Assembly (NCBI GenBank): GCA_947588605.1
Contig: CANPYK010000008.1
Location: 1-64,000 of the forward strand
DNA: 64,000 bases
Direction: 5' to 3'
Source: an uncultured Oscillospiraceae bacterium
GTDB lineage: Bacteria; Bacillota; Clostridia; Oscillospirales; Oscillospiraceae
Position numbers and translations under genes: made by a program
Shown here: positions 1-64,000 of the stretch, one piece after another
Layout: each line of letters opens with the position of its first letter
Numbering within the stretch: position 1 is the stretch's first letter
Notes under the pieces: model-generated
Databases searched by the model: none
Seen by the model: only the letters and a program-made list of their open reading frames with translations
Told to the model about the DNA's origin: nothing

Positions 1-994
1 TCAAACTCCGGCAGGGGGATGTGGAAATAGAGCATGGACGACACGGTCTTTCCCTCCCGCTCGTTCAATTCCTCCACGGTCCGCCGGTACCAGTCAATTT
101 GATCGGTGTGGATGGAGTCATAATCCGTGGGGTCCATGGAGGCGTAGTCGTTGGAATCCAACAGGAAAAGGGCCTCATTCAAGCTCCCGTCGGCGTTTCG
201 GACCTCAATGAGGTCGTTGTAACGCCCGTAGATGTCCGGCTGGACCTGGGAGAAGAGCAGATGTCCCCCGTGGTCGAAGGTGTAGGCGGTCAGCGTTTCG
301 TTCAGCTCGTCGGCGTCGAACTCCGCCAGCAGCTCCGTCTCGTGATTGCCGTAGACGAAGGCCCAGAGGATGCCTATCTTCTCCATGAAGTCGCAGACGT
401 ACACCAGCGGCGTGCGGTTGTCGGCGCTCAGGGACTGGAGGGGAATTGGGTAGACCAAATCCCCGGTGATAATGATGAGGTCGGGCCGCGCATCCTGGAT
501 TGAAAATAGATGCTCTCAAAGGCCGCCCGGTCCTGTTTTTATGTGGAGAGGGTCCCGCCGATGTGGAGGTCCGTGAGCTGCAGGACCTTGAGGGTGTCGT
601 TTTTCGTGTGGATGATGAAGCGTCCGTCCGCCTCATGCTCTATGGAGGCGATGTTCTGAGGCTCGAAGGGCGAGGAACCGACGGTCAGGTATGGGTACAG
701 CGGCAGGCCATAGCTGTCCCGCCAAAGGACGGTCCCCGCAAGGAGAGCGACCCAGAGGGCCAAGTAGATCACCCGCCTTGCAAGCCTGTTCCCCCGTCCG
801 CGCTCCTTTTTGGACAGCGGCAGGAGGATCGCAAGACGCAAAAAGTAGAAGATCAGCGCCAAGGGCAGGATGAAGAGATACCGGGTCCAGTCCTTCAGGA
901 CGATCACCGACACGGCGTATACGGTAAGCGTGACCATGAGCCAGATGAGGGCGGTAAGCCATTCCCGACGCGTTTTTTTCTGCCCCTCTTTCAT
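1..994 (-). pseudogene. Metallophosphoesterase, broken and cut by window edge
   Basis: The start is the ATG at 994, preceded by a GGAGGTG ribosome binding site. The N-terminus has three to four hydrophobic membrane segments (roughly residues 12-90), followed by LQLTDLHIGG, the first metal-binding motif of the calcineurin-like phosphoesterase fold. An in-frame TAA at 539-541 stops the frame directly after this motif. Downstream, homologous-looking sequence (RPDLIIITGDLVYP, then YGNHETE and HIPLPE) resumes in another frame, so a one-base shift in the short A/T run near 503-506 is needed as well. Two independent lesions argue for a real pseudogene rather than one sequencing error. The 3' end lies beyond base 1. 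Membrane-anchored phosphoesterases of this type are common in Clostridia; substrate unknown. Confidence 0.75.
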
Positions 995-1045
995 GCCCAC
1001 ACCTCCATACACGGCGATAAAGTTCCAGCATCTCAAACAGGCCCA

Positions 1046-1074
1046 ATTATATCATGAGCCCTTGGATATTTCAA
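1046..1074 (-). promoter_or_regulatory. Sigma-A-type promoter of the broken phosphoesterase
   Basis: On the minus strand, TTGAAA (1074-1069), a 17-base spacer and TATAAT (1051-1046) lie about 50 bases upstream of the phosphoesterase start at 994. The spacing and -10 are consensus. Confidence 0.6.
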
Positions 1075-1171
1075 CTTTTTTGCCAAGACTGTGTGCATGA
1101 ACAGTCTCTAATCAGCGCGAATTCTTCCCCCCGGCAGCCTGCGTATATTTGTTATCTTTCGTCTTGTTATA

Positions 1172-1205
1172 CTATTCCCCTTCCCCAAAATTGTGGGGGT
1201 TCCAC
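1172..1205. repeat. Diverged copy of the 50-bp dispersed repeat
   Basis: The sequence beginning CTATTCCCCTTCCCC and the AT-rich stretch before it (TATATTTGTT...) resemble the repeat at 1626-1675 and its upstream flank with several substitutions. It lies directly behind the stop of the DUF6809 gene, so two related repeat copies bracket that gene. Confidence 0.45.
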
Positions 1206-1209
1206 ACAA

Positions 1210-1485
1210 TTATTGAGTGCCGGTTGCAAGTATTTCGATCATCAGCCTTGCTCCCAAACTGAACGCATCGTGGAAGCGTCTTTCGCCCATTGAAGCAGAT
1301 ACAGTGAGGCAATCGTCCTTTATTGCGTCAAGAATGGCGTTTTCCTGCTTATCGAGGGTTGCACGCAACTTTTTCTCATTTTCGTGTATCCGTTTTAAAA
1401 TCTCTTTTTCATCCGGCGTCGGCCGGCCCATTTGCTCGACCGGGCAGATGTTGCCGCAATAGAATTCGTTAATTAGATTCTCCAT
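1210..1485 (-). CDS. DUF6809-like small protein
   Basis: A 91-residue protein starting at the ATG at 1485, chosen because a strong AAGGAGGGG ribosome binding site sits seven bases before it; the open frame itself runs upstream into a relaxase relic. The N-terminus MENLINEFYCGNICP and the following helix-rich KRIHENEKKLRATLDKQE segment match my memory of DUF6809 proteins found on conjugative elements and chromosomes of gut Clostridia. No enzymatic motif is visible; most of the chain is predicted helical. Function unknown. Its neighbours are a relaxase relic and dispersed repeats, so it is probably cargo or debris of an integrated element. Confidence 0.6.
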   Translation of the reverse strand: MENLINEFYCGNICPVEQMGRPTPDEKEILKRIHENEKKLRATLDKQENAILDAIKDDCLTVSASMGERRFHDAFSLGARLMIEILATGTQ

Positions 1486-1625
1486 CTTCACCCCTCCTTG
1501 GCAACACACAATACCGCAGAGGGACGGAAAAGTCGAGTGAAACCGTGTTGGCAAAACGGAGAAACCGTGTGTAATGCAGACCTTCGGGAAGGGCTTTATA
1601 TTTGTTGCTCTACGTATTGTTAATA

Positions 1626-1675
1626 CTATTCCCCTCCCAAAAATTGCAGGGGGTCCCCCGCAGAATTTGAGGGGC
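1626..1675. repeat. 50-bp exact direct repeat, copy 1
   Basis: This 50-base stretch (begins CTATTCCCCTCCC, ends GAATTTGAGGGGC) is identical base for base to 21545-21594, in the same orientation and 19.9 kb away. It contains an internal GGGGGTCCCCC palindrome. The sequence sits where the truncated relaxase frame reads through into the DUF6809 gene. A diverged third copy is at about 1172-1205. It may be an element end, a recombination scar or a dispersed repeat. Confidence 0.85.
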
Positions 1676-1689
1676 TTTGGTAGGGACTC

Positions 1690-2463
1690 TGACTCTGCTT
1701 CGCTTGATAGAGTATGGCAGAGGAAAAGAAGCTTATTTTCCTCAACTGTGACTTCTCCCATCCGCATACGTTCAGCCTCCTGGATGACCGCGTTCTTCAC
1801 GGAGCGGAACTCTTTCTGCTCAGAGAGGCGCAGGCGCTTTCGACGTTCGTCCTTGTAGTAGCTGTCTACCTCCGCTTGCAGGTCGAGCCACTTCATGTAG
1901 CACTCATGCACTGCGGGGACGGTTTCGAGCTCATCCACGATTCTATCCACCTTGTCCTTGAGATTCTTCTTGAGGTAGCCGTAGGACTTCTTGCCCTTGA
2001 CCGTGTCCAGCTCCTTGGACAGCTCCAGCATCATCGGCGCTATCTGAGGACAGGCGCACAAGCCGTCACGGATTTCGCTGACCAGCTCTTGCAGGGACTG
2101 CCGCGCCTCGTTGACCAGCTCGTCTCTCATTTCAGACTTCTGCTCGTATGTGTGTAGCAGTTCCTGCTTGAAGATGTCGTTGACCAGACCGGACTTGATT
2201 TTCCTTATCCCGTCACGACTGAGGTAGCCCTCACCGCTCGCCGACCACGCCATCATGTGGACGTGTGGGTGGTTGCCCTCGTTGTGGAACGCGGCGTACC
2301 AGCGGAAGTCGTTTGGCGCTATCCGCACGGCCTCGGCTATGTCGTTGCGGTGCGCGCGGAGAAGGTTTCGCCATGAGCTCGCGTTGTCGTAGCCCAGCCG
2401 CTCCGCGTCCTCGCGCTTCAGAGAGATGATGTGTGTCCACACGTTGCCGGTGACGGACTCCAT
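1690..2463 (-). pseudogene. MobP-type relaxase relic, N-terminus missing
   Basis: From the ATG at 2463 the frame encodes a stretch typical of MobP3/MobL relaxases: GNVWTHIISLKREDAERLGY, then NDFRWYAAFHNEGNHPHVHMMAWS, whose HPHVH is the metal-binding histidine motif, followed by a long charged helical region. Family members are normally preceded by about 150 residues carrying the nicking tyrosine; these are absent here, so strand transfer activity is not expected. At the other end the normal stop seems lost: the frame continues through the 50-bp repeat (1626-1675) and on into the DUF6809 gene, giving an open frame of 417 codons (2463 to 1210) that is probably not one protein. The upstream sequence carries an AGGAGGG site out of frame. 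Remnant of an integrative mobilisable element. Confidence 0.7.
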
Positions 2464-2510
2464 CTCTGCAAAATCATGTGTACCCTCCTGAAAATATGTA
2501 CGCTCGACTA

Positions 2511-2539
2511 TTGACTATCCGCTCGTATTAGTGTATAGT
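2511..2539 (+). promoter_or_regulatory. Promoter P1 of DUF6076 gene
   Basis: TTGACT (2511-2516), 17 bases, TATAGT (2534-2539), about 90 bases before the start codon at 2631. The -10 is embedded in the motif TATAGTCTATTT, repeated in the second promoter downstream. Confidence 0.6.
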
Positions 2540-2578
2540 CTATTTGAGATGAGGCTATCGTAACACACGGCTTTGAAT

Positions 2579-2607
2579 TTGTCAATACTTCTATTTTTAT
2601 TTATAGT
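2579..2607 (+). promoter_or_regulatory. Promoter P2 of DUF6076 gene with repeated TATAGTCTATTT
   Basis: TTGTCA (2579-2584), 17 bases, TATAGT (2602-2607), 24 bases before the start codon. Both promoters share the 12-base word TATAGTCTATTT across the -10 region, which could be a repressor or activator site. Confidence 0.55.
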
Positions 2608-2630
2608 CTATTTTTAAGGAGGCTTCTCAC

Positions 2631-3371
2631 ATGGACTTTGCTTCGATGACTTTTCCGCTTACCATTGATGTCTCAGGCACTCAGTATTGGATCGGTGACG
2701 AGGGGCCGTACAAGTTAGGCATGGCGGCAACAGAGTTTCTGGCGGATGAGGACAGTGCTAACGGTTCTCTCAGAGAGGAATTGGAGAATTGCCTGAGAGT
2801 TTTTAACGGAGTGTTCCACTCTTTTGTAGATTCCTTTACCGGAACTCAGGAACAAATGAACAGGTTCATGCAGAACTCTGTTTTATGTACTGTCGGCTAC
2901 GGGTACCATGCCGTCCCCGGCAGCATCTACCTTGTGGAGCGGTACACCTTTACCTCTCTGCGTGACTTCCTCCTTGTAGAGTTGGGGAAGGGTATCCTCT
3001 ACGGCAACTCTCCGCGTCAGTGCAGGCTGTGCGGGAGGTGGTACTTCCATGAGAAGGGTGACCGGACGATCTACTGCGACCGTGTGGCTCCCGGTGAGAC
3101 AGAGCGCACCTGCCGGGAGGTGGGAGCGCGGGCAGTGTTTGAGAAAAAGATCCAGGACGAGGAAGCCTGGAAGATCTACAAGCGGGCGTACAAAAAATAT
3201 TACGCGAGGCTGATGAAGGGCACCATGACCCAGGAGGAGTTCAAGGCATGGGCGGATGAGGCCGCGGCGGAGAGGGACAAGGCGCTCAGGCAGCTGCAGA
3301 GGGAAAAAATTAGTGAGGTGTTGATGGCGGAGATATTCAGGGAGTTGAGGGAGAAGCTGAACAGACAATAA
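2631..3371 (+). CDS. DUF6076-like protein with zinc-ribbon-like cysteines
   Basis: A 246-residue cytoplasmic protein; the ATG at 2631 follows AAGGAGGCTTCTCAC. The centre holds CRLCGRWYFHEKGDRTIYCDR and a further TCREVG cysteine (about residues 130-165), a C-x2-C ... C ... C arrangement resembling the treble-clef or zinc-ribbon segment of DUF6076/DUF6017-type proteins of gut Clostridia. The C-terminal 80 residues are rich in K, R, E and Q and predicted helical. No catalytic motif is recognised. It is transcribed alone from two tandem promoters and ends at a strong terminator. It sits beside a relaxase relic, so it may belong to a mobile element. Function unknown; nucleic-acid binding is plausible but unproven. 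Confidence 0.6.
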   Translation: MDFASMTFPLTIDVSGTQYWIGDEGPYKLGMAATEFLADEDSANGSLREELENCLRVFNGVFHSFVDSFTGTQEQMNRFMQNSVLCTVGYGYHAVPGSIYLVERYTFTSLRDFLLVELGKGILYGNSPRQCRLCGRWYFHEKGDRTIYCDRVAPGETERTCREVGARAVFEKKIQDEEAWKIYKRAYKKYYARLMKGTMTQEEFKAWADEAAAERDKALRQLQREKISEVLMAEIFRELREKLNRQ

Positions 3372-3374
3372 TAG

Positions 3375-3414
3375 AGCAGCCCCGCCGGAGCGTGACGCTT
3401 CGGGCGGGGCTGCT
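3375..3414. terminator. Bidirectional hairpin between convergent genes
   Basis: AGCAGCCCCGCC (3375-3386) pairs perfectly with GGCGGGGCTGCT (3403-3414), and GAGCG/CGCTT inside extends the stem. It lies between the DUF6076 gene and the end of the minus-strand xylan operon (3430), so it can serve both; the following bases are only mildly T-rich. Confidence 0.7.
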
Positions 3415-3429
3415 GTGTTGTGATCCCTG

Positions 3430-4059
3430 TCAGCGGGAGAGGTCTATGTTTTCACCCGCAAGCCCGACATGGGCACCGTGCTTGGCCTCGTCGGACTCCG
3501 GGTGGGCCAAGAGCCATTTGTTGCGGGCGGTCATGTAGGTGTCCTCGGCGTTTTTGGGGGCGATATTGGGCATCGGGAAATTGGTGCCTCTCGGCAGGAC
3601 AATGGCTACCCGGAAGGGCTCGCCGGGGGTGATGCTACAGGGGGCGTAGTGGAGCGTGGTGGCGTAGACCTCCACCGGGACGCTGCCGGGGGCGCGGAAA
3701 GCTTTGACCTTGGCAGTATCCAAAACGCCGTTTTCCACCTCATCGAGGCGGGCGACCAGGAGGATGTACTCCCCCTCGCCGATGTTGAGCTCGCTGTCCC
3801 GGTGGTACTCCAGACAGTTGAGCTTGGAGTTGCGGCCCCAGCACATGCCGATCTCCACGGGCATCCCGCCGTAGAAGTTGTTCTGAAACTCGGCGTAATT
3901 GCAGGTGGCCTCCAGCGCCGGGATGCTGGGCTCGTAGGCCGTGCCGCTCTCCGGCAGGGGGATCGTTTTCACGGCGTTTATGAGGCAAGTGGTGTCGTAG
4001 CCCTCTAAAACGCGGCCATAGGGCTTAAATTCGGGGTCGCAGACGGAATAAATTGTCAT
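3430..4059 (-). CDS. DUF4867 cupin-like protein of the xylose operon
   Basis: A 209-residue protein; the ATG at 4059 is preferred over the GTG at 4068 because the GAGG site fits it best. It follows xylB by 10 bases and ends the operon. Sequence features suggest a metal-binding cupin-type fold: LEYHRDSELNIGEGEY (H and E candidates near residues 107-111) and VEVYATTLHYAPC (candidate H near 158), with beta-rich alternation between them. I recognise it as the DUF4867 family. The function is unproven. Because no xylose isomerase gene is seen in the locus and this gene is coupled to xylulokinase, a sugar isomerase, mutarotase or epimerase role is a reasonable hypothesis, not a demonstrated one. Confidence 0.7.
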   Translation of the reverse strand: MTIYSVCDPEFKPYGRVLEGYDTTCLINAVKTIPLPESGTAYEPSIPALEATCNYAEFQNNFYGGMPVEIGMCWGRNSKLNCLEYHRDSELNIGEGEYILLVARLDEVENGVLDTAKVKAFRAPGSVPVEVYATTLHYAPCSITPGEPFRVAIVLPRGTNFPMPNIAPKNAEDTYMTARNKWLLAHPESDEAKHGAHVGLAGENIDLSR

Positions 4060-4069
4060 TTTTCGCACC

Positions 4070-5545
4070 TCACATCAGCTTCGGAAACAGGGATTTCATG
4101 GCGGGGTAGATTTCTTTGAATTGGTTGTAGCGCTCATCATAGAGCGCTGTCAGCTTCGGTTCCGGCTCGGTGGTAGAAGCCACAGTCACCAGCTTGTCGC
4201 AGGCTTCCTGGACAGAGGCAAATTTCCCATCCGCCACCATGGCAAGGATCGCGCCGCCGTAGCCGGGGCCCTGCTCCGTGGCCACCATGTCGAGGGGGAT
4301 GCCCAGCACATTGGCTAAAATCTTGCGCCACAGCGGCGATTTCGCCCCGCCGCCGCAGATATTGGAGCGGGGGATGCTAATCCCCAGGCTCTTCGCCACC
4401 TCGAAGCTGTCGCGAATCGCAAACGCCACGCCCTCCAGCACGGCCTGCGTCATATCCGCGTGGCTGGTGTCCATGGTGAGGCCGGTGAAGGTCCCCCGGG
4501 CGTTCACGTCGTTGATGGGGCTGCGCTCGCCCATGAGGTAGGGTAGAAAATAGACGTGGTTGCGCCCCAGCTTGGCGTCGTCGATTTTCGCCTGTTCACG
4601 GGCATAGTCCGTATCGCCGGAGACCTCGTCCATCCACCACTTGTTGCAGCTGGCGGCGGAGAGCATACATCCCATGAGATGCCAGCCGCCGTCGGCGTGG
4701 GCGAAGGCGTGCAGGGCGTTGTGCGGGTCCACGCCGAACTTATCCGAGGAGATGAACACGGTCCCGGAGGTGCCGAGGGATATGTTGCACCCGCCCGCGC
4801 CCACGGTGCCGGTCCCCACCGCCGCGGCGGCGTTGTCCCCGGCCCCGGTGCAGACCTTGACGGTGTCGGAAAGGCCCAGTTCCCTGGCGATTTCGGGTTT
4901 TAACGTTCCCACACATTCCCAGCTTTCGTGGAGCTTGGGGAGCTGGGATTCGGAGACGCCGCAGATTTCCAGCATTTCCTGGGACCAGCGCTTGTGCTCT
5001 ACATCCAACAGCAGCATCCCGGAGGCGTCGGAGTAGTCGGTGGCGTGGACGCCGGTCATTTTGTAGACCAGGTAATCTTTCGGGAGCATGATTTTCGCGA
5101 TTTTTCGGAACTTTTCCGGCTCGTTCGCGCGCATCCACAAAAGCTTCGGCGCGGTAAACCCGGCAAAGGCGATGTTGGCGGTATAGCGGCTCAGCTTGTC
5201 CCGCCCCACCACCTCATTGAGATAGTCCGTCTCCCTCGCCGTCCGCCCGTCGTTCCACAAAATGGCGGGCCGGAGAACCGCATCGTCCTCGTCCAGCGCC
5301 ACCAGCCCGTGCATCTGCCCGCCCAGGCCGATGGCCCGGACCTCCCCGGCATCCACGCCGGAGACAAGCTCCGGGACGCCCGCCAGCACGGCGCGCCACC
5401 AATCCTCCGGCTCCTGCTCGCTCCAGCCGGGGTGAGGGAAGCTGATAGGATACTCCTTTGTGACCTCCCGGACAACATTTCCGCCCTCGTCCACCAGCAG
5501 CAGCTTCACCGCCGAGGTGCCAAGGTCGACGCCGATGTAGACCAT
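4070..5545 (-). CDS. xylB: Xylulokinase
   Basis: A 491-residue FGGY-family carbohydrate kinase that phosphorylates D-xylulose to D-xylulose 5-phosphate, feeding the pentose phosphate pathway. The N-terminus reads IGVDLGTSAVKLLLVD, the first phosphate-binding motif; GGQMHGLVALD (about residues 75-85) is the substrate loop typical of XylB; CTGAGDNAAAAVG and ICGGGAKSPLWRKI (about 233 and 398) form the C-terminal ATPase-fold motifs. The length is normal. The start at 5545 has TAAGGAGG in front. It lies between the GH3 xylosidase gene (21-base gap) and the DUF4867 gene. Other FGGY substrates are possible, but the xylan context and the MHGLV loop favour xylulose. Confidence 0.92.
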   Translation of the reverse strand: MVYIGVDLGTSAVKLLLVDEGGNVVREVTKEYPISFPHPGWSEQEPEDWWRAVLAGVPELVSGVDAGEVRAIGLGGQMHGLVALDEDDAVLRPAILWNDGRTARETDYLNEVVGRDKLSRYTANIAFAGFTAPKLLWMRANEPEKFRKIAKIMLPKDYLVYKMTGVHATDYSDASGMLLLDVEHKRWSQEMLEICGVSESQLPKLHESWECVGTLKPEIARELGLSDTVKVCTGAGDNAAAAVGTGTVGAGGCNISLGTSGTVFISSDKFGVDPHNALHAFAHADGGWHLMGCMLSAASCNKWWMDEVSGDTDYAREQAKIDDAKLGRNHVYFLPYLMGERSPINDVNARGTFTGLTMDTSHADMTQAVLEGVAFAIRDSFEVAKSLGISIPRSNICGGGAKSPLWRKILANVLGIPLDMVATEQGPGYGGAILAMVADGKFASVQEACDKLVTVASTTEPEPKLTALYDERYNQFKEIYPAMKSLFPKLM

Positions 5546-5566
5546 AGTACCGCCTCCTTAATAGAA

Positions 5567-7663
5567 TCAAAGTAAATAATTGATTCGCACAGGCTCACGC
5601 CCCGTCAGCTCCCGGCTTCTCTCGTCGGGCTGGGAGGTGCCGATGTGGAAGGTGAAGCTTTTGCCGTCAACAAGGCGCTCCCCCTCGTCGTTCACCACAG
5701 TCAGGGCGCTGTGGGGGATGGGAATGGTGAGCTCCTGCGTCTCCCCGGCCCTCAGGAACACCCGCTGGAACGCGCACAGGGACGGGTTCCGGGGCGAAAA
5801 GGCCGAGTCCTCGCACCGGACGTAGATTTGGACCACATCGCCGGTGTTCCGCCCGCCACGGTTCTCCACGGAGACGCGGGCCGTCAGCGCCCCGCCGCTT
5901 TCCGCAAGCTTCGCCTTTGTCACAACAACGTCGGAGTACGTGAGGCCGAAGCCGAAGGGGTACAGGGCCGGGACCTCCATGTAGCGGTAGGTCCGGCGGG
6001 CCATGGAGTAGTCCTCAAAGTCCGGCAGGTCGTCCAGAGATTCATAGAAGGTCACGGGCAGCTTGCCGGAGGGGGACATGTCGCCGAAGAGAAGCTTGGC
6101 GGCGGCCCTGCCGCCCTGGGCGCCGGGATACCAGAGGTCCAGAATGGCGTCAAAGTGCTCCCGCGCAAAGGAGAGGTCCACGTCGCTGCCGGCCATGAGG
6201 CACAGGACGGTGGGCTTGCCCGTCTTCGCCACCGTCTCCATGAGCTTCCGCTGGGATTCCGGCAGCCGGAGGTCCGTCTTGTCCCCGGAGGCGTAGCTGT
6301 TGGAGGCGTCGCCCTCCTCGCCCTCCAGCGTCCAGTCGAGGCCGAGGCAGAGGATCACCGCGTCGCTGGCCTCCGCCACGGCTTGGGCCTCGGCCAGCCG
6401 GTCGTCCGGGCGGCTCAGGGGCTCATAGCGGTCCTTGTAGAGGTGCGAACCTATGGCGGTGAGCACCCGGACACCGCTGCCCTCCAGGTAGTCGAGGATT
6501 CCCTCCTGCACCGTCCAGTAGCGGGAGGCGTAGCCGTTATAATTGCCGACCAGGGCGTCCCGGCTGTCGGCGTTGGGGCCGATGACCGCCAGGGTCTTGA
6601 TTATCTCCTTATGTAAGGGCAGAAGCCCGTTGTTCTTCAAAAGCACCGCGCTCTCCAGCGCCGCCTTTTCCGCCAAGGCCAGGTGTTCCAGGGCCTCCAC
6701 CACCGTGAGGGGGACGCTGTCGTACTCGCTCCCGTCCATGAGCCCCAGAAGATAGCGCGTCGTGAAGAGCCGGACGGCGGCCTCGGTGACGGTTTCCTCG
6801 GAGACCAGTCCCTCCTCCACGGCCTTTAGAATAAAGTGGTAGGTGTCGCCGCAGTTGAGGTCGCACCCCCGGTTGATGGCCAGCGCCGCCGCGTCCACCG
6901 CGTCCTTCGCCACGCCGTGGCCGGTGAAGAAATCCTTGATGGCCCAGCAGTCGGAGACGAAATGCCCCTCAAAGCCCCACTCGCCCCGGAGCTTCTCCTG
7001 CAAAACCGCGCTGGCGCAGGCAGGCTCGCCGTTCACCCGGTTGTACGCCCCCATGACGGCCTCCACCTTCGCCTCCCGGACCAGCGTCTCGAAGGCCGGC
7101 AGGTACGTCTCCGCCATGTCCTTCTTGGAAACAATGGCATTAAACCGGTGCCGCTCCCCCTCCGGGCCGGAGTGGACGGCGAAGTGCTTGGCGCAGGCGG
7201 CGGCCCGCATCGTCTCCCCTTCGCCCTGGAGGCCCTTCACAAAGGCCGCGCCGAGGACGGAGGTGAGGACCGGGTCCTCGCCGTACGTCTCGTGGCCACG
7301 CCCCCAGCGGGGGTCGCGGAAGATGTTCACGTTGGGGGACCAGAAGGTCAGGCCCTTGAAGATGTCCCGGTCCCCGTGGGCGCTCAGGGCGTTATACTTG
7401 GCCCGCGCCTCCAGGGAGATGACCTCCGCCTCGGCCCGCAGCAATTCCGGGTCGAACGCGGCGGCAAGACCGATGGCCTGCGGGAAAACCGTGGCCTTCC
7501 CCGCCCGCGCCACACCGTGGAGGGCCTCGCTCCACCAGTTGTAGGCCGGGATGCCCAACCTTGGGATGGCCGGGGCGTCGTACCGAAGCTGCCCGGCCCG
7601 CTCCTCTAAGGTCATTTGGGCCACCAGGGCCTTGGCTTTCTCTCGCGCTTGCGCTCTATTCAT
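5567..7663 (-). CDS. GH3 beta-xylosidase, cytoplasmic
   Basis: A 698-residue glycoside hydrolase family 3 enzyme without signal peptide, so it acts on imported oligosaccharides. NWWSEALHGVARAG (residues 42-55) is the pattern of beta-xylosidases rather than beta-glucosidases. The catalytic nucleophile is predicted to be D238 in HFVSDCWAI; CAKHFAVHSGPEGERH (158-172) supplies substrate-binding K, H and R residues. The order is TIM barrel (1-300), alpha/beta sandwich (about 340-560) and a fibronectin-III-like C-terminal domain (about 600-698), the usual three-domain form. The gene lies 15 bases after GH8. Expected reaction: removal of non-reducing-end xylose from xylo-oligomers. Activity on arabinosides or glucosides cannot be excluded. 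Confidence 0.88.
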   Translation of the reverse strand: MNRAQAREKAKALVAQMTLEERAGQLRYDAPAIPRLGIPAYNWWSEALHGVARAGKATVFPQAIGLAAAFDPELLRAEAEVISLEARAKYNALSAHGDRDIFKGLTFWSPNVNIFRDPRWGRGHETYGEDPVLTSVLGAAFVKGLQGEGETMRAAACAKHFAVHSGPEGERHRFNAIVSKKDMAETYLPAFETLVREAKVEAVMGAYNRVNGEPACASAVLQEKLRGEWGFEGHFVSDCWAIKDFFTGHGVAKDAVDAAALAINRGCDLNCGDTYHFILKAVEEGLVSEETVTEAAVRLFTTRYLLGLMDGSEYDSVPLTVVEALEHLALAEKAALESAVLLKNNGLLPLHKEIIKTLAVIGPNADSRDALVGNYNGYASRYWTVQEGILDYLEGSGVRVLTAIGSHLYKDRYEPLSRPDDRLAEAQAVAEASDAVILCLGLDWTLEGEEGDASNSYASGDKTDLRLPESQRKLMETVAKTGKPTVLCLMAGSDVDLSFAREHFDAILDLWYPGAQGGRAAAKLLFGDMSPSGKLPVTFYESLDDLPDFEDYSMARRTYRYMEVPALYPFGFGLTYSDVVVTKAKLAESGGALTARVSVENRGGRNTGDVVQIYVRCEDSAFSPRNPSLCAFQRVFLRAGETQELTIPIPHSALTVVNDEGERLVDGKSFTFHIGTSQPDERSRELTGREPVRINYLL

Positions 7664-7678
7664 AAAAAAGTCCTCCGT

Positions 7679-8818
7679 TTACCAGATTCTGTACTTCCCG
7701 CCCAGGGCTAAAAGGGCGAACATGTAAAGGCAGTTGTCGTAATAGCGCCGATCCCCGCGCCGCAGGGGCGTGTCCCAAAAGTCCCGGACGCACCGGAGGG
7801 CCGCGCCTTCAAGGGGCCGGGGAGCGCAGAGGGCGCTCTCGGCCAGGGTGGCGGTGATGGCCACGGGGTGGAGGGCGATGCCGGGGAGGACCGTCCCATC
7901 TACAGTATAAATCCCACGTGGATCCTCCGCAACCGTCTCCAGGAAAAATTTCCGTATTCTTTCTGTGATCTCCGCCTGCCACGTCTCCCCGCGAAAGCCG
8001 CCGAACCAGGCGTAGTCCATGGCGATGTTGGCGGCGGTCCGGTAGGCGTCGGAGTAGTGCCAGTCGTGGCGGCCGAAGCGCTCCTGGAGGCGCGTCAGAG
8101 GCGAGCCGTCGAACTCCGCGTACTCCGCCGAGAGACCCGTCACCGGGTGGCAGGCCCGTTGGAGGTAGGCGCGGCTGGCCTCCGCCGCCTTTTTCCAGAA
8201 GGGACGGTCCCCGTGGTCGGCAAGGAGCGCAAACAGCTCGTAAAAGTGGGGCAGATGGTAGGACGGGTCGGTGAAATCCGCCTCCGGGATGAAGCGGATA
8301 AGGCCGTTGCCCCGGTCCCACATATTCCGCCCCGGACCGGAATCCTCCTTGTGGAGGCATGTGCGCAGAATGGTCCTGGCCCAGACGGAGTAGTTGAGGT
8401 CCCCCTCCCCGTCGCCCCAGCGGTGGGAGGCGAAAAAGAGGGCCATGGCGAAATATTCCTCCCCGTCCGGCGCGGGGCCGCGGGCGTTGGGGACGCCCTT
8501 GGGACTGACGGACCAGGCAAAATAACCGCTGTTTTTTCCCTCGGCCATATACATGTGGCGAAGGGTCCACCGCCAGAGACGGTCAAATTCCTCTTTTTTG
8601 TCGAGCTGGACGCAGATCATCATGCCGTAGGACATCCCCTCGGTGCGCACGTCCAGGTTCCCGGTGTCCAGGATATAGGCCGTATCCGGGCCGGATTCAA
8701 AGTAAAACCTGTCGGGGCCGTAAAAGATCTCGCGGAAGCACGCCTCCACGCGCCGATCCCGGAGATCGGCGTCGATCCCGGCCTCCGCCAGGGCGTCTCT
8801 ATAGTAAATGGGTTCCAT
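7679..8818 (-). CDS. GH8 reducing-end xylose-releasing exo-oligoxylanase (Rex)
   Basis: A 379-residue cytoplasmic family 8 hydrolase. E60 in VRTEGMSYGMM is the predicted general acid and D257 in WHYSDAYRTAANI the predicted general base. The segment IALHPVA places L316-H317-P318 where the Bacillus halodurans Rex enzyme has the Leu-His-Pro kinked loop that blocks the +2 subsite and gives exo specificity at the reducing end; that comparison is from memory. The C-terminus YYDNCLYMFALLALGGKYRIW is also typical. The expected reaction is release of reducing-end xylose from xylotriose and longer, complementing the GH3 enzyme that works from the other end. No signal peptide. It follows the permease gene by 81 bases. 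Confidence 0.9.
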   Translation of the reverse strand: MEPIYYRDALAEAGIDADLRDRRVEACFREIFYGPDRFYFESGPDTAYILDTGNLDVRTEGMSYGMMICVQLDKKEEFDRLWRWTLRHMYMAEGKNSGYFAWSVSPKGVPNARGPAPDGEEYFAMALFFASHRWGDGEGDLNYSVWARTILRTCLHKEDSGPGRNMWDRGNGLIRFIPEADFTDPSYHLPHFYELFALLADHGDRPFWKKAAEASRAYLQRACHPVTGLSAEYAEFDGSPLTRLQERFGRHDWHYSDAYRTAANIAMDYAWFGGFRGETWQAEITERIRKFFLETVAEDPRGIYTVDGTVLPGIALHPVAITATLAESALCAPRPLEGAALRCVRDFWDTPLRRGDRRYYDNCLYMFALLALGGKYRIW

Positions 8819-8899
8819 AGCTTCACCTTTAAACAGAAGTCTGGCCGCCGCATGAAAATACGGCGGCCATGTATGGGGGAGAAAAGTGAGGGAAAAGGC

Positions 8900-9802
8900 T
8901 TATTCTTTGACGCTCCCGATGGTCATGCCGGTGACGAAGTAGCGCTGGAGGAAGGGGTAGAGGCAGATGATGGGGAGCATGGTGACCACCGTGGCCGCCG
9001 CGCGGACGGTGACGGGAGTGACGGCCGCCGCCGCGCCGGGGGCGCCGGGGTTGGCGGTGCCGCCCTGCTGCATGACGGAGCTTAAGAGCTTCATGAGCTC
9101 GTACTGGAGGGTGGTGTACTCAGGGCTCATGCGGTTATAGAGCATGGCGTCGAACCAGGAGTTCCACTGGCCCACGGCCACGAAGAGGGCGACGGTGGCG
9201 TAGACGGGCTTGCAAAGGGGAGAGATGATACTGACGAAAATGCGGAAGTCCCCCGCGCCGTCGATCTTGGCCGATTCCTCCAGCGCCCCCGGAAGGCCCT
9301 CCATGTAGGTGCGCATGACCATCATGTTGAAGGCGCTGATCATGCCGGGGATCACGTAGACCCAGAAGGAGCTGGTGAGTCCCAGGTTCCGGTAGAGGAT
9401 GAGGGTGGGGATCATGCCGCCGCTCACATACATGGTGATGACCCAGAAAAGGGACAGCTGGGAGCGGAACAAAAACTGCTTGCGGCTCACCACGTAGGCC
9501 AGCAGGGCGTTGGTTGCCAGGGCCAGCACCGTGCCGATGACGGTGCGCAGGACGCTGATGTACGCGCCGGTGATGATGTTCTGGCGGCTAAAGACGGTCT
9601 TGTAGTTTTGCAGGGTAAAGATCCTGGGCCAGAGGTGGATGCCGCCCCGCACGGCGTCGATGCCGTCGTTGAAGGAGAGCACCACGGTGTTGAGCACCGG
9701 GTAGAGGGTGATGACACAGAAGGCCACCAGGAATATGGTGTTGCAGACGGTGAAGATCTTGTCGGCCGCGCTGCGCTTCATTTTTGCGGTGTTCTTTTTC
9801 AT
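8900..9802 (-). CDS. ABC sugar permease, LplC/YtcP type
   Basis: A 300-residue inner-membrane permease with six predicted helices, of the CUT1 family that imports oligosaccharides. The N-terminus (KRSAADKIFTVCNTIFLVAFCVITLYPVLNT) is the standard LplC-type first helix, and the conserved cytoplasmic EAA loop is EESAKIDGAGDFRIF (about residues 180-195), the contact for the ATPase. It ends with YFVTGMTIGSVKE, typical of the subfamily. It is encoded 11 bases after the LplB-type permease and before the GH8 gene. The ATPase is not in this operon; the MsmX-type protein at 18635-19789 is the likely partner. Confidence 0.9.
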   Translation of the reverse strand: MKKNTAKMKRSAADKIFTVCNTIFLVAFCVITLYPVLNTVVLSFNDGIDAVRGGIHLWPRIFTLQNYKTVFSRQNIITGAYISVLRTVIGTVLALATNALLAYVVSRKQFLFRSQLSLFWVITMYVSGGMIPTLILYRNLGLTSSFWVYVIPGMISAFNMMVMRTYMEGLPGALEESAKIDGAGDFRIFVSIISPLCKPVYATVALFVAVGQWNSWFDAMLYNRMSPEYTTLQYELMKLLSSVMQQGGTANPGAPGAAAAVTPVTVRAAATVVTMLPIICLYPFLQRYFVTGMTIGSVKE

Positions 9803-9813
9803 CTCGCGCCTCC

Positions 9814-10731
9814 TCAGAACAGCTTCTCTTCGCCGGTCTTCTTGGCAATCTGGTTGGCGGCGACGATGAGGATAATGGCGACCACGCTCTTGAAGATACC
9901 GGCGGCGGTACCCAGGGAGTAGTCGTTCTGACCGACGCCCCAGGTCAGCGTGTAGATGTCGATGGTGTCCGCCACGCTCTTGATGAGGCCGTTGCCCAGG
10001 AGGTACTGGACCTCAAAGCCGGCGTTCAGGACGTTGCCCACGTTCATGATGAGCAGGATGATGATGGTGGGCTTGATGCCGGGGAGGGTGATGTTCTTGA
10101 TCTTCGCCCAGCGGCCCGCGCCGTCGATGGTGGCGGCCTCGTAGAGACTGGGGTCGATGGAGGTAATGGCCGCCAGATACACGATGGCGTTCCAGCCCGT
10201 CTCCTTCCAGACGTTGGCGAAAGCCACGATGGGCCAGAAGTAGCCCTTGTGGGCAAAGAAGTTGATGGGGCTGTCCAGAATGCCCACCTTGACCAAAAGC
10301 TCATTGATGATGCCTGAGGAGGACAGGGCGTCGTGGAGGATGCCCGTGACGATGATCCAGCTCAAAAAGTGGGGCAGATAGGAGACGGTCTGGACCAGCT
10401 TTTTCCCGGCCATGAGCCGGACCTCGTTTAAGAGGATGGCGAAGACGATGGCCATGACGAAGGTGCACACCAAGTTCAATACGCCCATGGCCAGGGTGTT
10501 GCGGATGACCTGCAGGAAGGTGGCGTCGGAGAACAGGAACTTGAATTTGTCCAGCCCCACAAACTGTGAGCCGAAGAAGCCGTCCTTGGCCTTGTAGTTC
10601 TGGAAGGCCATGATCCACCCGCCCAGGGGCAGATAGTAGAAGATGATGCCGTAGATGACGAAGCAGACGGTGCAGATCATCAGGAATTTTTGCCGTTTGA
10701 TCTCTCTCCAGGAGATGCGTTTGGATTTCAC
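9814..10731 (-). CDS. ABC sugar permease, LplB type
   Basis: A 305-residue permease, partner of the LplC-type protein. Six predicted membrane helices; the signature N-terminal stretch FYYLPLGGWIMAFQNYKAKDG is diagnostic of the LplB subfamily. The EAA loop is YEAATIDGAGRWAKIKNITLPG (about residues 195-215). The start at 10731 lies 69 bases behind the lipoprotein gene. Substrate is inferred from context to be xylo-oligosaccharides. Confidence 0.9.
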   Translation of the reverse strand: MKSKRISWREIKRQKFLMICTVCFVIYGIIFYYLPLGGWIMAFQNYKAKDGFFGSQFVGLDKFKFLFSDATFLQVIRNTLAMGVLNLVCTFVMAIVFAILLNEVRLMAGKKLVQTVSYLPHFLSWIIVTGILHDALSSSGIINELLVKVGILDSPINFFAHKGYFWPIVAFANVWKETGWNAIVYLAAITSIDPSLYEAATIDGAGRWAKIKNITLPGIKPTIIILLIMNVGNVLNAGFEVQYLLGNGLIKSVADTIDIYTLTWGVGQNDYSLGTAAGIFKSVVAIILIVAANQIAKKTGEEKLF

Positions 10732-10800
10732 ATTCTGACCTCCTTTTATAGCCGTTTACTCATTCCGGGCGGGGTGAGCCCGCCCGGAATGGCGGGGGCG

Positions 10801-12459
10801 TCAGCCGGCGCGGCGGTTGAGCTCCTCCTGCATCTCCGCGAGGAACGCGCCGGGGTCCACGGCGTTGTAGGCGCTCATGTAGTCGCTCCACTCCTTGTCA
10901 AAGTCGGAGGCCATGACCACTCTGGGCAGCCACTCGTGCTTGACCTCGCCCATCTTGGTCCAGGCGACGCCGCCCGGCGTGGCGGTGGTCATATTGTTGG
11001 AGTAGGAATACATGGGGAACCAGGGGGCGTTGTGCTCCACCACGGAGCCGATCATATCGGGGTAATTCTCCGCGCCGTAGGCCTCGAAGCACTTGACCAG
11101 GGGCTCGGCCAGACCCTGGAAGAACTCGGAGGTCTGCTCGTTGGGCTGCATGGCGTTGATCCCGTCGCGGCTGGTGCCCAGGTACTGGGGCATGTAGGAG
11201 TAGTTGCAGAAATGGCTGGCCTGATAGGACTTGTCGGCGGCCTTCGTGCGCATCTCTTCGGTGCGGTAATAAAGACCATTCTCGTCCACCAAGTAGTCAA
11301 CGCCCTCGATGCCCCAGAAGCGCAGGTCGTGGATTTCCTGATCCAGAAGGTCGTTGAGGAACTTGAAGGCGGCGTCGGGGTCCGGGCAGCTGGTGGTGAC
11401 GGCCACGCCGCTGGAGTTGTTGAGGGTGTCGTCATAGGTGTGCCAGCGGTTGTCCATACCCTCGTCGATGGTGAGGCCCAGGGGCACGTAGTTGCAGCCC
11501 TGCTTGTCGAGGCCCTGCTGCTTGAACACATCGTTGATGGTGTAGGCGAAGTTCCACCACTGGTCGCACATGCCCAGGACACGGCCGGTGGACAGCTTGG
11601 CTATGTACTCGTCGTAGGTCTGGGTGGCGAACTCGATGTCGATGTTGCCGGCCTTGTACTCCTTGTTGAGCTTCTGGAAGTAGCGCTTGGCGGTGGGAGT
11701 GGTGTTGTAGTCCACGATGGTGGGCGTGCCGGAGGAGGCGTCCACGATGACGGAGCCGTCGTTGGGGTAGCCGTCCAGGAACTCAGGGGCATTTTCGATG
11801 CAGTAGTATTTCCAGTCCTCGTAGAGCATGGTGTAGGGGATGACCTTCATGCCGTCGCCCATGGTGGGGTTAGCCTCGGCGTAGCGGGTGAGCACGTCAA
11901 AATACTGATCCAAGGTGTGGATCTCAGGGTAGCCGGCCCACTCCAGGACGCGGACCTGGATCCAGAAGGCCTCGTCGTTGTGGGTGGTGGCGCGGCTCTC
12001 GCCGTAGGTGTTCTGGAACACGTTGGCCCAGTAGATGTGGCCGTCCTCCTGGCGGAAGGAGTTCCACTCCTCGTCGGAGTACATCTCCTTGAGGTTGGGG
12101 TACTTCTCCAGGTACTCGTCCCAGGGGACCAGGATCCCCTCGTCGTAGAGGGCCATCATGCCGTCGCCGCCGTCGATGAAATCGGGGTAATCCTGGCTTG
12201 CGATGATGGAGCCCACGGCCTCGGAGGCGGACTGGCCGGTGAGCCACGTCTCCTTGACCTTCACGCCGGTCTTCTCGGCGATGAGGTTCATGATCTCGTT
12301 GTCGTCGTTGATCTCGGAGCCCGGCATGGCGATGAACATGGTGAACTCGTAGATGCCGTCCTCGTTTCTCCCGTCCTTTTTGCCGCAGCCGGCCACGCCC
12401 AGGACCATGACCAGCGCCAGCAAAGCGGCGAGAACACATGTTAGCTTTCTCGTTTTCAT
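10801..12459 (-). CDS. Extracellular solute-binding lipoprotein (xylo-oligosaccharide importer)
   Basis: A 552-residue lipoprotein. The ATG at 12459 is chosen over an upstream in-frame start (12480) because GGAGGCAGC precedes it and because it gives a clean signal peptide: KTRKLT, a hydrophobic core, and the lipobox GVAGC with the lipidated Cys near residue 25. The size (about 550) and the motifs EINDDNEIMNLIAEKTGVKVK and WANVFQNTYGES match LplA/YtcQ-type binding proteins rather than the shorter CUT1 proteins. It would capture oligosaccharide at the outer face of the membrane and deliver it to the two permeases. First gene of the importer operon, with its own promoter at 12531-12559. Confidence 0.9.
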   Translation of the reverse strand: MKTRKLTCVLAALLALVMVLGVAGCGKKDGRNEDGIYEFTMFIAMPGSEINDDNEIMNLIAEKTGVKVKETWLTGQSASEAVGSIIASQDYPDFIDGGDGMMALYDEGILVPWDEYLEKYPNLKEMYSDEEWNSFRQEDGHIYWANVFQNTYGESRATTHNDEAFWIQVRVLEWAGYPEIHTLDQYFDVLTRYAEANPTMGDGMKVIPYTMLYEDWKYYCIENAPEFLDGYPNDGSVIVDASSGTPTIVDYNTTPTAKRYFQKLNKEYKAGNIDIEFATQTYDEYIAKLSTGRVLGMCDQWWNFAYTINDVFKQQGLDKQGCNYVPLGLTIDEGMDNRWHTYDDTLNNSSGVAVTTSCPDPDAAFKFLNDLLDQEIHDLRFWGIEGVDYLVDENGLYYRTEEMRTKAADKSYQASHFCNYSYMPQYLGTSRDGINAMQPNEQTSEFFQGLAEPLVKCFEAYGAENYPDMIGSVVEHNAPWFPMYSYSNNMTTATPGGVAWTKMGEVKHEWLPRVVMASDFDKEWSDYMSAYNAVDPGAFLAEMQEELNRRAG

Positions 12460-12530
12460 ATGCTGCCTCCTATAATCCAAAATTCGTCCCTCCCACGGGA
12501 TGCGGCGGCGCTTTGCCGCGCTTTGAAAAA

Positions 12531-12559
12531 ATTATAGCCGTTCACAATTTCTTAAACAA
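12531..12559 (-). promoter_or_regulatory. Promoter of the importer/xylanolytic operon
   Basis: On the minus strand TTGTTT (12559-12554), 17 bases, TATAAT (12536-12531). The leader that follows contains a GCGCGGC...GCCGC hairpin (about 12500-12520) before the ribosome binding site. This is the natural target for the YesN-type regulator upstream. Confidence 0.65.
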
Positions 12560-12573
12560 CCGGGAAATTCTAT

Positions 12574-12614
12574 AAAAAACCCCGATATTTTCTACGACCT
12601 GCCGAAGATCGGGG
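12574..12614 (-). terminator. Rho-independent terminator upstream of the importer operon
   Basis: On the minus strand CCCCGAT (12614-12608) pairs with ATCGGGG (12586-12580) and is followed directly by six T residues (12579-12574). The loop is 21 bases with a possible internal stem. It would stop transcription coming from the esterase gene just before the importer promoter. Confidence 0.6.
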
Positions 12615-12649
12615 CAAATTTGGCCGGGAATCTGTGGAGGATAACAATA

Positions 12650-12673
12650 CCCCTCGCCGGCTTTGGCGAGGGG
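12650..12673 (-). terminator. Hairpin behind the esterase gene
   Basis: CCCCTCGCC (12650-12658) and GGCGAGGGG (12665-12673) form a perfect 9-bp stem with a six-base loop, 10 bases beyond the esterase stop. The downstream minus-strand bases (TATTGTTATCC) are partly T-rich. Confidence 0.65.
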
Positions 12674-12683
12674 CGGGGCTGAT

Positions 12684-14192
12684 TTATTCAACTGTGAGGC
12701 AGAAGGGGACGGCGGGGATCCCGGCGCTGTTGTAGAGGTTCACAAGATACCACGCCGTCCAGGCAAACCGGACCGTCACGGGGCCCGCGTCCCGCCGGAG
12801 CGTGAGAACGAGGCGGTCCCCCAGCGCCGCGGCCTCGAAGGCCACCGGTCCGGCGGCGTCCGTCACCTCCGCGGCCTGAAGGGTGCCGCCGCGGATCTCC
12901 AGGCCCGTTCCGGCGTTTTGAAAGAAGATCTCGATCCGTCGTCCCTCCCGGAGCGCCCTTGTGGGAGCGGGCGGGTCGCAGAGGAGGGACTGTCCGTAGA
13001 CGTGCCCCAGCGCCAGCTTCGCCAGACGCTCCCCCACCACCCGCTTGTCCTTGGGGTGGATGTCGAACCGCTCCCCGGCGTCGGAGACGGAGCAGAGGAA
13101 GGTGTCTGGGTCCGCCTCCGACGCCAGACGCTGGCACTCGCGGACCGTGGAGAACCCGTCATTGTGGAAGCCGAACCAGGACTCCCAGCCGGGAAGCTGG
13201 ACGATGAGGAAGGACAGCTGCTCCCCCCAAAGTCCCCGCCAGTCCGCCATGAGGGCCGCCAGCATGTCCCGGTAGAGCCGCCCCCGGCTCCCGTTGTCGT
13301 CGGACTCCCCCTGATACCAGAGGACGCCCCGGACAGGGAAAGGCGCGATGGCCTTCACCATGCGTTCATAAAGCGCCCCCGGCCGGTTCTGAGGCAGGGG
13401 GAGGGCGGCAAGCCCCGGCGGCAGGGGCGGCTGGGCGGCCAGGAAGGCGTCGATCTCCCGCTGATCGGGGGTCCTTGGCAGCATGAACTCGTTGAAGGGG
13501 TTGTGGAAGGGGTCGCCGGCGGCGTTGTCCGGCTTTTGCGCCATGGCGTGCCGGTACGTCTCCGGGTCGATGGAGCGAAACGCCTCGGCGTCGGCCTCCA
13601 GCCACTCGTGGCCCGCCCGCTTTACGCTCTCCCGGCTCATCCAGGCGCAGGAGGGCGTGCCGCCCCAGTTACACCCCACGATCCCCACGGGGACGCCGAG
13701 CGCCTCCGCCAGGGACTTTTGAAAATAGTACCCCACGGCGGAGAAATAATCCCGCTCCTCCCCCACAGCCCTGCGCCAGACGCCCACGCGGGAATAGTCG
13801 AAGTCCCGCTCCTGCCCCTCGTAGGCGAGCTTCGGCACGTCGTAAAAGCGCAGGTCCGGGTAGTCCCTCGTCTCCCCGGCGCGGTGCTTCTCATACCGGA
13901 GCCAAAATTCCATGTTGGACTGGCCGCCGGCGATCCACACCTCCCCCACGGCGATGTCGGTGAGGGTGAGGGCCCGGTCCCCGGATCGGACGGTGAGAAT
14001 GAGGTCCCGTCCGGCGTCCCTGGGGGGCAGGTCCGCCCGCCAACGACCCAGGCTGTCGGCTGTCGCTTCTCCGCGAGCCCCGTCCAGGGTGAACTCCACC
14101 GGCGCTCCCGGCGCGGCGGTCCCCCAAAACGCCAGGGGCTTTCCCCGCTGGAGCACCATGCCGGACTGAAAGATATTGGCCAGGGTCAGCAA
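12684..14192 (-). CDS. SGNH/SASA-type carbohydrate acetylesterase
   Basis: About 502 residues, cytoplasmic (no signal peptide). The open frame extends further upstream, but family proteins begin MLxLANIFQSGMVLQRGKP, so the TTG at 14192, 10 bases behind AAAGGAG, is preferred; the GTG at 14201 is too close to that site. Features: an N-terminal beta-sandwich (1-95), VWIAGGQSNMEFW with the nucleophile serine in GQSNME (about residue 93), GIVGCNWGGTPSCAW, GVLWYQGESDD (about 290), and a C-terminal D-x2-H motif in FDIHPKDKRVVG (about 390). These match sialate O-acetylesterase-related enzymes (SASA domain). In this locus it probably removes acetyl groups from xylo-oligosaccharides. It sits 26 bases after the response regulator. 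Confidence 0.82.
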   Translation of the reverse strand: MLTLANIFQSGMVLQRGKPLAFWGTAAPGAPVEFTLDGARGEATADSLGRWRADLPPRDAGRDLILTVRSGDRALTLTDIAVGEVWIAGGQSNMEFWLRYEKHRAGETRDYPDLRFYDVPKLAYEGQERDFDYSRVGVWRRAVGEERDYFSAVGYYFQKSLAEALGVPVGIVGCNWGGTPSCAWMSRESVKRAGHEWLEADAEAFRSIDPETYRHAMAQKPDNAAGDPFHNPFNEFMLPRTPDQREIDAFLAAQPPLPPGLAALPLPQNRPGALYERMVKAIAPFPVRGVLWYQGESDDNGSRGRLYRDMLAALMADWRGLWGEQLSFLIVQLPGWESWFGFHNDGFSTVRECQRLASEADPDTFLCSVSDAGERFDIHPKDKRVVGERLAKLALGHVYGQSLLCDPPAPTRALREGRRIEIFFQNAGTGLEIRGGTLQAAEVTDAAGPVAFEAAALGDRLVLTLRRDAGPVTVRFAWTAWYLVNLYNSAGIPAVPFCLTVE

Positions 14193-14218
14193 CCCGTTCA
14201 CGCTCCTTTCAAACGCTC

Positions 14219-15796
14219 TCACTGTCTGCTCTTTCTGTATCGGGAGGGCGTACAGCCCTTGATCTCGATGAATTTGGAGATGAAGTAGTTGATGTCGTGG
14301 TAGCCCACCTCCTCGGCGATGTCGCCCACCTTCTTGTCCGTGTGCAGGAGGAGCTTTGCCGCCTCGTTGACCCGGTGGAGGGCCAGGTAGTTCTTGAAGG
14401 ACTGGCCGTAGGCCTTGCGGAAGACCTGGCCCAAGTAGGAGCTGTTGATGTAGTATTTGCGCCCCAGGTCCTGGAGGGTCAGGTTCTCGGCGTAGTTCTC
14501 CCGGATCTCCCGCTCGATGTCCCGGAGGATGCCGGAGGGCTCGCTGTGCCGGAGCTGCGTGAGGTAATCGGCGTAGTCGCAGGCAAACCGGGCTAAATGC
14601 CGGCTGCTGCCCCGGAGAAAGCCCTGCTCCACGGAGCTTGCGCTGATGAGGTGCAGGATCTCCTCCTGGTCGGCCTCGCTGTCGAGGCTGGAGGCCAGAT
14701 GGACCAGGCGGAAGAGGAGGTAGTTGAAATTGACGTTGATGCCCCGGCGCTTCATGCCGCGCAATTGCATCTGGGCAAAGAGCGCCTGGACACGCTCCTC
14801 GATGAGGCCGTGGTCCCCGCGCTCGATGGCCTCGATGAGAGCGTCCAGCTCCCGCCGTAGAAGGACCGTCCGCTCCTCCTCCGGCGGCTCCTGGAGCTCG
14901 TGCTCGTACCAATAGACGGGCTTTTGACTGCGAAAGGCGATGAGGTTGCGCATGGTCCCCACGGACTCGTAGGACTGGGCGATGTCGGCGATGTCCGCTA
15001 CCCTGCGGCCCACGATGAAGCGCAGCTCCCGCTGGACCGACACGCCCAGCTGCCGGTGGAGCTGCTGGAGGAAGAGCGCGTCGGTGACGCCCCGTTCCTC
15101 CGCCATAGTGCCGCAGTACACAAGCCCCATGGCGTAGCTCTGGCGGGCGTGGGAGAGCTCCAGCACACAGTGGCCGGCATCCCCCTGGAGAAGCTGGCGG
15201 CAGTTAGCGTAGATCTGGTTGCGCGGAAGTGCCAGCTCCCCCTCGTCCCCGTCGGCGTCGGCCTCGGCGGCCAGCTCGATCTCCACATACCGCACCCCCG
15301 GCGAAAGGCGTAGGTGGGAGCGCACGTACTCCAGATCCTCCGCCGTCCCCATCCCGTAGAGGAGGGAGATGAGCCGCCGGGTCAGGTACTCCTGCTCGTA
15401 TCTCTGCCCCATCCGGGCGTCCTGGGAGGCGCTGCTGGACCGGCGGAGGATGGCCAAAAGGTCGTCGCGCTCGATGGGCTTTAAGAGGTAGTCCATGCAA
15501 CCGTAGCGCAGCGCCTGTTGGGCGAAGGCAAACTCCCCGTAGCCGGAGAGGATCACGAAGCTGGCGTCGGAGATCCGCTCCCGCTTCACCGTCTCCAAAA
15601 GCTCCAGCCCCGTCATCTCCGGCATCATCACGTCCGCGATCACCAGATCCACCCGGTTTTCACGCAGGTACTCCAGGGCCTCCTTCCCGTTTTGGCAGAC
15701 AGCGGCGATCTCATAACCCTCCTCCTGCCAGTTGATCAGCACCTCCAGGCCCTGGGCGATAAAGACCTCGTCGTCCACAAGCAGTACCTTCAGCAT
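14219..15796 (-). CDS. YesN-type response regulator with AraC-type DNA-binding domain
   Basis: A 525-residue transcription regulator. The receiver domain is residues 1-120, with acidic pocket residues near D8-D9, phospho-acceptor D55 in VIADVMMPE and K106 in YLLKPIER. A middle region of about 280 residues is followed by a C-terminal AraC/XylS domain with two helix-turn-helix units: ENLTLQDLGRKYYINSSYLGQVFRKAYGQSF and KVGDIAEEVGYHDINYFISKFIEIKG (about 430-520). Partner of the kinase one base upstream. It is expected to activate the importer operon at 12531-12559 when xylo-oligosaccharides are present. Confidence 0.92.
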   Translation of the reverse strand: MLKVLLVDDEVFIAQGLEVLINWQEEGYEIAAVCQNGKEALEYLRENRVDLVIADVMMPEMTGLELLETVKRERISDASFVILSGYGEFAFAQQALRYGCMDYLLKPIERDDLLAILRRSSSASQDARMGQRYEQEYLTRRLISLLYGMGTAEDLEYVRSHLRLSPGVRYVEIELAAEADADGDEGELALPRNQIYANCRQLLQGDAGHCVLELSHARQSYAMGLVYCGTMAEERGVTDALFLQQLHRQLGVSVQRELRFIVGRRVADIADIAQSYESVGTMRNLIAFRSQKPVYWYEHELQEPPEEERTVLLRRELDALIEAIERGDHGLIEERVQALFAQMQLRGMKRRGINVNFNYLLFRLVHLASSLDSEADQEEILHLISASSVEQGFLRGSSRHLARFACDYADYLTQLRHSEPSGILRDIEREIRENYAENLTLQDLGRKYYINSSYLGQVFRKAYGQSFKNYLALHRVNEAAKLLLHTDKKVGDIAEEVGYHDINYFISKFIEIKGCTPSRYRKSRQ

Positions 15797-15797
15797 G

Positions 15798-17579
15798 TCA
15801 CTCAGCCCTTTCCGTCTTGCAAAGCGGTATTTTTATGGTGAAAACGGTGCCCACACCCTTTTCGCTCTCCAGCTCGAAGGCGACCTCGCCGTCGGTCATC
15901 ATCCGGATGCGCAGGCAGGCGTTGACGATGCCCACCCGGCCCTTGCCCCGGAGCATGTCGATGCTGGCCCCGCGCATCCGCTCCTCCAGCGCCCTTGCCT
16001 CGTCCTCCTCCATGCCGCCGCCGGTGTCCTCCACCTCGATGCACAGGTCCTCCCCCTCGACGCCCACCCGGACGAAGATCCAGCCGGGGCAGGTGGTGCT
16101 CTCAATGCCGTGGACGCAGGCGTTCTCCACAAAGGTGGTGACGGTCAGCTTCGGCACCAGAATGTCCTCGCACGCCGGGTCCGCCTCCACCCGGTAGCTG
16201 AGCCGGTCCCCGAAGCGGTACTTCTGGAGCGCCAGATACGCCTCCACGAACTCCAGCTCCCGCCGGACGGTGTTGGTGTCGCTGGACCAGTCCACGTTCT
16301 GGTGCTCCATGATGGCCAGCTTCTCCACCATGTCCGCCGTCTCCCGCTCGTCCTTCAAAATGCTGTGCATCCGGATGCTCTCCAGGGCGTTGAAGAGGAA
16401 GTGGGGGTTTATCTGGCTCTGGAGGGCCAGAAGCTCCGCGTTTTGCCGGGCGATGTCCATCTCCTGCTCCCGCAGGCGGTTGCGGTAGACCTGGTCGATG
16501 AGATCGTTCATCCGCACGGCCATGCGGTTATAGTTGTCCATGAGCCCGCCGATCTCATCCTTTCCGTTATCGCCGGGGATGGTGATGAGCTCCTCGCTGT
16601 CCACCTGGTTGAAAACATCCCCCAGCTTAAAAATTCTGGAGTTGATGGAGCGCTCTATGAGGTTCATGATGAGTAGCGGCGCCAGGATATTGAAAAGGAG
16701 CAGCAGCGTGATGGTGACGGCGTTGTCCCGGAGGAAGGCCACGATCCCATTGGTTCGCCGCAGCACCCGGACGGTCAGCACCTCGCCGTAGAGCTCAAAA
16801 TCCTCCTCCAGGGCCACGTCCTTCTGCCGGGTGAAGGGCAGGTACAGATCTCCCTGGTTGTTGGGTCCCTCGCTTGAGAGGATGACCTTGTCTCCGCAGC
16901 AGATATACACGGGAAAATCATAGTTCATATTGATGGTGTCCGCCACCAGGGAGCTGTAGTTGAGATCGATCTTCACAAACTTCTCCGTCTTGTCTTCCCA
17001 GGAAAACCGGGCCAGGTTCCGAAGAAGAGAGATCTTCCGGCCGTCGGCGGGGGTGTCGTAGAGGATGAGCTGTGTGTCCGGGGAGCTCTGGGAATAACGT
17101 CGGAACCATGCCTCGCTTTGCACCTCCGAGACCCGCAGGAACCCGCCGCCGTTGACGATCCCCTCATTGTCCGCGTAGATGGTGACGACGCTGTTGTCAA
17201 TGTGGGAGATGCCCTTCAGCACCGACTGGCCCGTGATCTTCTGATAGGCCGCGTAGTATTCCTCCGGGCTCTCGTAAGCCTCGGCCAAAAATTCCCGCAC
17301 GGAGTCGTCCAGGTAAATGGTCCTGGCAATCACCGCCGGAGTCTCCGTAAAGTTGGTGACGTTATACTGCACGGCGCTGGCCACGTCCGCCATCTGACGG
17401 CGCTGCTCCGAGCGCTCCGCGCGAATGAGGCTCAGGAGGATCACCGCGTCCGTCAGGACGATGGGCACGATGACACAGAAATAATAGAGATACCTGAGCT
17501 TCTTTCGAAGGCTTAGATCGTTGAGCGCCCTGCCCAGACGCTCCGCAAGGCCGCTCCCGGCCTGCCGCAGTCTCTTCAC
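15798..17579 (-). CDS. YesM-type sensor histidine kinase
   Basis: A 593-residue membrane kinase. A first helix (about residues 30-55), an extracellular sensor of about 230 residues, a second helix (about 283-305), a HAMP segment and coiled coil precede the His_kinase domain with H393 in INPHFLFNALESIR, the LytS/YesM-type phospho-acceptor box. The ATPase region has VENACVHGIE (N box), EDTGGGM and GRVGIVNACLRIRM. It lacks the N-terminal features of the citrate-type kinases. First gene of the two-component/esterase transcription unit, with a near-consensus promoter at 17695-17723. The ligand is likely an imported or surface sugar; the lipoprotein may participate. Confidence 0.92.
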   Translation of the reverse strand: MKRLRQAGSGLAERLGRALNDLSLRKKLRYLYYFCVIVPIVLTDAVILLSLIRAERSEQRRQMADVASAVQYNVTNFTETPAVIARTIYLDDSVREFLAEAYESPEEYYAAYQKITGQSVLKGISHIDNSVVTIYADNEGIVNGGGFLRVSEVQSEAWFRRYSQSSPDTQLILYDTPADGRKISLLRNLARFSWEDKTEKFVKIDLNYSSLVADTINMNYDFPVYICCGDKVILSSEGPNNQGDLYLPFTRQKDVALEEDFELYGEVLTVRVLRRTNGIVAFLRDNAVTITLLLLFNILAPLLIMNLIERSINSRIFKLGDVFNQVDSEELITIPGDNGKDEIGGLMDNYNRMAVRMNDLIDQVYRNRLREQEMDIARQNAELLALQSQINPHFLFNALESIRMHSILKDERETADMVEKLAIMEHQNVDWSSDTNTVRRELEFVEAYLALQKYRFGDRLSYRVEADPACEDILVPKLTVTTFVENACVHGIESTTCPGWIFVRVGVEGEDLCIEVEDTGGGMEEDEARALEERMRGASIDMLRGKGRVGIVNACLRIRMMTDGEVAFELESEKGVGTVFTIKIPLCKTERAE

Positions 17580-17611
17580 CGCTCCGCCCCCTGACCTATA
17601 ATTTCCCGTGG

Positions 17612-17677
17612 AAAGTCCTGCAATTTGCCCCTTGCCTCAAGCCCCCTTAAGGAAGTATCCTGTAAGCGCAGGACTTT
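17612..17677 (-). promoter_or_regulatory. Inverted repeat in the kinase leader
   Basis: AAAGTCCTGC (17612-17621) and GCAGGACTTT (17668-17677) are perfect 10-base complements separated by 46 bases, located between the yesM-type promoter and its start codon. They could form a stem in the transcript or be paired protein-binding half sites; no T-run follows, so a simple terminator is unlikely. Confidence 0.5.
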
Positions 17678-17694
17678 ATCTTGGTTCATGGAAA

Positions 17695-17723
17695 ATAATA
17701 TAATAAGTTTCGTCCCGTGTCAA
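17695..17723 (-). promoter_or_regulatory. Strong promoter of the two-component operon
   Basis: On the minus strand TTGACA (17723-17718), 17 bases, TATTAT (17700-17695). On the opposite strand TATAAT (17699-17704) offers a weak divergent -10 for the DUF624 gene, so the two transcription units may share this region. Confidence 0.75.
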
Positions 17724-17764
17724 CACATTTTTCAACAAAATGACGAAAACAGGGGGTCTATTTC

Positions 17765-18436
17765 GTGCGCGGTTTGTTCAGTATTGACAGCCCCTTGATG
17801 CGTTTTCTCAGCAGGGTCGCGGACCTGATGATCGTGAATATCCTTTTTCTCGTGACCAGCATCCCCGTTGTCACCATCGGCGCGTCGCTGACTGCCCTCA
17901 ACTACGTGACCTTTCGGATGGCCGTGGGCACGGAGGGGCAGGTCGGCAGGGATTATTTTCGCTCCTTCCGGCAAAATTTCCGTCAGGCCACGGCAATTTG
18001 GGTCGTGCTTTTGCTCTTCGCCTTCGTTTTGCAGTACGACGTGCGCCTCACTTGGGGTGCGGGCGGGACGATGAACGCCGTGGTTTTGGGCGTCGGCCTT
18101 GTGGGGTGCGTCGCGCTGGTGATAGAGCTTTTATACGTGTTCCCGGTCCTGGCTAAGTTTGACAACACCGTCCGCGGCACCATGAAAAATGCCCTGGGCC
18201 TGGCGCTCCGGCATCCGGGCCGGACGATTTCCCTGTTCATGCTGCCCTTCGCCCTGGGGCTTTTGACGTTCTACACCGTGACGACCATGCGCTGGGGAAT
18301 CCTGGCGTGGGTGGCCATCGGTTTTTCCGGGGTAGCGTACTGCAACGCCTTCCCCATGAAAAAGACCTTTGAGGAGCTGGTAGGCCCCATGACCGCCGCC
18401 GTGGAGAAGGACGAGGGCGGGGACGGGGACGAGTGA
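17765..18436 (+). CDS. DUF624 membrane protein (YesL family)
   Basis: A 223-residue membrane protein starting with GTG at 17765 behind a weak AGGGGG site. The N-terminal pattern GLFSIDSPLMRFLSRVADLMIVNILFLVTSIPVVTIG is characteristic of DUF624/YesL, and five to six hydrophobic helices follow (about 20-45, 75-95, 105-130, 150-170, 175-195). YesL proteins are encoded next to YesM/YesN systems and LplA/B/C-type importers in Firmicutes; their molecular role is not established. Here it is divergent from the kinase gene and followed by the importer ATPase gene. Confidence 0.88.
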   Translation: MRGLFSIDSPLMRFLSRVADLMIVNILFLVTSIPVVTIGASLTALNYVTFRMAVGTEGQVGRDYFRSFRQNFRQATAIWVVLLLFAFVLQYDVRLTWGAGGTMNAVVLGVGLVGCVALVIELLYVFPVLAKFDNTVRGTMKNALGLALRHPGRTISLFMLPFALGLLTFYTVTTMRWGILAWVAIGFSGVAYCNAFPMKKTFEELVGPMTAAVEKDEGGDGDE

Positions 18437-18634
18437 GCTTGGATTTCAGGGCGCAAGCCCAAAAAAATAGGGCCCGGCGGCTACTCCATTTTTATAGCCG
18501 CCGGAGTCACAAAAAAGGAGGTAAAAACTCCCGGCGTTCCGGGTGCGGCAGTGTGGAGACCTGTCGTAAAAGCCCAGAGGCTGTGCCTTGGGTGAGGTAT
18601 CGGGGCAAGTTCACCCCGTATCAGAACGAAGCAA
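18437..18634 (+). other. Structured leader or spacer before msmX, unidentified
   Basis: The 198 bases between DUF624 and msmX hold a perfect 10-bp hairpin (18474-18483 with 18495-18504). On the minus strand it is followed by a T-rich run, so it looks like a minus-strand terminator, though no minus-strand gene precedes it. Then comes about 100 bases of GC-rich sequence with several possible short stems (18525-18625) that I could not assign to a known RNA class. The msmX start has only a weak ribosome binding site (GAACGAAGCAA), unlike nearly every other gene here, so translation may depend on this leader. Confidence 0.4.
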
Positions 18635-19789
<1,155 letters not shown>

Positions 19790-19826
19790 TCGCTCCTAAC
19801 TTTCTTTTTCATGTTACTTCCATGCA

Positions 19827-19857
19827 ACAGGTCCGGCATTTCAAATGCCGGACCTGT
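19827..19857 (+). terminator. Terminator after msmX, left copy of the IS target duplication
   Basis: AGGTCCGGCATTT and AATGCCGGACCT form a perfect hairpin. The 31 bases are repeated exactly at 21354-21384, immediately beyond the other end of the insertion sequence. In the original, uninterrupted site the hairpin was followed by TTGTTTTTGG, an intrinsic terminator. Confidence 0.85.
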
Positions 19858-21353
19858 CAGTTTGTCAAAAAAACACTTATGCCAAGGAAAAACAAGCGTA
19901 CGGGAATCTGAAAATGGCAAATATGGTGGTTTGGGCTGGTGAAATGGAGTTATTCCAGCTCCATTTTGCCAGCTTTTTTAGGTTCATCGCAGCATATTTA
20001 AGCCTCACCCAGCGTTCTACGCGGGCCAGGCCTCGGTGGTGAGTGTAGCGCATCGCGTGCTTCTCCTTTGCATCCGCGAACACGCGCTCTATCGTCTCTT
20101 TTCGCTTGGCATACAGTTTCTTGCCCAGGGGGTTTAGACGTATCTGCTCCACTATGTCCAGGTACTCTTGCCATATATGCGTTTGCAGCGCCTTCTGCCC
20201 CTTCTCGTTAGCTCCGCATTTTGCCTTGTATGGGCAGTCTTTGCAGCTTTTTGGCGCTGTCCTGTATGTCCTCCTGCCGTCCTTGTCCGTTGTCGTATGC
20301 CTCAATATCCCTCCGTGGGGACAGGTAAAGCTGTCATTTACTGGGTCATATTCGTAATTCCACGGCCTGTATGTCCCGTCCTTGTAGTTCTTCCTCGTAT
20401 ACGGCAACACCGGTATCCTGCCGTCGTCCAATGTCTTTTTCGCTATCCAAGGGGTCTTGTACCCCGCGTCCATAACTATGTACTCGCTCTCAGGAAAACG
20501 CTCTGTTACTTCCTCATACACCTTGTCCCACGCCACACTGTCGCTCACATTGCCTGCCGTGACCTCTACACCTAAGATAAAACCATTTTTGTCGCACGCC
20601 GTGTGCGCCTCGTAGGCGAACTGCCTCTCGTGTTCTCCCTTCACGAACATCCCGCACTCAGGGTCCGTGGTGGAGACCGTCTTCTCTATCGTTTCACCGT
20701 CATTGCTGTCATCGTCATCATCGATCGGCTTCTTCCCCAGCTTTTCCCGTTCCTCGTTCACTTCACGACGGAGCTGCTCGTCGTAGACCTTCGCCGCCTT
20801 CTTCACCTGTTCCTTCTGGAACTTCTTTTTGTTGGCCGATGCCTTGATGTGCGTCCCGTCGATGTATACCTCACTGGGGTCAATCATTCTGTTGTTGATG
20901 GCTTTGTTCAGAATGTGCGCGAAAATCTCCTCCGTCAATTCCGGAGGGAACCTCTTGCAAAAGGCGTAGCTCACAGTGGCGAAATGGGGGATGTGGTCAA
21001 GGAGGCTGTACCCCAAAAACCAGCGGAAGGCTATGGAGTCGTTGACTCTACGCCAAGTCTCCCGCAGCGACACGATGCCATACAGGTGCTGCAGCAGCAC
21101 GATCTTGATGATCACCACCGGGTCAATGGGCGGCCGGCCTGTGTGCTTGTAATACGGCTCCAGGAGCGCGTATATCCAGTCATAGTCCATGACCTTCTCT
21201 ATCTTTCGCAGCAGATGGTCTTTTGGCACCAACGCGTCTATGTCCGTCAGCACCACGTCCCGCCGGGAGTCCTTGTTCCATTCATCCATACCGTTCACCT
21301 CTTGGATATTTTACAACGTTTGATCAGGGAATGGTAGGTTTTTTGACAAACTG
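19858..21353 (-). mobile_element. IS1182-family insertion sequence, intact
   Basis: The 1,496-bp element is bounded by 15-base perfect terminal inverted repeats: CAGTTTGTCAAAAAA at 19858 and its complement ending at 21353. It is flanked by a 31-base direct duplication of a palindromic terminator (19827-19857 and 21354-21384). One full transposase gene fills the element on the minus strand. Family members are known, as I recall, to insert into palindromes and give long, variable target duplications, which fits. Confidence 0.9.
19877..21289 (-). CDS. IS1182-family DDE transposase
   Basis: A 470-residue transposase; the ATG at 21289 follows AGAGGTGAACGGT (an in-frame GTG lies nine bases earlier). 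The N-terminal DUF772-type domain reads DHLLRKIEKVMDYDWIYALLEPYY ... GRPPIDPVVIIKIVLLQHLYGI. The predicted catalytic residues are D in EVYIDGTHIKA (about 145), D in YIVMDAGYK (about 275) and E in KETIERVFADAKEKHAMR (about 430). A zinc-binding-like C-x2-C ... C-x4-C segment (CKDCPYKAKCG) sits in the insertion region. An acidic linker (DDDDDSNDGE) is typical. No frameshift or stop, so the element may still be active. Confidence 0.93.
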   Translation of the reverse strand: MDEWNKDSRRDVVLTDIDALVPKDHLLRKIEKVMDYDWIYALLEPYYKHTGRPPIDPVVIIKIVLLQHLYGIVSLRETWRRVNDSIAFRWFLGYSLLDHIPHFATVSYAFCKRFPPELTEEIFAHILNKAINNRMIDPSEVYIDGTHIKASANKKKFQKEQVKKAAKVYDEQLRREVNEEREKLGKKPIDDDDDSNDGETIEKTVSTTDPECGMFVKGEHERQFAYEAHTACDKNGFILGVEVTAGNVSDSVAWDKVYEEVTERFPESEYIVMDAGYKTPWIAKKTLDDGRIPVLPYTRKNYKDGTYRPWNYEYDPVNDSFTCPHGGILRHTTTDKDGRRTYRTAPKSCKDCPYKAKCGANEKGQKALQTHIWQEYLDIVEQIRLNPLGKKLYAKRKETIERVFADAKEKHAMRYTHHRGLARVERWVRLKYAAMNLKKLAKWSWNNSISPAQTTIFAIFRFPYACFSLA

Positions 21354-21384
21354 ACAGGTCCGGCATTTCAAATGCCGGACCTGT
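21354..21384 (+). repeat. Right copy of duplicated terminator palindrome
   Basis: Identical to 19827-19857 and directly adjacent to the right end of the insertion sequence; followed by TGTTTTTGG, so this copy keeps the T-run of the original terminator. Confidence 0.85.
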
Positions 21385-21413
21385 TGTTTTTGGTGCGTTT
21401 ACGCAACAAATAA

Positions 21414-21546
21414 AGGGGCTGTGAAAAAAGTCCCTGCGCCATAAATTTACTATATAAAAAGGTTATGTGGAATCCAGAAAAATCGGATCTCACATAACCT
21501 TTTTGCGTATTTAATTTTGGACTGAACGACTTTTTTCACAGCCCCT
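21414..21546. mobile_element. 133-bp MITE with nested inverted repeats
   Basis: AGGGGCTGTGAAAAAAGTC at 21414-21432 is the exact complement of the 19 bases at 21528-21546. Inside lies a second perfect inverted repeat, AAAAAGGTTATGTG (21456-21469) with CACATAACCTTTTT (21491-21504). No coding capacity. The flanks do not show a clear target duplication. The size and structure are those of a non-autonomous miniature element; its terminal repeats differ from those of the IS1182 element, so it depends on another transposase. Confidence 0.8.
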
Positions 21547-21594
21547 ATTCCCCTCCCAAAAATTGCAGGGGGTCCCCCGCAGAATTTGAGGGGC
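21545..21594. repeat. 50-bp exact direct repeat, copy 2
   Basis: Identical to 1626-1675, same orientation. Its first bases coincide with the right end of the MITE, so the similarity begins exactly at that junction; sequence left of the repeat at copy 1 has no match here. Confidence 0.85.
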
Positions 21595-21908
21595 CGTGGT
21601 TGACGGTGTACAGCAGAGGGGAAAGGCTCTTTTTGCTTATAGCGGTCAAATTTTTGATGCCTTGACTTTTCAGCTGTTCGGAGTTACTATGTACTCCTCG
21701 AAAGCCCTTTTTTGCCCCCTCTTTTGGGGAGTTATCCGAATCGTCCAGGCCGCTTTCTGCACGGAAGGTGGCCTGACCCACAAGTTGACCCACTGGCGGA
21801 AAGGTGGGGGTGGAAACAGTGGAGCGGGCAGCAGGAACGAGCTGCTGATTTCGGAGGGAAAAAGGGCGGAAAGCCTTAGAAATGCCTGGATTTTTATGCC
21901 GAGGCCAG

Positions 21909-21953
21909 TTTGTAATCATGAGGTCGCGAGTTCGAATCTCGCATCCAGCTCCA
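21909..21953 (+). tRNA. 3' half of a tRNA (Thr-UGU-like), integration scar
   Basis: Read on the plus strand: anticodon loop TTTGTAA, 3' anticodon stem TCATG, variable AGGTC, T-arm GCGAG-TTCGAAT-CTCGC, 3' acceptor ATCCAGC, T and CCA. The 5' half is not convincing: sequence upstream (GCCTGGAT...) resembles an acceptor strand, but there is no D-arm and no pairing partner for the anticodon stem. This is what is left when an element integrates at a tRNA 3' end. Not a functional tRNA. Confidence 0.65.
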
Positions 21954-22189
21954 GAATTGCAGGTTAAAACTACTATTTGTAGCCAAAACGCCTGCGCCGC
22001 AAGGGTTTTGAGGCCGTTCCAGAGCGAACTGGAACGACCTCAAAATTTTCCTATTTTTCCTCGTTTCATCTAAACTGGAGAGATTTGAACTGGCGACATC
22101 AATAATTGAATAGGAGCTGCACAAATGCCGGGTCAAATGATCCGGCGTATTTTTTTGCCCTGACTGGATGGCTTCAACAGTTATTTTCG

Positions 22190-22218
22190 TTGACTAAAAA
22201 CAGGTGTACGGATATAAT
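22190..22218 (+). promoter_or_regulatory. Promoter of the small mobile-element genes
   Basis: TTGACT (22190-22195), 17 bases, TATAAT (22213-22218), 28 bases before the start at 22247. Confidence 0.7.
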
Positions 22219-22246
22219 CCCCTTAACCACAACCGGAGGTGAGCAA

Positions 22247-22426
22247 ATGGATTTGCGGGATCTGCCCAAGTCTTTGCAAAATGACCACCGGGGATATGGA
22301 AACTGCGCGGAGGTGAACGGAGCCATAAGCTATGAGGTGGCGTGGGACCTCCGAGAAAAGTATCTGCGGATGGAGCGTCCGGCTCCTGTCGAGACAAACA
22401 TCATACATCAAGCGCCGGGGATATGA
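22247..22426 (+). CDS. Small hypothetical protein (59 aa)
   Basis: Starts at the ATG at 22247 behind GGAGGTGAGCAA and a near-consensus promoter, so expression is credible despite the short length. The chain (MDLRDLPKSLQNDHRGYGNC ...) has no domain I recognise. It is the first of three co-directional small genes (gaps of 34 and 12 bases) that look like accessory genes of a conjugative element. Confidence 0.55.
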   Translation: MDLRDLPKSLQNDHRGYGNCAEVNGAISYEVAWDLREKYLRMERPAPVETNIIHQAPGI

Positions 22427-22460
22427 AGCCCCGGCAATTTTATTAAGGAGAGGTTATTCT

Positions 22461-22739
22461 ATGGACATTAAAACCACTGCGACAGACGTGCATCAGCGGA
22501 TGAAGCCCGACTGCCCCCTCATCGGCCAGGACGGGAACATCTTCAACCTGATGGGCATCGCCTCGCGGACGCTCCGGGACAACGGGCTTGACGATGCGGC
22601 AAAGGAGATGTGCGAGCGCATCCGGGGGTCCGGCAACTACTACAAGGCCCTTGGCATCATCGGGGAGTACGTCAACATCACGTCCGTTGACGAGCAGGAA
22701 AACGAGAACAAGCCCAACGAGGGCATGAAAATGTATTGA
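22461..22739 (+). CDS. Small conjugative-element protein (92 aa), unknown function
   Basis: Starts at the ATG at 22461 behind AAGGAGAGG. The conserved-looking core IGQDGNIFNLMGIASRTLRDNGLDDAAKEMCERI and KALGIIGEYVNITSV is familiar from small hypothetical proteins in large conjugative elements of gut Firmicutes. Mostly helical, soluble, no catalytic residues obvious. It lies between the 59-residue gene and a truncated 163-residue gene in one apparent operon. Confidence 0.6.
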   Translation: MDIKTTATDVHQRMKPDCPLIGQDGNIFNLMGIASRTLRDNGLDDAAKEMCERIRGSGNYYKALGIIGEYVNITSVDEQENENKPNEGMKMY

Positions 22740-22751
22740 GGAGGAAAGCTT

Positions 22752-23243
22752 ATGAAAGAAATTAGTGAAGAAGCAAAAACCCGGTTTTTTGAGGAGGTCG
22801 GTATCTGTCTGAAGCGGGGCGGCTTTCAAACCGGTCCCGTGGAGGATGGGTTTATGCCGGTTTTCTGGCAGGAGGCCCCGCTGTGCCGGGTGAACGGCGT
22901 GGGCGGGGTCAGGTACCGCAGCGAGGTGACGCGGGACCCCGGCTCGGAGGCGGCGCTGAACCGGGCGATAGACATCGTCAACGTCACCGAAGAATATATG
23001 CGGCTTCTGGAAAAGGCGCCGCAGCTCAACGCCACGGGGCTCGACGAGAGCTATAAGTGCCTTAACGAGTTCAACAGCGCCGTGCTGGCCGCCCATCACA
23101 CCCCCCGCTATGGCTGGGATTTCGTGACTTGGTGCCGGGATTACAGCGGCGAAGGTGTGACGCAGGGTCATTACGTCGGCGGCGATTACGAGGGAGCCAA
23201 CGGTGAATCAGGCGATGTACATCCCGCAGGAGGGTTTACTTGA
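22752..23243 (+). CDS. Conjugative-element hypothetical protein, C-terminus probably truncated
   Basis: A 163-residue frame beginning at 22752 behind GAGGAGGAAAGC. The segment YGWDFVTWCRDYSGEGVTQGHYVGGDYEGA resembles proteins of conjugative elements whose chain normally continues past DYEGA for a longer C-terminal part. Here the frame instead ends in a Gly-rich unrelated tail (NGESGDVHPAGGFT), while another frame (NQAMYIPQEGLL) looks like the natural continuation, suggesting a frameshift near 23195-23205. The end overlaps the end of the protease gene by 8 bases, as expected at the junction between an element remnant and chromosome. Function unknown. Confidence 0.55.
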   Translation: MKEISEEAKTRFFEEVGICLKRGGFQTGPVEDGFMPVFWQEAPLCRVNGVGGVRYRSEVTRDPGSEAALNRAIDIVNVTEEYMRLLEKAPQLNATGLDESYKCLNEFNSAVLAAHHTPRYGWDFVTWCRDYSGEGVTQGHYVGGDYEGANGESGDVHPAGGFT

Positions 23244-26200
23244 CCATCAGCGCCACGAGCCTCTGGAGCACGGTGGCGACCTGAGCGCGGGAGGCGGTGC
23301 CGGTGGGGTCAAGATGGCCGGAACCGTCGCCCTGGAGGAGGCCGACAGACACGGCCCAGCTCATGGCGTCCACGGCCCAGTCCCCCACGTCGGCGGCGTC
23401 GGTGAACGCGACGAGGTCGTCGGTCCCGGTAGTGTCGATGCCGACATTCTTCGCGTACCGGTAGAGCATCAGGGCCATCTCCTGGCGGGTGGCGCCACGG
23501 TCAGGCTCGAAGGTGCTCCTGTCGGTGCCGGCGATGACGCCGGTCTCGGCGGCCCAGGCGACGCTCTCGGTGTACCAGGTGTCTTCTGCCACATCGGGGA
23601 AGGTGATCTTCCCGTCGGAGGCCGCTTCGCTCTCCAGACGCCACAGGACGGTGGCCAGCATGGCGCGGCTCATGTCTGTCCCGGGCTCGAAGGTGGTTTC
23701 GCTGATGCCGTTGAACAGCTCATGGCTGGAGGCGAAGTCCACGGCGTCCTCGAACCAGTCGCCGGCGTCCACGTCCTCGAAGCTCTTGCTGTTGTTGACG
23801 ATCTTCACGGTGGCGGTGCCGTCCAAAAGGACGTAGGCGGTCCCGTCCTCCACAAAGGACTTGGGAACGACCGCCTCCGTGCCGTCCTCGGAAACGACCA
23901 CGGCCACCTCGCCGTCCTTCAGCTCAAACGCGGCCTTGACGCCGCCGGGGATCTCATCGACGGTCTCGCCGCCGGCGGAGACCCGGACGGAGACGGTGTC
24001 CTCGGTCTTTTCAACGGACACGGTCACGTCGCCTGCCTTGCCCAGATCGGCCAGAGCCTCGTCCGGGAGGGTGACGGAGCCCACGGGGGTCTCCACCTTC
24101 AGGTCCGCGTCTGTCTTTTCGGCCAGGTCCTCAACGGTCTTGCCGGGGACGGTGACTTCGGCCTTCGTTACATCGCCGGAGATCTTGGGGGCCACGACCA
24201 CGGTGTCGCTGTCGTTGGCCTCGGCCTGCTTGACGATCTCGCGGCCCGTGGATTCGGTGACCGTGACGGAGGCCTCGCCGTCCTTGACGGAGGCGTCGGG
24301 CGTGGCGGTGGTCTCGGTGGTGGTCTCGCCGTCCTCGGTCTTGTCGCCGGTGGTCACTTCGGCGGCGGGGATGCTGGGAGCGACGTACACCCTCACCTCG
24401 ACCTCGGCCTCAGCGCTCTTAAAGGAGCTTTCCGTCGCCGCAAGGCGGACAAGGTACTTTCCGGCGGAAAGTCCGGGTATGGTCTCCGCGCCCCGCTCCA
24501 CAGGCATCCACGTCTCGTCCTCAGCGTCGGCAGCTCTGTATTCGTAAGTCTTTTCCGCGTCAAGACCCCTGATGCTGCCGTTGGCGCTGGAAGCGGAGCT
24601 GGTCGTACCCGTGGTGAGCGAGGGGGCTTCGGGCCTCGCGGGAACGGGCAGGAGCTGGGGATAGGTTTCTTCAACAGAGCTATCCACAATGGTGAGGTCG
24701 GTCCCCATCCAATCGGGATCAATGGGCAGAGTGCCGTCCTCTGTCACTTCAACAGTCTCACCGTTTATGGTGTATGTGTGGGTGGAATCAAAACCGGTCA
24801 ACGTTTCATTCGTATAGTTGATTTTGATTGCTTTAGACATATCCGGGCAGGTAACCTCTTTGGTAACAAAATTGCCGGCGTAATCCACAGCAACCAGATA
24901 ATACTTCTTCTTCCCGGCTTCCAGCTCTTCTTTAAGGGGTACTTCGACGGTCTTGGTCTGGCCCAGTTCCTCTTTTTCCATGTCGGCGGCGACTCGGGCC
25001 ATCACATAGTTCTGTTCTTTACCAGACTCTCTATCCGCCATCATAAGGTCAGTCGTATTGCTCACCGTGCCTATGGTGAGCAGGAGAACGGCGGCTACAT
25101 ACCTGTTGTCCTGCACGGGCACCGCAAGGTAACCGGTCTGGCCCACATCATCCCATCCGTACATCAGGCCGTCTTCAATAGTAGGCTTCGTGTTATCCAA
25201 TGTGATGATAGTCGTCCAAATGGCGCCGTCCGCGAGCTTGTCCTCTAAGATGTTGAAGCCGCCGTGCGCCCAACTGGTGGTCCGTTCCGTATAAAGCTCA
25301 GGCGGAGCTATGACCTCGATCTTAAACTCCGTGCCTTCCGGGTATTTTTGCCAAGTTGATTTATCATAGCCGTACCATAGGGTTATATTACGACTGGGAT
25401 CAAGTTTTTCGGAAGGTGAAGTTCCAACGGGTAGTTCCCATTGATCAAAGTAAGAACTAGTTCCCTGTATTGAGATCGAATCGAACTCATTACTATATGT
25501 GCCGCCGGAATAGCTGGAATAGGCGGCGTTTCCCCAGGTATAGCGATCCCAGCACTGCGTAAACGTATCCTCGCCCGGTTTTTTGGCGGAAAGCACCGTA
25601 TGCACAATGGCCGGTACACGAATGAAGGTGGGGTGTATCCTGAGGATATCTGTTGTGTTGGTAATCGACATATTCCGCTCAGGAATAAAGCCGCTCTCGT
25701 CGGCAAAGCGGTTATCGCCGATGGTAAACTCGGTGCTGGGGTACTCATACGAGTTCTTTGCGTCGATGTAGTTGACCTTTCCGTCAGGCCTTGTATAGCT
25801 GCGGTTGGTTTCCTCGTCAAACTCGTTGGCGGTGATCCGGTCGAACATAGAAGGCTCTGAGAAGTTGCCGTAGTAGGCCAGGAAGGGCACAGAGAGGTTC
25901 ACCGTGTCCTTCGTTGTTCCGGTCATGGAGATATAGCCCTCCACAAAGGCGCCCTTGGGGTTATTTTCTGCGAAATATGCCTTGTCCTTCTGGGACAGCT
26001 CGATGGTCACTGCCACCTTGATAGACCCGCCTGCCGGAACCGTAACTGCCGTTGCGTTACTTCCGTTCACCCGGAAGGTGACGTTGGAGGTGAGCCTGAT
26101 ATCCTGCGGGCTCATGTACTTGCCGTCCTCATCCTCGAATATCTCCGGCGTCATCACCGTGGAACCGAGGGCGTAGGTGAGAGGTATATCATCAGAAAGA

Positions 26201-28602
26201 TTCCTAATCGTGAAGGAGAAGGAGTATATACCCTTTCTTTCCGCGTCGTCGCCGAGCTCCGCCTTGACCTTGCCGTCGGCCCAGCTGTCCGTGGCCTCTT
26301 TGTCCATGACGATGTAGGCGAGGGAGGATGTGGCGGCGCCGACGTTGGCAAGCCCCGCGCCCTGCTGCCGCACGGGATAGAATAAATTGTATTCGCTTTC
26401 CGGGTCGGTGAGGGGCTGCGCGGTACTCATCAAAAGACTGGTGACAAGGGCGCGCTGCGTTTCAAACGCGTTTTTGTCCCTTTCTAAAAGATCTTCCTCT
26501 TCCAGGCGCTGGGCAACCACTGCGGCCTGACCCGCGATGGAGGGGGTCGCCATGGAGGTGCCGCTCATGGACTCATATCCGCCCGGAACCGTGGAATAGA
26601 TGTTGCCGCCGGGGGCGGTGATCTCCGGCTTGATAGCCAGATTGCCCGTGGTGCCCCAGGAACTGAAATCGCACATTTCGCCGCCCTGGATGTTTACGCT
26701 GGTCGTAACCAGGTCTTTAACAACGCGCATCGTCCCGGTATAAAGGCCATCAGCATTCTTAGTCGATCTTTTTAATACTTCATCCTTATCACGCAATGAC
26801 ATGAGGGCGCACGGAATCTTCTCGCTGGAAGCGTCGAGATCAGGAATCAGATCTATGCGCACATTGTTATAAATCACAAGACCTACAGCGCCGTGCTGCG
26901 CAGCCCACTCATGCTTTGTAGGGAACTTGACTGCGGCACCGCGGGATGCAAATATGATTTTACCTTTAAAATAGTCCTCGGGGTAATCTTCGTAAGCATC
27001 TTCGTCGCCGTATTTTTTATGATCGTTCTCGTCATAGGGATCGCCCAGGAAGACATACTCATAATCAGTACCGGTGCCACCTTCCGAAGTATCGAGCTCT
27101 ATCCACGCTGGTATGCCCACCGTGTCTGAGTCAATCATGACAGTGGCGTATTCCTCAAAGGAGGCACCTTTTCCAGTGATCGTCGTGTTGACGGCCGCCG
27201 CCACCGTCAGAGCATTGGTGAGGGAGCCGGGGGAGCCGCCCGTAGCCATGGGGATGTCCTCGGCGTAGTTCAGGCCGTAGGCGTTGGCATAGTTATTATA
27301 CGGGAAATAGCCGTTATTGCCCGCGCCGCACGCCACCAGGGCGCCGGAATCGACCATCTTGTCGAACACAGAGCCATCTACAAGGCCATTGCTCGATGTG
27401 TTGAGGAAAAAGCTCCTGCCGGTATTGTCGTTACACAGGCTGAGGTTAATGGAGTCACAGCCAAGCATGATTGCGTCCTCGATGGCGCGGAAATAGGTCG
27501 ATTCTACCGCACTCGCACCGCTGAACACCTTCATGAACACAATCTGCGCGTCCGGGGCAACGCCCACGACGGGGTGCTCCATCTCCGTATATTTCATATA
27601 TGTTGGAGTTTCGCCCTCGCCCTCCACAGGCACGTATCTGTTCGCGGCGGCAATGCCAGCCACGTGCATCCCATGCTCCGGCGAGGCGCTACTGGCAGTA
27701 ACTGGATCAACGCTGACGTCGAACCGATTTTTATCATTTCCAGCTTGCGGATAGTTAAATACAAACGGAAACTTTTCGTTTTGATAGGCACCCTTCGCAA
27801 AATCCCGCTGATTCGGTTGGTTAGATATTTCAGTATATGCTTTAAGTTGGGGAATCTTTTCTGCTAACTTCTCCTGGGTCAGCAGCTTATCGGTATAGTC
27901 TTTTCCTGTCTCTTCTTTAAGCTGCTCCAGACTGTATTTCAGAGCGCCAGCGTCAAAGGACGGGTGCTCGATATCAATACCCGTGTCGATGACGGCGATC
28001 AGCTGCCCGGCGCCGGTATAACCACCTTCCCAAGCTTCATTAGCGCCCACCATCTCGGTGGCGGAGGCGCTCACCGTATGAGTGGTGCTCTCCACATCCA
28101 CGATGGGGTCGATGGCCTGGACCTCGGGGACGATGTACAATTCAACGAAGTCCTCGGGGAAATTCTCCCGGAGGTAGGCCGCGATGCGCTCCACGTCGCC
28201 GTATCTCACCGTGGCGTCGAAGGCGTCGGTGATGACGGTGTAGTTCGCCTCCGGGGCGAACGCGCCCTCGCCGCCGAAGAGGTCCCGGTCAACGGCGGCG
28301 GCCATATCGTTCTGGACCTGCTCCAGGGCACTCATGTAGGCGGCGGCTTCCTCGTTGTTTTCGGAGATTTCCTCCGTAGTATAGCCGGCCCCCAGCGCCC
28401 CGTCACCGTTCAGCCGGACGAGAATGACGGTGGGCTCCTCCGGGTCGGGGGCCTCGGGACCCGGTGTCTCGCCGTTGCTCCCGGCAGCCGCCGCGCCGCC
28501 GTCTTCCACGGCGGAAGCCTCCGCCGCCGAGGCCGTGACAGTCATCCCCAGCACCAGCACCAGCGCCAGAACCAGGCATAGGAGTTTTTTGACTGTTTTC
28601 AT
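23236..28602 (-). CDS. Giant surface-anchored subtilisin-family protease (S8, lactocepin/C5a-peptidase-like, SLH)
   Basis: A 1,788-residue secreted protease. The signal peptide is KTVKKLLCLVLALVLVLGMTVTASA (cleavage near 27). A pro-region (to about 185) is followed by the catalytic domain with D206 (IAVIDTGIDIEHP), H310 (SPEHGMHVAGIAA) and S683 (MSGTSMATPSIAG). A protease-associated (PA) insert lies between H and S (about 500-620). Fn3-like/A-domain regions (about 720-1150) resemble cell-envelope proteinases. Further Ig-like repeats rich in T, V, E and D precede three C-terminal SLH domains (about 1600-1788: FEDVDAGDWFEDAV, FPDVAEDTWYTESV, FTDAADVGDWAVDA). SLH domains bind secondary cell-wall polymer, so it should be displayed on the surface to degrade host, dietary or microbial proteins. 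Single gene with its own promoter. Confidence 0.92.
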   Translation of the reverse strand: MKTVKKLLCLVLALVLVLGMTVTASAAEASAVEDGGAAAAGSNGETPGPEAPDPEEPTVILVRLNGDGALGAGYTTEEISENNEEAAAYMSALEQVQNDMAAAVDRDLFGGEGAFAPEANYTVITDAFDATVRYGDVERIAAYLRENFPEDFVELYIVPEVQAIDPIVDVESTTHTVSASATEMVGANEAWEGGYTGAGQLIAVIDTGIDIEHPSFDAGALKYSLEQLKEETGKDYTDKLLTQEKLAEKIPQLKAYTEISNQPNQRDFAKGAYQNEKFPFVFNYPQAGNDKNRFDVSVDPVTASSASPEHGMHVAGIAAANRYVPVEGEGETPTYMKYTEMEHPVVGVAPDAQIVFMKVFSGASAVESTYFRAIEDAIMLGCDSINLSLCNDNTGRSFFLNTSSNGLVDGSVFDKMVDSGALVACGAGNNGYFPYNNYANAYGLNYAEDIPMATGGSPGSLTNALTVAAAVNTTITGKGASFEEYATVMIDSDTVGIPAWIELDTSEGGTGTDYEYVFLGDPYDENDHKKYGDEDAYEDYPEDYFKGKIIFASRGAAVKFPTKHEWAAQHGAVGLVIYNNVRIDLIPDLDASSEKIPCALMSLRDKDEVLKRSTKNADGLYTGTMRVVKDLVTTSVNIQGGEMCDFSSWGTTGNLAIKPEITAPGGNIYSTVPGGYESMSGTSMATPSIAGQAAVVAQRLEEEDLLERDKNAFETQRALVTSLLMSTAQPLTDPESEYNLFYPVRQQGAGLANVGAATSSLAYIVMDKEATDSWADGKVKAELGDDAERKGIYSFSFTIRNLSDDIPLTYALGSTVMTPEIFEDEDGKYMSPQDIRLTSNVTFRVNGSNATAVTVPAGGSIKVAVTIELSQKDKAYFAENNPKGAFVEGYISMTGTTKDTVNLSVPFLAYYGNFSEPSMFDRITANEFDEETNRSYTRPDGKVNYIDAKNSYEYPSTEFTIGDNRFADESGFIPERNMSITNTTDILRIHPTFIRVPAIVHTVLSAKKPGEDTFTQCWDRYTWGNAAYSSYSGGTYSNEFDSISIQGTSSYFDQWELPVGTSPSEKLDPSRNITLWYGYDKSTWQKYPEGTEFKIEVIAPPELYTERTTSWAHGGFNILEDKLADGAIWTTIITLDNTKPTIEDGLMYGWDDVGQTGYLAVPVQDNRYVAAVLLLTIGTVSNTTDLMMADRESGKEQNYVMARVAADMEKEELGQTKTVEVPLKEELEAGKKKYYLVAVDYAGNFVTKEVTCPDMSKAIKINYTNETLTGFDSTHTYTINGETVEVTEDGTLPIDPDWMGTDLTIVDSSVEETYPQLLPVPARPEAPSLTTGTTSSASSANGSIRGLDAEKTYEYRAADAEDETWMPVERGAETIPGLSAGKYLVRLAATESSFKSAEAEVEVRVYVAPSIPAAEVTTGDKTEDGETTTETTATPDASVKDGEASVTVTESTGREIVKQAEANDSDTVVVAPKISGDVTKAEVTVPGKTVEDLAEKTDADLKVETPVGSVTLPDEALADLGKAGDVTVSVEKTEDTVSVRVSAGGETVDEIPGGVKAAFELKDGEVAVVVSEDGTEAVVPKSFVEDGTAYVLLDGTATVKIVNNSKSFEDVDAGDWFEDAVDFASSHELFNGISETTFEPGTDMSRAMLATVLWRLESEAASDGKITFPDVAEDTWYTESVAWAAETGVIAGTDRSTFEPDRGATRQEMALMLYRYAKNVGIDTTGTDDLVAFTDAADVGDWAVDAMSWAVSVGLLQGDGSGHLDPTGTASRAQVATVLQRLVALMVK

Positions 28603-28667
28603 ATAGGTTCACCTCTCAAAAAAGTATACTTTTGCGAATTAGAGTAAAAACAACCAATCTGTTACCC

Positions 28668-28696
28668 ATTATACCGCATCGTCTCCTATGATGCAA
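28668..28696 (-). promoter_or_regulatory. Promoter of the S8 protease
   Basis: On the minus strand TTGCAT (28696-28691), 17 bases, TATAAT (28673-28668), about 65 bases before the start; the leader includes GAGAGGTG before ATG. Confidence 0.7.
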
Positions 28697-28783
28697 GAAA
28701 AAAACAGGTCTATTTCAGCCTCCCTCGAAATCTTTTGCGAAGGGTTCCCATCGCAAATTTCGATAATTTCTTAACAAACCCCC

Positions 28784-28812
28784 TTGACAACCGCTCCGAA
28801 GTGTGTTATATT
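28784..28812 (+). promoter_or_regulatory. Promoter of the riboswitch-flotillin unit
   Basis: TTGACA (28784-28789), 17 bases, TATATT (28807-28812). Transcription would begin just before or at the start of the riboswitch fold at about 28816. Confidence 0.75.
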
Positions 28813-28815
28813 TTT

Positions 28816-28918
28816 AACGTAAACAGGGAGTAGCCCCCCGAACAGGGGTCGCGGCGCTGACAGCACGGTCCTTCTCAGGACCCGGCGGCGCGGTCTTTAT
28901 GACAGCGAGACGTTTACG
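28816..28918 (+). ncRNA. yybP-ykoY-like (manganese) riboswitch
   Basis: The outer helix P1 is CGTAAAC (28818-28824) with GTTTACG (28912-28918). Directly inside the 5' strand is GGGAGTAGC, and directly before the 3' strand is AGCGAGAC, matching the GGGGAGUAGC ... AGCAAGACC ends of the yybP-ykoY class as I remember it. A CCCC...GGGG hairpin (about 28834-28858), a GGTCC-TTCT-c-AGGACC hairpin and a CUUUAUGACAGC strand correspond to the other conserved arms. Known members sense Mn2+ and usually precede exporters. The 3' strand of P1 overlaps the 5' strand of the terminator, so ligand binding should permit read-through into the flotillin gene. Confidence 0.72.
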
Positions 28919-28944
28919 GCGGATTTGCCGTGAGCGTCTTTTTT
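28908..28944 (+). terminator. Riboswitch expression platform terminator
   Basis: AGACG (28908-28912) pairs with CGTCT (28935-28939) and ACGGC (28916-28920) with GCCGT (28927-28931), followed by TTTTTT. The 5' half is shared with riboswitch helix P1, giving mutually exclusive folds. Confidence 0.75.
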
Positions 28945-29000
28945 GTTGATTCGGCGGCTCCTCCCAAACACCACACAATCTTTTTAAGGAGGTCACATCT

Positions 29001-30419
29001 ATGCCAAACATCCACATCCCCCTCGGCGCCGTTCTCGGCGTCCTCGCCGGCGTCCTCGTCGTCGCGCTCCTGGTCATGGGCTACCTGAAAGCGCCCCCGG
29101 ACACCGCGTACATCATCTCCGGCCTTGGCAAAAAGCGCATCCTCATCGGCAAGGCCGGCTGGCGCGTCCCCTTCTTTGAGCGGGTGGACAAGCTGTCCCT
29201 CCGGGTCATGCAGGTGGACGTGAAGACCAGCGAGGCCGTGCCCACCAACGAGTTCATCAACGTCACCGTAGACGGCGTGGCCAACATCAAGATAAGCTCC
29301 GACCCCGAGCTCCTGAAAAAGGCGTCGGAGGCCCTTCTGGGCATGAACCGCCAGGAGCTCGTCAGCCTCGTCACCCAGGTCCTGGAGGGCAACATGCGTG
29401 AGATCGTGGGCTCCGTGGGCCTCAAGGAGATGGTCCAGGACCGCCAGGGCGTGGCCAAGAAGATCACGGAGAACGTGGTCCCCGACATGCAAAAGCTTGG
29501 TATCGAGGTGGTGAACTTCAACATCCAGAACTTCAAGGACGGCGCGGGCACCATCGAGAACATGGGCATCGACAACGTGGAGCAGATCCGCAAGAACGCC
29601 CAGATCGCCAAGGCCAACGCCCAGCGGGACATCGCCATCGCCAACGCCAACGCCGAGCAGGAGGCCAACGCCGTGAAGGTCCAGGCCGACAAGATGATCG
29701 CCGAGCAGAACGCCGAGCTGGCCGTCCAGCAGGCCGACATGAAGGTCCGCGCCGACACCAAGAAGGCCGAGGCCGACGCGGCCTACTCCATCCAGCAGGA
29801 GCAGCAGCGCAAGACCATCGAGGTCACGAAGGCCAACGCCGACATCGCCCGGCGCGAGAAGGAGGCGGAGCTTGCCGAGCGCGAGATCGCCCTTCGGGAG
29901 CGCAAGCTGGACGCCGAGGTCCGCAAGGAGGCCGACGCCCTCAAGTACAAGGCCGAGAAGGAGGCCGAGGCCGACCTCATCCGCCGCCAGCGGGAGGCCG
30001 AGGCCCAGCGCTACGAGGCCGAGCAGCAGGCGGAGGCCAAAAGGGCCGAGGCGGAAGCCCTCCGTTACGCCATGGAGCAGGAGGCCGAGGGCATCCGAGC
30101 CCGCGGCATCGCCGAGGCGGAGGCCATCGAGAAGAAGGCCGAGGCCCAGAAGAAGATGGGCGAGGCGTCCATCCTGGAGATGTACCTGAAGGCCCTCCCG
30201 GAGGTCGTGGCCAGCGCCGCCGGACCCCTTGCCCAGACCGACAAGATCGTCATGTACGGCGACGGCAACTCCACCAAGCTCATCAAAGACGTTATGTCAA
30301 CCGCCAACCAGGTGGTAGACGGCATGAAGGAGTCCACCGGCATCGACCTTGCCACCCTCCTCGCCTCCTTCCTGGGCGCCAAGGCCGCCGCAAGCACCGA
30401 GGAATTCCCCGCCGAATGA
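29001..30419 (+). CDS. Flotillin-like SPFH/band 7 protein
   Basis: A 472-residue membrane-associated scaffold protein with strong AAGGAGGTCACATCT before ATG. One N-terminal hydrophobic segment (residues 9-30) is followed by an SPFH domain (about 35-215) with GLGKKRILIGKAGWRVPFFERVDKLSLR and VVNFNIQNFKD. A long coiled coil rich in EAE/AEAE repeats (about 215-390) and a conserved tail (PEVVASAAGPLAQTDKIVMYGDGNSTKLIKD) complete the flotillin pattern (FloT/YuaG). Flotillins organise membrane microdomains and oligomerise via the coiled coil. No NfeD-like partner gene is adjacent. Expression seems controlled by the upstream riboswitch, an unusual pairing. Confidence 0.9.
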   Translation: MPNIHIPLGAVLGVLAGVLVVALLVMGYLKAPPDTAYIISGLGKKRILIGKAGWRVPFFERVDKLSLRVMQVDVKTSEAVPTNEFINVTVDGVANIKISSDPELLKKASEALLGMNRQELVSLVTQVLEGNMREIVGSVGLKEMVQDRQGVAKKITENVVPDMQKLGIEVVNFNIQNFKDGAGTIENMGIDNVEQIRKNAQIAKANAQRDIAIANANAEQEANAVKVQADKMIAEQNAELAVQQADMKVRADTKKAEADAAYSIQQEQQRKTIEVTKANADIARREKEAELAEREIALRERKLDAEVRKEADALKYKAEKEAEADLIRRQREAEAQRYEAEQQAEAKRAEAEALRYAMEQEAEGIRARGIAEAEAIEKKAEAQKKMGEASILEMYLKALPEVVASAAGPLAQTDKIVMYGDGNSTKLIKDVMSTANQVVDGMKESTGIDLATLLASFLGAKAAASTEEFPAE

Positions 30420-30433
30420 CCTCAATCGACCTA

Positions 30434-30461
30434 CCCGGGCCGCCCGTCAGGGCGGCCCGGG
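30434..30461 (+). terminator. Hairpin after flotillin
   Basis: CCCGGGCCGCCC (30434-30445) pairs perfectly with GGGCGGCCCGGG (30450-30461), loop GTCA, 14 bases behind the stop. The T-run is poor. A second candidate, CCCCCTCCT-ACG-AGGAGGGGG followed by CTTTT (30511-30536), is closer to a classical terminator. Confidence 0.6.
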
Positions 30462-30479
30462 CGCGATTTATCGGGACCG

Positions 30480-30900
30480 CTCTATCGTCCAACCCTCGCT
30501 GCCCCCCTGCCCCCCTCCTACGAGGAGGGGGCTTTTAAAAGGTTGCGGCTTCGCCGCAGATTTTGATTTGCCCGCTGCGGCGGGGACGGGGGACGGGGGA
30601 CGAGGGGGCGGGCGGGTTTAGAACCCGCCCCTACAGTAAAAATTGCGTTCAATCATCGCCGTACGGGCCGCTGCCCACAGCGGCCCGCGTTGCAATGACC
30701 TCCCACGCCGGTTGAATGGGATAGCCTTCCAGATTCCCTGTAGGGGCGGGTTCCAAACCCGCCCGTGCCACGTTGCGGGATGGAACGGTTTCGATAAAAC
30801 GCATCCGTCCCCGGTAAAAAAGCCCCTCCCTTGGGAGGGGGGCAGGGGGGCAGGGGAGTCGGTCGCGGCGCCGCGGATTTTTGACGAAAAAAAGAAAAAA
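30480..30900. repeat. Mosaic of intergenic palindromic modules, region 1
   Basis: No gene. It contains module A, GTAGGGGCGGGTTC-AAACCCGCCC (30610-30634 and 30740-30764, in opposite orientation), module B, GGGCCGCTGCCCACAGCGGCCC (30665-30686), a GGTTGCGGCTTCGCCGCAGATTTTGATTT module (about 30540-30570), and hairpins made of GCCCCTCCC/GGGAGGGG (30818-30842) with a T-run on the minus strand. The same modules recur at 35950-36780, and related ones at 53440-54240. Confidence 0.75.
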
Positions 30901-30905
30901 TGACT

Positions 30906-30933
30906 TTCACAATGGGGAATATGGTGCTATAAT
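30906..30933 (+). promoter_or_regulatory. Promoter of cardiolipin synthase
   Basis: TTCACA (30906-30911), 16 bases, TATAAT (30928-30933), 30 bases before the start; GAGGGAGG serves as ribosome binding site. Confidence 0.6.
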
Positions 30934-30963
30934 AAGATTGACATAATCTGAGGGAGGCGCGCC

Positions 30964-32541
30964 ATGTCCGCACCTGTGATCACCGACAACAAAAAGAAAA
31001 TCAAACGGGGCTTCCTCGCCATCGTCACCGGGCGCACGTTTCTCATCGTGGTGCTGCTCCTCATCCAGCTGGGGCTGCTGGTCTGGGGGTTCGAGCGGCT
31101 GGGGGAGTACATCCACTTAGGGTCCGCCTTCGCCTCGGCGCTGATGCTCATTTACATCATGAACACGGACTCCGACCCCACGGTGAAGCTCACCTGGAGC
31201 TTCATCATCGCCCTGGTGCCCGTGCTGGGGATCCCGCTCTATTTCTACATCAAGCTGGACCTGGGCCACCGGGCGGTGCAGAAGGCCATCTCCCGCCAGA
31301 TCCGGGAGACGGCGGCCTACTTCCCCCTCCACCCGGAGGAGGACCGGGACGTGACGGCGAAGCTGCGCGCCGTCCTGCCGGAGGCGGCGTCCATCTCCCA
31401 TTACCTCACCTCCACCGCCGGCTTCCCGCCCTATGAGCGCAGCGAGGTCACCTACTTTCCCGTGGGGGAGCGGAAGTTCGAGGCCATGCTCCGGGACCTG
31501 GAGTCCGCCGAGAGCTTCATCTTCATGGAATATTTCATCCTCTCCCCCGGCCGGATGTGGGACGCCATCCTGGACATCCTGAAGCGCAAGGTGCAGGCGG
31601 GCGTGGAGGTCCGCTTCATGTACGACGGCACCTGCGCCTTCGGGGACCTGCCCTACTCCTACCCCAAGGAGCTGGAGGCCCTGGGCATCCGCTGTAAGAT
31701 GTTCGCCCCGGTGCGGCCTTTAGTCTCCACCCACTACAACAACCGGGACCACCGGAAGATCCTGGTGGTGGACGGCAAGGTCGCCTACACCGGCGGGGTC
31801 AACATCGGCGACGAGTACATCAACGAAAAGCCCCGCTTCGGCCACTGGAAGGACACGGCCATCCGTGTCCGGGGGGAGGCGGTGCGGTCCTTCACCCTCA
31901 TGTTCCTCCAGATGTGGAACGCCAGCGAGCGCGCCGCCGGGTGCCGCTATGACCGGTACCTCCCCGCGCCGGAGGACATCGCCGTGGACGCCCCCGGGGC
32001 CGTCATCCCTTACGGCGACAGCCCCATGGACCGGGAGCGGGTGGGGGAGACGGTGTACCTGCACCTCCTCAATACCGCCAGGGAGTACGTGTGGATCATG
32101 ACGCCCTACCTCATCCTGGACGGGGAGACCGTCGCCGCCCTCACCATCGCCGCCAAGCGCGGCGTGGACGTGCGCCTCATCCTCCCGCACATCCCGGACA
32201 AAAAGTACGCCTTCTGGCTGGCCAAGAGCCATTACCGGGAGCTTGTCAACGCCGGCGTGAAGCTCTATGAGTACACCCCCGGCTTTGTCCACGCCAAGGT
32301 CTTCCTCGTGGACGGCCGCATGGGCACCGTGGGCACGGTGAACCTGGATTACCGCAGTCTCTACCACCATTTTGAGTGCGGGGCCCTGCTCATCGACACC
32401 CCCTGCCTTGCGGACATCCGGGCGGATTTTGAGGACACCCTGGAAAAGTCCCACCGGGTGACCCGGGAGGACATCGACCACGAGAAATTCCACGTCAAAT
32501 TCTTCGGGGGGCTTTTGAAGATCGTCGCGCCCCTGATGTGA
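30964..32541 (+). CDS. cls: Cardiolipin synthase (phospholipase D family)
   Basis: A 525-residue inner-membrane enzyme that joins two phosphatidylglycerol molecules to cardiolipin and glycerol. Two N-terminal membrane helices are visible (about 21-45 and 71-95 including NTDSDPTVKLTWSFIIALVPVLGIPLYF). The two HKD motifs are HRKILVVDGKVAYTGGVNIGDEY (about 260) and HAKVFLVDGRMGTVGTVNLDYRS (about 440). Length and layout are those of bacterial Cls. It shares the region with a flotillin gene; cardiolipin enriches in flotillin-type membrane domains, a functional link that is inference only. Downstream, 15 bases separate it from yhaO. Confidence 0.92.
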   Translation: MSAPVITDNKKKIKRGFLAIVTGRTFLIVVLLLIQLGLLVWGFERLGEYIHLGSAFASALMLIYIMNTDSDPTVKLTWSFIIALVPVLGIPLYFYIKLDLGHRAVQKAISRQIRETAAYFPLHPEEDRDVTAKLRAVLPEAASISHYLTSTAGFPPYERSEVTYFPVGERKFEAMLRDLESAESFIFMEYFILSPGRMWDAILDILKRKVQAGVEVRFMYDGTCAFGDLPYSYPKELEALGIRCKMFAPVRPLVSTHYNNRDHRKILVVDGKVAYTGGVNIGDEYINEKPRFGHWKDTAIRVRGEAVRSFTLMFLQMWNASERAAGCRYDRYLPAPEDIAVDAPGAVIPYGDSPMDRERVGETVYLHLLNTAREYVWIMTPYLILDGETVAALTIAAKRGVDVRLILPHIPDKKYAFWLAKSHYRELVNAGVKLYEYTPGFVHAKVFLVDGRMGTVGTVNLDYRSLYHHFECGALLIDTPCLADIRADFEDTLEKSHRVTREDIDHEKFHVKFFGGLLKIVAPLM

Positions 32542-32556
32542 CCGGAGGTGAAAGAA

Positions 32557-33645
32557 ATGGTAAAGCTTCTCCACGCCGCGGATTTCCACATGGACTCGCC
32601 CTTTTACTCCCTCCCGGAGGAGAAGGCGGCCCTCCGGCGGCGGGAACAGCGGGAGCTTCTGGAGAAGCTCGCCGCCGCGGCGGAGGACGTGGACGTCGTC
32701 CTTCTGGCCGGGGACCTCTTCGACGCCAACGCCGGGTATTGGGAGACCTGCGAGACGCTGAAAAACGTCCTGGGGTCCCTGAAGGCCCAGGTCTTCATCG
32801 CCCCCGGCAACCACGACTACTACACGTCCCGTTCCCCCTACGCCTTCATGGACCTGCCCGAGAATGTCCACGTCTTCAAGGTCCCTCAGATGCGCTCCTT
32901 CGAGCTGCCGGAGCTGGGGGTGCGGGTCTGGGGCGCGGGCTTCGTCTCCACGGGCTCGGATGACCTCCTGCGGGGCTTCCGCGTCCCGCAAAGCGACCTT
33001 GTGGAGCTCATGGTCCTCCACGCCGACCTCGCCCCCGCCTCCCGCTACGACCCCATCACCCAGGAGGACATCGCCGCATCCGGCCTTGACTACCTGGCCC
33101 TGGGCCACGTCCACGCCTATTCCGGCATCCGCAAGGCCGGGAGGACCGCCTACGCCTACCCCGGCTGCCTGGAGGGGCGCGGCTTTGACGAGACGGGCCC
33201 CAAGGGCTTTATCCGGGGGGAGATCGCGAAGGACGCGTGCGCTCTGGACTTCGTCCCTCTGGCTACACGGGAGTACCGTGTCCTGGAGGCCGACCTCACC
33301 GACGCCGCCGACGCCCTGGAGGCCGCCAGGGCCGCCGTGGGGCAGGGGAGCCCCAGGGACGTGGCGCGGCTTCTTTTGAAGGGCGAATTTTCCGGCGAGG
33401 TGGACACGTCCGCCATCGAGCGGGCCCTGGGGGATAAATTCTTCCACCTCACGGTGAAGGACCTCACCCGCCCCCGCCGGGGCGTATGGGACGGGGCGGG
33501 GGACGACACCCTGACCGGCCTCTTCCTCGCCGACCTGAAGGCCCGGTACGACGAGGCCCCGGACGAGGAAAGCCGCGAGGCCCTTCTCCTGGCGGCCCGT
33601 TACGGCCTTGCCGCCCTGGAGGGCAGAGAGGAGTGGAGACCGTGA
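32557..33645 (+). CDS. SbcD/YhaO-like nuclease subunit
   Basis: A 362-residue DNA repair metallophosphoesterase; the ATG at 32557 is placed by CCGGAGGTGAAAGAA, nine bases after an alternative GTG. Metal-binding motifs are LHAADFHMDSPF (residues 4-15), LLAGDLFDAN (about 52-61), APGNHDYYTSR (about 85-95) and LGHVHAYSGI (about 184-193). The family (YhaO, related to SbcD and Mre11) processes DNA ends together with an SMC-like ATPase. The next gene is that ATPase and overlaps by 4 bases (GTGA), showing translational coupling. Confidence 0.88.
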   Translation: MVKLLHAADFHMDSPFYSLPEEKAALRRREQRELLEKLAAAAEDVDVVLLAGDLFDANAGYWETCETLKNVLGSLKAQVFIAPGNHDYYTSRSPYAFMDLPENVHVFKVPQMRSFELPELGVRVWGAGFVSTGSDDLLRGFRVPQSDLVELMVLHADLAPASRYDPITQEDIAASGLDYLALGHVHAYSGIRKAGRTAYAYPGCLEGRGFDETGPKGFIRGEIAKDACALDFVPLATREYRVLEADLTDAADALEAARAAVGQGSPRDVARLLLKGEFSGEVDTSAIERALGDKFFHLTVKDLTRPRRGVWDGAGDDTLTGLFLADLKARYDEAPDEESREALLLAARYGLAALEGREEWRP

Positions 33646-35906
33646 AGATCCGCAAAATGACGGCCACCTTCGGCAAGCTGAAAAACGAGACGCTGGAGTT
33701 CACACCCGGCCTCAACATCATCGAGGCCCCCAACGAGTCCGGCAAGACCACCTGGTGCGCCTTTTTGAACGCCATGCTCTACGGCATCGACACCTCCGAG
33801 CGGGACAAGGCCGGGCGCCTGTCCGTGAAGACCCGCTACCGCCCCTGGGACGGCGGGGCCATGGTGGGCACCGTGGAGCTTACCAAGGACGGCAGGGAGA
33901 TCACCATCCAGCGCACGGGCCGTGGCACCGCGCCCATGAAGAACTTCTACGCCGTCTACTCCCACACCGCCGACTTCATCCGCGATTACGACGGCGACAC
34001 CGCCGGCGAGGCCCTCACCGGCGTGTCCCGCCAGGTCTTTGAGCGCACGGCCTTCATCCGCCGCCCGGATCTGCGGGTCAACCAGACCTCGGAGCTGGAG
34101 AGCAAGATCGCCGCCCTCGTCTCCACCGGCGACGAGAACACCTCCTACACCCGGTCCGACGAGCTTTTGCGCCTGTGGCAGCGCAGGCTGCGCTTCAATA
34201 AGTCAGGCTCCATCCCCGCCCTGGAGCAGGAGCTTCGGGAAGCCAGGGCCGAGCTTGAGAAGATCGAGGCCTCCGGCGAGACGGTGGCCGACCTGCGCGC
34301 CAACATGGCCCGGCAGGAAAAGCAGATCGAGCTTATGCAGGAGGACCTGAAGGTCCACGAAAAGCTGGCCCGGCGCAACGCCGCCAGGGAGCTGGAGAAG
34401 GCCCGCGTCAACGCCGACGCGGCGGACAGGCGCGTTTCCGAGCTCACGGACTTCCTCACCCGGGACGGACATCTCATGACCCGGGAGGACACCAACGCCA
34501 TCCGGGAGAAGGCCGCCGCCATCGGCCCTCTGCAGAAGGTGGCCGGGGAGGCCGAGCGCGCCCTGTGGCGGGCGGAGAAGGCCCTGGTGGACGCCGCCAA
34601 CCGCCGGGAGGCGTCGCCCCTCAACGGCTTTGACGAAAAAGCCGTGGCGGCGGACCTCCAGCGGGGCCGGGACCTGGCCGAGCGCGCTCAGAAAACCAAG
34701 GAGCCCCGGATCCCTCTCGTCATCCCCATCGTCCTCTGGGTCCTGGCCGTGGCGGGGCTCATCATTTCCACCGGCCTTCTGACGCCGCTTTTCAAGGGCG
34801 CGGGAACGCTGGCCGCCCTTTTCTCCTTCAACCTCATCGGCGTCGTCGCCTCGCTCCTGGTGGGGGCGGCGGGGCTCATCCTCTTCTTCGTCAAGCCCCC
34901 CAAAAGGCGCTCCGCCGCCGACGAGCTGGAGGAGCTCCTGGCCGGCTACGGCGTCATGAGCCTGGATAAGCTCTCCTCCCTCCATGAGACGTACCTGGCG
35001 CTGGGCCGGGAGGAGGAGCACCGCCGCGCCGAGCGGGACGCGGCCCGCCAAAGCTACGACGCCGCCCGCGAGGCCGCCCAGGAGGCCGGCCGGGAGGCGG
35101 TGGACTTCGTTGCCCGCTTCATGCCGGAGGTGAGCTCCGGCGAGGCGGTCCAGGAGGCCCTGACAGAGGCCGAGCGTGCCCTGGACGAGCTCTCCCGCGC
35201 CCGCTTTGACGCGACCTCCGCCCGGAACATCTACGAGACGCTGAAGGCGGAGTACGACGACACCGTGGAGGTGGACGACTCCTATCTGCCCATGCCCATG
35301 CGCAACCGGGAGGACACCCTGGCGGCGCTGGAGCGGGCGAAGGCGTCCCTCACCGAGGCCACCCGCGCCTACGACCTGGCCACCGGCGCCCAGCGCGTCC
35401 AGGGGGACCCCGCCGTCATCGAGGGCCGCGTCCGCGCCCTCACCGAGCGCCTGGAGGAGGAAAACCGCCGCTACAACGCCCTGGACCTGGCCGTGGGGGC
35501 CCTCCGGGAGGCCAACACCGCTATCCAGACCCGCTTCTCCCCGGAGGTCAGCCGCCGCGCCAGCCAGATCATGGAAAAGCTCACCGCCGGCAAATACGAA
35601 AAGCTCACCTTCGACAAGGGCTTCGACGCCGGCGCCAAGGAGGCCGCCAGCCCCGAGTCCCGCAACGTCCTCGCCCTCTCCGACGGCACGGCGGACGAGG
35701 TCTACCTCTCCCTGCGCCTTGCCATGTGCGACCTCCTCCTGGGCGGCGACGACCCCTGCCCCATCATCCTGGACGACGCCCTGGCAAACTTCGACGACGC
35801 CCGCTGCCGGGCCGCCCTGGAGCTTCTTCAAGACATGTCCCAAACCCGCCAGATCATCCTCTTCACCTGCCACTCCCGCGAAAAACGCCTTTTGGGCATG
35901 GCATGA
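33642..35906 (+). CDS. SbcC/YhaN-like AAA ATPase with coiled coils
   Basis: A 754-residue SMC/Rad50-like ATPase, starting with GTG at 33642, which overlaps the stop of yhaO. Walker A is APNESGKTTW (about residues 30-38); Walker B is CPIILDDALANFDDARC near 710; long coiled-coil arms (about 200-320 and 470-660) flank an unusual hydrophobic pair of segments, IPLVIPIVLWVLAVAGLIISTG and LAALFSFNLIGVVASLLVGAAGLILFF (about 355-420). These two predicted membrane helices are a known trait of YhaN proteins and would tether the complex to the membrane instead of the zinc hook of Rad50. Ends at a perfect terminator. Confidence 0.87.
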   Translation: MKIRKMTATFGKLKNETLEFTPGLNIIEAPNESGKTTWCAFLNAMLYGIDTSERDKAGRLSVKTRYRPWDGGAMVGTVELTKDGREITIQRTGRGTAPMKNFYAVYSHTADFIRDYDGDTAGEALTGVSRQVFERTAFIRRPDLRVNQTSELESKIAALVSTGDENTSYTRSDELLRLWQRRLRFNKSGSIPALEQELREARAELEKIEASGETVADLRANMARQEKQIELMQEDLKVHEKLARRNAARELEKARVNADAADRRVSELTDFLTRDGHLMTREDTNAIREKAAAIGPLQKVAGEAERALWRAEKALVDAANRREASPLNGFDEKAVAADLQRGRDLAERAQKTKEPRIPLVIPIVLWVLAVAGLIISTGLLTPLFKGAGTLAALFSFNLIGVVASLLVGAAGLILFFVKPPKRRSAADELEELLAGYGVMSLDKLSSLHETYLALGREEEHRRAERDAARQSYDAAREAAQEAGREAVDFVARFMPEVSSGEAVQEALTEAERALDELSRARFDATSARNIYETLKAEYDDTVEVDDSYLPMPMRNREDTLAALERAKASLTEATRAYDLATGAQRVQGDPAVIEGRVRALTERLEEENRRYNALDLAVGALREANTAIQTRFSPEVSRRASQIMEKLTAGKYEKLTFDKGFDAGAKEAASPESRNVLALSDGTADEVYLSLRLAMCDLLLGGDDPCPIILDDALANFDDARCRAALELLQDMSQTRQIILFTCHSREKRLLGMA

Positions 35907-35918
35907 CCCAAGCCCCCC

Positions 35919-35946
35919 AAAAGCCCCTCTCCCGAGGGGCTTTTTT
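35919..35946 (+). terminator. Terminator of the cls-yhaO-yhaN unit
   Basis: AAAAGCCCCTC and GAGGGGCTTTT form a perfect stem with loop TCCC, followed by T residues, starting 12 bases behind the stop. Confidence 0.9.
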
Positions 35947-35949
35947 CTG

Positions 35950-36780
35950 TGCCCCCGCCGTGCCAAAAGTCCCTCCCAAGCTGGGGTGGTTCTATACCCC
36001 ATGATCCCGCGGCGGCGGGAAAAAGGTTTGCGGCTTACGCCGCAGATTTTGATTCCAACCCGCCCGCCCCCGCCGCCGCGTCACCAAACATCCCAAAATC
36101 CCGCCGTAGGGGTCGCCGTCCCCGGCGACCCGCCCATCGTCTATTGACACATATCGAACAACGCCGTACGGGCCGCATCTCCGCGCTAAGAGCCGCCGCT
36201 TCGCGGCGGTTGCGCTCCGAAACGCGCCTGCGGGCGCAGGCCCACAGCGGCCCTGCCCCGGTTGACCGACGTGTACCGTTTAATCGGAACCGTTCCCGTT
36301 CCGCAACGTGGCACGGGCGGACACATGGGTCCGCCCCTACGGAGAATGTGGGAGGTTATCCCATTCAACAGATATGGGAAATCATCGAAACGCGGGTCGC
36401 CGTCCCCGGCGACCCGCCCACCGTCTATTGACACGTCCCGAACAACGCCGTACGGGCCGCTGCCCACAGCGGCCCTTGCCCCCGATAAACGGCATTTTCC
36501 GTTCTATCGGAACTATTCCTGTCACACAACGCGGCATGGGCGGGTTTGGAACCCGCCCCTACAGGGAATATGGAAGGTTATTCCATTCAACCGACGTCGG
36601 CGGTCACCGAAACGCGGGCCGCTGTGGGCAGCGGCCCGTACGGCGTTCATCGGGGACAATCCAAACCCTGCAACGCGGGTCGCCGAGACGGCGACCCCTA
36701 CGGCGTTCATTGAAAACATCCAAAAACTGTAGGGGCGGGTTCTAAACCCGCCCTTCCTTCGTCCCCCGTCCCCGCTCCTT
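35950..36780. repeat. Mosaic of intergenic palindromic modules, region 2
   Basis: About 830 bases without a credible gene. Modules seen: C, GGGTCGCCGTCCCCGGCGACCC (about 36106-36129 and 36392-36417; a variant with GAGA in the loop at about 36679-36702); B, GGGCCGCTGCCCACAGCGGCCC (36454-36475 and reversed at 36616-36637; an interrupted copy at about 36168-36255 whose loop holds another GCCGCC hairpin); A, GGGCGGGTTT-GAACCCGCCC (about 36538-36560, reversed copy 36729-36753, and a GGGCGGACACATGGGTCCGCCC variant near 36313-36336). Spacers between them (GCCGTACGG, CGTTCATCGG, GGAAGGTTATTCCATTCAAC) are also shared. Confidence 0.8.
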
Positions 36781-36814
36781 CCCCCACAAAATTCAAATTT
36801 CTTTCCCCCCGCTC

Positions 36815-36843
36815 TTGTACTCCCTTGCTTTTTTTGTTATAAT
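36815..36843 (+). promoter_or_regulatory. Promoter of the recJ-rel unit
   Basis: TTGTAC (36815-36820), 17 bases, TATAAT (36838-36843), 41 bases before the recJ start; AAGGAGAAGAG is the ribosome binding site. Confidence 0.7.
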
Positions 36844-36884
36844 ATGATTTTATGAGAATAGTACCCTAAGGAGAAGAGCGGAAA

Positions 36885-38573
36885 GTGAGTTATGTTTGGA
36901 AAGTCCGGGGGTTTGAGCGGGAGGCGGCGGTGGGACTGTGCCGGGGCGGGGTGAATCCGCTGTCGGCGGTGGTGCTGGCAAGCCGGGGCGTTTCGGACCT
37001 TGGGCAGGTGCGGGAGATTTTGGCCGACGGCCTTTCCGCGCTGACCGACCCCATGGACATGATCGACATGGACAGGGCCGCCGCACGGGTGGCCCGGGCC
37101 ATCGCGGAGCGCGAGCACGTGGCCGTCTACGGAGACTACGACGTGGACGGCATCACCGCCAGCTCCATGGTGGCCGAGTACCTGCGGGGCAAGGGCCTTG
37201 TCTGCGACATCTACATACCCGAGCGCCTGGAGGAGGGCTACGGCGTCCGGTCCGCGGCGCTGGACGCCATCCGGGACCAGGGCGCGACGCTGGTCATCAC
37301 CGTGGACTGCGGCATCACCGCCGTGGAGGAGGCAAGGCACGCCAAGAGCATCGGCCTCGACCTTGTGATCACCGACCACCACGAGTGCGTGGGGGGCCTC
37401 CCGGAGGCCGTGGCGGCGGTGGACCCCAAGCGGCCGGACTGCCCCTCCGTCTCCAAGGGCCTGGCCGGCGTGGGCGTGGCCTTCAAGCTCCTCTGCGCCG
37501 TGGAGGGGCCGGGGCGGGAGGAGGCGCTTTTGGAGCGCTTTTCCGACCTTGTGGCCACCGGCACCGTGGCGGACGTGATGCCCGTCACCGGGGAGAACCG
37601 GGTCCTCATCAAGCGGGGCCTTGAGCGCATGGGCCTGGGCCTGCGCCCCGGCCTGCGGGAGCTGCGGGCCGCCGCCGGACAGGAGGGCAAGGCCCCCAAC
37701 GTGAGCAACGTGGGCTTCGCCCTGGCCCCCCGCATCAACGCCGCCGGACGGCTGGGCAGCACCGACGTGGCGGTGGAGCTGCTGCTGACGGACGACTCCC
37801 GCCGCGCCGCGCAGCTCGCCGCGCGGCTGTGCGACATGAACCGGGAGCGCCAGCGCATCGAGGGGGAGATGTTCGAGGAGGCTTTACATATGCTGGAGAA
37901 GGACCCCCCGGAGGGGCGGCCCATCGTCCTGGCCTCCGATCAATGGCACCAGGGCGTCTGCGGCATCGTGGCCTCGCGGCTTTCCGAGCGCTTCGGCCTG
38001 CCCGCCGTGATGATCTGCTTAAAGGACGGCGTGGGCCGGGGCTCCTGCCGGAGCGTGGACGGCTTCAACCTCTTCGACGCCCTCGCCGCCTGTCAGGATA
38101 CCCTCCTGGGCTTCGGGGGCCACGAGATGGCCGCCGGCCTCACCGTCCGGGCCGAGCGGGTGGACGACCTGCGCCGCGCCCTGGGGGAGCGGTACGCCGC
38201 TCTGGACCTCAGGCAGGCCCGGCGCACCCTGGCCATCGATCTGGAGGTCGTCAAGCCCGAGCTTCTCTCCTTGCGCAACGTGGAGGCTCTGGAGGAGCTG
38301 GAGCCTTACGGCCCCGGCAACCCCCAGCCGGTCCTCTGTATGCGGAACGTCACCGTGGAGAACGCCGCCGCCCTCTCCGAGGGGCGCCACACCAAGCTGT
38401 GGGTGAGCCTGCGCGGCCAGGTCTTCGAGACGGTCTTCTTCGGCAAGAGCCCGGAGGAGCTGGGCGTGCGCGTGGGGGAGCGCGCCCACATCGCCTTCAC
38501 CCCCCAGATCAACGATTTCCGGGGCCGCCGGGGCGTCCAGCTGTGCCTTGCGGACTTCGTCCCGGTCAAATAG
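36885..38573 (+). CDS. recJ: Single-strand-specific 5'-3' exonuclease RecJ
   Basis: A 562-residue DHH/DHHA1 nuclease acting in recombination and mismatch repair. It starts with GTG at 36885. Motifs: VAVYGDYDVDGITASS (about residues 80-95), VDCGITAVEEA (about 140), ITDHHECVGGLPEAVAAVDPK with the DHH triad (about 162-165), NAAGRLGSTDVAVELL (about 285) and the DHHA1 nucleic-acid-binding region GFGGHEMAAGLTV (about 412). The C-terminal OB-fold (about 465-560) is complete. Same-direction rel gene 19 bases downstream, a common arrangement in Clostridia. Confidence 0.93.
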   Translation: MSYVWKVRGFEREAAVGLCRGGVNPLSAVVLASRGVSDLGQVREILADGLSALTDPMDMIDMDRAAARVARAIAEREHVAVYGDYDVDGITASSMVAEYLRGKGLVCDIYIPERLEEGYGVRSAALDAIRDQGATLVITVDCGITAVEEARHAKSIGLDLVITDHHECVGGLPEAVAAVDPKRPDCPSVSKGLAGVGVAFKLLCAVEGPGREEALLERFSDLVATGTVADVMPVTGENRVLIKRGLERMGLGLRPGLRELRAAAGQEGKAPNVSNVGFALAPRINAAGRLGSTDVAVELLLTDDSRRAAQLAARLCDMNRERQRIEGEMFEEALHMLEKDPPEGRPIVLASDQWHQGVCGIVASRLSERFGLPAVMICLKDGVGRGSCRSVDGFNLFDALAACQDTLLGFGGHEMAAGLTVRAERVDDLRRALGERYAALDLRQARRTLAIDLEVVKPELLSLRNVEALEELEPYGPGNPQPVLCMRNVTVENAAALSEGRHTKLWVSLRGQVFETVFFGKSPEELGVRVGERAHIAFTPQINDFRGRRGVQLCLADFVPVK

Positions 38574-38592
38574 TCATTTTTCAGGTGAACGT

Positions 38593-40800
38593 ATGGACAT
38601 TTCCCGACAAACAACAGACATCGACGCCCTTTGCGAGGAGCGCTACCGGAAGCTGGAGGAGGCCATCGCCCAATCCACCCAGATAAAGAGCACCGAGCGC
38701 ATCCGCAGGGCCTATGAATACGCCCGCGCCGCCCACGGCGACCAGCTCAGGAAGGACGGCAGCCCCTACATCACCCACCCCCTGGCCGCCGCCGTCATCG
38801 TGGCGGAGATGGGCCTGGACGAGGAGTCCGTCATCGCCGCGCTCCTCCACGACGTCATCGAGGACACCGAGGTGACCCACGAGGACGTGGCCAAGCAGTT
38901 CGGCGAGTCCGTGGCCGCCATCGTGGAGGGCGTCACGAAGCTCACCAAAATGCGCTACACCTCCAAGGAGGAGGAGCAGATGGAGAACCTCCGGAAGATG
39001 CTCCTGGCCATGGCCAGGGACATCCGGGTGGTTCTCATCAAAATGGCCGACCGCCTCCACAACATGCGCACCATGGAGTATCAGTCCTCCCAGAAGCAGC
39101 TGGAGAAGTCCCGGGAGACCATGGAGATCTACGCCCCCATCGCCCACCGGCTGGGGATGCAGAAGATCAAGCTGGAGCTGGAGGACCTGTCCCTTCTCTA
39201 CCTCGACCCCGTGGGCTACCGGGAGATCGAGGCGGCCCTTCAGGAGCGGGAGACGAAGAACGCCGGCTTCATGGAGCGCACCGAGGCCGCCATCCGCCGG
39301 AGGATGGAGGAGGCCCACGTCACCTGCGCCGTCCAGTCCCGGACCAAGGACATCTACTCCATCTACCGCAAAATGTACGGCAAGTCCATGGAATTTGAGG
39401 AGATCATGGACATCTACGCCTTCCGGGTCATCGTGGACGACATTGCCGAGTGCTACAACGTCTTAGGGTGCATCCACGAGCTCTATAAGCCCGTGCCCGG
39501 GCGGTTCAAGGACTACATCGGCACGCCCAAGCCCAACATGTACCAGTCCCTCCACACCACCGTCATCGGCTCGGAGGGCATCCCCTTCGAGGTCCAGATC
39601 CGCACCTGGGAGATGCACCGCACCGCCGAGTACGGCATCGCCGCCCACTGGAAGTATAAGGACGGCATCCAGGGCCGGGCCGACGAGGACAAATTCGCCT
39701 GGATCCGCAACCTCCTGGAGACGCAGGAGGACTCGGACGCCTCGGATTTCATCTCCAACCTCAAGGTGGACATGTTCGCCGACGAGGTCTACGTCTTCAC
39801 CCCCCACGGGGACGTGAAGGCCCTCCCCGCCGGGGCCACGCCCATCGACTTTGCCTACTCCATCCACTCCGCCATCGGCAACCGCATGACCTGCGCCAAG
39901 GTCAACGGGCGCATCGTGCCCTTCTCCCACGTCCTGCAAAACGGCGACGTGGTGGAGGTCATCACCTCCAGCACCTCCAAGGGCCCCAGCCGCGACTGGC
40001 TGACGCTGGTGAAGTCCTCCGAGGCCCGCAACAAGATCCGCCAGTGGTTCAAAAAGGAGCGCCGGGAGGAGAACATCGTCACCGGCCGCGCCGCCTTTGA
40101 GGCGGAGATGCGCCGCCAGGCGGTGCCCCTCACCGTCCTCAGCGACGAGAAGGCCCTGCCCCGGCTCTTGGAGCGCCTGTCCGTCTCGGCCCTGGACGAC
40201 ATGTACGCCTCCATCGGCTACGGGGGCCTCTCTGCACAGAAGACGGTGAACAACATCAAAGACGAGATGCGCCTTATCGAGCGCACCGCCAAAAAGCTGG
40301 GCGCTTCCCCCGTCTGGGCCAGCGCCGACGGCAAGCAGCCCCACCCGGTGAACGGCATCGTGGTGGAGGGCATCGACAACTGTCTCGTGAAATTCTCCCA
40401 CTGCTGTATGCCCGTGCCGGGGGACGAGGTGGTGGGCTTCATCACCCGGGGCTACGGCGTCTCCATCCACCGCACGGACTGCCGGAACTACGCCTCCTCC
40501 GCCGAGCGCGAGGAGGAGCGGGACCGCTGGATCCGGGTCCACTGGGCGCCGGGGGAGGACGACCTTTATTCCACCGCCATCGCCATCACCGCCGAGGACC
40601 GGGACGGCCTGGTCATGGACATCGCCACGGTCTTAAGCTCCCTGAAGGTGAAGGTGGACGCCCTCACCGCCCGGAACCAGCAGGGCCTGGCCACCGTCTA
40701 CATCACCATGCGCGTCCACGACAAATCGGAGCTGGCCGCCGCCATGACCAAGATCATGAACGTGCGGAATGTGAAAGAAGTGAAACGCCAGGGGGCATAA
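38593..40800 (+). CDS. relA: Bifunctional (p)ppGpp synthetase/hydrolase Rel
   Basis: A 735-residue stringent-response enzyme, starting at the ATG at 38593 behind TCAGGTGAACGT. The N-terminal HD hydrolase domain has HPLAAAVIVAEMGLD and ALLHDVIEDTEVT (about residues 55-85); MADRLHNMRTM (about 150) supports an active hydrolase. The synthetase domain holds YSIYRKMYGKSMEFEEIMDIYAFRVIV (about 255-285) and KDYIGTPKPNMYQSLHT (about 305-320). TGS domain YVFTPHGDVKALPAGATPIDFAY (about 395-420), a helical/zinc-finger part (NCLVKFSHCCMPVPGDEVVGFI) and a C-terminal ACT domain follow. Typical long Rel of Firmicutes. Confidence 0.95.
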   Translation: MDISRQTTDIDALCEERYRKLEEAIAQSTQIKSTERIRRAYEYARAAHGDQLRKDGSPYITHPLAAAVIVAEMGLDEESVIAALLHDVIEDTEVTHEDVAKQFGESVAAIVEGVTKLTKMRYTSKEEEQMENLRKMLLAMARDIRVVLIKMADRLHNMRTMEYQSSQKQLEKSRETMEIYAPIAHRLGMQKIKLELEDLSLLYLDPVGYREIEAALQERETKNAGFMERTEAAIRRRMEEAHVTCAVQSRTKDIYSIYRKMYGKSMEFEEIMDIYAFRVIVDDIAECYNVLGCIHELYKPVPGRFKDYIGTPKPNMYQSLHTTVIGSEGIPFEVQIRTWEMHRTAEYGIAAHWKYKDGIQGRADEDKFAWIRNLLETQEDSDASDFISNLKVDMFADEVYVFTPHGDVKALPAGATPIDFAYSIHSAIGNRMTCAKVNGRIVPFSHVLQNGDVVEVITSSTSKGPSRDWLTLVKSSEARNKIRQWFKKERREENIVTGRAAFEAEMRRQAVPLTVLSDEKALPRLLERLSVSALDDMYASIGYGGLSAQKTVNNIKDEMRLIERTAKKLGASPVWASADGKQPHPVNGIVVEGIDNCLVKFSHCCMPVPGDEVVGFITRGYGVSIHRTDCRNYASSAEREEERDRWIRVHWAPGEDDLYSTAIAITAEDRDGLVMDIATVLSSLKVKVDALTARNQQGLATVYITMRVHDKSELAAAMTKIMNVRNVKEVKRQGA

Positions 40801-40824
40801 TTTGGCTTGTAAGGAGGGATCGGC

Positions 40825-41265
40825 TTGCGCGCGGTCGTGACAAGGGTGTCCTCCGCGTCGGTGGAGATCGACGGGGAGACCGTGGGGCGGATCGGACGGG
40901 GATTCCTGGTGCTCCTGGGGGTCCACCGGGACGATACGGAAGAGGACGCCGGGAGGCTGGCGGACAAGGTCTGCGGCCTTCGCGTTTTCCGGGACGAGAA
41001 TGAAAAAATGAATTTGAATTTGGCCAGCGTGGGGGGAAGCATCCTGTGCGTCTCCCAGTTCACGCTCTTCGCGGACACCGGCTCCCGCCGCCCGGGCTTT
41101 ACGGAGGCGGCGCGGCCGGATACGGCGGTGCCGCTCTACGAGCTCTTCATGGCCCGGTGCCGGGAGAGGGGCTTCACCGTGGAGCACGGTGAGTTCGGCG
41201 CGGATATGAAGGTCGCCTCCGTCAACGACGGCCCGGTGACCATACTACTGGATACGAAAGGTTGA
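40825..41265 (+). CDS. dtd: D-aminoacyl-tRNA deacylase
   Basis: A 146-residue dimeric enzyme that removes D-amino acids from mischarged tRNA. Start TTG at 40825 behind AAGGAGGGATCGGC. Signature motifs: MRAVVTRVSSASVEIDGE at the start, GGSILCVSQFTLFADTGSRRPGF (about residues 71-93, the SQFT motif) and the NDGPVTILLDT motif near the end (the N-x-GP-V-T motif of Dtd). Full length. Part of the rel-dtd conserved neighbourhood. Confidence 0.95.
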   Translation: MRAVVTRVSSASVEIDGETVGRIGRGFLVLLGVHRDDTEEDAGRLADKVCGLRVFRDENEKMNLNLASVGGSILCVSQFTLFADTGSRRPGFTEAARPDTAVPLYELFMARCRERGFTVEHGEFGADMKVASVNDGPVTILLDTKG

Positions 41266-41278
41266 AAGGTTTCGGCTG

Positions 41279-41332
41279 ACGCCGAGGCTCCCACCTCACC
41301 CCTACCCCTCCCCGCCCAGGCGGGGAGGGCAG
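41279..41332. repeat. Short copy of module D (CTCCCACCTCACCCC...)
   Basis: GCTCCCACCTCACCCCTACC followed by a CCCCTCCCCGCCC-AGGCGGGGAGGG hairpin, also present at about 51632-51675 and 53956-54008. It sits in the 80-base gap between dtd and the next gene. Confidence 0.7.
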
Positions 41333-41345
41333 AAAGGAGCGTTTT

Positions 41346-41951
41346 ATGCTGATCAAAACCCTGCCCCTTGGGCATATGGAGGCCAACTGCTACGTGGTCG
41401 CGGACGAGAGGACGCTGGAGTGCGCCGTCATCGACCCGGGCGACGAGTTCAACACCGTGATGGACTACCTGGAGGAGACGAAGCTTATTCCCCGGGCCAT
41501 TTTCCTGACTCACGGCCACTACGACCACACCGGCGCCGCCGCCGCGCTCCATGAGGAGACGGGCGCGCCCCTCTTCATCCACAAGGCGGATTTTTGTGAG
41601 ACGCCGGAGGCGTGCCGCTACGCCGGCCCCCCGGACACCCGCTTCTGGTCCGACGGGGACGTGGTGACGGTGGGGTCCCTGCGCTTTCGGGTGATGGAGA
41701 CGCCGGGCCACTCCCCCGGTTCCGTGACGTTGGTGTGCGAGGACTGCCTCTTCACCGGGGACACCCTCTTCGCCGGCTCCTGCGGCCGGACGGACCTTCC
41801 CGGCGGGGACACGGACGCGCTGATGATGTCTCTCCGCAGGCTCGGGGACATGCCGGGGAATTACGAGGTCTACCCCGGCCACATGGAGCCCACCACCCTG
41901 GACGTGGAGAAGGCCTCCAACCCCTATGTGAGGTACGCCAAGGGCCTATGA
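41346..41951 (+). CDS. MBL-fold hydrolase, glyoxalase II-like
   Basis: A 201-residue metallo-beta-lactamase-fold protein, cytoplasmic. The metal-binding motif is THGHYDHTGAAAAL (about residues 58-71); further ligands are HSPGSVTLV (about 122), D in TGDTLFAGSCGRTDL (about 140) and H in VYPGHMEPTTL (about 180). The short form lacks the C-terminal substrate domain of classical GloB; such proteins are often glyoxalase II-like or of unknown thiol-ester substrate. Its stop overlaps the hemZ start (ATGA), so both are translated together. Confidence 0.88.
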   Translation: MLIKTLPLGHMEANCYVVADERTLECAVIDPGDEFNTVMDYLEETKLIPRAIFLTHGHYDHTGAAAALHEETGAPLFIHKADFCETPEACRYAGPPDTRFWSDGDVVTVGSLRFRVMETPGHSPGSVTLVCEDCLFTGDTLFAGSCGRTDLPGGDTDALMMSLRRLGDMPGNYEVYPGHMEPTTLDVEKASNPYVRYAKGL

Positions 41952-43429
41952 AGCTGTATCTTGTGGGACACGACTACAAATACGCCGTGGAGCAAATCAT
42001 GCTGGCCCTCTTCCCCGGCGAGCGCCCGGAGTACCCGGACACGCCCCCGGAGGCGGGGGAGAACTGGGCGCGGGTGGAGCTTGCGGGCGGCTGCTGTACG
42101 GCGGAGCTGTGCGTCGGCGAAAAGAAAAGTGAAGCTAAGCAACTTTACTCAGATAAAATGTTCCACGTGGAACATTTTAAAGTACGGGAGGAGCAGAAGG
42201 CCCTGAAGCTCGCGTTTTACCGGGCGGCCATGGAACTCCTGCCGAAAAAGCCCGTCTGGGGCGCGCTCACGGGCATCCGTCCGGGGACGCTGATGACCAG
42301 GATGCTGGCCGAGGGCCTTTCCGAGGAGGCGGCTCTGCGGCGGATGGAGGAGGAATACTTCGTCGCCCCGGAGCGGGCGCGGCTGTGCCTCGACACGGCG
42401 AAGGCCTCCCTGGCGGCGGAGCGGGCGCTTGAGCCCCGGGACGTGGCGCTCTACGTGGGCATCCCCTTCTGCCCCACCCGCTGTGCCTACTGCTCCTTCG
42501 TGAGCCAGAGCGTGGAGAAGTCCATGGGCCTCATCCCCGCCTTTCTGGAGGCGCTCCGCCGGGAGATCCGTGCCACGGCCGAGACGGCCCGGCGGCTGAA
42601 TCTCCGGCCCGTGAGCGTCTACTTCGGCGGCGGCACGCCCACCACGCTGTCGGCTGACCAACTGGAAACGCTGATCGGCTGGCTTTCGGAGGAATTCGAC
42701 CTCTCGGCGGTCCGGGAGTTTTGTGTGGAGGCGGGGCGGCCGGACACTGTCACGGCGGAGAAGCTGCGGGCCCTCCGGGGCGTGACGAGGCTGAGCATCA
42801 ACCCCCAGTCCATGTCGGACGCGGTACTGACGGCCATCGGACGCCGCCACACGGCGCAGGACATCCGCGCGGCCTACGCCTTAGCCCGGGCGTGCGGGGA
42901 TTTCCAGATCAACATGGACCTCATCGCGGGGCTCCCGGCGGACACGCCGGAGGGCTTTGAGCGGACGGTGGAGGAGGTCCTGGCCCTGGGTCCGGAGAAC
43001 GTCACCGTCCACACCCTGGCCCTGAAAAAGGGGTCCAAGATCACGGAGGAGGACACCGCCCGCCCGGACGGGGAGGCCGTGGCGCGGATGCTGGACACCG
43101 CCGGCGCGCGCCTTACCGCCGCCGGGTACGCGCCCTACTACCTCTACCGGCAGAAATTCATGTCCGGCGGCTTTGAGAACGTGGGCTGGGCCAAGCCGGG
43201 GACGGAGAGCCTTTATAACATCCTCATTATGGAGGAGCTTTGCACCATCCTCGCCATGGGCGGCGGGGCCTCCACCAAGCTGGTGGACCGGAAAAGCGGC
43301 CGCATCGAGCGGGTCTTCGACCCCAAATACCCCAAGGAGTACGTGGAAAACATGGACAGGATCGTGGCGGACAAGGAGAAGATCGTCACGTTTTACAAGG
43401 AGACGGGAGGTATCGGCGATGGCATTTGA
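41948..43429 (+). CDS. hemZ: HemZ-like radical SAM coproporphyrinogen dehydrogenase
   Basis: A 493-residue radical SAM protein starting at 41948, overlapping the MBL gene by 4 bases. The 4Fe-4S/SAM motif is YVGIPFCPTRCAYCSFVSQS (C-x3-C-x2-C, about residues 177-184); VYFGGGTPTTLSADQL follows at about 222. The N-terminal extension of about 165 residues and the missing C-terminal HemN domain are typical of HemZ of Firmicutes. A short AT-rich stretch (about 42120-42185) encodes KMFHVEHFK and contains a parS site; the codons there differ clearly from the GC-rich surroundings. Enzymatic role in heme synthesis is not firmly proven for this family. Confidence 0.87.
   Translation: MKLYLVGHDYKYAVEQIMLALFPGERPEYPDTPPEAGENWARVELAGGCCTAELCVGEKKSEAKQLYSDKMFHVEHFKVREEQKALKLAFYRAAMELLPKKPVWGALTGIRPGTLMTRMLAEGLSEEAALRRMEEEYFVAPERARLCLDTAKASLAAERALEPRDVALYVGIPFCPTRCAYCSFVSQSVEKSMGLIPAFLEALRREIRATAETARRLNLRPVSVYFGGGTPTTLSADQLETLIGWLSEEFDLSAVREFCVEAGRPDTVTAEKLRALRGVTRLSINPQSMSDAVLTAIGRRHTAQDIRAAYALARACGDFQINMDLIAGLPADTPEGFERTVEEVLALGPENVTVHTLALKKGSKITEEDTARPDGEAVARMLDTAGARLTAAGYAPYYLYRQKFMSGGFENVGWAKPGTESLYNILIMEELCTILAMGGGASTKLVDRKSGRIERVFDPKYPKEYVENMDRIVADKEKIVTFYKETGGIGDGI
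42159..42174. promoter_or_regulatory. parS: parS centromere site (ParB/Spo0J binding) inside hemZ
   Basis: TGTTCCACGTGGAACA is a perfect 16-base palindrome differing by one base from the Bacillus parS consensus TGTTCCACGTGAAACA (from memory); the palindrome extends to 24 bases (42155-42178). It lies in an AT-rich patch of a GC-rich gene. ParB loads here and spreads, organising the origin region for segregation. Placement suggests the window lies in the origin-proximal part of the chromosome. Confidence 0.88.
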
Positions 43430-44354
43430 CCTGGAGAAAATAAACGACCTGGCAAGCTCGGACCCGGCGGCGCTGGTGCGCCTGGCGGACGAAAACTACT
43501 TCGGCCGGGTAAACCGGGCCGCCGACGCCATCTGCGAAAATCTCACGCGGTGCCCCATCGTCCTCCTCTCCGGCCCCAGCGGGGCGGGGAAGACCACCAC
43601 CGCCAAGAACATCGAGACGGAGCTGGAGCGCCGGGGCGTCAATTCCCACACCATCTCCATGGACAACTACTTCAACACCCTGGACCAGCGCACCTGCCCC
43701 CGGACGCCGGAGGGGGACATCGACTTCGAGTCCCCGCGCCTCATGGACATGGAGCTTTTGAACGAGCACTTCGCCATGTTGGCCCGTGGGGAGGAGATCC
43801 GCGTCCCCTACTTCATGTTCACCCGCCAGAAGCGCTCGGCCAGCCGCTTCACCCCCATGCGCCTTCGGGAAAACGAGGTGGCCATTTTTGAGGGCATCCA
43901 CGCCCTCAACGACGAGATCACCGACAAAAACCCCGGCGCCTTCAAGCTCTACATCTCCGCAAGCTCCCCCATCGTCTTCCCGGACGGCCAAATCTTCAAG
44001 CCCGAGTGGGTGCGCCTTGTGCGCCGGGTGGTGCGGGACAACAACTTCCGGGGCGCGGACGCGGAATATACTCTCTCCCTGTGGAAAAACGTGATGCGCG
44101 GCGAGCGGGAGCACATCACCCCCTTCATCCCCAAGGCGGACATGAGCTTCGACACCGCCCTGGAGTACGAGATGAACGTCCTGGCCCCCCAGGCCCTGCC
44201 CCTCTTCGAGGAGCTCACCGCCGGCAAGCCCGCCTTCGAGGAGGTCCGCGAGCTCATTCCCCTCCTGCGCCGCTTCACCCCCATGGACGCATCCCACGTC
44301 CCCGCCACGTCGCTCCTCCGCGAGTTCATCGGCGGCGGGGTGTACAAGTACTGA
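43419..44354 (+). CDS. Uridine kinase-family nucleoside kinase
   Basis: A 311-residue P-loop kinase. The ATG at 43419 is placed by GGGAGGTATCGGCG and overlaps the hemZ end by 11 bases. Walker A is LLSGPSGAGKTTTA (about residues 49-60); SMDNYFNT (about 78) is the lid or acceptor segment of uridine/phosphoribulokinase proteins, followed by DIDFESPRLMDMELLNEH, and AIFEGIHALND (about 158) is Walker B-like. Compared with canonical Udk (about 210 residues) it has an N-terminal extension (about 45) and a longer C-terminus, as in the TM0751-type threonyl-tRNA-synthetase-related kinases. Substrate uncertain. Confidence 0.8.
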   Translation: MAFDLEKINDLASSDPAALVRLADENYFGRVNRAADAICENLTRCPIVLLSGPSGAGKTTTAKNIETELERRGVNSHTISMDNYFNTLDQRTCPRTPEGDIDFESPRLMDMELLNEHFAMLARGEEIRVPYFMFTRQKRSASRFTPMRLRENEVAIFEGIHALNDEITDKNPGAFKLYISASSPIVFPDGQIFKPEWVRLVRRVVRDNNFRGADAEYTLSLWKNVMRGEREHITPFIPKADMSFDTALEYEMNVLAPQALPLFEELTAGKPAFEEVRELIPLLRRFTPMDASHVPATSLLREFIGGGVYKY

Positions 44355-44367
44355 GACAAAAAGTGAT

Positions 44368-44404
44368 AAAAAGGCAGGAAAAGGGCACTTTTCCTGCCTT
44401 TTTT
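44368..44404 (+). terminator. Strong terminator after the kinase gene
   Basis: A perfect 16-base stem (44368-44383 with 44388-44403), loop GGCA, flanked by A- and T-runs, 14 bases behind the stop. Ends the dtd/MBL/hemZ/kinase transcription unit. Confidence 0.92.
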
Positions 44405-44538
44405 GGCTGGAAAAGCGGATTTGCAAGGGGTGATGGGGGAAAATAAGGGGAGGGTGAGAAAAAAGTTATGTCAATCTTGCTTTTTTGCCGCGGAGGGTGT
44501 ATGATATAAAATGACGAAATTTGCGGGAGGTGGGGCGT

Positions 44539-45789
44539 GTGGACAAGCTTTTGGGGATCTACATCCATATCCCCTTCTGCGCCGGGAAGTGCGCGTACTG
44601 CGACTTTTACTCCCTGGTGGGCCGGGAGGACATGATCCCGCGCTACCAGAAGGCCCTCCTCCAGCACATCCGGGAGTCCTCCCAGCAGCTCCAGGGCTAC
44701 ATCATCGACACCATCTACATCGGCGGGGGCACGCCCAGCTTTTACGGGGCGAAGAACCTGACGGCGCTGATGGCGGCGCTGAAAAAATACGGCCGGGTCA
44801 TGGTGGACGGGGAGTTCACGGTGGAGGTCAACCCCGAGAGCATCGACTACCCCCAGATGGTGAAGCTCCGCCGCGCCGGGTTCAACCGCCTGTCCATCGG
44901 GGCCCAGTCGGCCAACGACGGGATCTTAAAGAGCATCGGGCGGCTCCACAACTTCGCCAAGGTAGAGGAGACGGTCCTGAACGCCAGGAAGGCGGGGTTT
45001 GAGAACGTGTCCTTAGACCTCATCTACGGCCTTCCCAGCCAGACCAGGGACGACTGGGCCGACACCCTCACCAAAGCCATGGCCTTAAAGCCGGACCACC
45101 TGAGCTGTTACGGGCTGAAGATCGAGGAGGGCACGGCCCTTTACCAGTTCAAGGGCTCGCCCTTCATCCCCGACGACGACCTCCAGGCGGATATGTACCT
45201 CTACGCCGTGGACGCTCTGAACCGCAACGGCTACCGGCAGTATGAGGTGTCCAATTTCGCCCGCCGGGGGTTCGCTTCCCGGCACAACCTGAAATACTGG
45301 CAGATGGGGGAATACATGGGCTTCGGCGCGGCGGCGCACTCCTGCGTCTCCGGCCAGCGCTACAGCTGCATCGCCGACATGGAGCTCTACGCCGACAACA
45401 TCCTCAAGGGCCGGAGCGTGGTGGACCACGCCGAGTCCGTCACGGACTTCGAGCGGGCGGGGGAGTACCTGATGCTGGGGCTTCGGACCACCAGGGGCAT
45501 CTCGGAGAAGGAATATTACGACATCTTCCCCTGCAAGTTCGATATGGCCCAGAAGCTCATGGACGACTATGTGGCGCGGGGATGGATGACCCGCAATGAG
45601 GACCGCTGGAGCTTCACGCCGGAGGGGTTTTTGCTCTCCAACGCGCTGATCGGCGAGATTTTGGACGCCCAGACGAAGCAGCGCATGAACATCGTCTCCC
45701 CCTGGAAGCGGGAGGAGGACGAGGCGTACCAGTTTTCCATGTTCTCCAAGCGCCCGGGGGAGGTCCAGCTGTTCCATGGCATCAGCTAG
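44539..45789 (+). CDS. hemW: HemW-type radical SAM heme chaperone
   Basis: A 416-residue protein; GTG at 44539 behind GGGAGG is chosen over the upstream in-frame TTG (44521) because homologues begin with LGIYIHIPFC. SAM/4Fe-4S motif: IHIPFCAGKCAYCDFYS, C-x3-C-x2-C-x-F near residues 13-23. YIGGGTPSFYG (about 62), EVNPESIDYPQMVKL and RLSIGAQS follow. The HemN_C domain, GEYLMLGLRTTRGISEKEY, is near 315. HemW binds heme and delivers it to respiratory enzymes; the name HemN for these proteins is historic. Distinct from HemZ at 41948. Confidence 0.9.
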   Translation: MDKLLGIYIHIPFCAGKCAYCDFYSLVGREDMIPRYQKALLQHIRESSQQLQGYIIDTIYIGGGTPSFYGAKNLTALMAALKKYGRVMVDGEFTVEVNPESIDYPQMVKLRRAGFNRLSIGAQSANDGILKSIGRLHNFAKVEETVLNARKAGFENVSLDLIYGLPSQTRDDWADTLTKAMALKPDHLSCYGLKIEEGTALYQFKGSPFIPDDDLQADMYLYAVDALNRNGYRQYEVSNFARRGFASRHNLKYWQMGEYMGFGAAAHSCVSGQRYSCIADMELYADNILKGRSVVDHAESVTDFERAGEYLMLGLRTTRGISEKEYYDIFPCKFDMAQKLMDDYVARGWMTRNEDRWSFTPEGFLLSNALIGEILDAQTKQRMNIVSPWKREEDEAYQFSMFSKRPGEVQLFHGIS

Positions 45790-45851
45790 CAGACACTAAA
45801 AACTGTTATCTTCTGTAATCGGATGTTCCTCAAAATTTAACACTTTGCCTG

Positions 45852-45880
45852 TTGATTTTTCCGGCGTTTACAGGTATGAT
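45852..45880 (+). promoter_or_regulatory. Promoter of the VanW-domain gene
   Basis: TTGATT (45852-45857), 17 bases, TATGAT (45875-45880), 48 bases before the start. Confidence 0.65.
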
Positions 45881-45928
45881 AGGTGAACAGACAAAAAAGC
45901 CGTTTATTTGACAAAAAGGGATGAAGAG

Positions 45929-47812
45929 ATGGCAAAAGGGAAGAGAGCGAAGAAGACGCGCGTGAGCGGCGCCACCGTGGCGGTCATTGTGCTGGCGGTG
46001 GTGGTAGTCGCGGCCGTGGCCGGCGTGCTGGGCCTGGGCGCGTATGTGGCGGGGCTGGACACCGTCTACCCCAATATCTCCGTGGCCGGCGTGGACATCG
46101 GCGGCATGAGCTATGACAAGGCGCACAGCACCCTGCTGAACGCCGACCTTGGCGTGCCCGCCGGGGTCACGGCTACGGCGAAGCTCACGGACCTCGTGTC
46201 CGTCTCCGTCACCAGCGACGAGGCGGGGCTTACCTATTCCGTGACGGACGCGGTGGACACGGCCTACGCCGTCGGGCGGGGCGATGGGTTCTTCGCCGAT
46301 ATGTTCTCCTATCTTGACTGCCTGCGCAGGCCCCACGAGATCACCTCCTCCTCCCAGTTCAACGAGCCCGGCGTCCGGGCCATCATCGCCGGACAGGCCG
46401 CGCTGGCCGACCACCCCGCCGAGGACGCCGCCTGGCAGCGCTCCGGGGACGAGATCCTGGTGACAAAGGGCCGCGACGGCTACACCGTGGATCAGGAGGC
46501 GGTCTACGAGTATATCAGGCGATCGCTCCTGGCGGGCATGTCCGCCGAGACGGACGAGTTCGCGGAAGGAGTCGTCGCCGGCATCCCCGGCGGGGAGCCG
46601 GATTTTGACGCCATCTACGCGGAGATCTTCAAGGCGCCCCAGGACGCCTACTTTGACGCCGAGAGCGGCGCCGCCGTGGCCCCCGCGAGGGGCGTGAGCT
46701 TCGATGTCGCCGCGGCGAAGGCGCTGTTCGCGGGCCTCGACGCCGGGGAGACCATGACCGTCCCGCTCATCTACACCGACCCCGAGATCTCCGGCGAGGA
46801 CATCAACGCCATGCTCTTCCGGGATAAGCTGGCGGAGATGAACACCACCCTTTCCGGCAGCAGCGCCAACCGTATCACCAACGTCACCCTGGCCGCCCGG
46901 GCCGTCAACGGCACGGTCCTCAACCCCGGCGACGAGTTCAGCTTCAACGGCATCGTGGGCAAGCGCACGGAGGAGAAGGGCTACAAGCAGGCCACCGGAT
47001 ACGCCGGCGGCACCACCGTCCCCATGGTGGGCGGCGGCATCTGCCAGGTGAGCTCCACCATCTACTACTGCACGCTTCTGGCGGACCTCGAGATCACCAA
47101 CCGCGCCAACCACGGCCTCACCGTCAGCTACCTGCCCGCCGGACTGGACGCCACCGTCAGCTGGGGGACCATCGATTTCAAGTTCAAAAACAACCGCACC
47201 TACCCCATCCGCGTCGACGCCTGGGTCAAGGACAAGACGCTCTATGTGGAGCTCTGGGGCACGAAGGTGGACGACATCACCATCGAGCTGGAGTCCAACG
47301 TCCTGAAGACCCTCGAGCCCAAGGTGGAGGAGCGGGTGGACGAGACGCTGAAGCCCGGACAGACCAAGGTCGTGAGCAAGGGCAAGACCGGGTGCGTTTC
47401 CGAGTCCTATAAGCTCTATTACGACGGCGAGGGGAACCTCATCAAGCGGGTGCTCATCACCAAGGACACCTATTACGCCGAGAAGAAGATCGTCGCCGTG
47501 GGCCCCGAGCCCTCCGACCCCGTCGGTCCCACCACGCCCACCGGCCCCGAGACCACGGACCCCAAGCCCACGGAGCCCGAGACGACCGACCCCGGCCCCA
47601 CCGTCCCGGAGCCCACAGACCCGGAGATGACGGGACCCGAGACGACAGAGCCCGAGACGACAGAGCCCGAGACGACAGAGCCTGAGACCACCGATCCCGA
47701 GACCACGGGTCCCGAGGAGACAGACCCCGACGACCCCGGCTACGACGACCCCGCCCCCGACCCCACCGACGAGGAGGACGAGGAAGGCGAAGGAACCTTA
47801 GGCAACGGATAA
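45929..47812 (+). CDS. VanW-domain cell-wall protein with Pro/Thr/Glu-rich tail
   Basis: A 627-residue protein; the ATG at 45929 follows AAAGGG by eight bases (in-frame TTG at 45908 also possible). A basic start (KGKRAKKTR) and one transmembrane helix (about residues 15-45) anchor it outward. Extracellular parts: a PG_binding_4-like domain (YPNISVAGVDIGGMSYDKAHSTL and following, about 50-280) and the VanW domain with GDEFSFNGIVGKRTEEKGYKQATGYAGGTTVPMVGGGICQVSSTIY (about 335-385). A G5-like segment follows, then a low-complexity tail of repeated ETTEP/ETTDP units (about 540-610) likely spanning the wall. The VanW role is unknown; not by itself evidence of vancomycin resistance. Confidence 0.88.
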   Translation: MAKGKRAKKTRVSGATVAVIVLAVVVVAAVAGVLGLGAYVAGLDTVYPNISVAGVDIGGMSYDKAHSTLLNADLGVPAGVTATAKLTDLVSVSVTSDEAGLTYSVTDAVDTAYAVGRGDGFFADMFSYLDCLRRPHEITSSSQFNEPGVRAIIAGQAALADHPAEDAAWQRSGDEILVTKGRDGYTVDQEAVYEYIRRSLLAGMSAETDEFAEGVVAGIPGGEPDFDAIYAEIFKAPQDAYFDAESGAAVAPARGVSFDVAAAKALFAGLDAGETMTVPLIYTDPEISGEDINAMLFRDKLAEMNTTLSGSSANRITNVTLAARAVNGTVLNPGDEFSFNGIVGKRTEEKGYKQATGYAGGTTVPMVGGGICQVSSTIYYCTLLADLEITNRANHGLTVSYLPAGLDATVSWGTIDFKFKNNRTYPIRVDAWVKDKTLYVELWGTKVDDITIELESNVLKTLEPKVEERVDETLKPGQTKVVSKGKTGCVSESYKLYYDGEGNLIKRVLITKDTYYAEKKIVAVGPEPSDPVGPTTPTGPETTDPKPTEPETTDPGPTVPEPTDPEMTGPETTEPETTEPETTEPETTDPETTGPEETDPDDPGYDDPAPDPTDEEDEEGEGTLGNG

Positions 47813-47818
47813 AAAACT

Positions 47819-47844
47819 GACCCCCGGGCCCATGCCCGGGGGTC
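47819..47844 (+). terminator. Terminator after the VanW gene
   Basis: GACCCCCGGGC (47819-47829) and GCCCGGGGGTC (47834-47844), loop CCAT, six bases behind the stop. Confidence 0.85.
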
Positions 47845-47952
47845 ATCAAATCCCCCCAATCGACCATTTTTTCCGGCGGCATGTACGTCGGAAAAAATAC
47901 CTTTTGTTTTGCGGAGTGTGCGAGCGAAGCGAGTGCGCGGAGCAAAACAGCA

Positions 47953-48000
47953 GGAAAGCCCTCCGCGAAAGGTCCGCAGACCTTTCGCGGAGGGCTTTCC
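47953..48000. terminator. Very long perfect hairpin (22 bp) between convergent genes
   Basis: The 22 bases at 47953-47974 are exactly complementary to 47979-48000, loop CGCA. A GCGAGCGAAGCGAG-type palindromic module precedes it. Long stem and no clear T-run on either strand suggest a mobile palindrome or insulator as much as a terminator. Confidence 0.7.
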
Positions 48001-48019
48001 GCACGTTCCCCCCTTGGCA

Positions 48020-48046
48020 TTTGAAGGCCGCAACGCGGCCTTCAAA
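48020..48046 (-). terminator. Hairpin after the ABC permease gene
   Basis: TTTGAAGGCCGC (48020-48031) pairs with GCGGCCTTCAAA (48035-48046), loop AAC, six bases beyond the permease stop on the minus strand. Confidence 0.7.
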
Positions 48047-48051
48047 GCCAG

Positions 48052-50736
48052 TTATATCACTTCGTTCTTCATCGCCTCGATGGGGTTATCCTTCTTGATG
48101 CCCGACATGGCGTAGAGCATGGAGGCGAAGACGACGAGGAAGACGCTGGCGACGGCGATGGCGACGGCGGACCAGGGGAGGTAGAAGTCCGTGTCCATGC
48201 CGGCCTGGACGGCGCGGAAGATGAGGTACGTGACGCCGAAGGCGGCGGGGATGCCGTAGAGGAGGGCCTTGGCGCCGTAAAGGAGGCACTCGAAGTTCAT
48301 CATCCGGTCAAAGCCCCGGTCGGTCATGCCGACGGATCTGAGCATGGCGAACTCCCGGCGGCGCAGGAGGATGTTGGTGGAGATGGTGTTGAAGACGTTG
48401 AGCGCCGCGATGAGGGAGATGAGGGTGATGAAGCCGTAGGAGATGACGCGGACCACGGTGACGATGCTGCGGCGGGCGGCGGTGTCGGCGTAGAGGTCGG
48501 TGAAGTCCCCCTCGCTCAGCTCGTACCCCGCGGCCTGCGCGGCGGCGACCAGGTCCGTCAGGCCGTTTTCGTGGTCGGAGACGGTGAAGAACATCTCGAT
48601 CCGCTCGCCGCCGGAACGGTCTATCCGAGGGATCTCGGAGAGGGGCATAAGGATGATGATGGTGTCCATAGAGGTGTTGCCGTTGACGCCGGGGATCAGA
48701 TCCTCCGTGACGAGGCCGATCTCATAGGTCTCGGCGTAGGTGAACCGCTCCTCGATAGCCGCGTCCTGCTCCTCAGGGGACATGGCCCTGTATTCCTCCG
48801 TGTTGTAGAATTCATCCGCGGCGTCATGGTCCACGAGCCGCAGGGTCAGGGTCTTCAGGTCCTCCCGGAAGAGGTCGTACCCCTCCATGCGCTGGGTGTC
48901 CGTGTTGAAGCCCCGGATGCGGCCGCGGACGACGAGCTTGGGATCTTCTCCCATGTACTCCTCCTCGTCAAGGCCGTGGGCGCGCAGATAGGCCCGGTAG
49001 GCGCTGTCCTCCACGCCGTAGACGTGGGCGAAGATGTTGAAGCTGACCTCCCCCTCGGAATCGCCCATGATGAGCTCCCAGGTCCGTTCCGGCACCATGT
49101 CACGGGTAAGCTCGATGCCCTCCACGTTCATGGCCGTTCGGACGCCGGTGACAGTCTCGACGCTGTCCACCTGGGAGAATAGTTGCGTGAGGGCCCCCAG
49201 GTCGCCGGCGCCGGGATCGGTGTCGGAGGGCTCGGCGGTGTTCTTGTAGCTGTAGAGATAGATGTCGTAGTCGTAGTCGTCAAAGACCGCCATGACCATG
49301 TCCGTGAGATACCGGCAGAAGGAGCTGGCGGAGATGAAGAGGACCACGGACATGAAGAGGGACACCACCGTGGCCCGGTAGCCCTTCCGGTTGCGCTTGA
49401 AGTGCTTGGAGGCGATGGCCCCCTCCAGGCCGAAGAGCTTGTAGGTGAGCCTGCTTGTGCGGACCTCCCGGGGCTTTACCCGCACGTCGCCGGACTGGCG
49501 GATAGCCTCGATGGCGGAGACGCGCCGGGCGCGGCGGGAGGGGACCCAGGCGGAGATCAGCACCGTCACAAGGCCGATGACCGCCGCCGCGAGGATGGAT
49601 ACCGGCGTGACCCGCAGCGTCAGCGCGGGCACGGCGGAGCCGGCGCCGATGCTGTCGGAGAGCAGATTCCCCAGGGAGCCGCCGATGAAGTGGAAGGTCA
49701 CCCCCATGCCCAGCATCCCGGAGAGGATGCCCAGGGGGATGCCGATGGCGCTCACCGTCATGGCCTCGGTGAAGACCATGGAGCGGATCTGCTTCTTCGT
49801 GGCCCCTACGCTGCGCAGAAGCCCGAACTGCTTCGTCCGCTCGGCCACGGAGATGGAGAAGGCGTTGTAGATGAGGCTCACGGAGCCGAACATGATGAGG
49901 CCGATGAGGATGGCGGCGAAGCTGTAGAGGACGGTGTTGAAGGTGTCGTACCGGGCCACGCCCAGGGTCATGAGGTATTCGTCGTTGTCCACGGAGCCGA
50001 ACCGGTCCCGGTAGTCCGCCTGCATCTCGTAGGTGTCCCGGGGGTTATTGAGGAGGAGCCATCCGTTTAAAAGGGCGCCGGTGTCCTGGTCGTCCCAGCA
50101 GGTGAGGCCGGTGACGGCGGCGCCGGAGTCCCTGCCGAAGCGGGTGTTGTCCAGATACCCCACCACGGTGAAGGTTTTTGTCTCACGGACCCGCAGGGTC
50201 TCGTCACTCAGGAGCGGGCCGTCTCCAAAGCCGAGGGTCACGCCGTCCACGACCCGGTCCCCCAGGTCCAGCGTCACGGTGTCGCCCAGGTGGGTGTACT
50301 GGTCGCCCAGCATGATTTGGGGGAGGACGATCTCATGGGGGTTCTCCGGGAGCCGCCCGGAGGAGAGGGACACGGGCATCCGGTCCATGAAAGCCGCGTC
50401 CGCGCCGAGAATGGCGCAGAGGATGGGGGCTTCCTCGTCCTCATGATCCGGGTCCCCCCTCACCACGGCCCAGTTCACCTGGGCCCAGGCGGCGGAGTCC
50501 GTGCGTTCGTCCGCTTCCAGCTCCTGCCGGCCTTCCGCGTCCACGTTGAAGAAGACCGCGTGCCATTTGCCCTCGTAGGCCACCATGATGTCCTGGAGGT
50601 AGCGCTGGAAGCTGGAGACGCTGACGGTGACGGCGGTGATCATGGCCGCCGAGAGGAGGATGCCCACGACGGTCACCAGGGTGCGGACCTTGTTTTTGAG
50701 AAGGGTCTTGTGGGTGACTTTCGAGAGAATGTTCAT
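48052..50736 (-). CDS. FtsX-type ABC permease
   Basis: An 894-residue inner-membrane protein: an N-terminal helix (about 17-38), a large extracellular part (about 40-260), three helices around 265-400 (AAILIGLIMFGSVSLIYNAFSISVAERTKQFGLLRSVGATKKQI is the FtsX/MacB core), a second half with one helix near 450, another large extracellular domain (about 480-760) and three final helices (about 765-885) with LRRREFAMLRSVGMTDRGF. This duplicated MacB-like layout is found in exporters or lipoprotein/peptide-handling ABC systems. The ATG overlaps the stop of the ATPase gene (ATGA), so both are one operon. It likely works with the two-component system at 51709-53381 in envelope stress or peptide resistance. 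Confidence 0.85.
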   Translation of the reverse strand: MNILSKVTHKTLLKNKVRTLVTVVGILLSAAMITAVTVSVSSFQRYLQDIMVAYEGKWHAVFFNVDAEGRQELEADERTDSAAWAQVNWAVVRGDPDHEDEEAPILCAILGADAAFMDRMPVSLSSGRLPENPHEIVLPQIMLGDQYTHLGDTVTLDLGDRVVDGVTLGFGDGPLLSDETLRVRETKTFTVVGYLDNTRFGRDSGAAVTGLTCWDDQDTGALLNGWLLLNNPRDTYEMQADYRDRFGSVDNDEYLMTLGVARYDTFNTVLYSFAAILIGLIMFGSVSLIYNAFSISVAERTKQFGLLRSVGATKKQIRSMVFTEAMTVSAIGIPLGILSGMLGMGVTFHFIGGSLGNLLSDSIGAGSAVPALTLRVTPVSILAAAVIGLVTVLISAWVPSRRARRVSAIEAIRQSGDVRVKPREVRTSRLTYKLFGLEGAIASKHFKRNRKGYRATVVSLFMSVVLFISASSFCRYLTDMVMAVFDDYDYDIYLYSYKNTAEPSDTDPGAGDLGALTQLFSQVDSVETVTGVRTAMNVEGIELTRDMVPERTWELIMGDSEGEVSFNIFAHVYGVEDSAYRAYLRAHGLDEEEYMGEDPKLVVRGRIRGFNTDTQRMEGYDLFREDLKTLTLRLVDHDAADEFYNTEEYRAMSPEEQDAAIEERFTYAETYEIGLVTEDLIPGVNGNTSMDTIIILMPLSEIPRIDRSGGERIEMFFTVSDHENGLTDLVAAAQAAGYELSEGDFTDLYADTAARRSIVTVVRVISYGFITLISLIAALNVFNTISTNILLRRREFAMLRSVGMTDRGFDRMMNFECLLYGAKALLYGIPAAFGVTYLIFRAVQAGMDTDFYLPWSAVAIAVASVFLVVFASMLYAMSGIKKDNPIEAMKNEVI

Positions 50737-51416
50737 CTTCTCGTCACCTCGTCCCGGATGATCCTGCCGTCCTCGATGGCGATGACCCGGTCGGCCTGGA
50801 GGGCGATGGACTCGTCATGGGTGATGACGATAAGGGTCTGGCCGTAGCGGCGGTTGGAGTATTTGAGGAGGTCCACGATCTCCTGGCTGGCCTTGGAGTC
50901 CAGGTTGCCCGTGGGCTCGTCGGCCAGGACCACCGCCGGGGCGTTCATCAGGGCCCTGCCGATGGAGACGCGCTGCTGCTGGCCGCCGGAGAGCTGGTTG
51001 GGCAGGTGCTTCTCCCGGCCCACGAGGCCCAGGGTGTCCAGGAGCTCCTTTAGCCGCTGTTCGTTGACCTTGCGGCCGTCCATGAGTACCGGGAGGGTGA
51101 TGTTCTCCCGCACGTCCAGGACGGGGATGAGGTTATAAAACTGGTAGATGAGCCCCACCTCCCGCCGGCGGAAGATGGCCAGCTGTTCCTCGTTCTTGGC
51201 GTAGACGTCCTGCCCGTCCATAAAGACCTTCCCGGACGTGGGGGTGTCCACGCCGCCCAGAATGTGCAAGAGGGTGGATTTCCCCGACCCGGAGGGGCCG
51301 ATAATGGCCAGGAACTGGCCCTTCTCCACGGAAAACGAGACCCCGTCCAGCGCGCGCACCTGATTCGTGCCCGTGCCGTAGGTCTTGGTGAGATTCTCGA
51401 CGCGCAAGATCTCCAT
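50733..51416 (-). CDS. MacB/LolD-type ABC ATPase
   Basis: A 227-residue ATPase. The ATG at 51416 is chosen because AAAGGAGGCACACAT precedes it (the frame is open further upstream) and homologues begin [16 protein letters not shown]. Walker [19 protein letters not shown] (about residues 38-46), Q-loop [16 protein letters not shown], signature [19 protein letters not shown], Walker [14 protein letters not shown] and H in VITHDESIA are intact. First gene of the exporter operon. Confidence 0.92.
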
Positions 51417-51539
51417 ATGTGTGCCTCCTTTTGGCTTGATACGGACATTGTAGCAGGACAAGGTGACGCGGCGGTGACGGGGAGGTGACAAAAATGTCAT
51501 ATAAAGGGGGGAGCGGCGGGGACGGTTCCGTCCCCCGTC

Positions 51540-51690
51540 CCTCGTCTTAGCCTTCCCCGCAGGGCGGGGAAGGTGGCGCCGCAGCGCCGGATGAGGTGGG
51601 AGGTACGTTCATCCACACGGTTGCAATCCTTCGGCTCCCACCTCACCCCTGCCCCTCCCCGCCCTGCGGGGAGGGCTCTTCGTCGGGGGC
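51540..51690. repeat. Module D palindromic repeat between exporter and two-component genes
   Basis: The arrangement is CCTTCCCCGC-AGGGCGGGGAAGG, GGCGCCGCAGCGCCGGATGAGGTGGGAG, a spacer, then TTCGGCTCCCACCTCACCCC and CCCCTCCCCGCC-CTGCGGGGAGGG. The GGATGAGGTGGGAG and CTCCCACCTC parts are complementary, giving a large cruciform. The same arrangement is at about 53876-54010. No gene in 51417-51708 and no clear promoter seen. Confidence 0.75.
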
Positions 51691-51708
51691 GGGTGCGTTT
51701 TCATCTCA

Positions 51709-52716
51709 TCACACCGTTGACCGGTAAAACCTCAGCAAAAACCTTGCCCCGCCGGCCGTGTTTTCGGCTGTGAGGGCGCCGTCGGAGCGGGAGAGGATGG
51801 TGCGGGCGAGGGCGAGGCCGATGCCGGCGGAGTCGGGGGAGGCGTTTTGGCCGCGGTAGAAGCGCTCGAAGATGTGGGGCAGGTCCTCCGGGGCGATGCC
51901 GCCGCCGGTGTCCGTGACGGCAAGCTCGGTGAAAAGCGGCGTCTCCCGGGCGGTGACGGTGACGGACCCGCCGGCGGGGGTGTGCTCCAGGCAGTTTTTC
52001 AGGATGTTGCCCAGGGCCTCGGAAAGCCATGGAAGGTCGCCGGTGACGGCCTCCTCCCCGGAAAAATCGGCGATGAGCTCCACACCCCGGACCTCGAAGG
52101 GGATGAGTAGGGGAGAGGCGGCGGCGCGAAAGAGCTGGGCGGCGGTGAAGGTCGTCCTCTGGAGCTCCACCGTCCCGGCGTCCAGGCGCGAGAGCTTCAA
52201 AAGCGCCGAGACGAGCCACTCCGTGCGCGTCAGCTGCCGCGTCAGGTCCCGCACCAGCTCTGCACGCCGCTCCGGCGTCAGGTCCGGGTCTGCCAGCATG
52301 GCGGCGGCCAGATTCATGCTGGTGAGGGGCGTTTTCAGCTGGTGGGAGATGTCCGCCAGGGAGTCGGCCAGCGTCAGCTTGTCCTTTTTGAGGGCGTCCG
52401 AGCGCTCCCGCAGGGCCACCAGGAGCTTGGCAAGCTCCGATTGGAGGATGGACAGCTCCCCCTCGGAGAAGCGGTCCAGATCAAAGCTCTCCCCGCCGTG
52501 AAGGATCCGGTCCAGCTCGTCAGCCAGCCGCGCCATGGCCCGGTAGCGCCGGCGGGCAAGGAAGCATTGGGCCGTCAGGACGCACGCCGTCAGCGCCAGC
52601 GCCACCGCGCCGGCCTCACGGGAGAGGACAAAGCCCACCAGGGTGAAGGCCGCGCCCAGCAGGAGACTTGCCAGAAGCTCCCGGCGGAAGGCGCGGTTTC
52701 GCAACAGATCCCTCAT
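51709..52716 (-). CDS. Sensor histidine kinase with short membrane sensor
   Basis: A 335-residue kinase starting at 52716, overlapping the regulator stop by 4 bases. Two close hydrophobic helices (about residues 14-31 and 36-53) with almost no extracellular loop indicate intramembrane sensing, as in BceS-type kinases that read the state of an ABC transporter. Phospho-acceptor H125 in ADISHQLKTPLTSM, N box LGNILKNCLEHTPAGG (about 225), G boxes DTGGGIAPEDLPHIFERFYR and SAGIGLALAR. With the neighbouring exporter it forms a plausible antimicrobial-peptide detoxification module. Confidence 0.9.
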   Translation of the reverse strand: MRDLLRNRAFRRELLASLLLGAAFTLVGFVLSREAGAVALALTACVLTAQCFLARRRYRAMARLADELDRILHGGESFDLDRFSEGELSILQSELAKLLVALRERSDALKKDKLTLADSLADISHQLKTPLTSMNLAAAMLADPDLTPERRAELVRDLTRQLTRTEWLVSALLKLSRLDAGTVELQRTTFTAAQLFRAAASPLLIPFEVRGVELIADFSGEEAVTGDLPWLSEALGNILKNCLEHTPAGGSVTVTARETPLFTELAVTDTGGGIAPEDLPHIFERFYRGQNASPDSAGIGLALARTILSRSDGALTAENTAGGARFLLRFYRSTV

Positions 52717-53381
52717 ACGCCCACCTTGTAGCCCAGGCCCCGGACGGTCCGGATGAGCTGGGGGTCGGCGGGGTCGTCCTCGATCTTGTCCCGGAGACGT
52801 TTTATGTAAACCGTCAGCGTGTTGTCGTTGACGAAGTCCCCGGCCGCGTCCCAGATCTCCTCCAGGAGCTTCTGGCGGGTGAGGACCCGGCCCCGGTTGT
52901 TGAGGAAGACCAGCAGGAGCTTGTATTCCAGCGCCGAGAGAAAGAGCTCCCGGCCGTTTTTGGTGACCTGGGCCTTCTCCGTGTCCACCCGCACGGGGCC
53001 GAGCTCGATGACGCTGCCGGTCTTGCCGGCGCGGCGCAGGACGGAGCGAATGCGGCTCACCAGCTCCCGGGGGCGGAAGGGTTTGGCGATGTAGTCGTCC
53101 GCGCCCAGGTCGAGGCCGGTGACAACGGAAAATTCGTCGCCCGAGGCGGTGAGGAAGATGACGGGCAGGTCCGTCTCCCGCTTGATGGCGGAGCACACGG
53201 CAAAGCCGTTGCCGTCGGCAAGGGACACGTCCAGCAGGACCAGATCGAACTCGCCCGGAAGCCGCGCCAGCGCCTCCCTCTGCCCGCTCACCGCCTCCAC
53301 CGCGAACCCCTCCAGCCGCAAAAAGTCCCGGAGGTTGGTGGTAATGGCGGGGTCGTCCTCCACCAGAAGAAGATTTGGCAT
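52713..53381 (-). CDS. OmpR-family response regulator
   Basis: A 222-residue regulator, ATG at 53381 behind AAAAAGGAGGCACC. Receiver domain with acidic residues E8-D9-D10, phospho-acceptor D51 (LVLLDVSLADG) and K near 101 (YIAKPFRPRELV). The winged-helix DNA-binding domain (about 125-222) has FLSALEYKLLLVFLNNRGRVLTRQKLLEEIWDAAGDFVNDNTLTVYIKRLRDKI. First gene of the regulator-kinase pair. Its probable targets are the exporter genes downstream. Confidence 0.93.
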   Translation of the reverse strand: MPNLLLVEDDPAITTNLRDFLRLEGFAVEAVSGQREALARLPGEFDLVLLDVSLADGNGFAVCSAIKRETDLPVIFLTASGDEFSVVTGLDLGADDYIAKPFRPRELVSRIRSVLRRAGKTGSVIELGPVRVDTEKAQVTKNGRELFLSALEYKLLLVFLNNRGRVLTRQKLLEEIWDAAGDFVNDNTLTVYIKRLRDKIEDDPADPQLIRTVRGLGYKVGV

Positions 53382-53439
53382 ATGGGTGCCTCCTTTTTGA
53401 GGGGATGGGGGTATTATAATGCAACGCGCGGGGAATTGC

Positions 53440-54240
53440 AAGCCGGGGGACGAGAGGACGGTTGCGCCGGAGGCGCAATTGATTTAAACGCGCCGCTTGC
53501 GGCGCAACCTTTTTGAGGCTCCCCTTCGTAAGGGGAGCTGTCGAGCGAAGCGAGACTGAGGGATCGAGGGTTGGTCGATAGAGCCCTATCATCCCACGCT
53601 CGCTGTCCCCCTGCCCCCCTCCTACGAGGAGGGGGCGAAAAAGGTTGCGCCGCGTTGCGGCGCGGTTTTGATTTGCCCGCGCGGCGGGGACGGGGGCTCG
53701 AATCCCCCCTGCCCCCTTTGCCCCAAAGGGGGTCAAAAAGGATGCGCCGCTTTGCGGCGCAATTTTTTATAAACGCGGCGCGAAGCGCCGCAACCTTATT
53801 CTCCTTGACCCCTTTTTCGGAAAAAGGGGTGCCGCCGCGGCGGCGGGTATTCGAGCCTTCGTCCCCCGTCCCCCGTCTTGGCCTTCCCCACAAAGTGGGG
53901 AAGGTGGCGCCCGCAGGCGCCGGATGAGGTGGGTGCGTTCATCGCAGCCGCTCAAAGCCCTTCGGCTCCCACCTCACCCCTCCCCCTCCCCGCCCCGCGG
54001 GGAGGGCCCTTAATCGGGGGCAGGTGCGATTATTTGGGCGGTCGGATAGACGGAACCACCCCGGCGCTTCGCGCCACCCCGACCTGGGAGGGGCAAGATT
54101 ACCTGCGCGTTTTTTAGCCCCTCCTACGGAGGGGACAGCCGCGAAGCGGCAGGGGTGGTTTCGTGCGGCGGCGGGGGCGGGTGGGTGGGAATTTAAATAT
54201 GCGGCGAAGGCGCAAACCTTTTCCCGCCGCGCCGCCTCCG
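53440..54240. repeat. Mosaic of intergenic palindromic modules, region 3
   Basis: About 800 bases between the regulator start and tepA without a credible gene. Seen: GGTTGCGCCG-GCGGCGCGG-type hairpins at about 53460-53505, 53640-53670 and 53735-53795; GGCTCCCCTTCGTAAGGGGAGCTGTC plus GAGCGAAGCGAG (53516-53556); CCCCCTCCTACGAGGAGGGGG (about 53613-53636); module D (53876-54010); and an inverted pair GGAACCACCCC (54052-54062) / GGGGTGGTTT (54152-54161) around a GCCCCTCC-TACGGAGGGG hairpin. The regulator promoter must lie near 53390-53440 but I see no clear consensus. Confidence 0.75.
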
Positions 54241-54252
54241 AGGGGCGGGGCG

Positions 54253-54942
54253 TCAGCCTTTCTTCCGTTTCCCGATCTCCTCGTGCAGATACTCCAGCGC
54301 GTCGTGGAGGGTGCCGATGCGGTCGATGAGGCCGGCGGAGACGGCTTCGTCGCCGTAGATGACGGTGCCTACGTCGGCGGCGAGCTCGCCGGTTTTCAGC
54401 ATGAGCTCGGTGAACTTCTCCCGGGTGATGTGAGAATTTTCCGTGACGAAGCGGACGATGCGCTCCTGGATCTTGCCGAAGTAGTTGTAGGTCTGGGGCA
54501 CACCGATGACCACGCCGGTGAGGCGGACGGGGTGGATGGTCATGGCCGCCGAGGGGGCGATCATGCTCATCTTGGCCGCCACGGCCAGGGGCACGCCGAT
54601 GGAGTGGCCGCCGCCTAAAACCAGGGAGACGGTGGGCTTGGACATGCCGGCAATGAGCTCGGCGATGGCAAGGCCGGCCTCCACGTCGCCGCCCTGGGTG
54701 TTGAGCAGGATGAGAAGGCCGTCGATCTCCTCCGATTCCTCGATGGCGGCAAGCTGGGGCATGACGTGCTCATACTTCGTGGCTTTGTTGTCCGCCGGCA
54801 GGAGCTGGTGGCCCTCGATCTGGCCCACGATGGTGAGGCACTGGATGGTCCCGCGATTAGAGCGCACCGTGGAGGAGCCCATGTCCTCGATCTGGTCCTT
54901 CTGGTAGATCTCCTCGGGCTTATGTTCGTTGTTGTCAGGCAT
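54253..54942 (-). CDS. tepA: TepA/ClpP-like protease
   Basis: A 229-residue protein of the ClpP-fold family, cytoplasmic. ILLNTQGGDVEAGLAIAELIAGM (about residues 78-100) and LGGGHSIGVPLAVAA (about 108-122), with the candidate nucleophile serine in GHSIG, are characteristic of TepA (YmfB), described in Bacillus as a ClpP-like protein linked to secretion or spore-protein degradation. An acid/base pair is harder to assign; the HP in AMTIHPVRLTG (about 137) is a candidate. The ribosome binding site (AAGGGGGG) lies in a hairpin, see 54949-54979. Confidence 0.87.
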   Translation of the reverse strand: MPDNNEHKPEEIYQKDQIEDMGSSTVRSNRGTIQCLTIVGQIEGHQLLPADNKATKYEHVMPQLAAIEESEEIDGLLILLNTQGGDVEAGLAIAELIAGMSKPTVSLVLGGGHSIGVPLAVAAKMSMIAPSAAMTIHPVRLTGVVIGVPQTYNYFGKIQERIVRFVTENSHITREKFTELMLKTGELAADVGTVIYGDEAVSAGLIDRIGTLHDALEYLHEEIGKRKKG

Positions 54943-54948
54943 AGAAAT

Positions 54949-54979
54949 CCCCCCTTCGGTCAGTGTGCCCGGAGGGGGG
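54949..54979 (-). promoter_or_regulatory. Hairpin occluding the tepA ribosome binding site
   Basis: CCCCCCTTCGG (54949-54959) pairs with CCGGAGGGGGG (54969-54979) with one G-U pair. On the minus strand the AAGGGGGG Shine-Dalgarno of tepA is the 3' strand of this stem, 6-7 bases before ATG, so translation may be limited or controlled. It could alternatively be the end signal of the upstream aminopeptidase gene, although no T-run follows. Confidence 0.5.
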
Positions 54980-54999
54980 AATTTTTATGCGAGTTTCCG

Positions 55000-56385
55000 T
55001 TATTTGGAGGCGTAGACCGCTTTCATGGCCTTGTAGGTCATGTAGCAGTCGTGCTTGGCCACGATCTCGTAGGGGGCGTGCATGGAGAGGACCGGCACGC
55101 CGGCGTCTACGGTGTCGATGTTGCGGTTGCCCATGTAGCAGGCCACGGTGCCGCCGCCACCCTCGTCGACTTTGCCCAGCTCGGCGTACTGCCAGGTGAC
55201 GCCGTTCTCGGCAAAAATGCCTCTTATTTTGCCCATGACCTCGGCGCTGGCGTCGTTGGAGCCGGATTTGCCGCCGCGGCCGGTGAATTTGGCGATGGCC
55301 ACGCCGTAATTGAGCTTGGAGTTGTTGCGCAGCTCGCTGACCTCCGGCCAGGTGGGGTCGAAGGCGTTGGTCACGTCGGCGCTGACGCAGAAGGAGTTGG
55401 CAAAGCAGTGGGCGAGCTTCACGCCCTGCCCGTCGCAGATGTCGCCCATGAAGCACTCGAAAGCCTGGGAGATCATGCCCGTGACGCCCACGGAGCCGAT
55501 CTCCTCCTTGTCCGCCAGGATGCACACGGCTGTCTTCTCGGGGCCCTCTGTCTCGTAGATGCCCTGGAGCTCGGCGAAGGCGCAGACGCGGTCGTCGTGG
55601 CCGTAGCCGGCGATGAGGGAGCGGTCAAGGCCCGCCTCCCGCACGGGGAAGGCCGGGACGGCCTCGATCTCGGCGGAGAGGAAGTCCTCCTCGGTGATGC
55701 CGTACTTGTCGTGCAGGATCTTCATGACGTTGAGCTTCACCCGGTCCGCGCCGGTGTCGTCCTTCACCGGCAGGGAGCCCAGGATGATGTTGAGCTTCTC
55801 GCCGGGGATGGCCTTGGCCAGGGGCTGTTCGGACTGCTTGGCCGCCAGGTGGGGGAGAAGGTCGGAGACGTAGAGGATGGGGTCGGTCGGGTCCGCGCCG
55901 ATGTTGACGGCGACGGTCTTGCCGTCCTTCAGCGCCACGACGCCGTGGAGCTCCAGGGGGATGGTCACCCACTGGTACTTGCGGATGCCGCCGTAGTAGT
56001 GGGTCTTGAAGTACGCAAGCTCATTTTGCTCGTAGAGGGGGACCTGCTTCAGGTCCAGGCGCGGGGAGTCGATGTGCGCCGCGCAGATGTTGGCGCCGGC
56101 GGCCATGGAGGAGCGGCCCACCACGGCCAGCAGGAGCATCTTGCCCCGGACGGCGCGGTAAATTTTGTCGCCGGCCTTCAGGGGGCGGGGGGCGTCGTAG
56201 GCGGTGAAGCCGTGCTCCTCCGCCAGCCTCACGGCCTCGACGACGGCCAGACGCTCGGTCTTGGCCTTCTGGAGAAAGTCCATGTACTTTTGGCAGTACG
56301 CGTCGGAGGCGGCAAGGCCGGCCTCGTCCAAAAGGTCGTGGACGTGCTTTTGCTTGTAGAAAAGTTCATCGCGGAGCTCAGACAT
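55000..56385 (-). CDS. M18-family aminopeptidase
   Basis: A 461-residue zinc aminopeptidase, ATG at 56385 behind AGGAGGTATACAAAAA. Metal-binding and catalytic regions: ICAAHIDSPRLDLK (about residues 95-108), GYGHDDRVCAF (about 255), ADKEEIGSVG (about 285, catalytic E and ligand E), GVPVLSMHAPYEIVAKHD (about 433, last ligand H). This long form with GKSGSNDASAEVMGKIR matches probable M18 aminopeptidase 1 (ApeA-type) of Clostridia. Its start overlaps the coaE stop by 8 bases. Confidence 0.9.
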   Translation of the reverse strand: MSELRDELFYKQKHVHDLLDEAGLAASDAYCQKYMDFLQKAKTERLAVVEAVRLAEEHGFTAYDAPRPLKAGDKIYRAVRGKMLLLAVVGRSSMAAGANICAAHIDSPRLDLKQVPLYEQNELAYFKTHYYGGIRKYQWVTIPLELHGVVALKDGKTVAVNIGADPTDPILYVSDLLPHLAAKQSEQPLAKAIPGEKLNIILGSLPVKDDTGADRVKLNVMKILHDKYGITEEDFLSAEIEAVPAFPVREAGLDRSLIAGYGHDDRVCAFAELQGIYETEGPEKTAVCILADKEEIGSVGVTGMISQAFECFMGDICDGQGVKLAHCFANSFCVSADVTNAFDPTWPEVSELRNNSKLNYGVAIAKFTGRGGKSGSNDASAEVMGKIRGIFAENGVTWQYAELGKVDEGGGGTVACYMGNRNIDTVDAGVPVLSMHAPYEIVAKHDCYMTYKAMKAVYASK

Positions 56386-56974
56386 TTTTTGTATACCTCC
56401 TGAAAAATTCCTGACAGCGCAGGAAAAATTCCTGCCGGTCGGAAAAATCGTTGACAAGCTTATGGGCGCAGCGGCGCTCAAAGTAGGCGTCGTCCCGCTG
56501 GGCGTTGACCCGCGCCTCGGCGTAGCTGCGGTCGATGCCGTCCCGGAGCATGATCCGGCGGATACGCGTCTCCCGGGGGGCGGTGACGAACACCGTGTCG
56601 TCGCAAAGGCCGGAAAGGCCGCTTTCAAAAAGGGCGATGGCGTCGATGGCGGCGAGAAGCGCGCCGCTCTCTTTGGCCCTCTCCAGCCGCCCGTAGAGCT
56701 CGGCGGCTACGCGGGGGTGGGCGATACGGTTGAGGGCGGCAAGCTCGCCGGGGCTTTGGAAGACGGCGGCGGCCAGGGCGCGGCGGTCGAGCCGCCCGTC
56801 CCGGACGGTGCCGGGGAAGCGGCGGCCGATGGCGTCCAAAAGGTCCTCCGAGGTGTCCAGCAGCTCCCCGTAGACCCGGTCGCAGTCGAAGACCACGCCG
56901 CCCAGGGACTCCACGGCCCGGAGGGCGGTGGTTTTGCCCGCGCCGGTGGGGCCGGTGATGCCCACGACCTTCAT
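56378..56974 (-). CDS. coaE: Dephospho-CoA kinase
   Basis: A 198-residue kinase for the last step of coenzyme A synthesis. P-loop GITGPTGAGKTTALRAVE (residues 5-15; the family usually has GGIGSGKS, here PTGAGKT), VFDCDRVYGELL (about 32-43), RIAHPRVAAELYGRL (about 101-115) and FVTAPRETRIRRIMLRDGID (about 148-167) match CoaE. Overlaps tsaC and the aminopeptidase gene on both sides, part of one operon. Confidence 0.92.
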   Translation of the reverse strand: MKVVGITGPTGAGKTTALRAVESLGGVVFDCDRVYGELLDTSEDLLDAIGRRFPGTVRDGRLDRRALAAAVFQSPGELAALNRIAHPRVAAELYGRLERAKESGALLAAIDAIALFESGLSGLCDDTVFVTAPRETRIRRIMLRDGIDRSYAEARVNAQRDDAYFERRCAHKLVNDFSDRQEFFLRCQEFFRRYTKNV

Positions 56975-57594
56975 TCTACCACCGCCCCCAGGAGATTTTC
57001 AATAGTTTCTTTGGGTAAAGCGCCAAGACGGACAAGTTTCGCAAACTTCCCCGTGAGATCCACCACCGTGGAGGGCACCCCGCCGGGGCAGTCGCCCCGG
57101 AGGACGGCGTCGATGCGGCCGTTCATGGCCTCAAAGGCGTCCTCGGCGCGGGTGAGGGAGGGACACCCGGAGAGATTGGCGCTGGTGCCGGTGAGGGGGA
57201 AGGGGAGAAGGCGCAAAAGGGCCAGAACGGCGGGATGGTCCGGGACGCGGATGCCCACGCCCTCGCCCCCGGCGGTGACAACGTCCGGCACGCCGGGGCG
57301 GCGCTTTAAAATGACGGTCAGGGGCCCGGGCCAGAGGACGGCCAGCTTGCGGGCCGCGTCCGTGACATGACAAAACCGCTCCGCCGCCGTAAGGTCCGGG
57401 ACGAAGAGGCTGACGGGCTTCGTCTCCGGCCGGCCCTTGGCGGCGAAAATTTTCCGGACGGCAGGCTCGGAAAGGCCGTTTGCCGCCAGGCCGTACACCG
57501 TCTCCGTAGGGACGGAGGCCACGCCGCCGCGCCGCAGGATGTCCGCGCACCGGTCTATCTCGTCGGGGCCAAGAAACAGCGTCTCCACGGTCAA
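56971..57594 (-). CDS. tsaC: Threonylcarbamoyl-AMP synthase (TsaC/Sua5)
   Basis: A 207-residue enzyme making threonylcarbamoyl-adenylate from Thr, bicarbonate and ATP for t6A37 of tRNA. Conserved YrdC-type motifs: GGVASVPTETVYGLAANGL (residues 19-37), KGRPETKPVSLFV (about 52-64), WPGPLTVILKRRPGVPDVV (about 88-106), VGIRVPDHPAVLALL (about 112) and TGTSANLSGCPS (about 137). It is the short form without the C-terminal Sua5 domain. 4-base overlaps with prfA and coaE. Confidence 0.94.
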   Translation of the reverse strand: MTVETLFLGPDEIDRCADILRRGGVASVPTETVYGLAANGLSEPAVRKIFAAKGRPETKPVSLFVPDLTAAERFCHVTDAARKLAVLWPGPLTVILKRRPGVPDVVTAGGEGVGIRVPDHPAVLALLRLLPFPLTGTSANLSGCPSLTRAEDAFEAMNGRIDAVLRGDCPGGVPSTVVDLTGKFAKLVRLGALPKETIENLLGAVVE

Positions 57595-58655
57595 TCCTCT
57601 CCTTTCAGCCGCTCCGCCTGGTCCTGGGTGATGAGGGCGTCGATGAGCGGGTCCAGGCGCCCCCGGAGGGTGGGCTCCAGGGGGAAGTTTTTCGTCTCCC
57701 CGGTGAGGCGGTGGTCGGTGACCCGGGCCTGGGGGAAGTTGTAGGTGCGGATGCGCTCGGACCGGTCGCCGCTGCCCACCTGGCTTTTCCGCTGGGCGGC
57801 CACGGCGGCGTCCCGCCGGCGGCGTTCGGCGTCGGCCAGGCGGGAGGCCAGGATCTTCATGGCCCGGTCCTTATTTTTATATTGGCTGCGCTCGTCCTGG
57901 CACTCCACCACCGTCCCGGTGGGCAGGTGCGTGATGCGGATGGCGGACTCCGTCTTGTTGACCTTCTGGCCCCCCGCGCCGGTGGAACGGAAGGTGTCGA
58001 TCTGCAGGTCTTTGGGGTCGAGCTCAAACTCCGTCTCCTCCAGCTCCGGCAGGACCGCCACGGTGGCGGCGCTGGTCTGGATGCGCCCGGCGGATTCCGT
58101 CACCGGGACGCGCTGGACACGGTGGACGCCGGACTCGAACTTCAGGCGCGACCAGGCGCCCCGGCCGTCCACCAGGAAGCTTATCTCCTTGATGCCGCCA
58201 AGCTCCGTCTCGTTGATGCCGGCGATCTCCAGCTTCCAGCCCCGCGCCTCGGCGTAGAGGGCGTACATCCGGTAGAGGTCGGCGGCGAAGAGGGCCGATT
58301 CCTCCCCGCCCACACCGCCGCGGATCTCCATGACCACGCCCCGGTCGTCGTTGGGGTCCTTTGGGAGAAGGAGAAGCTTCAGCTCCCGCTCCGTCTCCTC
58401 AAGGCCCTCCCGGGCGGCGTCCAGCTCCTCCCGGGCCATGGGGCCCAGCTCCGGGTCGGAGAGGAGGGCTTTCGCCTCCTCCAGGGCCGCGCCGTGGGCA
58501 CGCCAGCGGCGGTAGGCGTCCGCCAGGGGCTCCAGGTCTTTGAGCTCCCGGGCGGTTTTGGCGTAGAGGGCGGGGTCGGAGTAGACCTCCGGGGTCTCCA
58601 GCTCCCGCCGCAGGGCGGCGGCTTTCGTTTCAAGGTCGGCTAATTGTTCGAACAT
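57591..58655 (-). CDS. prfA: Peptide chain release factor 1
   Basis: A 354-residue translation factor for UAG and UAA stop codons. Stop-codon recognition segment RVPVTESAGRIQTSAATV with P-V-T (about residues 184-186) in place of the usual P-A-T; catalytic G228-G229-Q230 in STGAGGQKVNKTESA; the acidic start of domain 3 (RGGVGGEESALFAADLYRMY) is present. Length normal. It heads the prfA-tsaC-coaE-aminopeptidase operon; no clear promoter was recognised in the 54-base gap to the prophage terminator. Confidence 0.95.
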   Translation of the reverse strand: MFEQLADLETKAAALRRELETPEVYSDPALYAKTARELKDLEPLADAYRRWRAHGAALEEAKALLSDPELGPMAREELDAAREGLEETERELKLLLLPKDPNDDRGVVMEIRGGVGGEESALFAADLYRMYALYAEARGWKLEIAGINETELGGIKEISFLVDGRGAWSRLKFESGVHRVQRVPVTESAGRIQTSAATVAVLPELEETEFELDPKDLQIDTFRSTGAGGQKVNKTESAIRITHLPTGTVVECQDERSQYKNKDRAMKILASRLADAERRRRDAAVAAQRKSQVGSGDRSERIRTYNFPQARVTDHRLTGETKNFPLEPTLRGRLDPLIDALITQDQAERLKGED

Positions 58656-58668
58656 AGAGGCTCCTTTG

Positions 58669-58701
58669 GAAAAAAGGGCGGGCCGCCGGTGGGGCGGCCC
58701 G
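58669..58701 (-). terminator. Terminator behind the ImmA-like gene
   Basis: On the minus strand CGGGCCGCC (58701-58693) pairs with GGCGGCCCG (58687-58679) followed by CCC and six T residues (58675-58670). It separates prophage transcription from prfA. Confidence 0.85.
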
Positions 58702-58709
58702 GTTTTTGG

Positions 58710-59018
58710 TTAGCGGGGCAGTCTGCGGGCCAGCGCGCCCAGGGAGGGAAAGTAGGGGATCGAGGGGGCGGGGGCGGGAGACGGTTTGGGCACGGCTTCG
58801 CCGTCGGCGGCGCGCTCGATACTTTCCACGTCGTCGTCGGAGTAAAAGTGGTCCTGCATAATATGGCGGATCTCGTGCTCCAGACAGGCGCGCTGGGCCG
58901 CCGGGGACAGGCGGCGGCTGATATAGATGTCGAAGGTGCCGTCGTCATTGGGGACGGTGACGCCCCGGACCGTCTCCGGAAAGTCCGCGTAACGCACGAA
59001 CCAGCGGGGCGTCCACAT
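58710..59018 (-). CDS. ImmA/IrrE-like metallopeptidase, small
   Basis: A 102-residue protein with CLEHEIRHIMQDHF (about residues 44-57), an H-E-x2-H zinc motif, preceded by a YADFP segment and beta strands (GTFDIYISRRLSP). The arrangement matches ImmA/IrrE-type peptidases that cleave phage repressors, though it is shorter than usual and has a Pro-rich tail. It is encoded one base after an XRE repressor, the classic repressor/anti-repressor-protease pair of mobile elements (ImmR/ImmA). Likely cleaves the adjacent repressor upon induction. Confidence 0.75.
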   Translation of the reverse strand: MWTPRWFVRYADFPETVRGVTVPNDDGTFDIYISRRLSPAAQRACLEHEIRHIMQDHFYSDDDVESIERAADGEAVPKPSPAPAPSIPYFPSLGALARRLPR

Positions 59019-59019
59019 A

Positions 59020-59391
59020 TCAGTCGACGCCCGTGTCGGCGCGGCGGAGGGCCTCGATGACCGCCACGGCGCGGCGGACGTCCTCGGGCGTCGCTTCCTT
59101 GGCCACGGAGAAGAGCATCCGGCACTCGGTGCGGGAGCGGAGCATGTCCAGATAGTCGTAGAGCTCGCTGTCCTCCAGGGTGTGGAAGGGGCCGGGGTCG
59201 GAGGCCTGGCCCTTGAGGTAGGCCATGGTCACGTGGAAATATTCGGCGATCTTGTGGAGGGTGGTGTCCCGGGGGGAGGTGCGGCCGCGCTTCCAGGTGC
59301 TCAGGGCCGCCTGGGAGATGCCGGTGGCCTTGGCCACCTGATAGGGGGTGACGCCGCGTTCTTGGCAAAGCTTCACAAAAACCTCGTACAT
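59020..59391 (-). CDS. XRE-family transcriptional repressor
   Basis: A 123-residue regulator; the ATG at 59391 follows TAGGAG. N-terminal helix-turn-helix: LCQERGVTPYQVAKATGISQAALSTWKRGRTSPRDTTLHKIAEYFHV (about residues 8-54), a Cro/CI-type fold. The C-terminal 60 residues (GPFHTLEDSELYDYLDMLRSRTECRMLF) are helical and probably mediate oligomerisation or recognition by the ImmA-like partner. Faces the divergent phage operon, so it should control both promoters in 59400-59640. Confidence 0.85.
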   Translation of the reverse strand: MYEVFVKLCQERGVTPYQVAKATGISQAALSTWKRGRTSPRDTTLHKIAEYFHVTMAYLKGQASDPGPFHTLEDSELYDYLDMLRSRTECRMLFSVAKEATPEDVRRAVAVIEALRRADTGVD

Positions 59392-59436
59392 TTTTTGTTC
59401 ACTCCTACAAATAGTTATTTTTGCTTGGAAAATTGC

Positions 59437-59465
59437 TTGACTTTTGAAAGCGAACGAAGTATAAT
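59437..59465 (+). promoter_or_regulatory. Rightward promoter of the prophage operon
   Basis: TTGACT (59437-59442), 17 bases, TATAAT (59460-59465). On the minus strand TTGTTT ... TATACT overlaps it and probably drives the repressor, so the two promoters are face-to-face and mutually exclusive. Confidence 0.6.
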
Positions 59466-59516
59466 GCAGATATCGAGCAAAACAAAGCTTTAATACACTT
59501 TGTTCAGCTTTCATGT

Positions 59517-59534
59517 ATAGTCAAAATAGACTAT
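59517..59534. promoter_or_regulatory. Palindromic operator-like site
   Basis: ATAGTC-AAAATA-GACTAT is a perfect 6-base inverted repeat between the divergent genes, continuing into TCGCTCG. The minus strand reads AATAGTCTATTTTGACTAT, strongly resembling the TATAGTCTATTT and TTGACTATCCGCTCG words at 2511-2613. Confidence 0.5.
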
Positions 59535-59644
59535 TCGCTCGGAGGCGGCCCGGGAGGAGCGCGCCGGAGGGAATGTTTATTTTGATTATCATACCACAAA
59601 AACAGAAGTATTGTCAAGCTTCAGAAAGGAGAAAAGAAGAAAAA

Positions 59645-59872
59645 ATGTTTGGCTGGGACCGTGGAGTCTACGGCGGCAGGGTCTGGGGGGAGGACGGCAC
59701 GGGGCTCCGGTGCGACCGGTGCGGGTGCGAGTTCTTCGTCGGGGACGCCTTCGGGTGGATGAACGGGGAGAGGGTGTGCGCCGACTGCGCCGACGAGGAA
59801 TGGAAGGAGCTGACGCCGGAGGAGAAGCTGGAGCTTCTCGGATTTGAGGTAGAAAGGATGAGGATCTGGTGA
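59645..59872 (+). CDS. Small zinc-ribbon-like phage protein (75 aa)
   Basis: Starts with ATG at 59645 behind AAAGGAGAAAAG. Two C-x2-C pairs, LRCDRCGCEF and RVCADCADEE (about residues 22-27 and 45-48), suggest a single zinc site; the C-terminus is acidic and helical. First gene of the rightward prophage operon; its end overlaps the next start by 4 bases (GTGA). Function unknown. Confidence 0.6.
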   Translation: MFGWDRGVYGGRVWGEDGTGLRCDRCGCEFFVGDAFGWMNGERVCADCADEEWKELTPEEKLELLGFEVERMRIW

Positions 59873-60264
59873 CTATCGCGCAACTGGAGGCGGGGGTGGA
59901 GGCTTGCATCGCCCACTGCCAGGAGACGGGAGACGCCCCGGTGGCGTACGTGCTCCATAAGTTTCTGGACGTGACGGAGGAGGAGCTGGCGGGGTATCTG
60001 GAGCGGGGCGAGCGGGCCATGAAGGGGGAGCTTCCCAAGGATGTGGGGACCATGCGGCGGTTTCGCATCGCCCGCCGGTGGGACGAGTTCAAGACGTTCT
60101 ACTGGCTGGGACAGGCCCGGAAGGACCCGAAGAACGCAAGCTTTGCCATGTTCAACTTAAAGCAGGCGGAGAACGGCGGCTACGCCGAGAAGGAGGGGAA
60201 GACGGAGAAGGTGACGGTGACGCTGAAGCTCCAGGGTGTCGGCGGAGAGGAGGGGATGAAGTGA
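59869..60264 (+). CDS. Possible small terminase subunit or phage packaging protein
   Basis: A 131-residue helical protein beginning with GTG at 59869, overlapping the zinc-ribbon gene by 4 bases. It contains FLDVTEEELAGYLERGERAMKGE and RRFRIARRWDEFKTFYWLGQARKDPKNASFAMFNLKQAENGGY. The last pattern (KxNSGMAIFLLKNRF-like, followed by KTEKVTVTLKLQG) is seen in small terminase-type proteins. Its place one base before the large terminase supports that reading; sequence support alone is moderate. Confidence 0.6.
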   Translation: MTIAQLEAGVEACIAHCQETGDAPVAYVLHKFLDVTEEELAGYLERGERAMKGELPKDVGTMRRFRIARRWDEFKTFYWLGQARKDPKNASFAMFNLKQAENGGYAEKEGKTEKVTVTLKLQGVGGEEGMK

Positions 60265-60265
60265 C

Positions 60266-61642
60266 GTGGAGGTGAGCTGGGATCTGGGGACGGCCAATGT
60301 AAAGCAGCTGGCGTTTTTCTTGGCCCGGACGCCCTTCGTGGCCTACGGCGGGGCCAAGGGCGGCGGGAAGACCTGGGCGGTGCGCACCAAGGCGGTGGGC
60401 GGCGCGGCGGTGAATCCCGGCCTTCGGGTGCTCATCATGCGCCGGACCTACCCGGAGCTGGAGGAAAACCACATCGGGCCCATTTTGCGCTCGGTGCCCA
60501 AGGAGGCGGCATCGTACAACGCCACCACGCGGCGGCTCACGTTCGTCAACGGCTCCACGGTGAAGTTCGGCCACTGGCAGGGGGAGCTCAGCGAGCTGGA
60601 GTACCAGGGACAGGAGTTCGACTGGATCTTCATCGACGAGGCCACGCAATTCACGGAACGGGCGTTCCACTATCTGAAGGGGTGCCTGAGGGGCGTGAGC
60701 CCCTACGACAAGCGGCTCTACCTCACCTGCAACCCCGGCGGGGTGGGGCACTCCTGGGTAAAGCGGCTCTTCATCGACCGGGACTATCGGGTGAGCGCGG
60801 ACCCGGAGGAGACGGAGGACCCGGCGGACTACACCTTCATCCCCGCCACGGTGGAGGACAACAAATATCTGCTGGAGCGCTCGCCCATGTACATGCGGAT
60901 GCTCTCACAGATGCCGGAGAACGTCCGCCGGGCCATGCGCTACGGGGACTGGGACGCCCTGGCGGGGAGCTATTTTGCCGAGCTCCGGCGGGAGAGGCAC
61001 TGCTTCGAGCCCTTCGCCATGCCGAAACACTGGCGGCGGTATCGGACCGTCGACTACGGCCTCGATATGCTGGCGGTGCTGTGGGTGGCCTCCGACGAGG
61101 AGGGGAGGAGCTACGTCTACCGGGAGTGGGCACAGCCGGGGCTCCTGGTCCGGGAGGCGGCGGCGGGGATCTTGCAAAGGACCCTCCCCGGGGAGAAGAT
61201 CGAGGCCACCTTCGCCCCGCCGGACCTGTGGAGCCGGCAGAAGGACACGGGCCGGACCATGGAGGAGCTGTTCGCCGCCTCCGGCGTGCCCCTGACGCGG
61301 GCGGACAATGACCGGGTCCGGGGACACATGATGGTGAAGGACATGCTGGCCCTTCGGGAGGACGGAAGGCCGGGACTGCTCATTTCCACGGGGTGCAAAC
61401 GGCTTTTGCGGGACATGACGGCCATTCAGGCGGACACGGAAAACCCGGGGGACGCGGCACGCGAGCCCCATGAGCTCACACATACCGTGGACGCGCTCCG
61501 GTATTACTGCGTGTCCCGGACGCTGGCGGCGGACCGGACATGCCGGGCCGGGGAGGAAGAGGACGAGGAGTCGTGGCGCAGCTATTTTGGAGGCGAGGCC
61601 ACGGAGGAGTATTTATGGTATGGAGGAGAGTATGGCTTTTAA
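60266..61642 (+). CDS. Phage terminase large subunit
   Basis: A 458-residue DNA-packaging motor and nuclease. Walker A-like YGGAKGGGKTWAVR (residues 27-40), Walker B WIFIDEATQF (about 112-121), coupling motif LTCNPGGVGHSW (about 151-162). The RNase H-like nuclease domain starts at YRTVDYGLDMLAVLWVA (about 265), and the C-terminal HELTHTVDALRYYCV (about 405) provides the last acidic residue. Start GTG at 60266; a GTG two codons later is an alternative. Followed not by portal and capsid genes but by a small protein and a long propeller-like protein. Confidence 0.92.
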   Translation: MEVSWDLGTANVKQLAFFLARTPFVAYGGAKGGGKTWAVRTKAVGGAAVNPGLRVLIMRRTYPELEENHIGPILRSVPKEAASYNATTRRLTFVNGSTVKFGHWQGELSELEYQGQEFDWIFIDEATQFTERAFHYLKGCLRGVSPYDKRLYLTCNPGGVGHSWVKRLFIDRDYRVSADPEETEDPADYTFIPATVEDNKYLLERSPMYMRMLSQMPENVRRAMRYGDWDALAGSYFAELRRERHCFEPFAMPKHWRRYRTVDYGLDMLAVLWVASDEEGRSYVYREWAQPGLLVREAAAGILQRTLPGEKIEATFAPPDLWSRQKDTGRTMEELFAASGVPLTRADNDRVRGHMMVKDMLALREDGRPGLLISTGCKRLLRDMTAIQADTENPGDAAREPHELTHTVDALRYYCVSRTLAADRTCRAGEEEDEESWRSYFGGEATEEYLWYGGEYGF

Positions 61643-61955
61643 GCTCAAGCAGGGAGACGCCTTCGCGCTCCCGGTGAAGATCAGGATAAACGGCACGGAC
61701 GTGCCCGTGGGGGATGTGGAACGGGCGGAATTCACGGTGGGGAAGGTACGCAAGACTTACCCGGAGGAGGCGTCCTTTGATGAGGAAAACGGGCGGTTCC
61801 TGGTACCGCTGACCCAGGAGGACACGTTCTCCCTGCCGGAGGACGAGGGACTGCGGTTCGACGTGCGCGTGAGGTTCCGCGGCGGGGCGGTCATCGGCAC
61901 CCAGAAGGTCACGGTGGCGCTGGTGGACAACGCCGAAAGCGAGGAGGTGATCTGA
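61632..61955 (+). CDS. Phage virion-associated small protein (107 aa)
   Basis: ATG at 61632 behind GGAGGAG, overlapping the terminase end by 11 bases (an in-frame ATG at 61620 is possible). The beta-rich sequence (MAFKLKQGDAFALPVKIRINGTDV ... EEASFDEENGRFLVPLTQEDTF ... IGTQKVTVALVDNAE) resembles an immunoglobulin-like or BppU N-terminal type domain of tail or baseplate proteins. Overlaps the next start (ATGA). Exact role unknown. Confidence 0.6.
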   Translation: MAFKLKQGDAFALPVKIRINGTDVPVGDVERAEFTVGKVRKTYPEEASFDEENGRFLVPLTQEDTFSLPEDEGLRFDVRVRFRGGAVIGTQKVTVALVDNAESEEVI

Positions 61956-64000
61956 TGGCGCGCATCACGGCGAATGTGGGGGAGAGGGTCTTCAACATCT
62001 CCTCCTGGCATGGCGTGAACGAGGCGCCGGAGGGGCAGGCGCGGTTGAAGCTGGGGGAGGCCGCCGTCATGCGGAACTTTTGCGTCACCTCCGGCGGGGC
62101 GCTGAAGAAGAGGCCGGGGAGCCGGGACGTGGCGGGGCTTTTGAACGCGTACACCGCCCACGTCCGGGAGGGGTCCCGGCAGGCGGTGGTGACGGACAAG
62201 GCAGGCGGGCGGAGCCGGGAGCTTTTCCCGAGGCTGGCGGCCAATGACGCGGGCGTTGTGGTGACGGCGGGCAGCGGCGTTTCCGTGGCGGCCAAGGACG
62301 CCGGGGCGTACAAGGGGTACTACTTTGCCCACGGCGGCAGGGTCTGGCGGCTGGAGGAGTGCGTCATCACGCCGGGGACCGGGACCGAGGCCATCGACGG
62401 CGGGCGGGTCACACCGGGGGAGATGGTCGCCGTGGCGTCCGGGACCGAGCGGTGGTCCAAGGAGGGCGGTAGCGTCTACTCCGGGACGAGGAGCCTGGAG
62501 ACATGGCCGGAGGCGGCGCTGGCCGGCGAGAATGTGCCCGGGGCCGTTCCCCTCAAAGAAGCGGGGCTCTACGCCGTGCTGAGCGGCGGCCCGTCCACGC
62601 AGAACGCCCCCGCGGGGACGGATGTGGGCTGGGCAAGCCAGAACGTGGGCGGGTACTTCGTGAGGGACGGGGCGCTCTACCGGTACTACGGGGCGAAGAC
62701 AGACAGCTGCTCGAAGAAGGAGCGGTGGAGGAAGTACGTCTGCACCAGGAGCTCCTACGGGTACACCTACTACACCGAGGGGGACTGGACCTTCAGGAGC
62801 AACTTTACCTTGTCCCCCGGCGCGACCGATGAGGGGTACTCGTCTTTCCGGTTCAATTCCGGCAACGGGACCTTCACTCTCTCCGGTTCCCAGGTGACGG
62901 TGCACAGCGGCGAGCAGGGGGACGTGGGGAAAACGTATTATCAGTTAGATGGAGAAAGCACCGTCATTCAAAAAACCGTCACGGGTATATTTGACCCGGA
63001 TATTTACTATTCCCGTACCCACGGCAGCTCATATACAAAAAGGGCCAACGGGCCCTATACCGGCTACAACACCAGCTACGGCGTGGGGGCAAGTATGGGT
63101 TCGGTGGACGTGCCGGAGGGGGCGCGGCCCGAGGCGGAAAAGGGGTATACCTACGTCACCACCTTCAGCAGCGGCGGGGTCCAGTACACCGTCATGCGGT
63201 CCGGGTCGGACTACTACTGCTACGCGAAGGACACGGAAACGCCGGTGGGGAGCTACGAGAAGAGCTTCAGCTTCTGGGCGGTTCCCCTCACGGTGAGCGC
63301 GGACACGGCGACGTGGTACGGGTCCGAGACATACGCCGAGGCCAACGAGGGCGGGGACCGGGAGGTCCGGGGCATCTGGTCCGGGCGCGTGGGGGACCGG
63401 GAGGTCCTGTGCGCCGCCTGCGGCGGGGTGCTGTGGGAGCTTTTGGAGGACGGCGGGGTTTGGAGCAAGATATCCGCCGGGAATATGGATACCTCCCAGG
63501 ACGTGCACATGTTCGGGTTCGATGAGAAGCTCTACATCCTCAACGGGAAGCAGTATCTCGTCTGGGACGGGGAGCGCCTGGATGAGGTAGAGGGCTATCG
63601 GCCGCTGGTGGCGGTGAGCGTGGAGCCTACCGGCGGCGGGACGCTGCTGGAGAATGTGAACAGGCTCACGGCGGGAAGACGGTGTTGGTTTTCCCCGGAC
63701 GGGGAGGCGACGGTGTTTCAGCTGCCGGAGAAGAATATCGCCTCCGTGGACGAGGTGAAGAGCCTGTCCGGGGACCCGGTGGGGGCCTACACTACGGACC
63801 TGGAGGCCGGGACGGTGACCTTTGCGTCGCCTCCTCCCAGGGGAGTCAATACGGTGGAGATCGGGTGGAGCGCCGGGGAGACGCTGCGGGGGCAGGTGTG
63901 CGCCATGCGGTTTGCGGAGCTCTACAACGGGGCGCAGGATTCCCGGGTATTCCTCTACGGGGACGGGTCCAACCGGGCGCTCTACTCGGGGCTTGACAGC
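61955..64000 (+). CDS. Large phage virion protein, runs off the window
   Basis: From the ATG at 61955 (overlapping the previous stop as TGATG) the frame is open to the window end, 682 codons without stop. It begins MARITANVGERVFNISSWHGVNEAP. Other segments are NFCVTSGGALKKRPGSRD near residue 45, LYILNGKQYLVWDGERLDEVEGYRP near 520, GTLLENVNRLTAGRRCWFSPDG near 560, and the final RVFLYGDGSNRALYSGLDS. The latter part looks like repeated beta-propeller blades, as in gp10-type tail stabilisation or tail-knob proteins of podovirus-like phages; that comparison is from pattern memory and tentative. Composition is rich in G, S, T and Y, as expected for a virion protein. Confidence 0.65.
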   Translation, partial: MARITANVGERVFNISSWHGVNEAPEGQARLKLGEAAVMRNFCVTSGGALKKRPGSRDVAGLLNAYTAHVREGSRQAVVTDKAGGRSRELFPRLAANDAGVVVTAGSGVSVAAKDAGAYKGYYFAHGGRVWRLEECVITPGTGTEAIDGGRVTPGEMVAVASGTERWSKEGGSVYSGTRSLETWPEAALAGENVPGAVPLKEAGLYAVLSGGPSTQNAPAGTDVGWASQNVGGYFVRDGALYRYYGAKTDSCSKKERWRKYVCTRSSYGYTYYTEGDWTFRSNFTLSPGATDEGYSSFRFNSGNGTFTLSGSQVTVHSGEQGDVGKTYYQLDGESTVIQKTVTGIFDPDIYYSRTHGSSYTKRANGPYTGYNTSYGVGASMGSVDVPEGARPEAEKGYTYVTTFSSGGVQYTVMRSGSDYYCYAKDTETPVGSYEKSFSFWAVPLTVSADTATWYGSETYAEANEGGDREVRGIWSGRVGDREVLCAACGGVLWELLEDGGVWSKISAGNMDTSQDVHMFGFDEKLYILNGKQYLVWDGERLDEVEGYRPLVAVSVEPTGGGTLLENVNRLTAGRRCWFSPDGEATVFQLPEKNIASVDEVKSLSGDPVGAYTTDLEAGTVTFASPPPRGVNTVEIGWSAGETLRGQVCAMRFAELYNGAQDSRVFLYGDGSNRALYSGLDS

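Follow-up and report, generated by a model that had tools for sequence, protein, structure and literature searches.

The window analyzed here is a stretch of 64,000 nucleotides from an uncultured Oscillospiraceae bacterium (contig CANPYK010000008.1, positions 1 to 64,000). On its forward strand lies a gene for a flotillin-like protein, preceded by a promoter, a four-arm RNA fold and an intrinsic terminator. The initial annotation, made from the sequence alone, took this leader for a manganese riboswitch of the yybP-ykoY class. The features are listed below; values marked A4 come from an alignment of 97 leaders (95 distinct) that is considered further on.

28784..28812, +: sigma-70 type promoter, TTGACA-17 nt-TATATT, near-consensus (11/12 consensus matches)
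28817-28917, +: four-arm RNA (P1-P4)
28819-28826 with 28911-28917, +: P1 pairing
28819..28826, +: P1 5' strand GUAAAC(A)G, drawn with a bulged A; its outer six bases pair with 28912-28917
28827..28832, +: L1 5' strand GGAGUA, opposite 28907-28910, between P1 and the junction
28836..28848, +: P2 hairpin; two-sided changes in 4/4 pairs (A4)
28850..28892, +: P3 arm (P3a, P3b and distal stem), helices 5-7 of the covariation test
28860..28866, +: L3, a seven-nucleotide bulge ACAGCAC with A28862 at the third position
28893..28903, +: P4, a short hairpin; two-sided changes in 3/3 pairs, 83.1% of cells paired (A4)
28905..28911, +: P1.2 and L1 3' strand GCGAGAC; AGAC (28908-28911) invariant in 97/97 rows
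28907..28947, +: intrinsic terminator, a 15-pair stem (28907-28940) followed by a U run
28912..28917, +: P1 3' strand GUUUAC, common to aptamer P1 and the terminator 5' arm
28986..28992, +: Shine-Dalgarno sequence AAGGAGG, by sequence inspection
29001..30419, +: flotillin-like SPFH protein, 472 aa, the putative regulated gene; SPFH/Band_7 domain, best NCBIfam match FloT

The leader and the flotillin gene

The consensus promoter claimed in the initial annotation was recovered, and transcription from it would start at about the first base of P1 (28817-28820). Three promoter-like sites were found in the 2.4 kb scanned, against 0.3 expected in shuffled sequence, and the arrangement TTGACA, 17-18 nt, TATATT or TAAATT is present in 13 of 13 leaders of the genus. 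The RNA from 28817 to 28947 folds at -60.6 kcal/mol (z -3.99), a value reached by none of 200 shuffled sequences. The terminator stretch (28903-28949) has a z score of -6.65; the aptamer alone (28817-28922) stands out only modestly, with a z score of -2.13 and 6 of 200 shuffled sequences folding at least as low. When the aptamer was folded alone P1 was closed, with the 5' GUAAAC paired to the 3' GUUUAC, and when the full leader was folded the P1 3' strand was captured by the terminator. The two folds thus agree with the earlier proposal that the terminator reuses this strand.

That the gene behind the leader encodes a flotillin-like protein was also upheld. The ORF has an SPFH/Band_7 domain (4.9e-25, 89 bits, cut-off 23.6), and its best NCBIfam match is FloT (NF058507; 280.6 bits, E 2.8e-83), for which the equivalog cut-off is 700. 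Against Pfam Flot it scores 25.5 bits (E 1.5e-05) with a cut-off of 27; a relative, L063, lies above this cut-off at 31.2 bits. The protein resembles the SPFH scaffolds FloT and FloA of Bacillus but differs in falling under the curated FloT cut-off. To our knowledge, the Bacillus flotillins are not under riboswitch control. The ORF has one match within its own 2.34-Mb genome. Its nearest named relatives are from uncultured Oscillospiraceae metagenome bins labelled Lapin, which we take to mean rabbit gut; one of these proteins (L098) is 99% identical.

Cardiolipin synthase does follow flotillin in the same direction, as first described, but it begins 544 bases past the flotillin gene and a separate promoter-like site precedes it at 30906-30933, so that it is probably a separate unit and not co-transcribed. 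The gap between the two genes contains, at 30610-30764, an inverted pair of the palindrome TGTAGGGGCGGGTT..AACCCGCCC. With up to 2 mismatches allowed, this palindrome is matched 222 times across the genome (113 + 109, a few matches being scored on both strands), and many of the matches form inverted pairs 100-250 bases apart; the reversed control pattern gave 0. The pair looks like a MITE or REP-like element. Elsewhere in the window a malK-I RNA (RF03069, 101.4 bits) at 18466-18640 is situated directly 5' to the gene for a MalK-like ABC ATPase (18635-19789), and the divergent neighbour of the flotillin locus (23236-28602, minus strand) encodes a 1788-aa subtilase with PA, fn3-like and SLH domains.

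Conservation of the RNA structure

A DNA search with the leader found it in 13 of 60 genomes including its own, all of the same genus. The gene behind it was flotillin at 12 of the 13 loci, and the remaining one (L036) was at a contig end. RNAalifold predicted 36 pairs for the 13 genus leaders, 16 of them with compensatory change. When the drawn structure was applied to 12 genus leaders, 96.8% of cells paired and 10 of 29 pairs had a two-sided change; four of five measures were above all 500 shuffles, and the fifth (further pair types) was matched in 167 of 500. P1 is invariant among 12 near relatives. Over the 97 leaders of A4 the outer P1 has two-sided changes in 5 of 6 pairs. In the alignment as a whole 92.4% of cells pair, compared with 66.7% in shuffled alignments; two-sided changes are seen in 682 cells (190 shuffled) and at least one is seen in 26 of 29 pairs (23 shuffled). 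The A4 covariation score of 0.646 compares with 0.195 after shuffling and no more than 0.088 when partners are slid; it leans toward the structure because the alignment was fitted to the model. Absent from A4 are L143, L151, L161, L098, L099, L101, L102, L103 and L117, which are duplicate leaders, weak, or were found later.

The conserved core is that of the Mn2+ class. Together with a covarying four-way junction (P1-P4), the leader has the L1 core GGAGUA opposite GAGA adjoining P1; the stretches G28828-A28832 and A28908-C28911 show no variation across the 97 rows, and 28827 is G in 95. In its 5' strand L1 has the letters of the consensus of RF00080, the Rfam model for the class, and in both strands it has those of SSRC10 (RF02617), discussed below. 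The sharing of the P1 3' strand with the terminator is likewise widespread. In a test that used the last 12 nt of the aptamer, the strand could serve as a terminator arm with a score of at least 10 in 91 of 97 leaders but in only 4 of 485 shuffled tails; the window itself scores 15. With another locus's tail this score was reached in 269 of 478 cases, probably because many leaders share P1 letters. In an earlier, looser test all 97 leaders passed, but so did 34 of 97 in the shuffled control, and the stricter test was used instead. Besides a missing RF00080 match, the initial annotation had named a lack of covariation behind the P1/terminator switch in homologous leaders as grounds for abandoning its reading; covariation and the P1/terminator overlap were both found.

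Published structures show L3 as UCAAUUC for L. lactis and ACAUACU for X. oryzae; the third position is always A, and N7 of this base contacts Mn2+ (PMC6754395). The window likewise has a seven-nucleotide L3 with adenosine third (UCAGCAC or similar in relatives), and A28862, at this third position, corresponds to the Mn2+-contacting A41 of L. lactis and A48 of X. oryzae. L3 is 7 nt long in 90 of 97 rows of A4, and by alignment column its third base is A in 92. Of the five other rows, L067, L147, L163 and L166 have U, and L096 looks like an alignment slip. U at the contact position (CGACUAAACGG type) was seen in the flotillin leaders L143, L147, L161, L163 and L166, which belong to one flotillin clade with 100/100 support, and also in L067. 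Since the X. oryzae A-to-U mutant loses the stable Mn2+-docked state (PMC6754395), the U in these leaders may mark a natural shift in ligand or affinity.

Detection of the element and the genes behind it

RF00080, the check proposed for the class call, fails on the window: this model, which has a cut-off of 45 bits, gave no match at E<=10 in 28600-29060, a result that counts against the call by the initial annotation's own criterion. When all of Rfam was searched over the same interval at E<=10, only four chance matches were obtained, all to other families. The element was not found by RF00080 at E<=10 in its own whole genome or in 12 close relatives, nor at E<=1 in 40 wider loci located with a model of our own (R1, below). 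Within the order RF00080 gave matches in 8 of 197 genomes under stricter filters, at 21-35 bits, all below the cut-off. Seven of these eight loci were classified by gene (L048 was left out), as MntP (L045, L050, L051), P-ATPase (L046, L047), OAD_beta (L049) and Na/Ca exchanger (L052). The MntP and P-ATPase leaders score 24-35 bits, and because these too stay under the cut-off, RF00080 is a poor detector here. In a control panel of 14 named genomes it matched 3 at E<=0.001, and Lactococcus lactis, from which an aptamer of the class was crystallised, was not among them; at E<=10 it matched 9, L. lactis included (matching position not shown). Much of the 3' half of the RF00080 consensus is unpaired. 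We read the failure as a limit of the database model and not of class membership, because models grown from the flotillin leaders recover leaders of Mn2+ exporters, and for this reason discarding the class call for want of an RF00080 match was dropped.

Two such models were used. R1 was built from 12 genus leaders only; L042 (genome G004), whose P2 aligned badly, was left out and was recovered by R1 afterwards at 61 bits. R2 extends R1 and was built from 97 matches, with no RF00080-found sequence among them. Of the eight order leaders found by RF00080, R2 recovered seven, including the three MntP leaders, compared with two for R1. One model (R2) thus detects the element together with leaders of Mn2+ exporters (MntP, P-ATPase, TerC).

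In the family, R1 identified 40 places in 36 of 250 genomes, with at most 16 candidates scored per genome and three training leaders among the 40. A transporter or SPFH gene was located behind 38 of them. The best-matching gene within 1.3 kb was flotillin at 10 (three of them training leaders), CitMHS at 7, a second, prohibitin-like SPFH family at 6, P-ATPase and Na/Pi at 5 each, OAD_beta at 3 and Na/Ca exchanger at 2, with none recognised at 2. SPFH genes of either family were therefore behind 16 of 40 places, or 13 of 37 without the training leaders. In the order R1 matched 19 of 295 genomes, four of them already among the family hits; the other 14 hits preceded Na/Ca exchanger (6), OAD_beta (5), P-ATPase (1), CitMHS (1) or none (1), one weak hit being left out of this tally. 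L186 and L187 (20-21 bits, no recognised gene) and L094 (only 134 bases left) were counted as none, L097 (19.2 bits) was left out of the gene classification, and L187 was not found by R2 at E<=1.

R2 gave matches in 102 of 398 genomes of the phylum. Among the matches listed there were 29 new loci, and within 1.4 kb these had Na/Ca exchanger (9), P-ATPase (6), OAD_beta (4), TerC (4) or a LemA then TPM-domain layout (L191, L201, L202); 3 were not identified. Ten of the 29 were without a BLAST label, and seven of these were scanned with Pfam (L198, L202 and L204 were left out). Flotillin was behind none of the 29 loci listed, and the flotillin link therefore seems confined to part of Clostridia. 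At the three LemA loci, which are in other Bacillota, the LemA-family gene is first and the TPM-domain gene second (L191 and L201 by Pfam, L202 by layout); these are further non-transporter membrane proteins behind the riboswitch. A riboswitch before the MntP gene of the window's own genome was rejected, as R2 gave no match at E<=1 in the 3.4-kb locus. No TerC gene was found in this genome.

Upstream regions were also surveyed from the side of the gene, taking the best 80 among 315 flotillin relatives from named genomes. The element is upstream of flotillin at 52 of these 80 loci, 51 detected by R1 on the same strand at E<=0.08 (47 at E<=0.01) and one (L117) by R2. Five of the 52 are genomes of R1 training leaders (L098, L099, L101-L103), without which the count is 47 of 75. 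As the 80 are the closest relatives of the window protein, 52 of 80 is not a share of all flotillins. Among the 28 loci without the element, four have less than 150 nt upstream and two roughly 300 nt; the other 22 have at least some 1.8 kb, in which no match was found. On a tree of 74 flotillins (52 with the element and 22 without; the six with short upstream regions were left out) the label switches 9 times, compared with 19.2 after shuffling, and the midpoint fork, which is weakly supported, has carriers on either side. The pairing of this element with SPFH genes, which the initial annotation proposed to look for in other genomes, thus recurs both at flotillin loci and at the 16 family places, and the flotillin link is not local to the window.

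The prohibitin-like label for the second family is proposed here; its members are behind the element at L056, L059, L068, L069, L072 and L178. At L125 a gene of this family is directly 3' to flotillin (61% identity over 192 aa), and genome G379 has separate element copies before CitMHS, a prohibitin-like SPFH gene and flotillin. A flotillin operon partner was rejected: the longest ORF on the plus strand that starts no further than 1.2 kb past flotillin, present at 42 of 51 loci, forms no large cluster (the largest has 4 members; several loci have little sequence left).

Manganese control of flotillin and alternative readings

By every structural test made except the Rfam model, the leader is a riboswitch of the Mn2+ class. 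The class call of the initial annotation is thus borne out by the recovery of Mn2+-exporter leaders with R1 and R2 and by the fit of the L1 and L3 letters, even though RF00080 itself fails. Like the L. lactis-type aptamer represented by RF00080, it has a four-way junction, the L1 GGAGUA core, a seven-nucleotide L3 with A third and a P1 strand shared with the terminator; it differs in lying below RF00080 detection, in a P1 drawn with a bulged A, and in preceding flotillin instead of a metal exporter. Very probably, flotillin is controlled here by a transcriptional Mn2+ ON riboswitch of the yybP-ykoY class in its L. lactis-like form. That Mn2+ is the ligand, that it switches the gene on and why it should do so are inferred. 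In the L. lactis riboswitch P1.1 is stabilised by Mn2+, which keeps the terminator from forming (PMC11087558), and an ON switch is proposed here because the layout is the same. At low Mn2+ the terminator would capture the P1 3' strand and transcription would stop before the flotillin gene. At high Mn2+, L1 and L3 would dock around Mg2+ and Mn2+ and hold P1; the terminator could then not form, and flotillin would be made. Translational control was dropped, as the terminator accounts for the layout.

Several observations count against the Mn2+ reading. RF00080 misses the element in the window and its relatives, Na/Ca exchanger, OAD beta, Na/Pi and CitMHS are named for Na+, Ca2+ or citrate, the MntP gene of the same genome is without an R2 match, no TerC gene was found there, 22 of 80 flotillin loci are without the element despite about 1.8 kb or more of upstream sequence, and flotillin was behind none of the 29 phylum loci listed. 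The same fold might instead sense another ion (Ca2+, Na+ or Mg2+) and tune Na+- or Ca2+-linked membrane energetics, with flotillin as a stress partner. The presence of Na_Ca_ex, OAD_beta, Na_Pi_cotrans and CitMHS among the families behind the element would suit this, as would the small clade with U at the Mn2+-contact position and the occurrence of oxaloacetate decarboxylase genes behind Na+-I (DUF1646) riboswitches also (PMC9337991). We consider it unlikely, since the Mn2+-contacting A is kept in 92 of 97 rows, window included, and RF00080 itself finds OAD_beta and Na_Ca_ex leaders (L049, L052). The Na+-I riboswitch as such was rejected: its model gave no match at E<=10 in 28600-29060, and it is described with two extended stems, P1 and P2 (PMC9337991), in place of four arms.

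An attenuator or protein-binding site with no metal sensing would be consistent with the absence of an RF00080 match, but is very improbable given that two leader-grown models recover TerC, P-ATPase, Na/Ca-exchanger and MntP leaders and that the L1/L3 letters of the Mn2+ class are present.

Rfam holds a streptococcal relative of the element, SSRC10, as an sRNA. In Streptococcus it was observed by Northern blot and RACE; it has a terminator and lies ahead of a putative calcium transporter (PMC3675131). The SSRC10 model matches 6 of the 40 R1 loci at E<=1 and 26.7-37 bits, namely L061, L064, L086 and L093 at 29-37 bits over leader and terminator, and L084 and L089 more weakly; all fall below its 56-bit cut-off, and no flotillin leader is among them. 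SSRC10 is probably a terminated form of the Mn2+ riboswitch that has been filed as an sRNA; to go by the title of one paper, a Streptococcus Mn riboswitch reportedly precedes an Mn/Ca ATPase. That the short terminated RNA of the window acts in trans, with control of flotillin incidental, would be in line with the filing of SSRC10 but is extremely improbable, as SSRC10 matches neither the window nor any flotillin or SPFH leader among the 40, the element is kept upstream of flotillin at 52 of the best 80 of 315 loci, and there is no conserved further partner gene across the 51 loci examined.

Under the Mn2+ ON reading, the reason for placing a flotillin under manganese control may be sought in Bacillus subtilis. 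There the TerC protein MeeF pulls down both FloT and FloA in co-immunoprecipitation, and MeeY pulls down FloA; SecDF and further secretion proteins are among the co-precipitates (PMC10550928), and meeY has an Mn riboswitch (PMC10246235, PMC12096827). By analogy, a Mn2+-induced scaffold for a membrane complex that exports or loads Mn2+ would fit the locus. Our best guess is that, in excess Mn2+, flotillin and the second SPFH family would serve as scaffolds for membrane proteins exporting or loading the metal or protecting the translocon. We propose tentatively, as a possibility that may well need revision, that the two SPFH families (flotillin and prohibitin-like) genuinely belong to the Mn2+-excess regulon of Oscillospiraceae and related Clostridia, induced by the riboswitch to organise or protect the machinery for Mn2+ export or loading, and that the lineage with U may mark a change of ligand or affinity.

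In the open-licence literature no report of an Mn2+ riboswitch before a flotillin or SPFH gene was found; the gene lists of the two main 2015 papers on the class, which lie outside it, may already include the target. Within the same literature yybP-ykoY and flotillin occur together only in the TerC paper, where flotillins are co-precipitation partners (PMC10550928), and yybP-associated genes are described as putative cation transporters (PMC7266159). The fold is already known; what appears to be new is the target and the under-detected variant. Mn2+ riboswitches are generally read as controls of metal transporters. Many members of the class in gut Clostridia are missed by the standard Rfam model, so that Mn2+ regulons in these bacteria are probably under-annotated. 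The repeated link with SPFH genes gives bacterial flotillins a concrete, testable role, one that fits the co-purification of TerC metalation proteins with flotillins, and suggests that manganese levels may be linked to membrane organisation in this gut bacterium and many of its relatives.
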